Source: a virus
IMG/VR virus record: IMGVR_UViG_3300031758_000215
Span: 1 to 38,217 of that record
DNA length: 38,217 bases
Strand: one strand, 5' to 3'
The translations under genes and the position numbers were made by a program. Position 1 is the stretch's first letter. Each line of letters begins with the position of its first letter. Below the pieces are notes generated by a model. That model was given only the letters and a program-made list of their open reading frames with translations. It made no database searches and was not told the DNA's origin. This document shows positions 1 through 38,217 of this stretch, piece by piece.

Positions 1-136
1 CGTTGAGGCACGCGACGAGGACGACGCTGCCGAGATCGCGCTTCAAATCGTAAAGGCGGGCTATACCGTCCACAGCGAATTGGATTGGGACGTTGAGGAA
101 GTCAACATTGGAGACCCTGCCGATGTCGCAGAATGA
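1..136 (+). CDS. 3' part of small early protein (full copy at 37901-38086)
   Basis: This is the truncated left-end copy of the 61-residue gene that is complete at 37901-38086. The reading frame is open from base 2 and stops with TGA at 134-136. It lacks its start because the contig begins inside it. It ends in Val-Ala-Glu here and Val-Thr-Glu in the right copy. The stop overlaps the start region of the HTH gene. On the circle the two copies are one gene. Confidence 0.75.
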   Translation, partial: VEARDEDDAAEIALQIVKAGYTVHSELDWDVEEVNIGDPADVAE

Positions 137-267
137 CCAGATTAGAGCCGCCCTGATTCTAGGGCGGTCGCTCACCCCGCTTGATGCTCTGCAAGACTAT
201 GGATGCTTCAGGCTTGCCGCTCGGATCGCCGAATTAAGGCGAGAGGGGCTAGACATTGAGTGCAAGA
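1..267. repeat. Terminal direct repeat, left copy (circular closure)
   Basis: These bases recur at 37951-38217 with two substitutions: g128 versus a38078 and g202 versus t38152. The overlap indicates a circular or circularly permuted genome, or a true terminal redundancy. The sequence alone cannot separate these. The genes of the early operon read continuously across the join. The first difference is silent in the HTH gene but changes Ala to Thr in the gene that overlaps its start. The second changes Gly to Val in the HTH gene. Confidence 0.93.
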
Positions 268-332
268 CGGAGACAACCAACGGCAAGCGCTATGCCCGTT
301 ACCAACTACGGAGGCCGTATGCGGCTGCATAA
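123..332 (+). CDS. Small winged-helix/helix-turn-helix DNA-binding protein
   Basis: This 69-residue protein resembles the small phage HTH family often annotated as helix-turn-helix domain PF14090. The segment SLTPLDALQDYGCFRLAARI followed by AELRREGLDIE is the usual signature: a helix, a turn at Tyr-Gly-Cys-Phe, then a recognition helix and a wing. The ATG at 123 gives MSQNDQIRAAL; a longer frame from 93 only reads the upstream gene. The start overlaps the end of the preceding gene (stop 134-136), which suggests translational coupling. It probably binds DNA, but no target is shown. The Gly in YGCF is Val in the second copy at the contig end, where the gene is cut off. Confidence 0.85.
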   Translation: MSQNDQIRAALILGRSLTPLDALQDYGCFRLAARIAELRREGLDIECKTETTNGKRYARYQLRRPYAAA

Positions 333-441
333 ACTGTGGCATCTAGGCTACTGGTATTCACGCGGCTACGATTGGCGCCACGTACCGCCTCCTAACTGGC
401 GCTGTAGCCGTCGCATCAATCCCCTTTCCGTTTATTGGTGA
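319..441 (+). CDS. Small early protein, 40 aa, Trp/Arg-rich
   Basis: The ATG at 319 follows GGAGG at 310-314 and overlaps the last codons of the HTH gene. The product begins MRLHKLWHLGYWYSRGYDW and is rich in Trp, Tyr, Arg and His, with no recognised domain. The start uses the same GGAGGCCG-ATG style of junction as 37710 and 37901, which supports a real coupled gene. The longer frame beginning at 256 lies inside the HTH gene and is less likely. Function unknown; short basic aromatic-rich early phage proteins are common but no role can be assigned. Confidence 0.5.
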   Translation: MRLHKLWHLGYWYSRGYDWRHVPPPNWRCSRRINPLSVYW

Positions 442-444
442 CTT

Positions 445-654
445 ATGGAAAAACCCCATATACCAACCCTGCAAGAATTAGAGGCTCTCTTTGCCGAGGA
501 CGATGCCCCCCTCACTTACCGCGCACCCCCTGACCCTGCGAGGCTCCAGACGGTTGTGCGGGCGTTTATCAGCGCATGGGATGACGACTTGACGGTTAGG
601 GAACTCGCGCCTTTCGTCGAGGAAGTGCGCCGCGCATTGGAGGGTAGGCCATGA
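445..654 (+). CDS. Small early protein, 69 aa, unknown
   Basis: The ATG at 445 begins MEKPHIPTLQELEALFAEDD. The protein is acidic, with an N-terminal helix, a proline-containing linker and a C-terminal amphipathic helix (VRELAPFVEEVRRALEG). It lies four bases downstream of the 40-residue gene, and its stop overlaps the next start as ATGA at 651-654, so it belongs to the rightward early operon. No family recognised. The acidic two-helix form would fit a small protein-binding factor, but that is inference only. Confidence 0.7.
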   Translation: MEKPHIPTLQELEALFAEDDAPLTYRAPPDPARLQTVVRAFISAWDDDLTVRELAPFVEEVRRALEGRP

Positions 655-785
655 CTGAGTTTCACGAGCGTTGGGGGCTGACCCCATCCTATCCACGGCT
701 GACCCGTTGCACCCGTCGATACTGGGTGACATATCTGGGCAGGTGTATCGACACGGCGAGGGCTACGCTATGGCGGGATTCTTGA
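651..785 (+). CDS. Small early protein, 44 aa, basic
   Basis: The ATG at 651 overlaps the previous stop as ATGA and has GGAGGG at 639-644 at good spacing. The product starts MTEFHERWGLTPSYPRLTRC and ends TLWRDS; it is Arg-rich with two Cys. The tight overlap, ribosome binding site and operon position support it although it is short. No domain recognised. Its 3' end overlaps the still smaller reading frame at 770. Confidence 0.55.
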   Translation: MTEFHERWGLTPSYPRLTRCTRRYWVTYLGRCIDTARATLWRDS

Positions 786-832
786 TAGCGGTAGCCCTGA
801 CCGTTCTAGCCTCTATCCTATTTGACGACTGA
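770..832 (+). CDS. Putative 20-aa hydrophobic peptide
   Basis: The ATG at 770 follows GAGG eight bases upstream. It encodes MAGFLIAVALTVLASILFDD, one hydrophobic helix ending in two Asp. The tail LASILFDD resembles LASIVLDD inside the small membrane protein at 36788-36928, which hints at shared ancestry. It overlaps the 44-residue gene at its start and the convergent helicase gene at its end (818-832). It may be the last gene of the early operon. The call is tentative because of its length. Confidence 0.35.
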   Translation: MAGFLIAVALTVLASILFDD

Positions 833-2152
833 CAACACGGGTTGTGGCGGATTCTCAACCATCCGCCGCAACTCGGTATTTGACAGGTGCGAGAATTCAG
901 GCGACACATAAACGTGTTTCTTGGTTGGGTACTCTTTCGAGTAAATGCGCCCCCTGTCCTCCCATTTGCAGTCTTTCAAGGCGATCTGAAGCACGTTCTG
1001 GTTGACTCGAAACCTCTCGCCTAACTGGTTGGCGAGTTCTTGCACGATTCGATGGAACGGAGCAGCAATAACTCCAGGCTTGAACACGCTCTGACGGCTT
1101 GCAATAAGTTCGGCAACTGCCGCCTCTGTCGGGTTCATGCCCTGCTGCAATAGGATGGCCTTAGCGTCGGTCATCATCGGAGCCGCACCCGGATTGAACT
1201 GGCTTACATCCCGAGCGTCAAGCAGCCCTGCGACCACCTCTAGGCCGCCCTCGGCATACCATTGCCAGAGCGCGGCTGCGTCCCTGTCCTCCATCCTCGG
1301 GGCGTGTGACCACAGCACAAACCAGCGGCGGTCATCGGCTGGCAAGGCTATGGCGTTGCGGTCATTGCTGAACGCCAAGACGAACAGACGATTAAGAGCA
1401 TAGTAGGGGTGCAGCCCCTTCCGATTAACCTGCAATAACTCTGGGGGCGCGGCAATAAGGGGCTTCAGCGTGTTCTCCATCGCCCGCTGATCGCCTTTAT
1501 ACGATTGCCGCAGTTCGTTGATGACCACGACCTCGGACTCCAAGACGTAGCCCCATTGGCTCGCCAGTTCCTCGTTTCGCACAACGGCTATGTTGGTGTT
1601 TAGCGCACCGCCTATCGCCCACAGGAACGGAGCCCACAGCGTGTCTTTACCCGCTCCAGGCATCCCGCCGTGCAGGACGGCGTGGTTGATCTTGCGGTTC
1701 GGAAACTGACGCTTGTACGCCATGACGTTCAACACATGGTCGCGCTCGGCTTCGTCGGGAACCATGCGCTCCAAGTGTTCCAGCCACTTCAAGGCATTAC
1801 CCTGAACCCCTTTGGGGCGTCCGTTCTGCCAGCGGTTGCCGTAGACCAAGCCGGTGCGACCGACTAACGCGCTCTCGCCAGCCGCAAACGTGATGCCCTC
1901 TAGGGCTAGGCCGCCCATCTCGGCGCGGCTCTCATCGAACGCCACAGACGCTTCGATGCGGCGTTTATTGTGTACGGAGGCGCACGAGACGCCCCGAAAG
2001 ATGGCATTAAAGGCGGATCGGGACAGTTCCCGCCGCTCCACCATGTCAAAGTAGGAATCTTCGGAACTGACGTAGGCAAAGCGGCTGTACCACTCTGCTT
2101 GTGTCAACTTGCTGATGTCCCGAGCCTTAATTTCCGCGAGTAACTGATCCAT
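818..2152 (-). CDS. DUF5906-type primase/helicase ATPase (SF3-like)
   Basis: This 444-residue protein resembles the C-terminal ATPase half of phage primase-helicases annotated DUF5906. A Walker A motif lies at residues 162-171 (GGMPGAGKDT). A Walker B-like strand is at about 208-213 (VVVINE). A sensor-like FSND is at 261-264, and DDRRWF at about 273-278 may supply an arginine finger. There is no recognisable N-terminal primase-polymerase domain, so it is probably a stand-alone helicase that relies on a host or unidentified primase and on the host polymerase. It is the last gene of the leftward replication block. Its ATG has only a weak GTGGGG site but sits within a short upstream reading frame (2127-2189), so coupling is possible. 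The 3' end converges with the early operon. Confidence 0.85.
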   Translation of the reverse strand: MDQLLAEIKARDISKLTQAEWYSRFAYVSSEDSYFDMVERRELSRSAFNAIFRGVSCASVHNKRRIEASVAFDESRAEMGGLALEGITFAAGESALVGRTGLVYGNRWQNGRPKGVQGNALKWLEHLERMVPDEAERDHVLNVMAYKRQFPNRKINHAVLHGGMPGAGKDTLWAPFLWAIGGALNTNIAVVRNEELASQWGYVLESEVVVINELRQSYKGDQRAMENTLKPLIAAPPELLQVNRKGLHPYYALNRLFVLAFSNDRNAIALPADDRRWFVLWSHAPRMEDRDAAALWQWYAEGGLEVVAGLLDARDVSQFNPGAAPMMTDAKAILLQQGMNPTEAAVAELIASRQSVFKPGVIAAPFHRIVQELANQLGERFRVNQNVLQIALKDCKWEDRGRIYSKEYPTKKHVYVSPEFSHLSNTELRRMVENPPQPVLSVVK

Positions 2153-2189
2153 TGCATAACCCCACTAATCTGCTATTCTCACGGAGCAT
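2127..2189 (-). CDS. Putative 20-aa leader peptide before the helicase gene
   Basis: On the minus strand an ATG at 2187-2189 is preceded by ACACGGAG with exactly nine bases to the ATG, the same module that precedes five genes of the early operon. The frame reads MLRENSRLVGLCNGSVTRGN and stops at 2127, overlapping the helicase start. It may couple translation or be a decoy. The peptide has no recognisable function. The leader match is the main evidence. Confidence 0.35.
   Translation of the reverse strand: MLRENSRLVGLCNGSVTRGN
2152..2179 (+). promoter_or_regulatory. Possible rightward promoter with extended -10
   Basis: TTGCAT (2152-2157), a 16-base spacer ending in TGC, and TATTCT (2174-2179) form a weak -35 with an extended -10 type promoter. 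A transcript starting near 2186 would end at the intrinsic terminator at 2231-2256, giving an RNA of about 70 nt. The prediction rests only on motif match. Confidence 0.25.
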
Positions 2190-2230
2190 TGCGATTTTCT
2201 CCGTGTACATTCTCCTGTTAGAGAGTCCTT

Positions 2231-2256
2231 AGCCCCACTTCGGTGGGGCTTTTTTT
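2231..2256 (+). terminator. Rho-independent terminator, rightward
   Basis: AGCCCCAC, a TTCG loop and GTGGGGCT make an eight-base-pair perfect stem with a stable tetraloop, followed by TTTTTT. The U tract follows the stem only on the plus strand, so it stops rightward transcripts. The only annotated rightward genes upstream end at 832. It therefore ends either readthrough antisense to the helicase gene or a separate short RNA. Confidence 0.9.
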
Positions 2257-2575
2257 ATGTGCCGCCCATTCGTCGGTTGGCCGAAATGGTGCGCCAGGTA
2301 TCAAGGACGATGCGCTCTGTCTCGCGCTTATTCGCCATCTTCGAGTACAGCGCCACAGCCGCACAGTATCGCTCATGCGCCTCTTTAGTAGCGTGGTGGG
2401 TCGCGGCAATCGCTTGCCGCTCCGCCACCGTACCCTCGGCATGGGTAAAGACGGCCTCACGGGTCGCCTTCCATCCATACTCGGCACGCTCCATTTCAGC
2501 CTTCGCAAGCGCACACGGCTCGTCTGTATCAACAAGATACCGCAACGCTTTCTCGGCTCTTTCTTCGCTGATCAT
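2255..2575 (-). CDS. Small helical protein, 106 aa, unknown
   Basis: The ATG at 2575 overlaps the stop of the PP-loop gene as ATGA and has AGGGA ten bases upstream; a GTG nine bases earlier is less well placed. The product is almost wholly helical and charged (MISEERAEKALRYLVDTDEP at the start, RETERIVLDTWRTISANRR near the end). It resembles uncharacterised small proteins found next to recombination genes in other phages, but I cannot name a family. It belongs to the leftward early block, and its stop codon overlaps the T-run of the rightward terminator. Confidence 0.75.
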   Translation of the reverse strand: MISEERAEKALRYLVDTDEPCALAKAEMERAEYGWKATREAVFTHAEGTVAERQAIAATHHATKEAHERYCAAVALYSKMANKRETERIVLDTWRTISANRRMGGT

Positions 2576-3363
2576 ACGCCGCACATCCCTTCACATTCGT
2601 TGTTGAACATATCCACCTGCCCGTGGTCTTCCGCTGTGGACAAATCAGCCTCTTCGAGCGGCTTGCAGGATCGGTGCATATATTGCGTGCCAGCAATCTT
2701 GCTTTGGTTACGTATCACCTTGTCCATTTCCAACGCATCTGCCCAAGCCTCGCGGTCTTCCCGCAATAGGCGCCATTCGTTGTCGTTGTGATACGGACAG
2801 CCGATGCAACTAGATTTCGGCGGCAGCGGGTAGCCTTTGCGCTCCATCCATTGCAGGCAATCCCATCGGCTCATGCCCTTCTCAATAAGCGGCCAGCGGT
2901 GCTTCTTCCACGCCAACTGGCTCGGCTTCATCCGCATGGCTTCGTCAGTGCTAATGCCGATCCACGTTTCGCACAGCACGCCCTTTGCACGCTGCCGAGG
3001 CACAAGGCCAATCAGTTCGCGCTCCTTCTTTACCAAAGGCTCAATCTTGTACTCCTTGGTGCATTGCCGCCGACCCATCGCACGAGTGCCATCAGGCATG
3101 ACCATGTGAAATGGGACGGCAGCCACGCGCTTGCCGCTCTCAGTCTTATTGGTCAGGTCATCGCGCAGGTTGCCACGCTGAACTCGATGCACAGGGAAAG
3201 GCAGTTGCTTCTCTAGCCAATCCAACCAGACGTAAACCTTCTTAGGCTCCCATCCGGTGTCAGCAAAGATAGCCGCATCCACAGGCTCTAGTTCGCCGTG
3301 GGCAATCATCAACGCAAGCGTCGATGACTGCACCCCCGCGCCTAATGACAGAAACCGCTTCAT
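2572..3363 (-). CDS. PAPS reductase-like PP-loop (adenine nucleotide alpha hydrolase) protein
   Basis: This 263-residue protein belongs to the phosphoadenosine phosphosulfate reductase-like PP-loop superfamily common in phages. The N-terminus MKRFLSLGAGVQSSTLALM (PP-loop at residues 6-15) binds nucleotide, followed by FADTGWEP at 33-40. RRQCTKEYKI around Cys101, CIGCPYH with Cys186 and Cys189, and Cys233 are typical of this group and could hold a metal or Fe-S centre. Known relatives activate substrates through adenylation or act in sulfur transfer; the phage versions lack an assigned reaction. It lies between the helicase and recombination genes, so a role in nucleic-acid or nucleotide modification is plausible but unproven. 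It overlaps both neighbours by one to four bases. Confidence 0.85.
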   Translation of the reverse strand: MKRFLSLGAGVQSSTLALMIAHGELEPVDAAIFADTGWEPKKVYVWLDWLEKQLPFPVHRVQRGNLRDDLTNKTESGKRVAAVPFHMVMPDGTRAMGRRQCTKEYKIEPLVKKERELIGLVPRQRAKGVLCETWIGISTDEAMRMKPSQLAWKKHRWPLIEKGMSRWDCLQWMERKGYPLPPKSSCIGCPYHNDNEWRLLREDREAWADALEMDKVIRNQSKIAGTQYMHRSCKPLEEADLSTAEDHGQVDMFNNECEGMCGV

Positions 3364-3635
3364 CAGAACCCCAACGGATCGTTGAGGTCAGCCTTTGACC
3401 AATTATCCTCGGTCAGCGTACCCGCAGGCGGTGCCTTCTGCGGCATCTGTTGGCCTTCCTTCAACTGCACGCTAATGGACAAAAAGTTATTGCCAGCCTT
3501 TGAGGATTTCTTCCACGCAGAAAGTTTGTATTCCGTGCCGCCCACGTTCAGGTCGCCAGTAAAGTCCGGACGCTTTTCGTTGCCCTTCTTGTCATTCGGG
3601 AACAGCACGCCACGGTTAGTGTTGTCATAGTTCAC
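3363..3635 (-). CDS. DUF736-like small protein, possible ssDNA-binding function
   Basis: This 90-residue protein starts with GTG at 3635 in a GTGA overlap with the exonuclease stop, with AAGGAGA eight bases upstream. It resembles DUF736-type phage proteins: NNRGVLFPNDKK-like start, then DFTGDLNVGGTEYKLSAW and FLSISVQL, which look like an all-beta OB-type core. The C-terminal tail is Pro/Ala-rich and acidic (KADLNDPLGF), like the acidic tips of single-stranded DNA-binding proteins. The place directly after ERF and exonuclease genes fits a DNA-binding accessory factor. That function is inference from fold impression and context. Confidence 0.65.
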   Translation of the reverse strand: MNYDNTNRGVLFPNDKKGNEKRPDFTGDLNVGGTEYKLSAWKKSSKAGNNFLSISVQLKEGQQMPQKAPPAGTLTEDNWSKADLNDPLGF

Positions 3636-4243
3636 AGGGTCATCTCCTTTAGTTTAGAAACTTTAGCATCCAACTCAGTCAAAAACTCCTGCACCTCTTT
3701 CTCTAAAATGGTGATGCAGTCTGTATCCCGTGGGATACGCACCACGAGCAGTTGTAACTCCTCGGGCATCCTCGGATCGTATGAAACCCAATCGCACCAG
3801 TCCGTATCTGTGCAGGCCATCTGCCATTGCATTTGGTAAAAGTATTTTTGTGGCGGCTCACGCTCAAAGAGATATTCAATGTGCGTAGCCGTGGACGGGC
3901 ACTTGATCTCGACGCAACCATTTACGCCAACCAGTCCGTCAGGGCTGGCTCCTGCCATCTTGATTGCAGGGTGGTTAATAAAACCCACCTCGGTAACGAG
4001 TTCGCCAACCTTGGCGCTGTAGGCATCACGGGCTGCGGCTTCCTGCTCAACGCCCCACTCCATCGCAGCATTGCTGAATCCTTCGGTCGGCTTGCCGGTC
4101 AAGCGTTCGCATACCAACTGCGCCATGTAGTTGTTGCGAGTCGCGGCGTAGCCGGTTCTCGTGCGTGCAACCACATCAGCCACCTTCGAGGCAGTCACCT
4201 TGCCCAACCTGGCGGCGTGCCATTCTGTTGTCCTTTGCTCCAT
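3632..4243 (-). CDS. YqaJ/lambda-type exonuclease (viral recombinase)
   Basis: This 203-residue protein belongs to the YqaJ-like viral recombinase family (lambda exonuclease fold). Such enzymes degrade one strand of duplex DNA 5' to 3' and hand the 3' overhang to an annealase. The start reads RTTEWHAARLGKVTASKVAD, the family's usual N-terminal motif. The PD-(D/E)XK residues are visible: Glu in WGVEQEAA at about 62-70, Asp102 in GASPDG, and Glu112 with Lys114 in VEIKCP. The ATG at 4243 has AGGAGA six bases upstream; a GTG one codon earlier is weaker. ERF, encoded upstream in the same transcript, is the expected partner. Confidence 0.93.
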   Translation of the reverse strand: MEQRTTEWHAARLGKVTASKVADVVARTRTGYAATRNNYMAQLVCERLTGKPTEGFSNAAMEWGVEQEAAARDAYSAKVGELVTEVGFINHPAIKMAGASPDGLVGVNGCVEIKCPSTATHIEYLFEREPPQKYFYQMQWQMACTDTDWCDWVSYDPRMPEELQLLVVRIPRDTDCITILEKEVQEFLTELDAKVSKLKEMTL

Positions 4244-4467
4244 CACTCTTCTCCTGTCTCCATGAGACGTTTAAGTTCTCGACACTCGCGCTCAAGGCGC
4301 TCTGATCTTTCCGTCATCACAGCAAGTTGGCTCGTCGCCTGATCTCGCTGCTCCAGTACGCGCCTCAACTTCTCGGCCAACGCTTGCGATAGTTCCGACG
4401 AGTCAGGGATCGCCATTGTGTGACCGATGATTTCGTAGTCCGACATCAGCGCGTAGTAGGGAGTCAC
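4243..4467 (-). CDS. Small coiled-coil protein, 74 aa
   Basis: The frame starts with GTG at 4467 in a GTGA overlap with the previous gene; an internal ATG at 4446 is an alternative start that would give 67 residues. The second half (ALAEKLRRVLEQRDQATSQL then ERSERLERECRELKRL) is a long heptad-like helix and would form a coiled coil. No family recognised. It sits between a putative nuclease and the exonuclease and overlaps both, so it is a true operon member. It could act as an oligomerising accessory of the recombination complex, but this is only positional inference. Confidence 0.65.
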   Translation of the reverse strand: MTPYYALMSDYEIIGHTMAIPDSSELSQALAEKLRRVLEQRDQATSQLAVMTERSERLERECRELKRLMETGEE

Positions 4468-4958
4468 GGGTATTTCTCTAGCCGCAAGTGTTGAGGGGAA
4501 ATGACTCGCGTGGTTTCTGAATAGTCAGACGGCGTTGCTTTCTCCCATGCTAGGTCATGCGGCAACCAACCCAGAATCTCTACAGCACGTATCTCTGGCA
4601 TGACGGGTTTGGCGACAAACAACACCAAGCCTTTACCGATCTGATGCTGACGCACAGCGGCGGTGTTGCTGGTTCGCACGCGACGAACCTCAATGTTTCT
4701 ACCAACGTCCGGCCAGTCTTTATAAAGTTGATGATCTCGGGCATCCCATACGTGGGCGTGCCAATAGCGGTTGGTGTACTTGGCTACGGCCAACTCTGCT
4801 GCACACGCAGCCACCTGCGCCGTGCGGTCGTCTTCCATGCGCTTCGGGTCGTAGTGCAAGGCGTCTTGGCTATCCCACCTTGCCGAACAGCGTCGAGCGC
4901 CGACAAGGTTTACCAAGTCATATTCCCACCGCTCTAATTCAATGATGGGGTAAGTCAT
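4464..4958 (-). CDS. Putative PD-(D/E)XK-like phage protein
   Basis: The ATG at 4958 overlaps the upstream stop as ATGA; the longer reading from a TTG at 4979 is rejected. The 164-residue product begins MTYPIIELERWEYDLVNLVG. The order Glu in AACAAELAVAKYTN, Asp in WPDVGRNIEVRRVRTS, and a later hydrophobic strand GLVLFVAKPV resembles the E...D...ExK layout of restriction-type nucleases, with Arg where Lys is usual. Similar proteins are seen beside phage recombination genes. Nuclease activity is a fold-based guess. An independent check is whether these residues are conserved in relatives. Confidence 0.6.
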   Translation of the reverse strand: MTYPIIELERWEYDLVNLVGARRCSARWDSQDALHYDPKRMEDDRTAQVAACAAELAVAKYTNRYWHAHVWDARDHQLYKDWPDVGRNIEVRRVRTSNTAAVRQHQIGKGLVLFVAKPVMPEIRAVEILGWLPHDLAWEKATPSDYSETTRVISPQHLRLEKYP

Positions 4959-5266
4959 GTGTTTGGCACCTTGTACCAAGACAAAATAATCTCAGCCGCA
5001 TCCCGATGATCTTTTATCAAGCGCAGGTCTTTAGCCTTGTTCTTCTCAAACACGCCGTTGGGGTACAAACCCGACTCACGCTCTTTGATCATCTGTTCCA
5101 TCATCTCAACGGTATTAGTCAGCGACCAAGCCACAATGTATGACTCAACGTCACTTAGTATTTCTTTCACTAGCCTCTGCTCCTTTACGCTGAGGCCAAC
5201 TTGCTTTTCTTTTCGCTGAACAGGCTTAGATGCACTTTTCGCTCGTTTGCGCTTAATCCTTTCCAT
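4955..5266 (-). CDS. Unknown protein, 103 aa, overlaps the ERF gene
   Basis: The ATG at 5266 has GAGGAG eleven bases upstream and lies inside the 3' end of the ERF gene, giving an 82-base overlap in another frame. The N-terminus is very basic (MERIKRKRAKSASKPVQRKE), then the protein is helical with a Trp and a C-terminal DHRDAAEIILSWYK. The basic tail suggests nucleic-acid contact. No family recognised. The overlap may simply extend a basic tail over a formerly intergenic start; the folded part begins at about residue 20. Confidence 0.65.
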   Translation of the reverse strand: MERIKRKRAKSASKPVQRKEKQVGLSVKEQRLVKEILSDVESYIVAWSLTNTVEMMEQMIKERESGLYPNGVFEKNKAKDLRLIKDHRDAAEIILSWYKVPNT

Positions 5267-5766
5267 ATTCCGTTTAACTCCTCGATGGTGTTTGCTAATT
5301 GCACTGCTGATTCAACAATAGGATCGGTAGTGGCTGCGGCGACTTCATGCGTCTGCGAGTCTGCATCGTTGTCGCCCTCAGTCGGGATGCAGAACGCTTG
5401 GAAGGCGGCGTACTTGTAAGCGGCAGACATGGCCTTGTTGCTGGCCTTGTCGCCTGAGTCCATCGCCTCGCCTACCGTAATGACCGTGTGCTTGCTGCCG
5501 TCTTCGGCGGCTACGAAGTCAAACTCCACAGTCAGCGTGACGTAGAACAGCGCAGTGCCTTGGCGGTTCTGGCGCTCGATAACCTGTCGGTCGGTGACGC
5601 GAGGCAGGATGCACAGGCCGTGCTTTGACAGCAGCGGCGAGAGCGCACCGTACACAGCGTCGATGCCACGGAAAGCGTAGCCCTGTGACTGGTTCTTGCT
5701 GTCTTTGCTAATGCCGATCTTGGATAGTTCGGCGGTGACAGCGGCAATCTTCTCGTAGACCTTCAT
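5185..5766 (-). CDS. erf: ERF family single-strand DNA annealing protein
   Basis: This 193-residue protein matches the ERF recombinase family, which anneals complementary single strands and promotes genome circularisation or recombination. The characteristic motifs are present: QGYAFRGIDAVYGALSPLL at residues 29-46 and a later GEAMDSGDKASNKAMSAAYK segment. The Asp/Glu-rich segment and the C-terminal helices (EELNGIWKGLSANERK) form the variable tail. The ATG at 5766 has AGGAGA seven bases upstream and overlaps the preceding stop as ATGA. Together with the YqaJ-type exonuclease it forms a two-component recombination system, which suits a phage that must circularise or make concatemers. Confidence 0.93.
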   Translation of the reverse strand: MKVYEKIAAVTAELSKIGISKDSKNQSQGYAFRGIDAVYGALSPLLSKHGLCILPRVTDRQVIERQNRQGTALFYVTLTVEFDFVAAEDGSKHTVITVGEAMDSGDKASNKAMSAAYKYAAFQAFCIPTEGDNDADSQTHEVAAATTDPIVESAVQLANTIEELNGIWKGLSANERKVHLSLFSEKKSKLASA

Positions 5767-6104
5767 GCTTGTTCTCCTGTTGTAGTTTCGTAACTTAATT
5801 TCTTGTTTGCTCTAAAAAGTTCTTCAATCGCCCACACAATAAATTCTCCTGTGGCTACTGCCATTTCTGCGGCTTCTGCCGCCGGAATCAGTGCCTCAAA
5901 TCGCTTTACCCTTTCATCTTTATCTTTGGTTTGTTTGCTGACGATCCTCCACATCGCATCCCGTAATTCTTCTACGGAATCATGCGTGCGGACTTTGCAC
6001 ATCTTCGCCCAGTGCTTGCCGTATCCGCGCTCTGTAGCGATTTCCTGATGCTTTTTCATGCATAGCCACATCTCTTCCAACGTAAGGCTTGGTTCAGCCT
6101 TCAT
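5763..6104 (-). CDS. Unknown helical protein, 113 aa
   Basis: The ATG at 6104 overlaps the previous stop (ATGA), and the gene's own stop overlaps the ERF start in the same way. The product is helical with a basic middle (HWAKMCKVRTHDSVEELRDA) and a C-terminal segment ELFRANKKLSYETTTGEQA. No domain recognised. As the second gene after the leftward promoter it is an early protein, translated in step with ERF, and may act in recombination control. That role is inferred only from position. Confidence 0.7.
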   Translation of the reverse strand: MKAEPSLTLEEMWLCMKKHQEIATERGYGKHWAKMCKVRTHDSVEELRDAMWRIVSKQTKDKDERVKRFEALIPAAEAAEMAVATGEFIVWAIEELFRANKKLSYETTTGEQA

Positions 6105-6313
6105 TGCGGGTTCCTCAGTTTGGCGGATGCAGCGTCAATCGCAGCAATGCACTCGGCAAACGCTTGGTGCAGTTTGAAAGCGCCTTCGGCTTCGATGCGG
6201 TTGAGTTCGTTTAAGCCTTCGATGACGTTGAAGGCGGCGTGTTCGGCGCGGCAGTGCAACTCCATGAGTCGGTCACGTTCCTGCTCGGCCAAGATGCGGT
6301 AATCGTCTTCCAT
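6101..6313 (-). CDS. First gene of leftward early operon, 70 aa, unknown
   Basis: The ATG at 6313 is chosen because GGAGA lies about six bases upstream (in the minus direction); an earlier ATG at 6325 has no site and a TTG frame at 6334 is unsupported. The product MEDDYRILAEQERDRLMELH continues as an acidic, almost wholly helical protein that would form a helical hairpin. It is the promoter-proximal gene after the -10 at 6347-6352, with a leader of about 25 bases. No family recognised. The place resembles that of small regulators or host-takeover proteins in other phages, without direct evidence. Confidence 0.75.
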   Translation of the reverse strand: MEDDYRILAEQERDRLMELHCRAEHAAFNVIEGLNELNRIEAEGAFKLHQAFAECIAAIDAASAKLRNPQ

Positions 6314-6346
6314 GTCTTTCTCCATCGGGGCCAATCCCCGAAGTGC

Positions 6347-6374
6347 AGTATACTCCCGTTGACGATCATGTCAA
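6347..6374 (-). promoter_or_regulatory. Leftward early promoter (sigma70-type)
   Basis: On the minus strand TTGACA (6374-6369), a 16-base spacer and TATACT (6352-6347) form a near-consensus promoter. The start would be near 6340, giving a short leader to the gene at 6313. The -35 box lies inside one arm of the inverted repeat at 6358-6375, so a bound repressor would block it. Confidence 0.8.
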
Positions 6375-6375
6375 C
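6358..6375. promoter_or_regulatory. Operator-like inverted repeat in divergent control region
   Basis: GTTGAC, six bases, GTCAAC form a perfect six-base-pair dyad. Its right arm contains the leftward -35 TTGACA and its left arm the possible rightward -35 TTGACG. The Cro-like protein encoded immediately downstream is the obvious candidate ligand. Confidence 0.65.
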
Positions 6376-6387
6376 ACCTGTTACTGT
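6359..6387 (+). promoter_or_regulatory. Possible rightward promoter for the cro-like gene
   Basis: TTGACG (6359-6364), 17 bases and TACTGT (6382-6387) could serve as a weak promoter; the -10 matches consensus at only three positions. Transcription would begin at about 6394, almost on the ATG at 6395, implying a leaderless message. An upstream promoter would instead allow the ATG at 6368. Confidence 0.4.
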
Positions 6388-6394
6388 GCAACCT

Positions 6395-6553
6395 ATGACA
6401 CCGAAACAACTACTGAAGATTTATGGTTCCCAGAGCGAAATTGCTCGGGCGTTGGGCGTAACCCGGCAGGCTGTGCTGCGCTGGTTCAAAGAGGACAAGA
6501 TTCCTGCGTTGCGCCTGTATCAAATTCAATGCGTGCTGAAGGTCAATGAATAA
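6395..6553 (+). CDS. cro: Cro-like helix-turn-helix repressor
   Basis: The ATG at 6395 gives a 52-residue protein MTPKQLLKIYGSQSEIARAL followed by GVTRQAVLRWFKED. This is the P22 Cro type of layout: IYGSQSEIARALGVTRQAVLR is the helix-turn-helix and IPALRLYQIQCVL the last helix. An in-frame ATG at 6368 would add nine residues. Neither start has a ribosome binding site, so a leaderless mRNA is possible. It lies beside an operator-like dyad and divergent promoters and probably represses one or both. No CI-like partner or integrase was found, so it may time early expression rather than control lysogeny. Confidence 0.8.
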   Translation: MTPKQLLKIYGSQSEIARALGVTRQAVLRWFKEDKIPALRLYQIQCVLKVNE

Positions 6554-6860
6554 TCCAGTCACTAATAGCACCGACATATCGTGGGCGTCACAGGCCAACG
6601 TGCGGTATTGGGAAAGCGTCAAGCACACGCCGCTTGGAAAACTGCGGTTAGCCGATGCGTACCTTGCTCGGATCGGCGTAGGCGACTGGCAGCAGCGTGC
6701 AGAGCGCACATCGTGGCTGAAGAACTACGTAGGCGACATCCTGCGCTCGCTGGACGATGCGACTGAGGCATACGGCGACCCGCACGTTCGGGGAATGGTG
6801 CGCGAGTTGTGGGGCGAACCCGGCGTGACGAAGTTGAAGGCTAGGTGTAAATCGGCATAA
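6546..6860 (+). CDS. Unknown protein, 104 aa, after cro
   Basis: The ATG at 6546 overlaps the cro stop by eight bases, implying coupled translation. The product contains VRYWESVKHTPLGKLRLADA and IGVGDWQQRAERTSWLKNYV, rich in Trp and Arg. The Arg/Lys content suggests nucleic-acid contact, but no family is recognised. It sits between a Cro-like regulator and a nuclease gene in the short rightward operon, a place where replication or antitermination proteins occur in lambdoid phages. No such function can be shown here. Confidence 0.7.
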   Translation: MNNPVTNSTDISWASQANVRYWESVKHTPLGKLRLADAYLARIGVGDWQQRAERTSWLKNYVGDILRSLDDATEAYGDPHVRGMVRELWGEPGVTKLKARCKSA

Positions 6861-6867
6861 TCGGCGT

Positions 6868-7176
6868 ATGCGCTACGCTAAACGTCGAGACAACAACCAC
6901 ACCGATATCGTAGAAGCCTTACGTAAGGCCAACTTCGAGGTCATCGACTACGCCTCGGCAGGGCACGACATCCCTGACCTGTTGGCCGTCAAGCCAATGC
7001 ACGACGGCATGGCGTGGATATGCTGGATAGAGGTCAAGGCCAAGGGCGGGCGGCTGTCAGAGGGGCAGAAACGCTTTCAGGGCTTTTTCCAGCCAAGAGG
7101 CGAGTGGTACGAAGCCCGTGACCCGGACGACACCGTATGCGCCCTACAGGCGCTTTACTTGCAGCGCCTTAAATAA
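6868..7176 (+). CDS. VRR-NUC-like / Holliday junction resolvase-type nuclease
   Basis: This 102-residue protein has a compact PD-(D/E)XK core. RDNNHTDIVEALRKANFEV is the first helix, YASAGHDIPDLLAVKP carries the catalytic Asp (PD), and CWIEVKAKGGRLSEGQKRF carries the ExK pair and the following helix. Small single-domain VRR-NUC-like enzymes of phages cut branched DNA. The gene follows the 104-residue protein by seven bases. A junction-cutting enzyme would resolve recombination products of the ERF/exonuclease pair before packaging. Biochemical specificity is inferred from the family. Confidence 0.85.
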   Translation: MRYAKRRDNNHTDIVEALRKANFEVIDYASAGHDIPDLLAVKPMHDGMAWICWIEVKAKGGRLSEGQKRFQGFFQPRGEWYEARDPDDTVCALQALYLQRLK

Positions 7177-7194
7177 TTCATTTACAATACGGCC

Positions 7195-7458
7195 ATGAAG
7201 AACTGGCGCGTATTGAACCAAAACCTGAATCGGTTTGACGAGGCTGAGGTCAAGGCGCTTTTGGACGAGGAGATTGCCGGTCAACGGCGTTCCACGTTCC
7301 TCAAGCGCCTGCACCAGCGGTACTGCACCCTGCGTGCAAACCGCGAACGGGCTGAGATATTCAGCGCCGCCGCAAGTATGTCAGGTAGTCAGCCCCCTCT
7401 TCCGGGTCCCACCACACTTTCACCAAGTCTGGATGGTCAGGCGGTAGCGCAGGGTTAA
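7195..7458 (+). CDS. Small conserved-type phage protein, 87 aa
   Basis: The ATG at 7195 begins MKNWRVLNQNLNRFDEAEVK and the first 60 residues (through LLDEEIAGQRRSTFLKRLHQ and YCTLRANRERAEIF) look like a conserved helical phage family. It resembles small proteins found after nuclease genes in other phages, name unknown. The last 27 residues are low-complexity (Ser/Pro) and overlap the convergent metallophosphoesterase gene by 98 bases, so the C-terminus may have extended by readthrough. It is the last rightward gene before the late block. Function unknown. Confidence 0.7.
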   Translation: MKNWRVLNQNLNRFDEAEVKALLDEEIAGQRRSTFLKRLHQRYCTLRANRERAEIFSAAASMSGSQPPLPGPTTLSPSLDGQAVAQG

Positions 7459-8422
7459 TTGTCGTCAGCGCACAGGGTGACAGGCAGTTGTCCCTGAAGC
7501 CGCGCTCTTTGGCGTAGCGGTCGTAAATCTTGTAGGACGCCACCTTACAGGCGTGCATCGTAATGCCGCTGATTGCATCCTTCAGGACGCTATAAGCCGA
7601 CTCGTGCTTGTGACCGGCCACGTACAGGTGGTCACGGGTTCCCATCAGCGCAGCCTTCATCGGCCCATGCGCCGGGTTCCAGATACTAGAGCCGCTGTGG
7701 TCGTGGCGGGCGTTAACCCGTACCTCTAGGCCGTTCGGGAATCGAAGCGCTAGGCGGGCTTCTGAGGACTTATAAAGGGCATCCTGCTGCTTGGCTATCC
7801 AGCGCAGGGGATCGCCTGAGCCTGACCACAAGTCGTGGTTACCGCCGATCATGTACAGCCAGTTGCAGCGGTTGATAAACCACTCGGCTATTTTCCAAGC
7901 CTGAGCGGCGGAGGTCGTCTGGTCGGCATAGAGGCGGGCAAGACGGCCACACCAGTTGTTCGTGGTATCGCCTACGTTCGCTGCAAACAGTCCCTCGGTG
8001 CGGTTCACCAAGTCGGTGTGGCGCTCGATGGCCTCAATGTCGCAGCCGTCGTCGTCTACGTGCGGGTCACCAAAGTGCAGGATGCCGATAGCACCGTCCA
8101 TCTTCACTTTGATAGGAATGAGTTTGCTGGCTTCTTCGTGTTCCCGCTTGTGCTGGAACTTGCGCTTGCGCTGGGCAATCAGTTCCTCGATAGAAACGTC
8201 GTCGTCGGGCAGCGCGGTGAACTCGTAATCGCCCTTGTCTACCACTTGGCGTCCGGGCTGGTAGGTGGAGTCAGGGATAACGTACCCCTTGTCCTTCATC
8301 TTTTTTAGCCGCATCTGCAAAGTCCGCTCGTTCATTTTGAACTTTGCAGCGACTATTGCACGTATGCCGTTTGCTTCCTGTAGCGACTTTAATATCTGAT
8401 CATCGGATGCCTTGGACTGCAT
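7361..8422 (-). CDS. Calcineurin-like metallophosphoesterase with N-terminal HTH
   Basis: The 353-residue protein has an N-terminal DNA-binding-like helix-turn-helix (residues 8-45, with GIRAIVAAKFKMNERTLQMR) and a calcineurin-like phosphoesterase domain from about 110. Metal-binding motifs are in order: GDPHVDDDG (Asp119, His121), NVGDTTNN (Asp152), GGNHD (193-197), ARHDHSG (240-242) and AGHKHE (271-273). Such enzymes hydrolyse phosphodiesters or phosphomonoesters, and phage members often resemble DNA-repair nucleases. It is the last gene of the late leftward block, three bases after the small zincin, and its tail converges with the rightward gene at 7195. The substrate is unknown. Confidence 0.88.
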   Translation of the reverse strand: MQSKASDDQILKSLQEANGIRAIVAAKFKMNERTLQMRLKKMKDKGYVIPDSTYQPGRQVVDKGDYEFTALPDDDVSIEELIAQRKRKFQHKREHEEASKLIPIKVKMDGAIGILHFGDPHVDDDGCDIEAIERHTDLVNRTEGLFAANVGDTTNNWCGRLARLYADQTTSAAQAWKIAEWFINRCNWLYMIGGNHDLWSGSGDPLRWIAKQQDALYKSSEARLALRFPNGLEVRVNARHDHSGSSIWNPAHGPMKAALMGTRDHLYVAGHKHESAYSVLKDAISGITMHACKVASYKIYDRYAKERGFRDNCLSPCALTTINPALPPDHPDLVKVWWDPEEGADYLTYLRRR

Positions 8423-8425
8423 TGC

Positions 8426-8722
8426 TTACTCCATTGTTGTGAGCATCTGTTGCAGCAAGTGTCCAATCCGATCTACAAATTGCTCATCGCACGAAAGGTC
8501 TGGGTGACCAGCGATATCGAGCATGGCGTGGGTCGCCTCATGTGCCCACACTTGCTGCCGGTTTGTGCCTTTACAAGAACTTACGATGTGTATCTCGTAT
8601 TTGTCTGGAAGCCACATTCCAACACAATTTTTGCCGTGGCGCCACTTGGAGGGCGGAATTACTTTGACATTGATGGTGTGACCGGCTAGTTGGAAGCGCT
8701 TGGGTATGCCGTCAGTTCTCAT
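8426..8722 (-). CDS. Small zincin-like metalloprotease domain protein
   Basis: This 98-residue protein carries HEATH at residues 61-65, a HExxH zinc motif, followed by DEQFVDRIGHLL where Glu80 is the likely third ligand. This is the minimal layout of small phage zincins (SprT/ImmA-like gluzincin forms). The ATG at 8722 has AGGAGG five bases upstream, the best ribosome binding site in the lysis area. It lies between the endolysin and phosphoesterase genes. A substrate is not evident; possibilities are a processing protease or a host-factor cleaver, both conjectural. Confidence 0.75.
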   Translation of the reverse strand: MRTDGIPKRFQLAGHTINVKVIPPSKWRHGKNCVGMWLPDKYEIHIVSSCKGTNRQQVWAHEATHAMLDIAGHPDLSCDEQFVDRIGHLLQQMLTTME

Positions 8723-8731
8723 ATACGCCTC

Positions 8732-9103
8732 CTAATAAGACCAAACACTAGGCCGCAGACCACCCTCCAAAGTATCCAAGTGTATAAAGCGGCCATTACC
8801 TTTTTGTTGAACGCCGATGCCAGTAAAGCCCATCTGAAAGGCTAACTTCAACAGTCGATGTGCGTCGGCACCTACTACAGCAATGTCACAGGCACAGCCC
8901 GAGGCGTGCGCTCCGGGCTTGGCTTTCTTAGCCTCAATAGGATGCTTAGAGCAGCGGTAGCCGGACGTAATCGTCATTGGCTTACCGTAAGCAGAACGCA
9001 GGGCTTGGAGTTTGTTCATAAACTCCTGCTTCATCTCGTTCTTACCGCAGTGCGAGCAGTTAAACTCGTCAGCCTTAAAGTTTGGTACGAACGCCCAATC
9101 CAC
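8732..9103 (-). CDS. Endolysin, peptidase M15 (D-Ala-D-Ala/L-Ala-D-Glu peptidase)
   Basis: This 123-residue protein belongs to the peptidase M15 family used as endolysins, which cut peptidoglycan peptides. Visible motifs are ITSGYRCSKHP at 45-55, GAHASGCACDI with zinc ligands His66 and Asp73, and FIHLD with His108 as the third ligand. The N-terminal FNCSHCG cysteines are typical of the M15_3 subgroup. It starts with GTG at 9103 and follows the spanin gene directly. There is no signal peptide, so release needs the holin encoded upstream in the same transcript. Confidence 0.92.
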   Translation of the reverse strand: MDWAFVPNFKADEFNCSHCGKNEMKQEFMNKLQALRSAYGKPMTITSGYRCSKHPIEAKKAKPGAHASGCACDIAVVGADAHRLLKLAFQMGFTGIGVQQKGNGRFIHLDTLEGGLRPSVWSY

Positions 9104-9104
9104 G

Positions 9105-9578
9105 CTAACCCCCGTCTTTTACCCACCCCTGCAAGGCACGCAGTTTAGCGTTTTCCGCATCACAGGCGGCGGCTAGGGCGTAGAGGTCGGCTCCGATGTC
9201 CGGCCCCGCTTGAGGATTGCTTCCAGCCGATCCGTCATCGCTCCGGGGGGCGGGGGCGGGATCATCAGTTCCTTTGGGGGCTGCCCCACTTTGGGGGTCG
9301 GGGGTGACGCACAGCCGGACAGGAGTGCGGTTAACAGCACGATCAAGAGTACGTTTACGAAGGCGCTCAATCTCCAACTGATACGAGTCTGAAGCGCGTT
9401 CAGCACGCGCACGGTCAGCCCGCTCCGCAGCCAGCGCGGCCTCCAGTCGTTCAATTTGCGGCCTGAGTTCTTTGCGTCCTTGCTCTTTAATCCACTGTCC
9501 TGCTGCAAACCCGGAGATGATGACGAGTGCCGATATAATCGCATAAGGGGCTATCCTCGCTAGGAACAGCGGGGTCAC
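9105..9578 (-). CDS. Rz: i-spanin (Rz-like)
   Basis: The 157-residue protein has an N-terminal transmembrane helix (about residues 10-26, PYAIISALVIISGFAAG) followed by a long charged coiled coil (IERLEAALAAERADRARAER) and an acidic, Pro-rich segment. This is the form of an inner-membrane spanin, which joins an outer-membrane lipoprotein to fuse the two membranes in the last step of lysis. The start is a GTG at 9578 in a GTGA overlap with the previous gene. The o-spanin is nested in another frame (9173-9412), as in lambda. Confidence 0.85.
   Translation of the reverse strand: MTPLFLARIAPYAIISALVIISGFAAGQWIKEQGRKELRPQIERLEAALAAERADRARAERASDSYQLEIERLRKRTLDRAVNRTPVRLCVTPDPQSGAAPKGTDDPAPAPRSDDGSAGSNPQAGPDIGADLYALAAACDAENAKLRALQGWVKDGG
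9173..9412 (-). CDS. Rz1: o-spanin lipoprotein (Rz1-like), nested in Rz
   Basis: A second frame inside the Rz gene encodes the hydrophobic stretch VLLIVLLTALLSGC with a clear lipobox (LLSGC, Cys at 9311-9313), followed by a Pro-rich mature region (PPTPKVGQPP, IPPPPPG). This is the classic Rz1 pattern. The start is uncertain: the GTG at 9410-9412 with GGAG about ten bases upstream is used here; a TTG at 9368-9370 would give a 19-residue signal but no basic N-terminus. The frame is open further upstream without support. The mature protein would be about 46 residues. Confidence 0.75.
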   Translation of the reverse strand: MRVLNALQTRISWRLSAFVNVLLIVLLTALLSGCASPPTPKVGQPPKELMIPPPPPGAMTDRLEAILKRGRTSEPTSTP

Positions 9579-9796
9579 TTGTCGGCCTTTTCGTCCAACT
9601 TGTCCCAGATGCGGGTCAGGATTTGCTCAATACGCTCTAAGGCGGACTTGTAGTCATCGCGGCGCACGAACTGGTGCATCATCTCTTTGTGGTCGCGCTG
9701 AAGGTTCTCTAGGCTCGTCGTAATCGAGCGCAGCGTCCATCCGGCAAATGCCGCAGCCACAGTCATCGCAATGTTAAAAGCCGCCTGATAGTCCAC
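9575..9796 (-). CDS. Small membrane protein with coiled coil (lysis-associated)
   Basis: The 73-residue protein starts with GTG at 9796, preceded by GGAGAA. An N-terminal hydrophobic helix (FNIAMTVAAAFAGWTL) is followed by a charged helix with heptads (DYKSALERIEQILTRIWDKL). Similar one-helix proteins accompany holins in other phages and may be holin partners or antiholins. It lies between the holin candidate and the i-spanin with overlaps of a few bases. The lysis role is inferred from the position and topology. Confidence 0.65.
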   Translation of the reverse strand: MDYQAAFNIAMTVAAAFAGWTLRSITTSLENLQRDHKEMMHQFVRRDDYKSALERIEQILTRIWDKLDEKADK

Positions 9797-9797
9797 G

Positions 9798-9992
9798 TCA
9801 CTTCTCCGAAAGCGCCTGCGTGGTGACAGCCCGCAGCACGAGGTTTGCTAGAGCGCCGACCATTAGGATCGCCGCAGCCACTTCCTGCCCCCACAGCACG
9901 GTCATATGACCGCCCATCAGTTCAAGGCCGCCAAGGACGGCAAGCAGGACATTCCACCAAACAGTCTTAGACTTGAGTGCGCCTTGAAGCAT
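9798..9992 (-). CDS. Putative holin, two transmembrane helices
   Basis: The 64-residue protein has two hydrophobic segments, VWWNVLLAVLGGLELMGG and AAAILMVGALANLVLRAV, separated by a short turn, with a basic N-terminus (LKSKT) and a charged C-terminus. The size and topology fit class II holins, which make the membrane lesion that lets the endolysin out. The ATG at 9992 follows GAGG. It is the first gene of the lysis cassette, directly after the ejection-protein genes. No specific holin family is recognised. Confidence 0.7.
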   Translation of the reverse strand: MLQGALKSKTVWWNVLLAVLGGLELMGGHMTVLWGQEVAAAILMVGALANLVLRAVTTQALSEK

Positions 9993-9994
9993 GA

Positions 9995-12556
9995 CTACCT
10001 CGCTAGGGCGTTACGGTTTTGCTCTTCCCTTCTCAACTTGTTCCGATCTTCTCTGCTAATAGCAGCCGGAACTTGCGGTGTGATGGCAAGGGCAGGTGGG
10101 AACTTATAAGGGGAAAACAACGCCTCTCCAACCGCGCCACGCTGATAAGCCTTGCGCCGAGTTCCGAATACGCTGATTCGATCCTCAAGCGCGTTACCAA
10201 GTGCGCGAGCGGCAGTATTAGAGTTAAGCAATTCAACGGCCAAGTCAGCCGCTTGTTTGGTGTCTAACTTGCCCTTGAGTCGGGCAATGATCCAGTTAGC
10301 CAGCATGACATTGCTATCCAAAAACGGAGGCAACTCACGGTCTTGCGCGACAATCTTGCCGGGGCCGACTCCGCTTGATCGAGATGCGTCGTTTACAAGT
10401 TTTACGAAAGCACGCTGGTCATTTAGCGTGCGATTAATCTCGTCAACAACTTGACGCACAGCCGGTTCATCAAGCGCAGCAGCCGTTACGGTTCTTGCTG
10501 ATTGCTCTGGCGTTGCCGTCAAGCCAGCAGTTTTTTCCGCAACATAGCGTGTCAGGTCTTCCAACCTAGATCGACGCCCTTCAACGCTTGTGGCGACCTT
10601 GCCAAACTTGTTCAGTTCGGCGCGGATGCCCATGCCAGCGTTGTCTAATATGCCAAGCGCAGCGGCGTGGTCGCGCATAAACTTTTCGTGGTCTTCAGGC
10701 GCTATCTTCGCGCCCTTAACAACTTTTTGTTTATACAAGTCCAAGATGCCAGCCTTAGTGGCTGCCATGGCCTTCTTGTTATCGCCCAGTGCAAGCACAA
10801 ATCGACGGGCATTGTCTGGGTCGGCGGGGTTAATAATGGTGGCAACGACCTTAGCCGGAGCGACCATTTGCACGCCGGTAGCGCCTTCTCGCTCAAGGTT
10901 AGCGACCCACCCTTCTCTAAACGGCGTTGCAATTCGAGTCTGATATAAATTAAGGGCTTCTTTGTAAAGCAAATTGGCTTTTTCAGGTACGCCCGCCTTG
11001 ATTGACTCGTCTACCGCGCTACGCAACTTATACAAATTTGACAGCGTTTTGACGGATTCGCTGTCGGTCTTACCCAACAACTTAGCAACGTCCATGTTGA
11101 TAGCCTTGATAATGCTATCAGCGCCTTCAAGGGTAACTTGAGGCGGAACTGGTCGTGCAGGCGGACGCTCGCCACCTACGCTGCCAAATCCTGCGTCAAC
11201 ATCTTTCGGCGCCGTAAACTTGTATTCGCTAAGGATTTGAGATGTTTTCTCAGCCAAACCCGGATTCAATCGAGTCAGCGGATCGGACTCAATCTGCCGT
11301 GCAGCAATAATTACTGGCTCAATGCTGAACGAATCTGGGGCGGCATTAAATGCAGCCTCATAAGCAGGGCGCACCACTTCACGACGCACCTTCTCAATTT
11401 CTTTTTCACGGGCAACAGTAATTTGACGGCCCATGCGGGGCTGATCAGCGCCCGGAACTCCGCGAGGCAGTATGATTGCTTGCGATTCTAAACGACCTGT
11501 TTCGTTAGCCAGTCGGCGGTTTACATCCGCCAATTCGTTTTCCATACGCTGATTAATCGCCGTATCACGAGCGCGATACATGTCAGAGACATTTGGCTTG
11601 GCGTATCGAGTGGTTGCTAGTAACGAGGCAAAGGAAGAGTTGTTTGTACGAACAGCAACCTGCTCTGGCGTCATGCCAGATTCAAGCATGTCGATTGCGG
11701 CTTGCAACCTCATGGGGTCGTTATTAAATGACTCCAGCAATGCTCTTGATCGAACGCGCTCTAATCCACTCTTAGAAAGCGGCTCGGTCAGGGAATACAA
11801 CTTCTGGCCTATAGCCTTGGTTCCGGCTGCTGCCATACTCGGAATCATGCTGCCGCCCAAACCGGCAAGAAGTTGTGCGTATTCGTTTCCGCCAATATCG
11901 GCCACATAGGCCGTTGAAGCGCCACCAGAAAGCGCAGCCAAGGTTTGCACCCCCGGATCTTTTGCCATTGCTGACAAAACATTCTGCGTGGTTCCCGGCC
12001 CAACAGGGGCTTGCTGAGATTTACCAAGCATTGTCAGCAAGTAATTCTCAACCGCGTTTGCCGGTTGGCGAGATTCAATTTGCCTTGCAAGGTCAGACGT
12101 TAAATCTGCTGCTGGTCGAACACCGCTGGCGATTGTTTCCAGCGCACGCGGGGTGGCCGCGCCGGGAACTCCAAACTCCGCAACTGTGCGGAGAGCCCGG
12201 CTGCCGCGACTGGTTGGCTCGCTAATTATTTCGTCGCCATACAGTTCACGGATCGCTTGAGACGGCGACTTCATTCCAAGTACGGTTGAAGCAATGTCTC
12301 CAACAAGCAAACCGCCCGTAGCAGCGGCGGACATAAGCGGACCACCAGCCAAAAAACCAGCGCCACCTACCGTGGCATACGGAGCAATCGCAGGATTGAT
12401 TACCTCACGAGCAATCTGTGCCGCACTACTAACAACGCGCTGCGGGAAAGTTTCTTCAGGAACATAGTCCTCAAATTTATCAAACGGGTCCGTTTCCGGC
12501 GCATCTGCAAATTTTGCAAACGGGTCGTCTTTTTCAACCTTGCTTGGTTGTGCCAT
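9995..12556 (-). CDS. Large internal virion / DNA ejection protein
   Basis: The 853-residue protein is likely to be an ejected internal virion protein (P22 gp16-type position, after the gp7/gp20-like genes). The N-terminus is acidic with repeated DPFAKF/DPFDKF, then a Gly/Ala-rich hydrophobic stretch (APYATVGGAGFLAGGPLMSA, residues about 58-77) that could enter membranes. The rest is helical with long charged segments. No transglycosylase motif (such as a Glu-containing soluble lytic signature) was recognised. The start overlaps the preceding stop as TAATG. Its identity rests on order, size and composition. Confidence 0.7.
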   Translation of the reverse strand: MAQPSKVEKDDPFAKFADAPETDPFDKFEDYVPEETFPQRVVSSAAQIAREVINPAIAPYATVGGAGFLAGGPLMSAAATGGLLVGDIASTVLGMKSPSQAIRELYGDEIISEPTSRGSRALRTVAEFGVPGAATPRALETIASGVRPAADLTSDLARQIESRQPANAVENYLLTMLGKSQQAPVGPGTTQNVLSAMAKDPGVQTLAALSGGASTAYVADIGGNEYAQLLAGLGGSMIPSMAAAGTKAIGQKLYSLTEPLSKSGLERVRSRALLESFNNDPMRLQAAIDMLESGMTPEQVAVRTNNSSFASLLATTRYAKPNVSDMYRARDTAINQRMENELADVNRRLANETGRLESQAIILPRGVPGADQPRMGRQITVAREKEIEKVRREVVRPAYEAAFNAAPDSFSIEPVIIAARQIESDPLTRLNPGLAEKTSQILSEYKFTAPKDVDAGFGSVGGERPPARPVPPQVTLEGADSIIKAINMDVAKLLGKTDSESVKTLSNLYKLRSAVDESIKAGVPEKANLLYKEALNLYQTRIATPFREGWVANLEREGATGVQMVAPAKVVATIINPADPDNARRFVLALGDNKKAMAATKAGILDLYKQKVVKGAKIAPEDHEKFMRDHAAALGILDNAGMGIRAELNKFGKVATSVEGRRSRLEDLTRYVAEKTAGLTATPEQSARTVTAAALDEPAVRQVVDEINRTLNDQRAFVKLVNDASRSSGVGPGKIVAQDRELPPFLDSNVMLANWIIARLKGKLDTKQAADLAVELLNSNTAARALGNALEDRISVFGTRRKAYQRGAVGEALFSPYKFPPALAITPQVPAAISREDRNKLRREEQNRNALAR

Positions 12557-13845
12557 TAACGCACCTTTCGTTTGCCATTAGGTGTAATAAACACCGTACC
12601 CGGAGGCAGATTGTCCGCCTCTTCAACGGTTTTTACTCTAATTGGGTTAGCAGCGCTTTGTGCAGCGCTTTCTCGGTCGGCGTATTTTTTCATTTCAGGG
12701 CGATCAAACAATGACTTGCTTCCGGGGCCGTCTCGCCATGCTTGCGCCGCGCCTCGATAAGTTCCATTTTTTGCTTCCCAATCGTCATAAAACTTGAGTT
12801 GCTCATTGTCTTGAGCAATGACAGCCTTTTCCAAATCAATTAGGAATTTATTGGAATCGGTCAACTTTCGGTAACTTGCCCAAGTGTCTTCAGCACGCTG
12901 GGCGTCACCTTCGGTCTGGGTGCCAGCCTGCTGACTTAACTTAAACAAAATTCTGTCTTTAACGGCAACAGCAAACGCATCCGCGCTTTGAACCTTTTCG
13001 GCTGCTTCAGCATCGGCAAGGCCAAGAGAAACAAGAACTCGACGAGCCTCTGTAGTGGCTTCCGCGCCAAATCCAGTTTCAAATTTCTCCAAGGCGCTGG
13101 CGGCTCGCTGGAGGCTTGGCAGTGTTCTGCGCCCTTGTACCGCTCTGTCTCGAATAGTGTCGTACTCTTTAACGCGACTCTTGGCTTTTTCAACTTCTTC
13201 AGCCGTATCGCCTTTGTTTAGGATGCTTGTTTGTGGTGCACCAGCAGCCCTTTCCGCAACGTCTTGGGCAAAGACTTCTTGTGATTTTGGCACAAACAAC
13301 TTAGCCCTTTCAGCGGGCGGAATTTGTGACAAAAATTGACTTCTCAGCGTAGTTTGTAATTGCGCTGGGTCATCAGGCAAGGTTGATGCCGCAAATTGTT
13401 TAAACTCAGGCGCAACAACCCCTTGGGCAATCAAAAAGTCTAATTCGTCTATAACCCTGTCCTTAGTTGGCGCAGTTTTGCCATACGCAAAATCCCCAAG
13501 CATCTTCTGAAACCGGCCATAATTATCGTCAGCCATCTTCATTTCGGCTGCTTTAATATCTAAACCAGTCTTTTCCGCTGTGGCTCGTTTGCCTGCAATG
13601 TCTTCTATTGATGCAGCAAGTTCTGCCCCCGGTTTGCCAAACCGCAGCAATTCATTTCTAACATCTGGTTTACTTAAATCAGCAGATGAAAGAAAATTGC
13701 GAAGCGCTGTTTCTCGCTGGGTTTGGCCCAGCAAAGCCTCTTCTTGCATACGTTGGGCGCGAGCCTGCCGACCAGCCTCAAGCCCTTGAACATAAGAACC
13801 CAGAATGTTTGTGGGTTCAAGTTGAGTTGCGCCTATGACTGCCAT
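12556..13845 (-). CDS. Ejection / internal virion protein
   Basis: The 429-residue protein is helical, with MAVIGATQLEPTNILGSYVQ at its start and the charged segment AGRQARAQRMQEEALLGQTQ. In P22-like phages the genes between the tail-hub proteins and lysis encode two or three DNA-transfer proteins that leave the capsid with the genome, and this gene has that position. The C-terminus ends FITPNGKRKVR. No catalytic motif is visible. The ATG overlaps nothing upstream but its stop overlaps the next ATG (TAATG). Function is inferred by context. Confidence 0.68.
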   Translation of the reverse strand: MAVIGATQLEPTNILGSYVQGLEAGRQARAQRMQEEALLGQTQRETALRNFLSSADLSKPDVRNELLRFGKPGAELAASIEDIAGKRATAEKTGLDIKAAEMKMADDNYGRFQKMLGDFAYGKTAPTKDRVIDELDFLIAQGVVAPEFKQFAASTLPDDPAQLQTTLRSQFLSQIPPAERAKLFVPKSQEVFAQDVAERAAGAPQTSILNKGDTAEEVEKAKSRVKEYDTIRDRAVQGRRTLPSLQRAASALEKFETGFGAEATTEARRVLVSLGLADAEAAEKVQSADAFAVAVKDRILFKLSQQAGTQTEGDAQRAEDTWASYRKLTDSNKFLIDLEKAVIAQDNEQLKFYDDWEAKNGTYRGAAQAWRDGPGSKSLFDRPEMKKYADRESAAQSAANPIRVKTVEEADNLPPGTVFITPNGKRKVR

Positions 13846-13848
13846 GAC

Positions 13849-14655
13849 TTACCCCAGATTTGCGTATTGCGGACCGCGATAATTAACGGCCATCATGTTT
13901 GGGCTAGGCGCCAGTCCCGAACTAAGGTATCGGCTGCCCGTGACGTTTACTCCGGGTAAAATATCATCCAGAGCGTCTGCCGACAGACTTCCCGGCGACC
14001 CGAAATAACCACCTCGATACAATCCGTATCCCATAGCGCCTTGCTGTAAGGCTTGGTTTAGTGCGTTAGCCTGACCGAGATAGCCAGAAGCACGGGCCTG
14101 CCCGCCGCCTAACTGAATGTTTGCGATGTTGCTACCAGCCGATCCCATTGCTGCGGCATTTTGTCCAGCAATCGCGGGGCCGTAACCGCCGATTCCAAGC
14201 AGTGCGTTAGTAACGGTTGCGCGTTGATTCATCAGGCGGTTGTAAGCATTTTGAAATTCCTGCGAACCCATCTCCTGCCCATACCGCACACCGGCTTTGA
14301 TTGCGCCGCCGCCAAGCAAACCCCCGCGAGCAGACTGCATACGAGCAAGCGCCTTCTCCCCTTCAGACATTCTGAAAGAAAAGCCGGGGTCAATCGTCAG
14401 GTCTTCCATTGTTGGAGTCTTGGTGTACATGCCCTCAGGCCCGTACAACTCCGATAAGCGATTAAGTTGCTGAAGCGACAAATCCCGAAACGGGCGAGTT
14501 TCCTCTAACTGTCGCTCAAGCATCCTTTCTTGAGATGCCTCAGCAGATCGAGCGGCATCTGTTTGCGCTTTCGCGGCTTTGCTTGCCCCGCGAGAGGCGA
14601 CTGCTCCGCCAACGACGGCGCTACCTAAAATTGCTGCTGCTGTGCTAATCGCCAT
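13849..14655 (-). CDS. DNA transfer protein (P22 gp7-like / p32-type)
   Basis: The 268-residue protein resembles phage DNA-transfer proteins of the p32/gp7 group. The N-terminus MAISTAAAILGSAVVGGAVA is a hydrophobic Ala/Gly-rich helix, followed by coiled coil (SQERMLERQLEETRPFRDL), the motif LSELYGPEGMYTK and a Gly/Gln-rich C-terminus (GQARASGYLGQANALNQALQ). Relatives are injected ahead of the DNA and help cross the envelope. It is the first of three ejection genes transcribed after the GNAT gene. The coding end abuts the next gene by three bases. Confidence 0.8.
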   Translation of the reverse strand: MAISTAAAILGSAVVGGAVASRGASKAAKAQTDAARSAEASQERMLERQLEETRPFRDLSLQQLNRLSELYGPEGMYTKTPTMEDLTIDPGFSFRMSEGEKALARMQSARGGLLGGGAIKAGVRYGQEMGSQEFQNAYNRLMNQRATVTNALLGIGGYGPAIAGQNAAAMGSAGSNIANIQLGGGQARASGYLGQANALNQALQQGAMGYGLYRGGYFGSPGSLSADALDDILPGVNVTGSRYLSSGLAPSPNMMAVNYRGPQYANLG

Positions 14656-15114
14656 TTACGCGACCTCTTTAAAAAATGTTCGCTCCATTGGGCGAAACCC
14701 TTTTCGAGAATATAACTGTGCCATTTCGTCTGAGCGGCCATCCTCAAGGGCAATCATAAAAAGCGCCGCTGCGCCTTTTGCGGATGCCCATGATTCAATG
14801 GTCTCGTACATGGCTTGCCCTGCCCCGTTGCCTCTAGCCTCTGGGGCTATCCACCACCACAATTCCTGCACTACCACATTAGAAGGACTGAAGTACATAG
14901 GGTAGAACAACGCGCCCGCAATTCCAATGATCTTGCCTTCATCTTCTGCCAACCACACACCTACCGATGGGTTGTCAACAGCGCGTAAATAAAAGTCTGA
15001 ATATCCCTCTGCGTCAAACGGAATTACCCCGTGCATAGGGGACGCCGCATGAAAAGCCTGCGCTAGTGGCAGGTAACGCGGCAAATCCTCATGGATGGCG
15101 TTTCGGACAATCAC
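14656..15114 (-). CDS. GNAT-family N-acetyltransferase
   Basis: The 152-residue protein has a GNAT fold: the acetyl-CoA loop PEARGNGAGQAM at residues 91-102 (Arg94, Gly95, Gly97, Gly99), preceded by the beta strand VVVQELWWWIA and followed by helices, then LYSRKGFRPMERTF at the C-terminus, the usual end of GNAT domains. It starts with GTG in a GTGA overlap with the preceding gene. Similar acetyltransferases occur among virion genes of several podoviruses; the target is unknown and may be a virion or host protein. Confidence 0.88.
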   Translation of the reverse strand: MIVRNAIHEDLPRYLPLAQAFHAASPMHGVIPFDAEGYSDFYLRAVDNPSVGVWLAEDEGKIIGIAGALFYPMYFSPSNVVVQELWWWIAPEARGNGAGQAMYETIESWASAKGAAALFMIALEDGRSDEMAQLYSRKGFRPMERTFFKEVA

Positions 15115-15446
15115 GACACTTCCCGACCAGAGGATCGGATGTTGATAGACGAGGCAGCCGAGGCAATCGTGGAGATAAACCCGCCCGGCGACAGCACATG
15201 GCCGACCAACTCAGGGAACGTATACGTCTCCGAGGGCAGCAGGGTCTTGTTCTTGATGATCAAGTTCTGGTTGCCCGACGAGTCAAACTGCGTCACGAGG
15301 TTGACCGACAGGGTAGCCGCCGACGCGCTGTAGTTCGTGGCCGTGAACTTGTCGATAATCGTCGAGACGTTCGTGGCCGTGTATTGGGTTGTCTGCGTGT
15401 TCTCGGCAATCTTGGCCGGGATCAGGACTTTTACGCTAACTGCCAT
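15111..15446 (-). CDS. Small virion protein, beta-rich
   Basis: The 111-residue protein resembles small beta-sandwich virion proteins common in podoviruses: MAVSVKVLIPAKIAENTQTT, then TNVSTIIDKFTATNYSA and KTLLPSETYTFPELVGHVLS. The Asn/Thr/Ser-rich strands suggest an immunoglobulin-like or head-decoration fold. It lies between the glycine-rich fibre gene and the GNAT gene. The precise place in the virion is not known. Confidence 0.72.
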   Translation of the reverse strand: MAVSVKVLIPAKIAENTQTTQYTATNVSTIIDKFTATNYSASAATLSVNLVTQFDSSGNQNLIIKNKTLLPSETYTFPELVGHVLSPGGFISTIASAASSINIRSSGREVS

Positions 15447-15453
15447 GTGTCAC

Positions 15454-16113
15454 CTAAAAGGTAAATTTGAGTCGGACACGGCCATTGACGCCAGCCTTGC
15501 CCGGATCGCCGCCCTCTACCGGGTCGCCACCGTCACCGCCAGCGCCGCCGACAAGGCTGCCCACACCGGAAATCGGCGTAGCACCCGGCTGCGTGAAGGC
15601 TGCACCACCGTTACCGTTGGTGTTGGTCGTATTGCCTCCTGACGCCGTTCCGCCAGCACCTTGTTGGCTGCCGTAAATGCCAATACCGCCATAACCGCCG
15701 AAGCCGCCCGTACAAATCATTTCAGGCAGAGCGTAGGTTCCGGCATAGGCCACAGACTGACCGCCTGCACCGCCCACAGCGTCGCCTACAGTGCCGCCTC
15801 GACCAGCCGCACCAACAGTGTACAGGATAGTTTTACCGGCATCTGGAGCAGTTAGCACTAGCACCGTCTTAGCGTAGGCACCACCGCCACCACCGCCACC
15901 GGGGTTTTCTTGCGGTTCGTACAAGAACTCGCCAAATATCTGGGTGACAGTGCCGTAGCCACCGCCACCGCCCGCGCCCCACACCTCAATGGTGACGCCT
16001 GTAGCACTGGCAGGGATAGTGACGCTACCCGACCCCGACGAGAAGTCGAATACACCGGCACCGGCTCCCCCCGTCGTGCCTGCAATCGCTGCTGCTAAGG
16101 TCGCGCCACCCAT
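15454..16113 (-). CDS. Glycine-rich fibre tip / receptor-recognition protein
   Basis: The ATG at 16113 overlaps the previous stop as TAATG, giving 219 residues; a reading from 16167 would merely read the previous gene. The sequence has poly-glycine loops such as VWGAGGGGGYGTV and GGGGGGGAYAKTV, and later GGFGGYGGIG and GGNTTNTNGNGG. Such glycine-rich motifs build the polyglycine sandwich of fibre-tip adhesins of the T4-type gp38 group and related phage proteins. It directly follows the short fibre gene, so it probably caps that fibre. The poly-Gly loops would be the receptor-contact segments and the most variable part. Confidence 0.75.
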   Translation of the reverse strand: MGGATLAAAIAGTTGGAGAGVFDFSSGSGSVTIPASATGVTIEVWGAGGGGGYGTVTQIFGEFLYEPQENPGGGGGGGAYAKTVLVLTAPDAGKTILYTVGAAGRGGTVGDAVGGAGGQSVAYAGTYALPEMICTGGFGGYGGIGIYGSQQGAGGTASGGNTTNTNGNGGAAFTQPGATPISGVGSLVGGAGGDGGDPVEGGDPGKAGVNGRVRLKFTF

Positions 16114-16913
16114 TAGGACAATCCCGCTCCGCTGATCAGCCAAGAGGTGCTGCCAATCTTGACGCAAGTTGCCAAGCCGTTCTGCGCCAAAGTGCGCGTG
16201 CCGGTCGTGGTGCTATTCGCCAAGGTTAGCGTGTCGGTCGTAATCGCAATCGAAAGCGCCGACGAGTTGATATTAACGATAATGACGACCGTACCTACGG
16301 GGAACGCAACTGAAGCGTTAGCCGGAATGGTCAGCGTCTTAGACGTGCCGTTCATCAAGATGGACTTGCCGCGATCAGCGAGCACCAACGTGTAGTTGTC
16401 GGTCTTGGACACTTGCGGGGCTTCTCGATAGCCCACCGCATAGTTGGCGCTAACCGTATCGTTGTCGGGGATCAGCGGTGTGCCGGTAAACGTGGGCGAG
16501 GCAATCGGCGCATAGGTCGCCGCAGCCGTCGCTGCCGTAATGCCGTTCGTAATGCCGTAACCCGCCAGCGTCGTCGGCGTGCCGGTGATGGTTGACCACG
16601 CCACGCTTTCGGTGGAGATGTCATTAACGCCCGCAATATCGTCGTACTCACCAATCTGAACGTCGTTAGAGTCAGTCAGTACAAAACGGTACTTAACGCC
16701 TTCGGCCAGCCACATGTCTTCGGGCAGTCGTCCGCCAGAGTCAAGGACAATGGGGTTAGCGTTAGTCGTCGTGCCGCTAATAGACGTATACGTCGCTCGC
16801 GGGGTAGTAGTGCCAGCGTCGTAGGTGTAGATCTTTCCGCCCGACAGCACGGCGCCGTCGTCGGTAAAGAACTGCGCCCCGGCTCCTGCAAAGGCTGAAA
16901 GGTAAACGGTCAT
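16113..16913 (-). CDS. Tail fibre with head/tail-binding N-terminal domain
   Basis: The 266-residue protein begins with a domain typical of phage fibres and tailspikes: GGKIYTYDAGTTTPRATYTS, then NPIVLDSGGRLPEDMWLAEG and KYRFVLTDS (residues 25-80). The middle has the fibre repeat type PIASPTFTGTPLIPDND. The C-terminus (TLTIPANASVAFPVGTVVII) is a beta-rich fold seen in other fibre tips. It overlaps its neighbours by one to four bases, within a fibre group of three genes. The domain order suggests an anchored short fibre ending in a tip domain. Confidence 0.8.
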   Translation of the reverse strand: MTVYLSAFAGAGAQFFTDDGAVLSGGKIYTYDAGTTTPRATYTSISGTTTNANPIVLDSGGRLPEDMWLAEGVKYRFVLTDSNDVQIGEYDDIAGVNDISTESVAWSTITGTPTTLAGYGITNGITAATAAATYAPIASPTFTGTPLIPDNDTVSANYAVGYREAPQVSKTDNYTLVLADRGKSILMNGTSKTLTIPANASVAFPVGTVVIIVNINSSALSIAITTDTLTLANSTTTGTRTLAQNGLATCVKIGSTSWLISGAGLS

Positions 16914-17617
16914 ACGTACACCTGCATAACAGTCAAAATGATGGATGGAATGGCCGGGACTGGAGCGGCAGCCGCAAAGTTTTGCAACTGCACGTCTAGT
17001 GCATCCACGGAAAAATACAACTGAAAGTAATCGCCGTTAGATAGCGGCAAGAAAAAGTTAGCGGCAGAAAAGATTTCGGCGTTGTTGCCTTGAATCTGAA
17101 TCAATGACGCAGAGTTGGCTACGGCAGTGCCGTTAATAGCAGGCCAAATGTACAGCCGACCAGTACCGCCTGAAGTCTTGTCTACTTGAATAGAAAACTG
17201 GACGTTGTAGATAGCAGGCCGAGTAACTTTAATTTTGCTGTTATCGGCTGGATCACGGTAAACGCCATACGCGGGATCAGCGTTGTTGTACGTGATGGCA
17301 TACGCTGTATTGATGACGGCTGCTGCTTGCGTCTGCGTTGAGTAAAACGACCCGTAGTTGATAAGACCAGGCTCAAACCGAGGCGGGCCTTTTTGCAGAT
17401 CGTTTATCTGGCCTTTAACAACCGCCATCTCGTCCTCGACGTTGGCCGATAACGAAGGCGTCAACTCAAGGTCAGCAATGGTGGTCTGCGTCGTGCCGCC
17501 ACCCGTCAGTTGGTACTGATTGTTGAGAAACCGGAACCACTCACGCGAAATCTGGCCGGTGCGCTCGTCAATAAACGGCACACGCGGAGCAGGGATTTGC
17601 GTGATGTTCTGGGTCAC
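16910..17617 (-). CDS. Fibre or tail-needle-like virion protein with C1q-like end
   Basis: The 235-residue protein starts with GTG at 17617 (GTGA overlap with the gp10-like gene). The N-terminal motif IPAPRVPFIDERTGQISREW is common in podoviral tail proteins. A short coiled coil (NVEDEMAVVKGQINDLQKG) is followed by a beta-rich domain (YNVQFSIQVDKTSGGTGRLY, NGDYFQLYFSVDA) that resembles C1q/TNF-type trimer knobs. The order gp4-like, gp10-like, then this gene matches the place of the P22 tail needle gp26. The homology is not evident; function inferred from position. Confidence 0.68.
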   Translation of the reverse strand: MTQNITQIPAPRVPFIDERTGQISREWFRFLNNQYQLTGGGTTQTTIADLELTPSLSANVEDEMAVVKGQINDLQKGPPRFEPGLINYGSFYSTQTQAAAVINTAYAITYNNADPAYGVYRDPADNSKIKVTRPAIYNVQFSIQVDKTSGGTGRLYIWPAINGTAVANSASLIQIQGNNAEIFSAANFFLPLSNGDYFQLYFSVDALDVQLQNFAAAAPVPAIPSIILTVMQVYV

Positions 17618-19218
17618 GACGCTGTACCGCTAATCTGCAACTCAGCGCCCATAATGGCGACTTTGACCGGATCGGTGCCGCTGATCTCGTACACGCGGTC
17701 ACGCAGTTTGGTCGTCATTCCAAGGCGGCGGAAGATGGCACGAGTGCCGTACTGGCCGATGCGGCCCATTGATACCTGGCGCTCGCCATTCCAAGTGTGG
17801 CCGCCGTCATCTGACCAGCGCAGCATCAACTGCGGGTCAGCGCCAGTGGTGTAGTTCACATCCAGAATAATGTCTTGACCGATTTCGGTTTGCAGAATTT
17901 GAGACAGTTCGCTGCCCAAAAACTGCTGATCAGTAAATGCATACCCTGACAAACCAACGCCTGTCTCACAGTCAATCTGAAGAGCGTGGTGAGCGGTACG
18001 GTTAAGGTTATTAGCGCCGGTCGGCAACGCACGCCATGAACGCAGCCACTTCTGCGTAGCACCGGCATCGGCGTAGACATCCAGATTGAACGCGTACAAG
18101 CGTCCATTCTCGTAATCGCCAATGATGGGTTCGCCGTTGAACCGCGCATGGCAGTTGCCGCGATGACGCTTGAAGTCGCCGTTACGGAAACCAGCACGCT
18201 CGTGCCAAGAACCCGTGGCAGCATCAAACACCCAAGTAGTGTCGGCGTTGGTAAAGTTCAGCACGTAGAACGTGTGGCCGTCCTGCTGATACGTGTAACC
18301 GACTGCATCCGACAAGTCGCCGTAGCCTTGAATGGCAAACTCAACGGCATGGGTAGACACTCGCACGCCTTGGTAGCCGTTGGCTCGATACACAATGCCC
18401 TGACCCCGCGCATCTGCGCCAAGCCAAAAGACGGAGTTATCCATCTTGGCAACTGAGTACGGCGCAATACAGCCGATCTCGTTGTAAGCGCCTTGGATAC
18501 GGGTGAGCGGAAAGTCGGAATCGCCGGAGTTGTACCAGACCTCCACGGAGTTCGTGCCAAACAGCCACGCCTCTCGATGGTCAATGATCAGGGATACTAG
18601 CCCGTCTGGTGAACCCTCAGCGCTTGCAAAATCCAAGGGGTCAATCGACAAGCCATCCAATAGACTTGTGACCCAGACGCGTTGCGAATTCGGTTCGTTG
18701 AATACAAAGTAACCGTCAAGGTAGCCAACCGTTACTGCCCCTGGAAAATCAGGGTCAGTAATTTGCTCTAACTGCTCAGTGATGCTATTGAAAATGTAGC
18801 CGTCAGGGTTGGCCGCAATAAAAATCTGCGTGCCATTGTCAGCCATTGACACTGGCCCTGTGCCGGAGATAGTGCCTAGCGAAACGCCGCCGGTACTTTC
18901 AGCCAGCAAGTCACCGCCGCTTTCCAACAGGATGTCGCCGCCGTCTTCTAACGCCAAGTCAACGGAGGCGTCAAAAGTGTCGTCTACCTTAAAAAACTCG
19001 TTACCTGAAACGACGTAAAGATAATCGCCTAACGACCACAACCCTCGAATCGGTCCGGTGCCATACGTACCTTTTAACGTCAGGCCGGGGCAGCGCTGAA
19101 GGTAAGCAGGCTCTTTGCCGCCCTCTGGCACCACTTCTGGGTAAAGGTTGACCATCCGGCTGTCGGCTGCATTGACCGACCGGATTACATACGACGACCC
19201 GAGGATCGGCGTCTTCAT
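17614..19218 (-). CDS. P22 gp10-like packaged-DNA stabilisation (tail hub) protein
   Basis: The 534-residue protein resembles P22 gp10, a DNA-stabilising tail-hub protein. MKTPILGSSYVIRSVNAADS, LYPEVVPEGGKEPAYLQRCP and GPIRGLWSLGDYLYVVSG at residues 1-71 are the family start, and later GYLDGYFVFNEPNSQRVWVT and HREAWLFGTNSVEVWYNSGD make the beta-propeller-like body. It is longer than P22 gp10 (472 residues) partly because of an insertion at about 88-110, ALEDGGDILLESGGDLLAES, shared with another gene (27032). It follows the gp4-like gene with a one-base overlap. Confidence 0.9.
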   Translation of the reverse strand: MKTPILGSSYVIRSVNAADSRMVNLYPEVVPEGGKEPAYLQRCPGLTLKGTYGTGPIRGLWSLGDYLYVVSGNEFFKVDDTFDASVDLALEDGGDILLESGGDLLAESTGGVSLGTISGTGPVSMADNGTQIFIAANPDGYIFNSITEQLEQITDPDFPGAVTVGYLDGYFVFNEPNSQRVWVTSLLDGLSIDPLDFASAEGSPDGLVSLIIDHREAWLFGTNSVEVWYNSGDSDFPLTRIQGAYNEIGCIAPYSVAKMDNSVFWLGADARGQGIVYRANGYQGVRVSTHAVEFAIQGYGDLSDAVGYTYQQDGHTFYVLNFTNADTTWVFDAATGSWHERAGFRNGDFKRHRGNCHARFNGEPIIGDYENGRLYAFNLDVYADAGATQKWLRSWRALPTGANNLNRTAHHALQIDCETGVGLSGYAFTDQQFLGSELSQILQTEIGQDIILDVNYTTGADPQLMLRWSDDGGHTWNGERQVSMGRIGQYGTRAIFRRLGMTTKLRDRVYEISGTDPVKVAIMGAELQISGTAS

Positions 19219-19931
19219 TAGAAGTTGCCCGTAAAGATGTTAAAGCGCGGACGGTTGACAAGCAGTGCCGCAGGCATCGCCATCATGTCATCCGGGTTGT
19301 TGATGCGCTTCAAGTCGCGCTTGCTAGTCATAGCAATGCGCTGTACCTGCGGAGAGGGTTCGACACCAAACTCTGCCGCAAGTTCACAGGCTAAGTTAAA
19401 TCGGAACGCTCGGAGGTATCCAGGCGGAAACGCCAAGTCAGTGTCTAGCGCGGCAGGCTGGGTCAGCGGGCGCACCGATACAAAGTGGAACTCCAGCACT
19501 TTAGTCGGCACTGGATAAACGTAAATCTCCACATTGGGGTAGGTCATATTGACCCACATCAACTGCGGATACGTAGAGGTTACGGTCTTAACGGCAATGT
19601 TGTTGTATTGCTCGTTGTTAATCAATTTGATGCCATACGACACGTTGGTCGAGGCGTCACGGAAATAGGTAGCGTCATCCATCAGAATAGGACGCTCGGC
19701 TACAAACGTGCCGGTCGGTCCCATCGTAATTGTGCGGATGTTAGGCTGCCAGTTATAAACCTGGTCTTGGGTTGAGTAGACCGCCAAACGCTCGGTACTC
19801 CATGAGTCGAGCATCTGGTTCAAAGCGGTGAGGGCATCCTGCGAGGTGGCCGCAGAAGGGACTTCGCCCTCGGCCAACTGCCCGATCAGCCGCAACGCGC
19901 CGTTGATTTGATCGGCAGCAGTTGTAGCCAT
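19218..19931 (-). CDS. P22 gp4-like tail accessory factor
   Basis: The 237-residue protein resembles the P22 gp4 family, which binds the bottom of the portal after DNA packaging. ATTAADQINGALRLIGQLAE, ALTALNQMLDSWSTERLAVY and the later LAFPPGYLRAFRFNLACELA are typical. P22 gp4 has about 166 residues; this form is longer through a central beta-rich part (PNVEIYVYPVPTKVLEFHFV). It lies just before the gp10-like gene, as in P22. Confidence 0.88.
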   Translation of the reverse strand: MATTAADQINGALRLIGQLAEGEVPSAATSQDALTALNQMLDSWSTERLAVYSTQDQVYNWQPNIRTITMGPTGTFVAERPILMDDATYFRDASTNVSYGIKLINNEQYNNIAVKTVTSTYPQLMWVNMTYPNVEIYVYPVPTKVLEFHFVSVRPLTQPAALDTDLAFPPGYLRAFRFNLACELAAEFGVEPSPQVQRIAMTSKRDLKRINNPDDMMAMPAALLVNRPRFNIFTGNF

Positions 19932-19934
19932 GAT

Positions 19935-20141
19935 TTACTCCTTACGGCGGCGACGCGTTCTCAACGCATTATGCTGAGAATCCCCCAGCGCCGCCACATC
20001 TGACGACGCCGAGGGTTCAGACTCATCAGGATCAGAGGGGTCAAACTCCTCCCATCCTTGCTCCATATCTTCCCTCGCTTCCATCCACGAGATAGCAATT
20101 TTCTCCCCATGTCTGGGGTGGCGAAGGTAGATATTGGACAT
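19935..20141 (-). CDS. Small virion-associated protein, 68 aa
   Basis: The ATG at 20141 gives MSNIYLRHPRHGEKIAISWM, followed by an acidic run (DPSDPDESEPS) and a very basic end (RTRRRRKE). The longer frame to 20261 reads the upstream gene and is rejected. The start is two bases from the previous stop. Proteins with this KxRHPxHG-type start are frequent near phage tail genes. The basic end could bind DNA or acidic partners. Function unknown. Confidence 0.65.
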   Translation of the reverse strand: MSNIYLRHPRHGEKIAISWMEAREDMEQGWEEFDPSDPDESEPSASSDVAALGDSQHNALRTRRRRKE

Positions 20142-20142
20142 A

Positions 20143-20607
20143 TTACGAGGCCAAGAGCGGTACGCTGTACCAAGTGGTTGAGTCGTAAGCAACCAACAAC
20201 GTCGAGGTGTTAGCCGCGATGTCGTAAGAAGCGTTAGCCGACAGCGCGTTGACCGCATCACCCGAGGCCGGGTAAATCTTCAACGTCGCCGCCGCACCGT
20301 TCTTAATAATCACAACCAACCCAGCCGACGCAGCCGGAAGAACCACGCCCTTCGTGCCGTCAGCGGCGCTAACTAGCGTAAAACCAGCAGCAACCGCAGC
20401 CGCCGTGCCTTGGCTGTTACCAGCCGCAGCCACCGTGGCCGACTTGATGACCAACGAGCCAGAAGCCGTCACAGTCGAAGCCGAGACGCTACCGGCGCTT
20501 ACCGCACCCGTAACCGACGCAGAAGCCGCAGTAACGGCTCCTGTGACGCTTACGCTCTCAAACTCCGGGTCCGCGAAGGCAACACCAACTGCCTTAGTAT
20601 TAGGCAT
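20143..20607 (-). CDS. Virion protein, Ala/Ser/Val-rich repeat N-terminus
   Basis: The 154-residue protein has a repetitive N-terminal segment (SVTGAVTAASASVTGAVSAG) like the shaft of a small fibre, and a C-terminal beta domain (AAGFTLVSAADGTKGVVLPA, VIIKNGAAATLKIYPASGDA) like a head-decoration or fibre knob domain. It lies among head and tail-hub genes after the coat protein. Likely a capsid decoration or tail accessory protein, without an assigned family. Confidence 0.68.
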   Translation of the reverse strand: MPNTKAVGVAFADPEFESVSVTGAVTAASASVTGAVSAGSVSASTVTASGSLVIKSATVAAAGNSQGTAAAVAAGFTLVSAADGTKGVVLPAASAGLVVIIKNGAAATLKIYPASGDAVNALSANASYDIAANTSTLLVAYDSTTWYSVPLLAS

Positions 20608-20628
20608 ATCAATACCCCTTTAGGTGAT

Positions 20629-20656
20629 GCCCCCGGCAGTGTTACCTACCGGGGGC
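20629..20656 (-). other. Strong hairpin between virion genes
   Basis: GCCCCCGG and CCGGGGGC form an eight-base-pair perfect GC stem around a 12-base loop, in the 56-base gap between the genes at 20664 and 20143. No U-run follows in the leftward direction, so it is unlikely to be a full terminator. It could protect or process the upstream mRNA, fixing relative amounts of head proteins, or act as a weak pause site. Confidence 0.7.
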
Positions 20657-20663
20657 GTTGCCA

Positions 20664-21065
20664 TTACGAAACGCGGTAGCAAGTCCAGGTGCCAGAGCCG
20701 GTCTTGCGGGCACGGAAGTGACCCGAAGTGCCGTTGTCAACCTGTCCAGCACCAACGAGCGTCCAGCCCGTACCAATCGCCACGGTCACGTCGTCCGTTC
20801 CTGCGTCAATGTTAATGACGAAGAAATCAAACGCGCTATCCACCTTCTCGCTCATTGAGGAAAAAGCCGCCTCAAGGTCGGCAACGGTCGGCAACGTCAA
20901 ATCGCCAGCCGTTCCGTTGAAAGTGAAAAGACCGTTGACCAACTGAGCCGGGGTCGCCGTAGCGGCAGCCGTCAGCGCAGTCGGAGCGCTCTGCATGAAA
21001 AACAGCGGCTCACCGAGATTGCCATCGCCAACCTGATACCCGCCTGAACCATTGGGAAGTGCCAT
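20664..21065 (-). CDS. Capsid decoration-type virion protein
   Basis: The 133-residue protein begins MALPNGSGGYQVGDGNLGEP and contains beta-rich segments (FDFFVINIDAGTDDVTVAIG, VGAGQVDNGTSGHFRARKTG). It follows the coat gene by 26 bases. A decoration protein that binds the capsid surface is the likely role, from its position and from similar proteins that follow coat genes in other podoviruses. There is no signal or membrane segment. Confidence 0.7.
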   Translation of the reverse strand: MALPNGSGGYQVGDGNLGEPLFFMQSAPTALTAAATATPAQLVNGLFTFNGTAGDLTLPTVADLEAAFSSMSEKVDSAFDFFVINIDAGTDDVTVAIGTGWTLVGAGQVDNGTSGHFRARKTGSGTWTCYRVS

Positions 21066-21091
21066 TTTTAGTTACTCCTTAAATTAAACCA

Positions 21092-22297
21092 TTAGCCCCA
21101 GAGGCGGACAGCCATCTGCGGACGGATTACCGAGTAGCCATACAGCACGTCGATACGGCACGGCATACGGTCGTTGTTGATGTCGTACTGACGAACAACG
21201 CGCATGGAGACACCGTTGTGGACCTGACGCGAAGCCATGTCAACGCCCTGCGGAAGCAGGAGGTCAGCCGTGGCAAACGCAATCGCGTCACGATGGTACA
21301 CGAGGTTCTGCGGGTACTGGCTCGAAGCGCCACCCAAGAACGTCACAGCAGCACCGTTCTGCGGGAACGAATCCACCGTTGCCAACGCAACGCTTGACGT
21401 GTAGATCGCCGGAGAAATCTTCACGTTGGTGAACGCGCTGGCAGCAGCGGTGATGTCCTCAGTGACCACGAACTGCTGGAGCGAGCCAGTCGATTCGCGG
21501 GTCTGCGGGTTGACCGAGTACACGTTGGCAATCGTGAACACATCGCCCTTCTTGAGCGTGTGGCCCGTGGTGCCGTTGAGCGTAATGGTCGACTGACCCT
21601 GCGTGGAAACCGTACCGTTCACCGTGATGGTGCCAGAGCGGCTGCCGGTCGTGAACTGCTTGATCGACTGCGACATGGCAAGTTCGTCGTAACCGAGGAT
21701 GCCTTCGCCCATCAAGCCGCTCTTGAACTGCTTGCTGATCGTGGACACTGGGTTGAACAAGCCCTTCATGCCTTCCACAAGCGCGGCGTTAGCAGCCGGG
21801 TTCACGGTGGCGTAGCGGGGCGACATGCCAGCAGCGGCTTCGTTCAACTTCTGTTGCGCCTGCAACAGAACGAGCGAGGTGCCCGGAGTCGTGCCCGGAG
21901 TACCAACCGACTGATAGATGTTGTTGAACGAGTTGGCAACGTCAGCGTCGATGCTGGAGGCCAACTGGCTGATACGCGGCTTCAGCACGCGCTCGGCAAA
22001 GTCGTCCAACTGCATCGTCATTTCGGCGGTCGTGAAGTTGACGCCGATGTGCTTCTGCGAAGCAACCGTCAAGGTCGTGAACTGCTCGTTGTCGTCCTGA
22101 ACTTGCAGGGCGGCACCGTCGGTCACAAGAGCGCGATCCGGCAGACGGATACGCAGCGTGGTGCCGATCTTGGCGCCTTCCACGGCATACGAATCGTCGT
22201 ACTGACGGTTCACGTTACGGGTGATCACAAGGTTGTTCTCCAGGATTTCCAGAGCCTTCCGAGTGATCATGTCAATAGTAAGAAGTGTATTAGCCAC
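21092..22297 (-). CDS. Major capsid (coat) protein, P22 gp5-like
   Basis: The 401-residue protein resembles the P22 coat protein family (430 residues in P22): MANTLLTIDMITRKALEILE, VNRQYDDSYAVEGAKIGTTL and TAEMTMQLDDFAERVLKPRI are characteristic. The middle (FTTGSRSGTITVNGTVSTQG) corresponds to the inserted beta domain of this group. It starts with GTG at 22297 preceded by GAGG at eight bases. It lies after scaffold, as in P22, and forms the icosahedral shell. Confidence 0.92.
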   Translation of the reverse strand: MANTLLTIDMITRKALEILENNLVITRNVNRQYDDSYAVEGAKIGTTLRIRLPDRALVTDGAALQVQDDNEQFTTLTVASQKHIGVNFTTAEMTMQLDDFAERVLKPRISQLASSIDADVANSFNNIYQSVGTPGTTPGTSLVLLQAQQKLNEAAAGMSPRYATVNPAANAALVEGMKGLFNPVSTISKQFKSGLMGEGILGYDELAMSQSIKQFTTGSRSGTITVNGTVSTQGQSTITLNGTTGHTLKKGDVFTIANVYSVNPQTRESTGSLQQFVVTEDITAAASAFTNVKISPAIYTSSVALATVDSFPQNGAAVTFLGGASSQYPQNLVYHRDAIAFATADLLLPQGVDMASRQVHNGVSMRVVRQYDINNDRMPCRIDVLYGYSVIRPQMAVRLWG

Positions 22298-22318
22298 TTT
22301 CGTGTCCTCAAAAAGATG

Positions 22319-23098
22319 TTAGCGGTTACGCGCTTCCCAGTTCTTAATCTGTCGCTGACGCTCGCGCTCGATCCACTCTGACGCACTCATGGCCGCAATG
22401 GACCGTGGGTCTGTCGTGTCGTAGACCGGAGCGCCAGTGCCTTTTGCCGTGACAGGCTTAATCGGCGGGGGCGCACTGGTTGTCTTTTTAACCGGGGCAG
22501 GACTGTCGGCCAACTTGGCCTCAATCTTCCCGATTTCCTTTGCCTGGAGGAATTGCGGTAAGCGGGAAATGCGCTCGGCTTCCTTCGGATTAGACCCCAG
22601 AAAGTAGGCTATATCTGGCCCCAAATCTGACGCCTGAATCGTCTGTGCCATCACAGTCGTGATCGGCAGTGCGTTGTTGTACGCGACTTGCTCGAAGTCA
22701 TCGTACTTGTCACGCGCCGCTTCTTCACGCTCGTGATACGCCTCTAAGAGAGCCATCTGCTCCCGCTCTGCTTCGCGTCGGGCGAGGAGTTCTGCTGCTT
22801 TGCGTTCGGCCAGAGCCTCAGCATAAGCGTCAGGGTCTTCGTCCTTGCTAGGCAGGGCAGCGGCATCAACCTGTGACGGCTGGGCCTTTAGCGCCTGCTC
22901 TCTCTCCCACTTGCGACGTTCCCTCGCAAGCCTCTTGCCAACCATTGCGTCTAACTCTTCTTGAGTAAACGTCTTGGCTGACTTTTCCTCCGGCTGTTGC
23001 GTTTCTGCAACGACTTCGGGTTCCGGGGCCGCCGTAGCCTCCGGTTCCGGCGCGGGTACTTCCGCTACAACTTCAGGGACTTGATTTTCGTCCGACAT
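22319..23098 (-). CDS. Capsid scaffolding protein
   Basis: The 259-residue protein is highly charged and helical, with a Pro/Glu-rich N-terminus (VPAPEPEATAAPEPEVVAET), the segment TFTQEELDAMVGKRLARERR common in scaffold proteins, a coiled coil and a basic C-terminus (WIERERQRQIKNWEARNR) that would bind coat, as in P22 gp8. It directly precedes the coat gene. The upstream 75-base gap holds two hairpins, the only clear gap in the middle of the late block. Confidence 0.88.
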   Translation of the reverse strand: MSDENQVPEVVAEVPAPEPEATAAPEPEVVAETQQPEEKSAKTFTQEELDAMVGKRLARERRKWEREQALKAQPSQVDAAALPSKDEDPDAYAEALAERKAAELLARREAEREQMALLEAYHEREEAARDKYDDFEQVAYNNALPITTVMAQTIQASDLGPDIAYFLGSNPKEAERISRLPQFLQAKEIGKIEAKLADSPAPVKKTTSAPPPIKPVTAKGTGAPVYDTTDPRSIAAMSASEWIERERQRQIKNWEARNR

Positions 23099-23116
23099 AA
23101 ACTTCCTTACGGAAAC

Positions 23117-23133
23117 CTGGTGAACCGCACCAG
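23117..23133 (-). other. Hairpin upstream of scaffold gene
   Basis: CTGGTG, a five-base loop and CACCAG give a perfect six-base-pair stem 19 bases before the scaffold start codon at 23098. It may regulate access to the ribosome binding site or mark an mRNA processing point. Confidence 0.5.
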
Positions 23134-23156
23134 TACGGTCAAACTTTAACTTACAA

Positions 23157-23172
23157 GTTGCGTCAGCGCAAC
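23157..23172 (-). other. Hairpin after tailspike gene
   Basis: GTTGCG, a four-base loop and CGCAAC form a perfect six-base-pair stem one base after the tailspike stop codon at 23174. No U-run follows, so it is a weak terminator at most. With the hairpin at 23117-23133 it separates the fibre module from the scaffold/coat genes. Confidence 0.5.
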
Positions 23173-23173
23173 A

Positions 23174-24580
23174 TTAAGCCGTAGTGCTGTCAGTAATAAG
23201 CCCCGTGCTTGCGAGCGCCGTCAGCAAAGATGCGAGGGCTGCGTTACCGCCACGGGAGCCAGTAATCGTCTGTTTAGTCTGCGGCGAGGTGCCGTAGAAG
23301 CCAATAGCCGCTGGGCCAAGGCTCAAGTTTTTAACGTTTTGACACCAAAACTGCTGTTGGCCGGTGCCGAACAAGAAGTTTACAAAGTCTTCCGGGCTAC
23401 CAGCGGTTAGTGCAGCGGCAGAACCTTGAACGAACCGTTCCGTTCCGCAAATCACATCGGCGCGAGCATTGGTCTCGTTAATGTCGTTATACGCGTTACC
23501 GACCACGTTCCAGTGGTGGTAATACGTGCTGTTATCAATCAAGTCGTAGAAGATGCAATTCTTGACGATGCTGCGTCCGGCGCCGACCACAATCGTGTCT
23601 GTTACAGAACCGGCAAAGCAGTTGGAAATCTCGCTCATGGCGATAGCGCCAACCGTGATCGGGTTGAAGTTACCCGCGAGCGTGGTGTCCATTATTGACA
23701 GGTGCAGACCGCCGACAGCGCCGGTCTTGATGCCGTTGCCGAAGTTGCCCTCAAACCATGCGTTCTTAATAGACGCGACGGCGTAACCGACTTCATCGTC
23801 CATCGTCACGTCGTAGTAGATACCGCCCGTGCCGGTGTCTCCCGAAGTGCCGTTAAAACTAATGTCGGTGCCGACAACATGCACGCCACCGGCTTGCTTA
23901 ATGTACAAACCCCAAGTGGTGTTACCGCTGAACTGACCGCCGTAGAACGTCACCAAGTTGCTGTAGACATTATCGGCAGACTTTTCGCAGTAGTAGCCGT
24001 AGAGGTTGTCTTGAAACGTGCAGTCGTACACGTCAAACACCAAACCGCCACGGCAATACAAACCGTAGTTGCATTTTTCGATAAAGACGTTACTCATCAC
24101 CCAGCGACCAAAATTGGTCACTCGGATGCCGTTGACGTTGCTGACGTTATCGCCGTCAATCTCAAGATCAGAGATTTCGCTGTACGGCTCTAGCATCGAG
24201 GCAATACCGGACAAGTCCAGAATTGGCGTAGCGTCGGTGCCAAACTTCTTCAGCACCGTTGAGCGCTTACCGCTGCCTTTCAGATTGACCGTAATCGGGT
24301 TCGTCCAGTTGCGGACAATCGAGGTGACGCGATACGTCCCTGCCGGAAAGAACACCGTACCGCCGCCCGAAGAGTACACGTAGTCAATCGCAGCCTGGAT
24401 CGCCGCCGTGTCATCCGTTGAACCGTTACCCGTAGCGCCATACGCCTTAACGGACACCATCTCGCCCAACTGAGCAACGGTCGCTTTCTTAGTAACTCCG
24501 CCATCAACGACGGGGACTAACGCACCATCGGAGACGGGGTTAGCGGCAGCGGGTAATTGCGAAATCTTGATGGTTGACAT
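23174..24580 (-). CDS. Tailspike with pectate-lyase-type beta-helix (putative depolymerase)
   Basis: The 468-residue protein begins MSTIKISQLPAAANPVSDGA, a short anchor motif, then VKAYGATGNGSTDDTAAIQA (residues about 44-63), the start of the pectate lyase 3-type right-handed parallel beta-helix. Repeated strand-turn segments follow (GIRVTNFGRWVMSNVFIEKC, DCTFQDNLYGYYCEKSADNV). The C-terminus GSRGGNAALASLLTALASTG is an end domain common in phage fibres. Such spikes bind and often cleave surface polysaccharide; no catalytic residues can be named from sequence alone. The gene is placed between portal and scaffold, unlike P22, whose tailspike is at the end of the late genes. Confidence 0.88.
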   Translation of the reverse strand: MSTIKISQLPAAANPVSDGALVPVVDGGVTKKATVAQLGEMVSVKAYGATGNGSTDDTAAIQAAIDYVYSSGGGTVFFPAGTYRVTSIVRNWTNPITVNLKGSGKRSTVLKKFGTDATPILDLSGIASMLEPYSEISDLEIDGDNVSNVNGIRVTNFGRWVMSNVFIEKCNYGLYCRGGLVFDVYDCTFQDNLYGYYCEKSADNVYSNLVTFYGGQFSGNTTWGLYIKQAGGVHVVGTDISFNGTSGDTGTGGIYYDVTMDDEVGYAVASIKNAWFEGNFGNGIKTGAVGGLHLSIMDTTLAGNFNPITVGAIAMSEISNCFAGSVTDTIVVGAGRSIVKNCIFYDLIDNSTYYHHWNVVGNAYNDINETNARADVICGTERFVQGSAAALTAGSPEDFVNFLFGTGQQQFWCQNVKNLSLGPAAIGFYGTSPQTKQTITGSRGGNAALASLLTALASTGLITDSTTA

Positions 24581-24583
24581 GGT

Positions 24584-24874
24584 TTACTCCGTCCAAGGCA
24601 ACGCAACAGGCACCGCCTCGGGTTTAGGCGCTTCAATAGCGGCTGTCAGTTCAGCGGCACGCTTTTCCCATGCCTTTTTGTGCGTCAGGTTCCACACCCA
24701 GTTCAGCACAATTTCTTCCGTCAGATCAGACAACGGAATGAAGTCATCGCTCGGTCGAGTCAAGCGCGTGGTCTGCCGCAACGGGCCGAGGCTCCACTCC
24801 ACAAACGCAACGACGTTTTCGTGTGAGTCTATCTTGGGTACAACCCGCAAGCCCTCGACCTTCCAAGTGTTCAT
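24584..24874 (-). CDS. Small virion-module protein, paralogue of the next gene upstream
   Basis: The ATG at 24874 overlaps the previous stop as TAATG; the longer frame from 24886 is rejected. The 96-residue protein begins MNTWKVEGLRVVPKIDSHEN and contains DLTEEIVLNWVWNL and a final LPWTE. These parallel the neighbouring 103-residue protein (NWKVESMVVKP, DLTEDIVLGWIW, LPWVA), so the two genes are a diverged tandem duplication. The pattern resembles a phage family of about 100 residues often found beside fibre genes. Function unknown. Confidence 0.78.
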   Translation of the reverse strand: MNTWKVEGLRVVPKIDSHENVVAFVEWSLGPLRQTTRLTRPSDDFIPLSDLTEEIVLNWVWNLTHKKAWEKRAAELTAAIEAPKPEAVPVALPWTE

Positions 24875-25185
24875 TACGCCACCCACGGCAACGGCTTGGC
24901 AACAACCGGCGGGTTCACTTGCGCGTCTAGTTCACGCGCCACGTTCGCTTCAACCTCGGCCTTGTCCACTCCGTTTGCCCAAATCCAACCCAGCACAATG
25001 TCCTCGGTCAAATCGGGGTAGGCCACGAAAACGTCGCCCGGTGAGGCAAAGCCCATGCTGCCGTAGTTGGAAGCGCTGTGGTCGCCGCTTGTAGCCGTGC
25101 AGCGCCACGTTGCCGTCACCACGCAATCGGTGTGCGAGCCGTCTACGGGCTTCACGACCATGCTTTCTACTTTCCAGTTAGCCAT
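24874..25185 (-). CDS. Small virion-module protein, DUF7936-like
   Basis: The 103-residue protein MANWKVESMVVKPVDGSHTD has WRCTATSGDHSASNYGSMGF, SPGDVFVAYPDLTEDIVLGW and the end PLPWVA. It resembles a widespread family of small phage proteins near fibre genes (I recall the name DUF7936, not checked). It is a paralogue of the downstream gene at 24584. The Ser-Ala-Ser / Tyr-Gly-Ser loop is missing in the paralogue. The two may form a heteromer; this is inference. Confidence 0.75.
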   Translation of the reverse strand: MANWKVESMVVKPVDGSHTDCVVTATWRCTATSGDHSASNYGSMGFASPGDVFVAYPDLTEDIVLGWIWANGVDKAEVEANVARELDAQVNPPVVAKPLPWVA

Positions 25186-25321
25186 TGTCCGTCTCCTTCA
25201 AGGCTGCTTCAGCCTGCTCTTTGATCTTAACCAACAACGGCCATGCGCCGCTGCTTGTCGGGAGTTGTCCCAATACTTGCAGGATGGCCTGCACTTCCTC
25301 GGGGGTGAGTTCTAGTTTCAT
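25178..25321 (-). CDS. Small protein, 47 aa
   Basis: The ATG at 25321 opens MKLELTPEEVQAILQVLGQL and the frame ends KEQAEAALKETDNG, with a stop at 25178-25180 that overlaps the next start by eight bases. The single helix of hydrophobic and acidic residues with LTPEEVQAIL at the front matches a very common type of short phage protein in fibre regions. It sits in the 145-base gap between the fibre gene (25331) and the tandem pair, which is otherwise unexplained. Role unknown. Confidence 0.7.
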   Translation of the reverse strand: MKLELTPEEVQAILQVLGQLPTSSGAWPLLVKIKEQAEAALKETDNG

Positions 25322-25330
25322 GTTTTTCCC

Positions 25331-26968
25331 TTAACCGCAATACAAGACGCACGGCACGATGTACGAGCCGTCTGGGTAAGTATCCGCAACGGTCGTGCTG
25401 GTGACCTTACCAATAGTCTTGCTGCGAATGATGTCGTCAGACTGAACCTTGGCGCAGCCGTCGCCATTGGACTCTAGCAAATCACCGCGCTGCACCGTCA
25501 CGCCCGCTGCAATGCGAACCCATGACGCGCCAAGTGCTGCGGCAAGGATGCCGTCATTAGTGTCGGGGTCGGAGTCCGGCGCAAAGTAAACGCCATAAAC
25601 AGCGCTTGATCCAACCGTATCGCTAACCTTGGCTTTCGGCAGACGGTCTTGGTTGCTGTATTTGCCGTCAACCAACTCATCCAACGACTCCAACACCGTG
25701 CCTTTAAGCGTCGGCATTGCGCCAACGATTTCGGTGTAGTGCGAACCCATAAATGGGTTGTAAGAAACAGTATTACCCGCAACAGAAATACTGCCTTCTA
25801 AAACACCATCTTGATAGAACTCAACCAAGTTTCCATCATTGGTTTTTCGGTTGACAAGCAACGGGGGGTTGCTGTCTCTTGTAATTGCTATTGCGCCAGA
25901 ACCAAAAATTACGGTTCCAACGGTATTGTCTCCAATGGGATTGGTACTAGTCGTACCAATGCCGACGTTGCCGGAGGAGGAAATACGCATACGCTCGGAG
26001 CCAGCGGTGCTAAAAATAGCATTTGAACTAGAGTCGCCTTGTATTGAAGCGCGAATGTTTCCCGCGTCTACCCATCTGACTGTGTTGCCAGATGCGATTC
26101 GGATGTTGCCACCAACGACATCTAACCTGTCGCCGGGATTTGAAGTACCAATGCCGACGTTGCCGGAGGAGTCAATACGCATCCGCTCGGCACTTGCGCC
26201 GGTATAAAAAATGTGTTCGGCAATTTGTGTTGAAGTTGCTACACGAGTAACTTGGTACGCAAGTTCGCCAGCAGTTACGTCATCACTTCCCGTGATTAAT
26301 TTGTAGACTCCCGCGTCCGAAGCCAAAGCCCAATTTTTTACGCTGGTTGCGGCATTAGTGTCTGTCAGCCACAAATTTGCGCCTTTATTTGGAAATACGT
26401 TTGCAGATGACCCGGCCAAGCGTAAGCGGCCAACAGGCGACGCAGTACCAATGCCCAGATTCCCCGACGTATCCAGCCGCATACGCTCGCTGCCGCCGGT
26501 ATAAATCGTTAACGGCATATAGGATGCCGTTCCGCGAATTCCAGATGTAATTCTGGCTTCGTTTGAAGATGACGGATTATTTGCAACTTGAACAAACGGC
26601 CCATTTGCATACGCACTATCTCCTTCCAGAGAAAGAAGCGTGTTTGTTGTAGTGCCGTTTGGAATTACGTTAAGACTTGTTGTGCTGTTTGGAGTGCTAT
26701 TTTGGAAAGCCAAACGATTGCTTGCCGTAGCATTTACGGTATCGCCCGTGATGCGCTGGGCGGTGGACGAGAAGGTGAGGTTGCCGGAGTTAGTCAGGGA
26801 CGTAAACGACCCGGTGTTCGGCGTCGTTGCACCAATCGGCGGCATCGAGGCCGCGATGTTTGTCAGCGTCAGTTTGTAGTTAGCGCCGGATCGAGCAACG
26901 ACGTACTCGTCGCCAGCCTGTGCCGGGGCGCCTGACGCTAATTGAGAAATTTTCTTATCGACTGACAT
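25331..26968 (-). CDS. Long tail fibre with GIGT repeats
   Basis: The 545-residue protein starts MSVDKKISQLASGAPAQAGD, an anchor resembling that of the tailspike at 23174. The shaft repeats a phrase of the type RMRIDSSGNVGIGTSNPGDR (three clear copies plus degenerate ones), as in many phage fibres. The C-terminal part (PFMGSHYTEIVGAMPTLKGT, ESLDELVDGKYSNQDRLPKA, YPDGSYIVPCVLYCG) is a conserved tip type seen in marine and freshwater phages. There is no obvious autochaperone. The repeated coding DNA includes a 27-base exact repeat. Confidence 0.85.
   Translation of the reverse strand: MSVDKKISQLASGAPAQAGDEYVVARSGANYKLTLTNIAASMPPIGATTPNTGSFTSLTNSGNLTFSSTAQRITGDTVNATASNRLAFQNSTPNSTTSLNVIPNGTTTNTLLSLEGDSAYANGPFVQVANNPSSSNEARITSGIRGTASYMPLTIYTGGSERMRLDTSGNLGIGTASPVGRLRLAGSSANVFPNKGANLWLTDTNAATSVKNWALASDAGVYKLITGSDDVTAGELAYQVTRVATSTQIAEHIFYTGASAERMRIDSSGNVGIGTSNPGDRLDVVGGNIRIASGNTVRWVDAGNIRASIQGDSSSNAIFSTAGSERMRISSSGNVGIGTTSTNPIGDNTVGTVIFGSGAIAITRDSNPPLLVNRKTNDGNLVEFYQDGVLEGSISVAGNTVSYNPFMGSHYTEIVGAMPTLKGTVLESLDELVDGKYSNQDRLPKAKVSDTVGSSAVYGVYFAPDSDPDTNDGILAAALGASWVRIAAGVTVQRGDLLESNGDGCAKVQSDDIIRSKTIGKVTSTTVADTYPDGSYIVPCVLYCG
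25953..26171. repeat. Direct repeat inside fibre shaft coding DNA
   Basis: A 27-base identical stretch beginning gtaccaatgccgacgttgcc occurs at 25953-25979 and 26145-26171, with a degenerate third copy at about 26447-26480. The copies encode the GNVGIGT repeats of the fibre. Recombination between them would shorten or lengthen the shaft by 64 residues in frame. Confidence 0.85.
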
Positions 26969-27031
26969 ATCTGTCTCCGCTAAATGGCGCGGTGGGGCTT
27001 GAAAACTTGACCGAAGTATGCGTCATAAGCC

Positions 27032-27520
27032 CTAACCGTTCAATGGGCCGATGCCAAACATGGCGATGTTGTAGTAAATCTTAATCTGAGAGCCTTCGCC
27101 GCCCTCTACTGTAGGACTGTAGAACACCTGCTGATTGATAAACAGGTCGGGAAGTATCGTGTTACTAAACGTAACGGCAGGATCGTAGAACGTCTGCGTA
27201 TTGGTGTAGAGCGCAGGCAGCAGGGTAACCGCTCCAGGCTCCACGGTCGCCGTATAGAACGTCTGGGCGTTCGTATACAGATCAGGCAGCAGCGTGTTGC
27301 TGAACGTAACCGACGGCCCATAAAACGTCTGAGCGTTGGTATAGAGCGCAGGCGACAACCCATACGTTGAGAGCGCCGTAACGGCGTAGAACGTCTGGGT
27401 GTTGGTATATAACTCCGGCTCAAGGGTTTCGCCCGTAGAGGCTTCACCCAAGAGCCATCCCCCATCTTCTAGGAGGATATGCCCGCCGTCTTCTAGGACA
27501 AGCGGGTCAGTCGCGGGCAT
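27032..27520 (-). CDS. Virion protein with LEDGG cassette and LYTNxQTFY repeats
   Basis: The 162-residue protein (ATG at 27520; a GTG two codons earlier is an alternative) opens with the cassette VLEDGGHILLEDGGWLLGEA and then has five tandem repeats of 22-23 residues: four of LYTN[AT]QTFY and a last variant LFINQQVFY, spaced by segments such as GPSVTFSNTLLPD. The C-terminus is IYYNIAMFGIGPLNG. Repeats of this type occur in structural proteins of other phages. It lies beside fibre genes, so a fibre or collar appendage is likely. Molecular function unknown. Confidence 0.78.
   Translation of the reverse strand: MPATDPLVLEDGGHILLEDGGWLLGEASTGETLEPELYTNTQTFYAVTALSTYGLSPALYTNAQTFYGPSVTFSNTLLPDLYTNAQTFYTATVEPGAVTLLPALYTNTQTFYDPAVTFSNTILPDLFINQQVFYSPTVEGGEGSQIKIYYNIAMFGIGPLNG
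27107..27412. repeat. Five tandem 66-69 bp coding repeats
   Basis: The DNA encoding the LYTNxQTFY units repeats at a period of 66 or 69 bases, with shared stretches such as gaacgtctgggcgttggtat-like segments. Units 2 and 4 are closest (TFSNTLLPD and TFSNTILPD), which suggests a duplicated two-unit block. Confidence 0.7.
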
Positions 27521-27541
27521 CGGCACGACTGCGCCTGCCCG

Positions 27542-27949
27542 TTACAGTTGGAAGATGCCGGAGGCGTTCCAAGTGATGACGATATCGCCACCATTGGGCG
27601 TCACTGGCAATCCCGTAACGCCCGTGTCGATATAGGCTACAAGGCGGGAAGTGGCCGCACTGCCCGTATCAATGTAGATCAGCAGCGCCTCGATGCTGTT
27701 GCCCGTCACCGCCGTATAGGTCACATCGTCACCATCAAACAGGCCGTTGGTGACGGTCGTGTTGTTAATGGTCTGCGGCGTCCCAATGACGGCAGTACCC
27801 GATACCGAACTGTAGAACTCGTCCGCAGCGTTATAGGTGTAATTGCCGGTATCAATCAGGGCAACCTTGACCGTGCCATCGTTCAGATCGACGTTGGCAG
27901 AGGCGTCAAGGAGCGCCTGTTTGTACTTGGGATAGACCGCATTAGCCAT
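27542..27949 (-). CDS. Conserved phage structural protein
   Basis: The 135-residue protein MANAVYPKYKQALLDASANV has NDGTVKVALIDTGNYTYNAA, VTNGLFDGDDVTYTAVTGNS and EALLIYIDTGSAATSRLVAY. This is a widespread type of small beta-rich virion protein in tailed phages, usually annotated only as structural. It lies among appendage genes after the portal. The last residues SGIFQL are the family's usual end. Confidence 0.82.
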   Translation of the reverse strand: MANAVYPKYKQALLDASANVDLNDGTVKVALIDTGNYTYNAADEFYSSVSGTAVIGTPQTINNTTVTNGLFDGDDVTYTAVTGNSIEALLIYIDTGSAATSRLVAYIDTGVTGLPVTPNGGDIVITWNASGIFQL

Positions 27950-27953
27950 GCTT

Positions 27954-28451
27954 TTAGACCTTCAATGCAGCAAGTTTGGCGTTAAAGGCAGCCTTGTCGG
28001 CTTCCAACGCCTTACGCTCGGCAGCCACCTTAGCCTTGTCAGCCTCAACGGCGTTCTGAGCGTCAGCCAACGCAGCGTTAGCCGCAGCCGAACTCTTGGC
28101 AAAGGCTACCTTCTCGGCCTCAAAGTCAGCCGATTCGCGGGCAAGCGCCGACACATCAGCCGATAACTTACCTTGAGCCAATTTCAGCGCCTCTTCACGC
28201 TTGGCAACGTCAGCACTGAGCGACAGCACCGCCGCTTCGGACGCTTTGACAGACGCGGCCAAAGCCTCGGCTTCAGCCTTAATCTTTGCGGCGTCAGCCA
28301 GCGTCTTGACCTTGGCGTCGTGGGCAGCGACCTGCTCCAACATGCCGCGCAGTTCCTTGATGCGGCTGTCAAACGCGCCAGAAAGGGCGGCATTGACGGC
28401 AACCACATCCAAAAGGGCCAGATTGTCTACAGTTTGGGATGAAACAAACAT
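27954..28451 (-). CDS. Ala-rich coiled-coil protein
   Basis: The 165-residue protein is a long Ala/Lys/Glu-rich helix from about residue 25 on (KTLADAAKIKAEAEALAASV, AKREEALKLAQGKLSADVSA, AERKALEADKAAFNAKLAAL), with heptad spacing over most of its length and almost no Gly or Pro. It would form a rod-like coiled coil of about 20 nm. A fibre stalk or spacer, or a scaffold-like accessory, fits this place; no homology recognised. Confidence 0.72.
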   Translation of the reverse strand: MFVSSQTVDNLALLDVVAVNAALSGAFDSRIKELRGMLEQVAAHDAKVKTLADAAKIKAEAEALAASVKASEAAVLSLSADVAKREEALKLAQGKLSADVSALARESADFEAEKVAFAKSSAAANAALADAQNAVEADKAKVAAERKALEADKAAFNAKLAALKV

Positions 28452-28454
28452 GGG

Positions 28455-28754
28455 TTAGTCCGCCATCGCAATGCAGTAAAGGTTGCCGCCCGCCGCGTCT
28501 TGAATGGCCGATACGGTGATCGGCGCACCAGTCGTATTGTCGGTGGGAATAATAATGGGAGCGTTAGCCGGAAGCGGCAGATCTGTCGTCGTCGCGGTTG
28601 CGCCCACACGAACGTAAGCCGCCGTGCTGCACCACAGCAGAACGGAGGCCGTGTACGGCGGAACGGTCGTCGAGCCTGCCGTGCCGGTGTATGCGGTCTT
28701 CGTGGCCGACCCGTAGATCGGGCGACGAATAACCAAGCCAAGTGATGCAGCCAT
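28455..28754 (-). CDS. Small beta-rich virion protein, 99 aa
   Basis: The protein MAASLGLVIRRPIYGSATKT has beta-rich segments (TASVLLWCSTAAYVRVGATA, NAPIIIPTDNTTGAPITVSA) and ends AGGNLYCIAMAD. It resembles small head or appendage proteins of other podoviruses in composition. Three bases separate it from the coiled-coil gene. No family name can be given. Confidence 0.68.
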   Translation of the reverse strand: MAASLGLVIRRPIYGSATKTAYTGTAGSTTVPPYTASVLLWCSTAAYVRVGATATTTDLPLPANAPIIIPTDNTTGAPITVSAIQDAAGGNLYCIAMAD

Positions 28755-28765
28755 GTAGGGTTACC

Positions 28766-29128
28766 TCAAGCCAAGAAGCGTAAGCGGTATAAAGTACTCA
28801 GATACAGCGAAACAATCTCGTCAATAATGTTCTGAATCGCCGTTTCTTCCTTATCGCAGAACTTGTAGCGGTTAGCCTCAATCTCGGCCAACTGGTCCTG
28901 CAAAAACTCAATGACGTTGCTCGTCTTTTTAGCCGACTGAAGCGAGATAGGCCCGATCAGGCCGTGACGACCCTGATAAGCCTCTGCGAAGTCATCCGCC
29001 AGCCCAACGACGCTCTCGTAAAACTTACCGAGCGCCTTGTGTTTGGCGTATGAGCGGGTGTTCAGATGCACGGAATGGGTCACATCCCGCGCTAGGAACA
29101 ACAAACCTACGAAGTCAGCCGGTTTCAT
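28766..29128 (-). CDS. DUF5856-like phage protein
   Basis: The 120-residue helical protein MKPADFVGLLFLARDVTHSV has HLNTRSYAKHKALGKFYESV, LADDFAEAYQGRHGLIGPIS and ETAIQNIIDEIVSLYLSTLY, which match a phage family I recall as DUF5856. Its helical bundle with a His, Glu/Asp pattern recalls ferritin-like or Dps-like folds, but the family has no assigned function. The ATG overlaps the portal stop as ATGA. A link to the virion is inferred from its place next to the portal gene. Confidence 0.72.
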   Translation of the reverse strand: MKPADFVGLLFLARDVTHSVHLNTRSYAKHKALGKFYESVVGLADDFAEAYQGRHGLIGPISLQSAKKTSNVIEFLQDQLAEIEANRYKFCDKEETAIQNIIDEIVSLYLSTLYRLRFLA

Positions 29129-31284
29129 GCCATACCCTCGCCCATCATCGGAGCCTCACGAGGCGCTTCCGGGGGCATCAAATCACCTGTTGACATCATA
29201 CCCGAAATTGTGCCCATAACGATGTCCTGAATCTGCTCTTCGTTCAAGCCGGACTGGACAGCGCTAATACGCTTGGTTTCGGCGTCATACGCCTTGACCT
29301 GCGCCTCGTACTCCTTGATCCGCAGTTCCGTGGCTTCCATCGAACGCGAGACGTTCTGGAGCATCTGGAACATCTGATCCATCTCAGCGCCCATCGCTTC
29401 AATCTGCTGGTTAGCAGCCTGCAACGCTGGGTCTTCGTCTGGATCGGCAAGCAGTTTCGGATCAATGGTCTTAGAGAGACGCTTGGCGATTTCCTGCGCT
29501 CCCGGCCAATCCATGTTCTTGACGAACAGGTCGCCTGCCACGCCCCAAAGGTTCGGGTTGGCTTGCAGGATTTGCGACATCGCGTCCATCGCTTCTTGGC
29601 GCTTGGTCATGTAAGACGGGCCGGTCGTGACGGCTACGTCGTACTTACCAACGGACGGGTTGTAGATTTTCTCAATAACAACGCCAGCCTGATCCACCAA
29701 CTTGCGGACAGGCTCTTGCTGCATCGGGTCGATACGCACCGTCGAGGTTTCCCCGTCGATGCCGATGATGCGAGCGATACGCTGGGTATCGTAAATCTTC
29801 GGAATCAAGTCAACGAGTTGACGCGTAACGTAGCGGATAGCGCGGGCAAGGTTATCGACGTAATGATATGACCCCGTATCGCCCTGACGTTCACGCGCCA
29901 ATATGGCTCGACCCGAGCGCTCGTTCGACGTGGCGCCAAGGCTAGAGTCATAGTAGCCCGTCGTAGACTTAATGTCGTCCGACGCGCCCATCTTAGCCTG
30001 AATAAGCCCCGTTTGTGCAAGGGGTGGGGCGGCACGTTGGGGCAGCGGCAGCATGTTGCCAGCGCCGTCCGTAACGTCAGGATTAACCTCCAAATACGGC
30101 CAGTTCTGGGTATTGGCAGTCTTCCACTGATGCTCGTATCCCTCAAACTGCCCACCGTAGCCGATAAACGGCGCTTTGGGGGCCAAGGCAAGCATTTCCG
30201 CCTCTTGGGATACCCAGTAGTTGTACATGCGCTGCGCGTCTTTAGCGTTACGCACGAGGCCGCTGATGTAGATACGGCCTTCAACCTCGTACTCGTTGCC
30301 GACTACGCGGACAACCGGAATCGACTTACCCGGCCACTCCTGCTCTTCCAGCACCTCGTAGCCGTTCGTCTTCATCCACTTAATCTTGCGAATGTCTACG
30401 TCACGGGTGCGAACAGGGGCGAGGCCCATAGCCTCCATCTGCGCGGCTTCGGGCGAGTCGGCGTAGGCGGTCATACCGCCCGGATACAGGTTTAACTTCG
30501 CTTTTTCATAGTAAGCGTAGAAGTATTCCGCAATCCGTACTGAATCGTCGGTAATCCACTGCGCCAGATTCTCGTCACCAATACCACGGCTCTGGATCGA
30601 CGAGATGGGTTCGGCGTCAGGAAAATGACGCTCAAACTCCTCACGGGGCATGTCCTCGGTTATGAAACACCATTCTGCATCGGCTCCGCACGGGTCTTGG
30701 ATGTGCGGGTCCATATATACCGAGAACGAGTTACGAACGCGAGCAATACGAATGTCTTGGTCAAACGAATCGGGGTCGCAATACTCGGTCAGGATGCGGA
30801 TATAGCCTTCGCCATACGTGACTTGGTTTTCGCAAGCCGTGTCGTAGGCAACGTCGGCATCCGAGATGTACTCGATGTGCCGGACGATACCGTCAAACAC
30901 CTCGGCGACTTCAATGTCTGCCTTGTCATCGACCGGGATGACTTTGCCAGCAGGACGGTTCTGGCGTTGGTCGTTAGTGACCTGTCGAACGTGCTGGGGC
31001 AGTTTGTTGATGGTGAGGCAGGGACGAGCGTTGATCGTCTGACCTTGCACTGCGCCACGGGTGGCTAAGACCTCTTGCGGCCACTGCCAGCGGTTGTCCG
31101 GGCTACCCGCCATAAAGCGCAGGTCGTCCAGTTCGCTGTCCCGAGACTCGCTATACGCCGTCAGGGACAACTGCATCCGGGTACGCGCTTGGGCGAGGAT
31201 ATCGCCCGTACTACGCGCACGGCGGCTCTCGGGCGTATTAGCCACCTGAGCCGCGCCCTTCATCCCTGTCGGGTCTTTAGCCAT
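29125..31284 (-). CDS. Portal protein, P22 gp1-like
   Basis: The 719-residue protein (725 in P22) has the features of P22-type portals: the N-terminal ARTRMQLSLTAYSESRDSEL, then AGSPDNRWQWPQEVLATRGA, PCLTINKLPQHVRQVTNDQR, and YSTQ-like dodecamer-core segments such as NQVTYGEGYIRILTEYCDPD. The C-terminal helix (TELRIKEYEAQVKAYDAETK) corresponds to the barrel of gp1. It forms the ring through which DNA enters, and it docks the terminase. It overlaps small genes on both sides. Confidence 0.93.
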   Translation of the reverse strand: MAKDPTGMKGAAQVANTPESRRARSTGDILAQARTRMQLSLTAYSESRDSELDDLRFMAGSPDNRWQWPQEVLATRGAVQGQTINARPCLTINKLPQHVRQVTNDQRQNRPAGKVIPVDDKADIEVAEVFDGIVRHIEYISDADVAYDTACENQVTYGEGYIRILTEYCDPDSFDQDIRIARVRNSFSVYMDPHIQDPCGADAEWCFITEDMPREEFERHFPDAEPISSIQSRGIGDENLAQWITDDSVRIAEYFYAYYEKAKLNLYPGGMTAYADSPEAAQMEAMGLAPVRTRDVDIRKIKWMKTNGYEVLEEQEWPGKSIPVVRVVGNEYEVEGRIYISGLVRNAKDAQRMYNYWVSQEAEMLALAPKAPFIGYGGQFEGYEHQWKTANTQNWPYLEVNPDVTDGAGNMLPLPQRAAPPLAQTGLIQAKMGASDDIKSTTGYYDSSLGATSNERSGRAILARERQGDTGSYHYVDNLARAIRYVTRQLVDLIPKIYDTQRIARIIGIDGETSTVRIDPMQQEPVRKLVDQAGVVIEKIYNPSVGKYDVAVTTGPSYMTKRQEAMDAMSQILQANPNLWGVAGDLFVKNMDWPGAQEIAKRLSKTIDPKLLADPDEDPALQAANQQIEAMGAEMDQMFQMLQNVSRSMEATELRIKEYEAQVKAYDAETKRISAVQSGLNEEQIQDIVMGTISGMMSTGDLMPPEAPREAPMMGEGMA

Positions 31285-31421
31285 TACTTGCCCTTCTTAC
31301 CGGCTTTGCGCTTTACCGAATACGCGATGGCAACAGCCTGCTTAACAGGCTTGCCAGCCTTCACTTCAGCGCGAATGTTCTTACGAAAAGCCCCCTTAGA
31401 GGCGGACTTTACGAGAGGCAT
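31284..31421 (-). CDS. Small basic protein, 45 aa
   Basis: The ATG at 31421 begins [20 protein letters not shown] and ends [10 protein letters not shown]; its stop overlaps the portal start and its start overlaps the upstream stop (TAATG at both ends). The segment [20 protein letters not shown] is a type of short Lys-rich phage protein seen next to terminase and portal genes. One of four consecutive small, very basic proteins; nucleic-acid binding during packaging is plausible. No tested function known to me. Confidence 0.75.
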
Positions 31422-31609
31422 TAACGCATACCCCGTTTCATCGGAGTCGGTCGGAAATCAACCGCAGTGCGGATCATGTCCTCGTTAACGCGCTTCGGCA
31501 TACGCGGAGCAGGCATCCGGGGTTTCTGCATCCGGCTGTTTTGAATCATGTCACCGACTGTTGCGCCGGGAGACACGCCGATTGGACCGGGGTTTTTCTT
31601 TCCGTACAT
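31421..31609 (-). CDS. Small basic protein, 62 aa, Met/Pro/Arg-rich
   Basis: The frame runs from ATG 31609 with [20 protein letters not shown] and continues [20 protein letters not shown] to KRGMR. Low complexity, Pro/Met/Arg-rich and probably disordered. TAATG overlaps with the next gene and a five-base gap upstream place it in the terL-portal group. It may bind DNA or portal; no homologue recognised. Confidence 0.62.
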
Positions 31610-31614
31610 GTTTT

Positions 31615-31788
31615 TTAACCTTTTTTGGAGGATTTACGGGGCTTTCGGGCGGTAAGGGCTGACTTTCGGAAAGCGGCAGCCGTTGGAGCGCCTTTAGCGC
31701 CAGGTTTACGCATTTTCTCGCCCGATCCCGCAGCGATTCGAGCGCGTTTTTCATGAATTCGAGCATATAGACCCTTTTTTGCAGCCAT
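31615..31788 (-). CDS. Small basic protein, 57 aa
   Basis: The ATG at 31788 has GGAAG eight bases upstream, and gives MAAKKGLYARIHEKRARIAA followed by GSGEKMRKPGAKGAPTAAAF and a Lys/Arg tail. The longer frame to 31833 is rejected because it overlaps the gene before without a start site. This is a very common short phage protein type with the motif YARIHxKRxRIAAGSGEKMRKPG; its role is unknown, but the charge and position suggest contact with DNA during packaging. Confidence 0.78.
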   Translation of the reverse strand: MAAKKGLYARIHEKRARIAAGSGEKMRKPGAKGAPTAAAFRKSALTARKPRKSSKKG

Positions 31789-31789
31789 T

Positions 31790-32047
31790 TCAGCACTTCC
31801 ACCGCTTGAGGGATGCCTTGGCTCGCTCGCCATTCTTGGCGTTGCGGGCTACTGCGCCCATGCGTTTACAGAAAGATCGTTTACGAGCAGCGTCCTTTTC
31901 CGTTTTAGGGTTAGGCGCAGGCGGTTTCAACTTAGAACCCGTCGCCCGATTGTACCGAGCGCGGCCTTTGGCGGTCAATCCAGCCCCTCTTGACACCGGC
32001 AACTTTTCTCCTCTCTTAATTGAGAGGCTAACCGACTTGCGTGCCAT
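31790..32047 (-). CDS. Small basic protein, 85 aa, DUF6321-like
   Basis: The protein MARKSVSLSIKRGEKLPVSR has GAGLTAKGRARYNRATGSKL, PPAPNPKTEKDAARKRSFCK, RMGAVARNAKN and the end RAKASLKRWKC. This resembles a phage family I recall as DUF6321, of basic proteins with a Cys-containing helix. It starts one base after the terL stop. Function unknown; the charge suggests nucleic-acid binding. Confidence 0.75.
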   Translation of the reverse strand: MARKSVSLSIKRGEKLPVSRGAGLTAKGRARYNRATGSKLKPPAPNPKTEKDAARKRSFCKRMGAVARNAKNGERAKASLKRWKC

Positions 32048-33577
32048 CTATGCTCCCATCCAAGTGTTGATCATGCCGCTTTCGCGGCTTGTGGTAATCG
32101 TGCGGGGACGCTCGCGGTATTCGCGGTGCGCGACCGGGTATGCAAACGTGACAGCGATGGCGTCGGCAGCGTCGGGCGATGCAAGGCCACGCGATTTCAT
32201 GTCCTTCTTAGACTCCAGCAAGATAGCGCCAGAGGAATTGATCTTCTGCTTTGGACCTGTGAGGTCGGCTTTAAGTTGCCGGTCGTTCGGCAGCGCAGCG
32301 TCTTTCAGCCACGCTTTCATTTCGCCCCACAACTCTGCACGCTTGTTTTGCCACATAGCCGGGGTCTTGGACTTCCATCCGAAGTTGACGCCACGCACCA
32401 CCTTATAACGCTGCTCTTTAAGGCGATCAAGGATGCCGTAGCCTAGTCCGCCTTCGTCGAGGACGACGAGGGCCGGGCTATATTCTTCAATCGCGTCGAT
32501 AACGCGGCCCACAATCTCCATCGTGTCTTCGCCTTTGAAGCGTTTGATGGCGATGATGTCGCGGCCCTTACGCACAGCAATTACCGTCGAGTCTGCTCCG
32601 CTTCGCGCTGGATCGACTCCAATAACGATAGGCGCTGTTTCATCCTTATACCGGGCACGAGCCATGGCCTGATCCACCAGGCTAGGCGGTATAAATTGGT
32701 CGTCACCTTCTGACGGAAACTCTCCATAGACTTCCACCTTGGCTTGCGGTGAGTCGATGCCGTATTCGTCGATGATCTGTTGATACACCGACTTATCGGT
32801 TTCTTCAACGGTGCGAGCGTCAATGTTGCGGGTGTTCCAGAACGCACGCTTAGAGTGGAACGCCTCAAAGAAGTAACCCTCGTTACGACGGGGGTTGCTA
32901 AACGACATCCAGAAACGGTGCGGGGTGTTCTCCGTAAAGAAGCCTGCCGTCACCGACCAGATGGGGTCAGGAATACCGCTGGCTTCGTCGAAGATCACCA
33001 TAACGCCATCGAAGTTGTGGACACCGGCATACGAGTCGGGGTTCTCTTCGGACCACAGGCGACCCTCAACAGACCAGTAACGAGTACCTTTCTTAAGGTC
33101 ACGTTCAACCAGTTCGGCAAGCCATTTAGCAGGCATCACGCGGGTGGCGCTAATCTCAAACCAATGCGAGTTGATGAGGAGTGCTGCCCACTTAGTAATT
33201 TCTGCCCATGTGATCGAGCGTAACTGCGCTTCCGAGTTAGCCGACACAATGGTCGTTGAGCCAATCCGGGTACTCAGCATCCAGAGGATGAGCCACGACA
33301 CCAGCGCAGACTTGCCGATACCGCGACCCGAAGCCGTAGCCATACGCAGGACTTCGTAGGAGGTTGCGGCCTTATTCTTCGCAACATGTGCGGCGATGTC
33401 GCGCAGGATTTCCCGCTGCCACTTACGCGGACCCTTGAAGTGTTCGAGCGGCGTGCCTTTCTGGCCCCAAGGGAAAGCGAGCAGCACGAAGGCCTCTGGG
33501 TCGTCCTTGATCGTGGGCGACCAAAGTTTGCTCATCAGCAACTCTTCTTCTTCGGGGCTATAGATCGGCTGTTGCAT
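32048..33577 (-). CDS. terL: Terminase large subunit
   Basis: The 509-residue protein has the two-domain terminase form. ATPase: Walker A SGRGIGKS at 83-90, Walker B VMVIFDEAS at 192-200 and coupling motif SFSNP at about 225-229. RNase H-like nuclease: GVDPARSGADS at 320-330, LVVLDEGG at 370-377 (Asp374) and SPDAADAIAVTF near the end. It packages the genome into procapsids and cuts concatemers. Headful cutting would suit the redundant contig ends. The ATG overlaps the upstream stop as TAATG. Confidence 0.95.
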   Translation of the reverse strand: MQQPIYSPEEEELLMSKLWSPTIKDDPEAFVLLAFPWGQKGTPLEHFKGPRKWQREILRDIAAHVAKNKAATSYEVLRMATASGRGIGKSALVSWLILWMLSTRIGSTTIVSANSEAQLRSITWAEITKWAALLINSHWFEISATRVMPAKWLAELVERDLKKGTRYWSVEGRLWSEENPDSYAGVHNFDGVMVIFDEASGIPDPIWSVTAGFFTENTPHRFWMSFSNPRRNEGYFFEAFHSKRAFWNTRNIDARTVEETDKSVYQQIIDEYGIDSPQAKVEVYGEFPSEGDDQFIPPSLVDQAMARARYKDETAPIVIGVDPARSGADSTVIAVRKGRDIIAIKRFKGEDTMEIVGRVIDAIEEYSPALVVLDEGGLGYGILDRLKEQRYKVVRGVNFGWKSKTPAMWQNKRAELWGEMKAWLKDAALPNDRQLKADLTGPKQKINSSGAILLESKKDMKSRGLASPDAADAIAVTFAYPVAHREYRERPRTITTSRESGMINTWMGA

Positions 33578-34479
33578 TACTTAACGCGCTGCAAGTTTGC
33601 GGGGTCTCGAACCATGACTTGTTGCACCTGCCCACCCGGCGACACGTCTACGACCGAATCAATACCAGCAATATCCATAGCGCGAATAAAGTCAGAATAG
33701 TCATTGAATGGATTCCCGTTTTCGTCGTACGACAATTTAGAACGACGAATACCCTTGATTTGCCCTTTTTTGTCTATGCCAAAAACCCTGTATGCAAGTT
33801 CAGGGTCAACCTTTTTGACGGCTTTAAACGCTTGACGGTTAGCCGCGTTGGCTCGGGGTGTGTTTGGCGTAAACCCTTCGTCGTCAAAGTACAACGATTT
33901 TTTAATATCTGGTTTCCATTGGGTCAGGCTGCCTTTATCAGTGGCAAAGCCTTCGGCATAAGCCTTGGCGCCAACATAGGAACCGGGGCCAAGCGCCGCC
34001 ATTTTTGAATACGCGCCTTTTACGTTAGGGTCAAACTGTTCAAATGCTGGGTTTGGCGAGCCATGCCAAAGGTCGCCAAATGCGCGTTCAGGCTCGGTAA
34101 TGCGAGACACTGGCGCAGGCGCACCACGCACGCCCATCGGCACGTTACCGCCAATGAGTTCACCGAGGCCAAGGGCACCGGACATGGCTTTCTGGCGAGC
34201 AGCACGCAGCATATCCAACACGATACGTGGGTCAGTTCCCATCTGCCGTGCGGCTTCTATAAGCGCTTGGGCAGTGGCTACCGGCTGCGTTACTAATTGC
34301 TTGGTGCCTTCTAGTTGGTCGGTCAGTCCGCGACCCATGCCTATAGAAAGGTTAATCAGGCGATCCTGCATCCCGTAACGAGAAGGCGTCTGCGGCAGCA
34401 TTCCCGGCTCTAGCGGTGCAGGGACGTAAGACGCTAAGGAGTTACGTAAAGGGGGAGCAAGACGGTTATTCGGCGGCAT
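33577..34479 (-). CDS. ADP-ribosyltransferase-like domain protein between terminase genes
   Basis: The 300-residue protein has a Pro-rich N-terminal part (1-125) with a helical segment (MGRGLTDQLEGTKQLVTQPV), and a C-terminal domain resembling the ADP-ribosyltransferase folds of phage polyvalent proteins. DLWHGSPNPAFEQFD (136-150, His139) matches the HG[ST] motif, ALGPGSYVGAKAYAEGF (162-178, Tyr168) the second GxGxY motif, and AGIDSVVDVS with VQQVMVRDPANL (271-296) the final strand. Glu of the usual third motif is replaced by Gln286/287, so activity is uncertain. Its overlaps with terS and terL suggest co-expression with packaging genes. It may be carried into the virion; this is inference. 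Confidence 0.7.
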   Translation of the reverse strand: MPPNNRLAPPLRNSLASYVPAPLEPGMLPQTPSRYGMQDRLINLSIGMGRGLTDQLEGTKQLVTQPVATAQALIEAARQMGTDPRIVLDMLRAARQKAMSGALGLGELIGGNVPMGVRGAPAPVSRITEPERAFGDLWHGSPNPAFEQFDPNVKGAYSKMAALGPGSYVGAKAYAEGFATDKGSLTQWKPDIKKSLYFDDEGFTPNTPRANAANRQAFKAVKKVDPELAYRVFGIDKKGQIKGIRRSKLSYDENGNPFNDYSDFIRAMDIAGIDSVVDVSPGGQVQQVMVRDPANLQRVK

Positions 34480-34957
34480 GGGCTGAAACCTCCTGCTGAT
34501 ACTTTACCGGCTCAGTAGCCTCATGCGCTAATTGATCCGGTGTAGCGTCATATACGCGGCCCGCCAAGACGCGAGATTCTGCCTCTTGCAGCGCGGCGAC
34601 AATACTAATCTGGGATTTGATATCCACTTGGACTTGCTGTTTGGCGACCCATCCGTGAAGGTGGGTAAGCAGGGCGAGGGCTGCCTTGCTATCTCCCTCA
34701 AGCGCGGCAGAGCGCAATTGAGCCGCAGCCTCAACCTCAGAGTCCGCACGACCTTTCCCCTCAGCGACCGCAGCCGCGTTATCTAACTGGCAAAGTCTAC
34801 GGTACTCGACGGGCAGCAACCCAGCCGCAAAGGCCAAGGCATCACCCTTTAGCCCGAGTTTAGCGGCGTTGTAAATCTTCTCCAGAACCTCCGGCGATGC
34901 CTTCAGTTCACGAGGCGCAAAAGGAATGGACTTAAAGGATTCTGTTACGAGGTTCAT
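34466..34957 (-). CDS. terS: Terminase small subunit (putative)
   Basis: The ATG at 34957 begins MNLVTESFKSIPFAPRELKA (163 residues); the longer frame to 35041 has no supported start. A helix-turn-helix-like segment (SPEVLEKIYNAAKLGLKGDA, FAAGLLPVEYRRLCQLDNAA) fits small-terminase DNA-binding domains, and helices with Ala/Glu follow (EVEAAAQLRSAALEGDSKAA). The position before terL supports the call. It would recognise the packaging site, perhaps in the repeat-rich region just upstream. It overlaps the next gene by 14 bases. Confidence 0.78.
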   Translation of the reverse strand: MNLVTESFKSIPFAPRELKASPEVLEKIYNAAKLGLKGDALAFAAGLLPVEYRRLCQLDNAAAVAEGKGRADSEVEAAAQLRSAALEGDSKAALALLTHLHGWVAKQQVQVDIKSQISIVAALQEAESRVLAGRVYDATPDQLAHEATEPVKYQQEVSAHAAE

Positions 34958-35135
34958 ACCGGAACTCTTTGCCAGAACAGGCGGGAACGTCAGACATCCA
35001 ACCGTGGTGGGTGGCATGGGCACACCAGACCTTCTCAGCAACCTTAGTCACTTCAGCAGCCCAGAAGCAAGATCGGCACACCAAAGCCTTGGCAGCAAAC
35101 TCTGCCCACTCCAACTCCGACATACGTATCGACAT
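34932..35135 (-). CDS. Small Cys/His-rich protein
   Basis: From ATG 35135 (alternative ATG 35123) the frame gives MSIRMSELEWAEFAAKALVC, then CRSCFWAAEVTKVAEKVWCA and HATHHGWMSDVPACSGKEFR, 67 residues with paired cysteines and histidines that could bind zinc. It overlaps terS by 26 bases. No good ribosome binding site is seen. If real it is the first gene of the late block. Similar short zinc-finger-like proteins precede terminase genes in some phages, but identity is unproven. Confidence 0.5.
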   Translation of the reverse strand: MSIRMSELEWAEFAAKALVCRSCFWAAEVTKVAEKVWCAHATHHGWMSDVPACSGKEFRYEPRNRIL

Positions 35136-35184
35136 AAGCGGACTGTAACAGAAGGTTTGGCAAGGAAGGAAGAGCAAGAGCAAA

Positions 35185-35241
35185 TTGGGCTACGCCCAAC
35201 CAGTCTGCTCTAGCGAGCAGCAACGTGCAGGGTGATCCTGC
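35185..35241. other. Three consecutive hairpins upstream of the late block
   Basis: TTGGGC-tac-GCCCAA (35185-35199), CTGCTC-tagc-GAGCAG (35205-35220) and GCAGG-gtgat-CCTGC (35227-35241) are perfect short stems in a row. They would lie in the 5' leader of a late leftward transcript or form DNA structure near the origin or packaging site. The 35136-35500 stretch holds no convincing gene. Confidence 0.55.
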
Positions 35242-35431
35242 CGGGAGGCCGCGATCTCCAACAACCGTGGAGCCTGTGTGCCGAGGCGGAAGCGTCTAGG
35301 GATACGTTTAGTGCCTTAGATTGTGCGGCTCTTGGACATTCAAATTATCCAAGTCATCAAAACCGCTTCAGTTACCTCTCGGTCGCTACCAGCGCATCTG
35401 GTCAGACGTTGCAAAAGGAATGTTAGCAGAG

Positions 35432-35636
35432 TTTAAAAAAAATAAAAAAGTTTTTGTGAGGGCATCGTAATCGTGACCGGGCGACCCATGGCCCTACCCC
35501 CCCCTGTTGTTTTGCCACAACACCCTGTTGTGCGTGTACCACAACCCTAGACGCGAATGGTTATCATCATGCGTAAGAGAATCGTTTGCAATACGTAGAT
35601 GTTGCGTAGATGCAACACGTTGCGTTTGTGCAACAC
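35432..35636. other. Candidate origin: AT-rich tract plus dyads and iteron-like repeats
   Basis: An AT-rich run (35432-35455, tttaaaaaaaataaaaaag-like) is followed by two similar dyads, TGTTGT-tttgcc-ACAACA (35505-35522) and GTTGTG-cgtgtac-CACAAC (35527-35545), each after CCCTGTTGT. Two tandem 18-base units GTTGCGTnnnTGCAACAC follow at 35601-35618 and 35619-35636. A melting region next to short protein-binding repeats is the usual makeup of an origin. The assignment is a structural guess. Confidence 0.5.
35601..35636. repeat. Two tandem 18-bp iteron-like units
   Basis: GTTGCGTAGATGCAACAC and GTTGCGTTTGTGCAACAC abut exactly and differ only in three central bases. Each carries the inverted arms GTTGC and GCAAC. 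A further TGCAACAC lies at about 35675-35682. Likely binding sites for an HTH protein such as the one at 123. Confidence 0.8.
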
Positions 35637-35910
35637 CTGGACGTTTGTGGCGAGATCGCAACAAGTGGTGAGGGTGCAACACGGTGGGTGTGCTACTGCA
35701 CTACATCACCCGTTAGGTCAAATAGGCAAGTGTCTTTCAAGTCATTATTTATATCCATCATCAAATTGACTAAGAGACAAATGACCTATTCTGTCCTAAC
35801 TGTCATTTTCCACTTGCGAAACAGTCAGTTAAGCGATCCTAAAAAACTGTCCTTTTAGGTGTCCACTCGATACCTATAAACCACTCGTTTGCGTCTCCGT
35901 TTTGGGTTGA

Positions 35911-35929
35911 TTGGTCACTTTTTGACCAA
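35911..35929. promoter_or_regulatory. Perfect 7-bp inverted repeat, operator-like
   Basis: TTGGTCA, ctttt, TGACCAA form a perfect dyad about 110 bases upstream of the early promoter. It may be a regulator site. As RNA it would be a short hairpin without a U-run beyond. Confidence 0.55.
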
Positions 35930-35945
35930 AATCGTCATTTTCGGG

Positions 35946-35965
35946 CTGTCCGTGACTGTCCGTGA
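35946..35965. repeat. Tandem 10-bp repeat CTGTCCGTGA
   Basis: Two exact abutting copies of CTGTCCGTGA, one of several CTGTC-containing sites between 35791 and 35965 (CTGTCC at 35791 and 35847, CTGTCA at 35800). The spacing of one DNA turn suggests cooperative protein binding upstream of the early promoter. Confidence 0.75.
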
Positions 35966-36023
35966 TGACCTACACAACTAGCACATATTGCATAGCATCT
36001 GAGCATCTATCTATCTGTAAATA

Positions 36024-36071
36024 AATCGTTGACAGCATATGAGCATGGGTATATAAAGGAATCGTTGACAG
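36024..36071. repeat. Direct repeat AATCGTTGACAG around the early promoter
   Basis: AATCGTTGACAG occurs at 36024-36035, covering the -35 box, and at 36060-36071, covering the start site, 36 bases apart. A protein bound to both would shut the promoter. GTTGAC is also the arm of the dyad at 6358-6375 in the cro control region, so one regulator may serve both. Confidence 0.8.
36029..36057 (+). promoter_or_regulatory. Main early rightward promoter
   Basis: TTGACA (36029-36034), a 17-base spacer and TATAAA (36052-36057) make a near-consensus sigma70 promoter. Transcription would start near 36064, about 40 bases before the first ATG at 36103. It fires into the small-gene operon that crosses the contig join. 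Confidence 0.88.
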
Positions 36072-36102
36072 ATAACTACCAGGTAACACGGAGCAACTAG
36101 CC

Positions 36103-36315
36103 ATGTTCAACATTGAAAAATCAGCATTTCGCAAAGGTGAATATGTAGGTTACGCAGATGGTTGCGTGTTCCATATCACCCGCACTAACAGCACTTACGG
36201 AAACTGGTTCGCCAGCGTCTCGCATGGTGACAACGTAGCGAAGTACCGCAACGTGCCAATCTTCGCGCATCGCCTCTCTGATATGTCCGCGAAACTCTCA
36301 GCCCTTGCTAACTAA
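36103..36315 (+). CDS. Early protein 1, 70 aa, unknown
   Basis: The first gene after the early promoter. The ATG at 36103 is preceded by CACGGAG and exactly nine bases. The product MFNIEKSAFRKGEYVGYADG has a beta-rich middle (CVFHITRTNSTYGNWFASVS) and a helical end (LSDMSAKLSALAN). No family recognised. Promoter-proximal early phage proteins often disable host functions, but nothing in the sequence shows a target. Confidence 0.75.
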   Translation: MFNIEKSAFRKGEYVGYADGCVFHITRTNSTYGNWFASVSHGDNVAKYRNVPIFAHRLSDMSAKLSALAN

Positions 36316-36331
36316 CACGGAGCAAACAGAA

Positions 36332-36514
36332 ATGAGCAAGAAATTCACGATTATGGTTGCAGTCGAGTTTGACGGAATCGACGCTGATGACGTTGACGCG
36401 CAAAACATTCTCTTTCAGCAAGTCAACATCGCAACCGAAGACCTTTACCACGGCTTGCAGCAAATGCTACCGGCTCATATCCGCGACCTCGTAGAAGTCA
36501 GCGTTAAAGAGTAA
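36332..36514 (+). CDS. Early protein 2, 60 aa, unknown
   Basis: The ATG at 36332 follows CACGGAG-N9 and gives MSKKFTIMVAVEFDGIDADD with AQNILFQQVNIATEDLYHGL. The longer frame from 36305 is rejected. The beta-alpha layout with an acidic loop and the end RDLVEVSVKE looks like a small alpha/beta fold. It resembles, loosely, small phage early proteins that begin with a similar beta strand (also 37901). Function unknown. Confidence 0.72.
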   Translation: MSKKFTIMVAVEFDGIDADDVDAQNILFQQVNIATEDLYHGLQQMLPAHIRDLVEVSVKE

Positions 36515-36563
36515 CTGTACGAATCCACAAAAAAGATCGCGTAAACCTGTGGGGAATTTACCA

Positions 36564-36791
36564 ATGACACAAGATTGGATGATTTCAGAAATCGCACCCG
36601 AAGTGGTGCGGATGCTTAAGGCGGGTAACGGCCTCAACCTTTCGGAGCAATCGCGCATAGACATAGCCATTGGCCTTGCCTTTGAGAAAGCCATGAGCCG
36701 CTTACCCATTGACGACGCTTCCGACCTTTATTGTGACATTGACGAAAACTATAACCTCTACGTTGCCGCCATTCAGGAGATGTCCAAATGA
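36564..36791 (+). CDS. Early protein 3, 75 aa, helical
   Basis: The ATG at 36564 follows GTGGGG at about nine bases; a GTG at 36549 is less likely. The product MTQDWMISEIAPEVVRMLKA is helical and acidic, ending AAIQEMSK. The start is not of the CACGGAG type, so it may be expressed at another level. Its stop overlaps the next ATG (ATGA). No family recognised. Confidence 0.7.
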   Translation: MTQDWMISEIAPEVVRMLKAGNGLNLSEQSRIDIAIGLAFEKAMSRLPIDDASDLYCDIDENYNLYVAAIQEMSK

Positions 36792-36928
36792 CTCGTTTTC
36801 TTAACTCGTTAGTGTTCGTAGGCTTCAGTGTCGCTCTAGCCTCTATCGTCCTCGACGACTTCCGGCTCGGTGCGTTTAGCATCTGCGTCGCCGGTCTCGC
36901 TGCTCTTATCGACTACGTCCGCAACTAA
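36788..36928 (+). CDS. Early small membrane protein, 46 aa
   Basis: ATG at 36788 overlaps the previous stop as ATGA. The product MTRFLNSLVFVGFSVALASI then VLDDFRLGAFSICVAGLAAL ends IDYVRN. It has two hydrophobic helices joined by a charged turn (DDFR), a topology of small inner-membrane proteins. The LASIVLDD turn recalls LASILFDD in the peptide at 770-832. A role in superinfection exclusion or membrane takeover is possible but only guessed. Confidence 0.65.
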   Translation: MTRFLNSLVFVGFSVALASIVLDDFRLGAFSICVAGLAALIDYVRN

Positions 36929-36950
36929 TAACTACTCGGAGAACCTAGCA

Positions 36951-37142
36951 ATGTCTTACGCATCCTCGAAAGTAAAGATTTTCAAAAACGATTGGTCTAC
37001 CCATTTCTCGCGCTCTGGCTCTTGGTGGTGTGTCGTCGTCCGCAACGCTCGTGGCGACGTACACGACAAGATACGGTGTGACGACTACCGCTCTGCCCTG
37101 ACCTATTGGAAAGCCTTTAACGCTATCGCCAAAGCCGCCTAA
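36951..37142 (+). CDS. Early protein 4, 63 aa, basic
   Basis: The ATG at 36951 follows CTCGGAG-N9, a variant of the leader module. The product MSYASSKVKIFKNDWSTHFS has RSGSWWCVVVRNARGDVHDK and ends TYWKAFNAIAKAA. Lys, Arg and Trp are frequent. No family recognised. The reading from 36870 would run through the membrane-protein gene and is rejected. Confidence 0.7.
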   Translation: MSYASSKVKIFKNDWSTHFSRSGSWWCVVVRNARGDVHDKIRCDDYRSALTYWKAFNAIAKAA

Positions 37143-37170
37143 CCAACAACTAAACACGGAGAACTTAGCA

Positions 37171-37332
37171 ATGCAAACTTTTTACATTAGTTTCCGCCAT
37201 ATTGTGAGCGGTGCTATTTACGTTTTGCCGATTTGTGCGTCCTCAATTCAAGAAGCATATAGAAAGGCACTTGACTACCCCTATGAGAATAATTGGTACG
37301 AACTCATCCGCGAGGACGTTTGTAAGAACTAA
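37171..37332 (+). CDS. Early protein 5, 53 aa
   Basis: The ATG at 37171 follows CACGGAG-N9. The product begins MQTFYISFRHIVSGAIYVLP and continues CASSIQEAYRKALDYPYENN to EDVCKN. A beta strand, then helices, similar in form to early protein 2 and the protein at 37901 (small beta-alpha folds with an AAEIA/QEAYRKAL-like helix). The stop at 37330-37332 is two bases before the ribozyme. Function unknown. Confidence 0.7.
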   Translation: MQTFYISFRHIVSGAIYVLPICASSIQEAYRKALDYPYENNWYELIREDVCKN

Positions 37333-37334
37333 CA

Positions 37335-37384
37335 GGTCGAAACGCCGTGAGGCGTCAGGCGGTAGTGCCGCCTCTGATGAGACC
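37335..37384 (+). ncRNA. Type II hammerhead ribozyme
   Basis: The 50-base segment has all conserved hammerhead parts in the type II order (stem II open). GGTC (37335-37338) pairs with GACC (37381-37384) as stem II. GAA (37339-37341) is the core. A37342 with CGCC pairs with GGCG and T37355 as stem III, closed by a GTGA (GNRA) loop. C37356 is the residue at the cleavage site (GTC). AGGCGG (37357-37362) pairs with CCGCCT (37368-37373) as stem I with loop TAGTG. CTGATGA (37374-37380) is the other core strand. Cleavage is expected between 37356 and 37357, leaving the downstream gene with a 54-base leader and a 5'-OH end. It fills the 78-base gap between two early genes. Confidence 0.92.
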
Positions 37385-37410
37385 AAACTACAAACACGGA
37401 GAAATCAATC

Positions 37411-37713
37411 ATGGGTTACACAATCAACGACACTGATAGCCGTTACAACGGTTGGACAAACTACGCCACTTGGCGCGTCAATCTGGAGATATTCGACGGG
37501 TTCGACCCGCGCGACTATTTTTCAGGCTTTTTTGACGCTGACGATATCGACGCATTGGCTGATGGCTTGTCTGACTACGCTGACCAAGTGCTATTTGAGT
37601 GCGCTACCGTCGAGGGGTTAGCCGCTGACTACGCTCGCGCTTTCCTGTCGGACGTTAACTGGCGAGAGATTGCCGAACATATGGTTGACGCTATCAAGTC
37701 GGAGGCCGCATGA
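37411..37713 (+). CDS. Early protein with NGWxNYxTW motif, 100 aa
   Basis: The protein MGYTINDTDSRYNGWTNYAT continues WRVNLEIFDGFDPRDYFSGF. The N-terminal NGWTNYATWRVNLEIFD motif matches a widespread family of small phage and plasmid proteins. The C-terminal part (LAADYARAFLSDVNWREIAE) is helical and acidic. The ATG follows CACGGAG-N9 and lies 26 bases after the hammerhead ribozyme, so its message is likely to be released by cleavage. The family resembles anti-restriction or DNA-mimic proteins in acidity (many Asp/Glu); that is inference. It ends SEAA with an ATGA overlap. Confidence 0.8.
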   Translation: MGYTINDTDSRYNGWTNYATWRVNLEIFDGFDPRDYFSGFFDADDIDALADGLSDYADQVLFECATVEGLAADYARAFLSDVNWREIAEHMVDAIKSEAA

Positions 37714-37904
37714 ACCGCGAACAAATGATAGAGGCTTTGACCCTTGAAGCCGTCCAGTACATCTACGAAGCCGCCCTGCGAGGCGATACAGGCTTGCTCG
37801 GCGACTACCTGCAATTTGGCTTTGTTGGCTTTGACAACATGAGCGATTCTGACTTGCTGCTTGAATACGAGACAACCATCGGCGACGCGCAGGAGGCCGC
37901 ATGA
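37710..37904 (+). CDS. Early protein, 64 aa, acidic
   Basis: The ATG at 37710 overlaps the previous stop in the sequence GGAGGCCGCATGA, which serves as ribosome binding site, Glu-Ala-Ala stop and start together. The product MNREQMIEALTLEAVQYIYE is acidic and helical, with GFVGFDNMSDSDLLLEYETT and the end QEAA. The same junction follows it. No family recognised; similar short acidic proteins occur in other phage early regions. Confidence 0.72.
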   Translation: MNREQMIEALTLEAVQYIYEAALRGDTGLLGDYLQFGFVGFDNMSDSDLLLEYETTIGDAQEAA

Positions 37905-38086
37905 AAACCTTCGACGTGGTGCTCTTTACCTGCATCCAAGAGGTCGTAACCGTTGAGGCACGCGACGAGGACGACGCTGCCGAGATCGCGCTTCAAATCG
38001 TAAAGGCGGGCTATACCGTCCACAGCGAATTGGATTGGGACGTTGAGGAAGTCAACATTGGAGACCCTGCCGATGTCACAGAATGA
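37901..38086 (+). CDS. Early protein, 61 aa, small alpha/beta
   Basis: The ATG at 37901 sits in a second GGAGGCCGCATGA junction. The product MKTFDVVLFTCIQEVVTVEA has a beta hairpin, then DEDDAAEIALQIVKAGYTVH and ELDWDVEEVNIGDPADVTE. The beta-beta-alpha order with an AAEIAL helix and a terminal acidic strand is common in small phage early proteins. Its 3' part (135 bases) is the left end of the contig. The stop overlaps the start of the HTH gene. Confidence 0.78.
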   Translation: MKTFDVVLFTCIQEVVTVEARDEDDAAEIALQIVKAGYTVHSELDWDVEEVNIGDPADVTE

Positions 38087-38217
38087 CCAGATTAGAGCCG
38101 CCCTGATTCTAGGGCGGTCGCTCACCCCGCTTGATGCTCTGCAAGACTATGTATGCTTCAGGCTTGCCGCTCGGATCGCCGAATTAAGGCGAGAGGGGCT
38201 AGACATTGAGTGCAAGA
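37951..38217. repeat. Terminal direct repeat, right copy
   Basis: Right copy of the 267-base end repeat, with a38078 and t38152 against g128 and g202 of the left copy. See the left copy for meaning. Confidence 0.93.
38073..38217 (+). CDS. HTH protein, right-end truncated copy
   Basis: This is the first 48 codons of the gene at 123-332, cut by the contig end. The sequence reads Asp-Tyr-Val-Cys-Phe where the left copy has Asp-Tyr-Gly-Cys-Phe (t38152 for g202). On the circle there is one gene; the difference is strain variation or a sequence error at the low-coverage end. Confidence 0.7.
   Translation, partial: MSQNDQIRAALILGRSLTPLDALQDYVCFRLAARIAELRREGLDIECK

Follow-up and report, generated by a model that had tools for sequence, protein, structure and literature searches.

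A compact type II hammerhead ribozyme between two small phage genes: a candidate maker of mRNA ends

The stretch of viral DNA analysed here, called the window (38,217 nucleotides, positions 1 to 38,217 of IMG/VR record IMGVR_UViG_3300031758_000215), carries between two small genes a 50-nt element with the look of a self-cleaving RNA, which raises the question of what kind of ribozyme this is and what it could do for a phage at the boundary of two cistrons. We suggest, with a probability of about 0.72, that a compact type II hammerhead acts here as an mRNA end-maker between the two cistrons. In this proposal the structure, the conserved core, the covariation and the placement are read from sequence and comparison, and from them we infer cleavage, the resulting ends, their stability and their benefit to the phage.

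The element and the genome that carries it

We find that positions 37335-37384 (+), read directly from the letters, make up a complete type II hammerhead with a full core and three stems. The parts of the junction are the following.

37171-37332, +, upstream small gene, 53 aa, TAA stop at 37330-37332, no match in family searches
37334, +, A directly 5′ of stem II, proposed to dock with U37363 of loop I, from co-change in relatives
37335-37338, +, stem II 5′ strand GGUC, C11.1 being 37338 (sequence, fold, covariation alignment)
37339-37341, +, core G12 A13 A14, invariant in alignment A1
37342-37355, +, stem-loop III, ACGCC-GUGA-GGCGU, with the A15.1-U16.1 pair and a GNRA loop (sequence, fold, covariation alignment)
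37356-37357, +, C17 and the predicted cleavage site C37356/A37357, by homology to the hammerhead core
37357-37373, +, stem-loop I, AGGCGG-UAGUG-CCGCCU, 17 nt, six of six stem I pairs covarying in relatives
37374-37380, +, core C3 U4 G5 A6 U7 G8 A9 (CUGAUGA), invariant in alignment A1 save N7
37381-37384, +, stem II 3′ strand GACC, G10.1 being 37381 (sequence, fold, covariation alignment)
37398-37403, +, Shine-Dalgarno-like GGAGAA of the downstream gene, from the sequence
37411-37713, +, downstream gene, 100 aa, DUF7249 (PF23907) / phrog_871, from family searches

From 37330 onward the strand thus runs TAA CA GGUC GAA ACGCC GUGA GGCGU C^ AGGCGG UAGUG CCGCCU CUGAUGA GACC, the caret standing at the predicted cut. 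The ribozyme starts 2 nt past the upstream stop, and its end lies 14 nt from the downstream ribosome-binding site and 26 nt from the ATG at 37411. All hammerhead core elements are present (CUGANGA, GAA, A15.1-U16.1, H17 and the C/G pair closing stem II), the permutation is that of type II, with loops capping stems I and III and stem II open, and the three helices, which compensatory changes support, join at the core. The unconstrained minimum-energy RNA fold has exactly the hammerhead shape (-23.6 kcal/mol, z -2.8).

A preliminary description of this DNA had called the element a type II hammerhead that starts 2 nt past one stop codon and ends 26 nt short of the next gene, with a predicted cut between C37356 and A37357 that lies 54 nt before the ATG. 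Its coordinates, base assignments and distances are all right, and the identity is strongly supported by the fold, covariation, core conservation and an assayed relative, Bcep176. It also spoke of a P22-like phage, with which the virion genes agree, as those for portal, coat and head closure are of families found in P22-like podoviruses; its "early operon" is a putative label, taken from gene order alone.

A direct terminal repeat of 267 bp (window 1-267 and 37951-38217, 99.25% identical) lies at both ends of the contig, which therefore probably represents a whole phage genome of some 37.95 kb, either circularly closed or permuted. The nearest named phages are about 70% identical in the large terminase, and BLAST of the 620-bp junction and of the downstream protein against named phages gave no match. 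When contigs were scanned with one genome per species, matches fell in two MAGs only, and we therefore assign no host. The 53-aa upstream gene has no counterpart in any relative fetched. Similar leaders (around AAACACGGAGAA) precede successive small genes in the window, at 36929-36950, 37143-37170 and 37385-37410; they are found also in relatives that have no ribozyme, and may be an aid to gene shuffling.

Chance, covariation and the compact class

Rfam at its gathering thresholds gave no match in the window. The preliminary description had proposed a search with the type II family, and at relaxed thresholds this family, RF02276 Hammerhead_II, is indeed the sole family match in 301 nt and is matched at full length, but at 22.2 bits (E 0.024) it stays below the cut-off of 37. 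Scanning 206 real loci for the core and three stems gave 96 copies, and the control, 1.8 Mb (both strands) of sequence shuffled by a first-order Markov model from half of the scanned loci, gave 0. An independent, looser scan gave 111 real matches against 1 in the control; as many of the loci were fetched by a hammerhead pattern, the real counts are enriched, and it is the shuffled counts that give the rarity by chance. The hammerhead of the window is beyond chance. The counts given below from two further pattern scans are samples, to be read as holding among the matches listed.

Covariation supports the fold. In an alignment of 46 distinct relatives (A1), 99.6% of the 690 stem cells pair, compensatory changes occur at 10 of the 15 pairs with 132 double-changed cells, and none of 500 shuffles comes near the observed covariation score; three stem II pairs and two stem III pairs are invariant and so uninformative. 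Across 143 distinct compact cores among the matches listed, the nine strongest couplings are exactly the stem I and stem II pairs. Of 30 copies lying outside the search patterns, 27 retain the whole core though their stems differ (the model that found them favours the core, yet a single core change would not conceal a copy), which points to catalysis, beyond mere hairpins, as what selection appears to maintain.

A scan in which only stem III and the core were fixed yielded 116 distinct ribozymes among the matches listed, and these fall sharply into two classes. Where stem-loop I has 17 or 18 nt (43 among the matches listed), stem II has at least 4 pairs in every one; where it is longer (72 among the matches listed), stem II has fewer than 4 pairs in 63 (Fisher p 5e-23). 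The long class has a detectable Watson-Crick pseudoknot between loop I and the tail (mean 4.3 pairs vs 3.1 in shuffles, p below 0.001), whereas in the compact class loop I pairs with the tail no more than with shuffled tails (p 0.48; second test p 0.07 to 0.86). A pseudoknot for the compact class is thus rejected by the same kind of shuffled-tail test that detects it in the long class. The window element lacks the loop I-tail pairing of the pseudoknotted type II consensus of Perreault et al.; its copy taken alone could pair UAGU with ACUA, a pairing that is not conserved among relatives. Its loop I is of the compact type, for which the consensus is G-UNANG-C, and is enclosed by G37362 and C37368, with G at the third position where A is usual (112 of the 143 compact cores among the matches listed). 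By its sequence, then, the window element is a member of a compact subclass with a 6-bp stem I, a UNANG-type loop, a 4-bp stem II and no pseudoknot.

How such a ribozyme could be held together is suggested by two bases outside the helices. In 242 of 247 compact cores among the matches listed, A stands just 5′ of stem II and U is the seventh base of stem-loop I, a position that opens the loop in the common form; the window has these two bases as well (A37334 and U37363). In the other 5 of the 247 both bases differ, and cores with a single change number 0 of 247 among the matches listed; the five exceptions span at least three loop types, and since some of them may share ancestry the independent events are possibly fewer than five. 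This co-change in 247 of 247 cores points to a docking contact between loop I and the base 5′ of stem II. In hammerheads of types I and III, loops I and II are joined by a conserved reverse-Hoogsteen pair (PMC6155905), which the putative contact resembles, and by analogy its geometry might be the same. The co-changing pair predicts how compact ribozymes attain their active fold.

The compact form also bears on detection. Rfam recovers 3 of the 60 matches of our search model in 18 loci, and none in nine further loci bearing such copies; because this model was trained on the compact class and is not a neutral benchmark, the comparison tells of a gap in Rfam coverage only. The compact-trained model in turn does not recover the PaP3 hammerhead, which was assayed by others and is therefore of another form. 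As the compact class shows, a search model based on the pseudoknotted form overlooks many copies.

Type II hammerheads, including clusters in prophages, were reported by Perreault et al. in 2011 (PMC3088659), and the type II of that work and of RF02276 has, as far as the accessible text describes it, the same permutation, core and phage setting as the window element, often with several copies per gene block. In the RF02276 form, though, a long loop I pairs with the 3′ tail and stem II usually has 2-3 bp, against a 17-nt stem-loop I and a 4-bp stem II in the window. According to the same accessible text, the phage clusters cleave in vitro, and one set of them also in E. coli, and the hammerhead of Burkholderia phage Bcep176, which carries an A6C core change, cleaved slowly when assayed, with a kobs below 0.1 per min (PMC3088659). 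Like the window element, Bcep176 has a 17-nt stem-loop I (loop G-UUAUG-C), a 4-bp stem II (one G-U) and an A before stem II, and it lies 2 nt past a stop codon; it differs in the A6C change, in a longer stem III and in lacking an annotated gene that starts right behind it in the same direction. Bcep176 is of the compact form, which means that activity has been shown by experiment for a member of the compact class and that the class is not entirely unknown. The preliminary description had thought the element worth describing as one of a known class in a defined phage neighbourhood; it is so for its compact form, but not for rarity, as phage type II hammerheads, also clustered, are found in the accessible part of the 2011 report. 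The compact pseudoknot-free form with its putative docking pair and strict stop placement appears to be a variant undescribed in the accessible literature, a comparison that takes in the main text of the 2011 paper.

Placement at gene junctions

At 241 distinct junctions among the matches listed, the ribozyme starts -1 to +5 nt from a stop codon in 77% (compact) and 73% (long), compared with 3% for places picked at random. In 82%, compared with 21% at random, it is followed within at most 50 nt by a start codon that has a Shine-Dalgarno sequence. On the opposite strand the combined placement, stop and start, falls to the background rate, and in loci with several copies all copies are on a single strand (20 of 20). 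In these sequences, phage type II hammerheads lie immediately between a stop codon and the ribosome-binding site that follows. The genes behind them are varied, most of them with no known function, so that no gene-specific role is apparent.

Arrays are also found. Locus L261 has a hammerhead array between successive small genes, with 11 model matches in 8.5 kb, and array copies number 7 in 5.4 kb in L094 and 7 in about 4.3 kb in L100. Three array copies carry one core change (CUGA to UUGA or CCGA; L252 8894-8948, L261 409-473 and 172-236), and these are possibly decaying or slow ribozymes. The cultured Streptomyces phages R4, Spernnie and phiRKBJ001 have 7, 10 and 6 copies, those of R4 and Spernnie being mostly of the long form and recognised by Rfam. 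In R4 (NC_019414, locus L245), type II matches lie on the same strand inside the tiny ORFs gp60.1, gp67.1 and gp75.1 (record positions 41762-41845, 44125-44217 and 47073-47174), which are likely ribozymes misannotated as genes. Within a single intergenic gap, Spernnie (MT701594) has two hammerheads head to tail (45577-45633 and 45639-45701), separated by about 5 nt, and the annotated start of its CDS 075 falls within this double-hammerhead stretch.

At the junction of the window itself, the 15 genes closest to the downstream gene (identity above 90%) have the ribozyme directly before them in 8 cases and a short leader instead in 7, and the upstream gene varies among relatives, whether the ribozyme is present or not. 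Since 7 of the 15 closest relatives do without it, the ribozyme is dispensable there, and so optional at any one junction. The preliminary description took loss of the core in relatives that keep the neighbouring genes as a sign against the ribozyme; what is seen among these 15 relatives is clean presence or absence of the whole element, absent in about half, with no decayed copies at this junction. In loci L162 (around 1326-1395) and L166, a different hairpin pair stands after 'TGACAGGTC', upstream of the same DUF7249 gene; considered as a hammerhead, this pair was rejected, having no core and no credible Rfam match.

Readings of the function

As the polycistronic RNA emerges, the 50-nt element would fold, hairpins III and I forming and the flanks closing stem II; U37363 in loop I would dock on A37334, just 5′ of stem II, and the RNA would cut itself after C37356. 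The upstream message would then end about 24 nt past its stop codon, in a GNRA hairpin with a 2′,3′-cyclic phosphate, and the downstream message would begin 54 nt ahead of its start codon, with a 5′-OH on a blunt hairpin, and would have its own ribosome-binding site. RNA ends of this kind withstand exonucleases and 5′-end-dependent RNases. Both new ends should thus resist end-dependent RNases, and the two halves could therefore have separate lifetimes and translation. A similar arrangement is known from RiboJ-type insulators, engineered self-cutting hammerhead leaders that give an mRNA headed by a hairpin before the ribosome-binding site. These resemble the downstream half of our model, but they are unrelated to the window element, being derived from a type III ribozyme of a plant-virus satellite and placed after a promoter, not between cistrons. 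In the accessible text on phage hammerhead clusters it is proposed that these divide long transcripts into mRNAs the length of an operon or a gene (PMC3088659), and the placement between stop codon and ribosome-binding site fits this idea, because both halves would gain hairpin ends. A halovirus variant (HHphage of HF1/HF2), by its description there, can be likened to the window element in lying 13 nt ahead of the start codon of a helicase gene in the early region, but is a different structural variant, discussed as possibly salt-tuned (PMC3088659).

The same tight placement could also mean that the ribozyme senses translation. A ribosome's footprint is large enough to cover the start of the ribozyme while it stands at the stop codon, and with the stop codon so close (-1 to +5 nt in about three quarters of the 241 junctions among the matches listed) a ribosome terminating 2 nt upstream would cover the stem II 5′ strand and GAA, so that cleavage would occur only when the upstream gene is not translated; compaction of phage genomes predicts tight spacing equally well, however, and we regard this account as unlikely. 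Quite improbable, in our view, is that the ribozyme is a selfish or hitch-hiking element, spread by recombination at gene junctions and of little use to the phage. The clean presence or absence at one junction among close relatives, the identical ribozymes that adjoin different genes and the shuffled neighbour genes would all suit such an element, but the core and the stem pairing are under strong constraint across very different phages, the orientation follows the genes, and neither a mobility gene nor a target duplication was seen.

That cleavage works as a switch, exposing the downstream ribosome-binding site 14 nt past stem II, we hold to be very improbable: the predicted accessibility of the Shine-Dalgarno sequence and the AUG differs little between the uncut and the cut RNA, with no consistent rise on cleavage, and relatives without the ribozyme retain the same kind of Shine-Dalgarno leader. 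Scarcely credible is a relic, or a plain double hairpin serving as terminator or processing site with no catalysis. The Rfam score under the curated cut-off would agree with it, but all core bases are present and the core is retained while stems vary, the compact relative Bcep176 cleaves, and the terminator scan was empty at the site, with no T-run downstream and neither promoter nor terminator there.

We therefore favor the end-maker reading. It is possible, though the odds are against it, that one could go further and see here a separate type II architecture, frequent in phages and mostly missed by Rfam, with loop I docked 5′ of a 4-bp stem II in place of a pseudoknot, much as proposed for types I and III, as a dedicated end-maker between stop codon and ribosome-binding site that is perhaps gated by the ribosome. 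The role of hammerheads in phages and bacteria has been stated to be open (PMC6155905), and the positional rule of stop codon, ribozyme, ~23 nt and start codon, together with the named cultured phages, makes this function testable.
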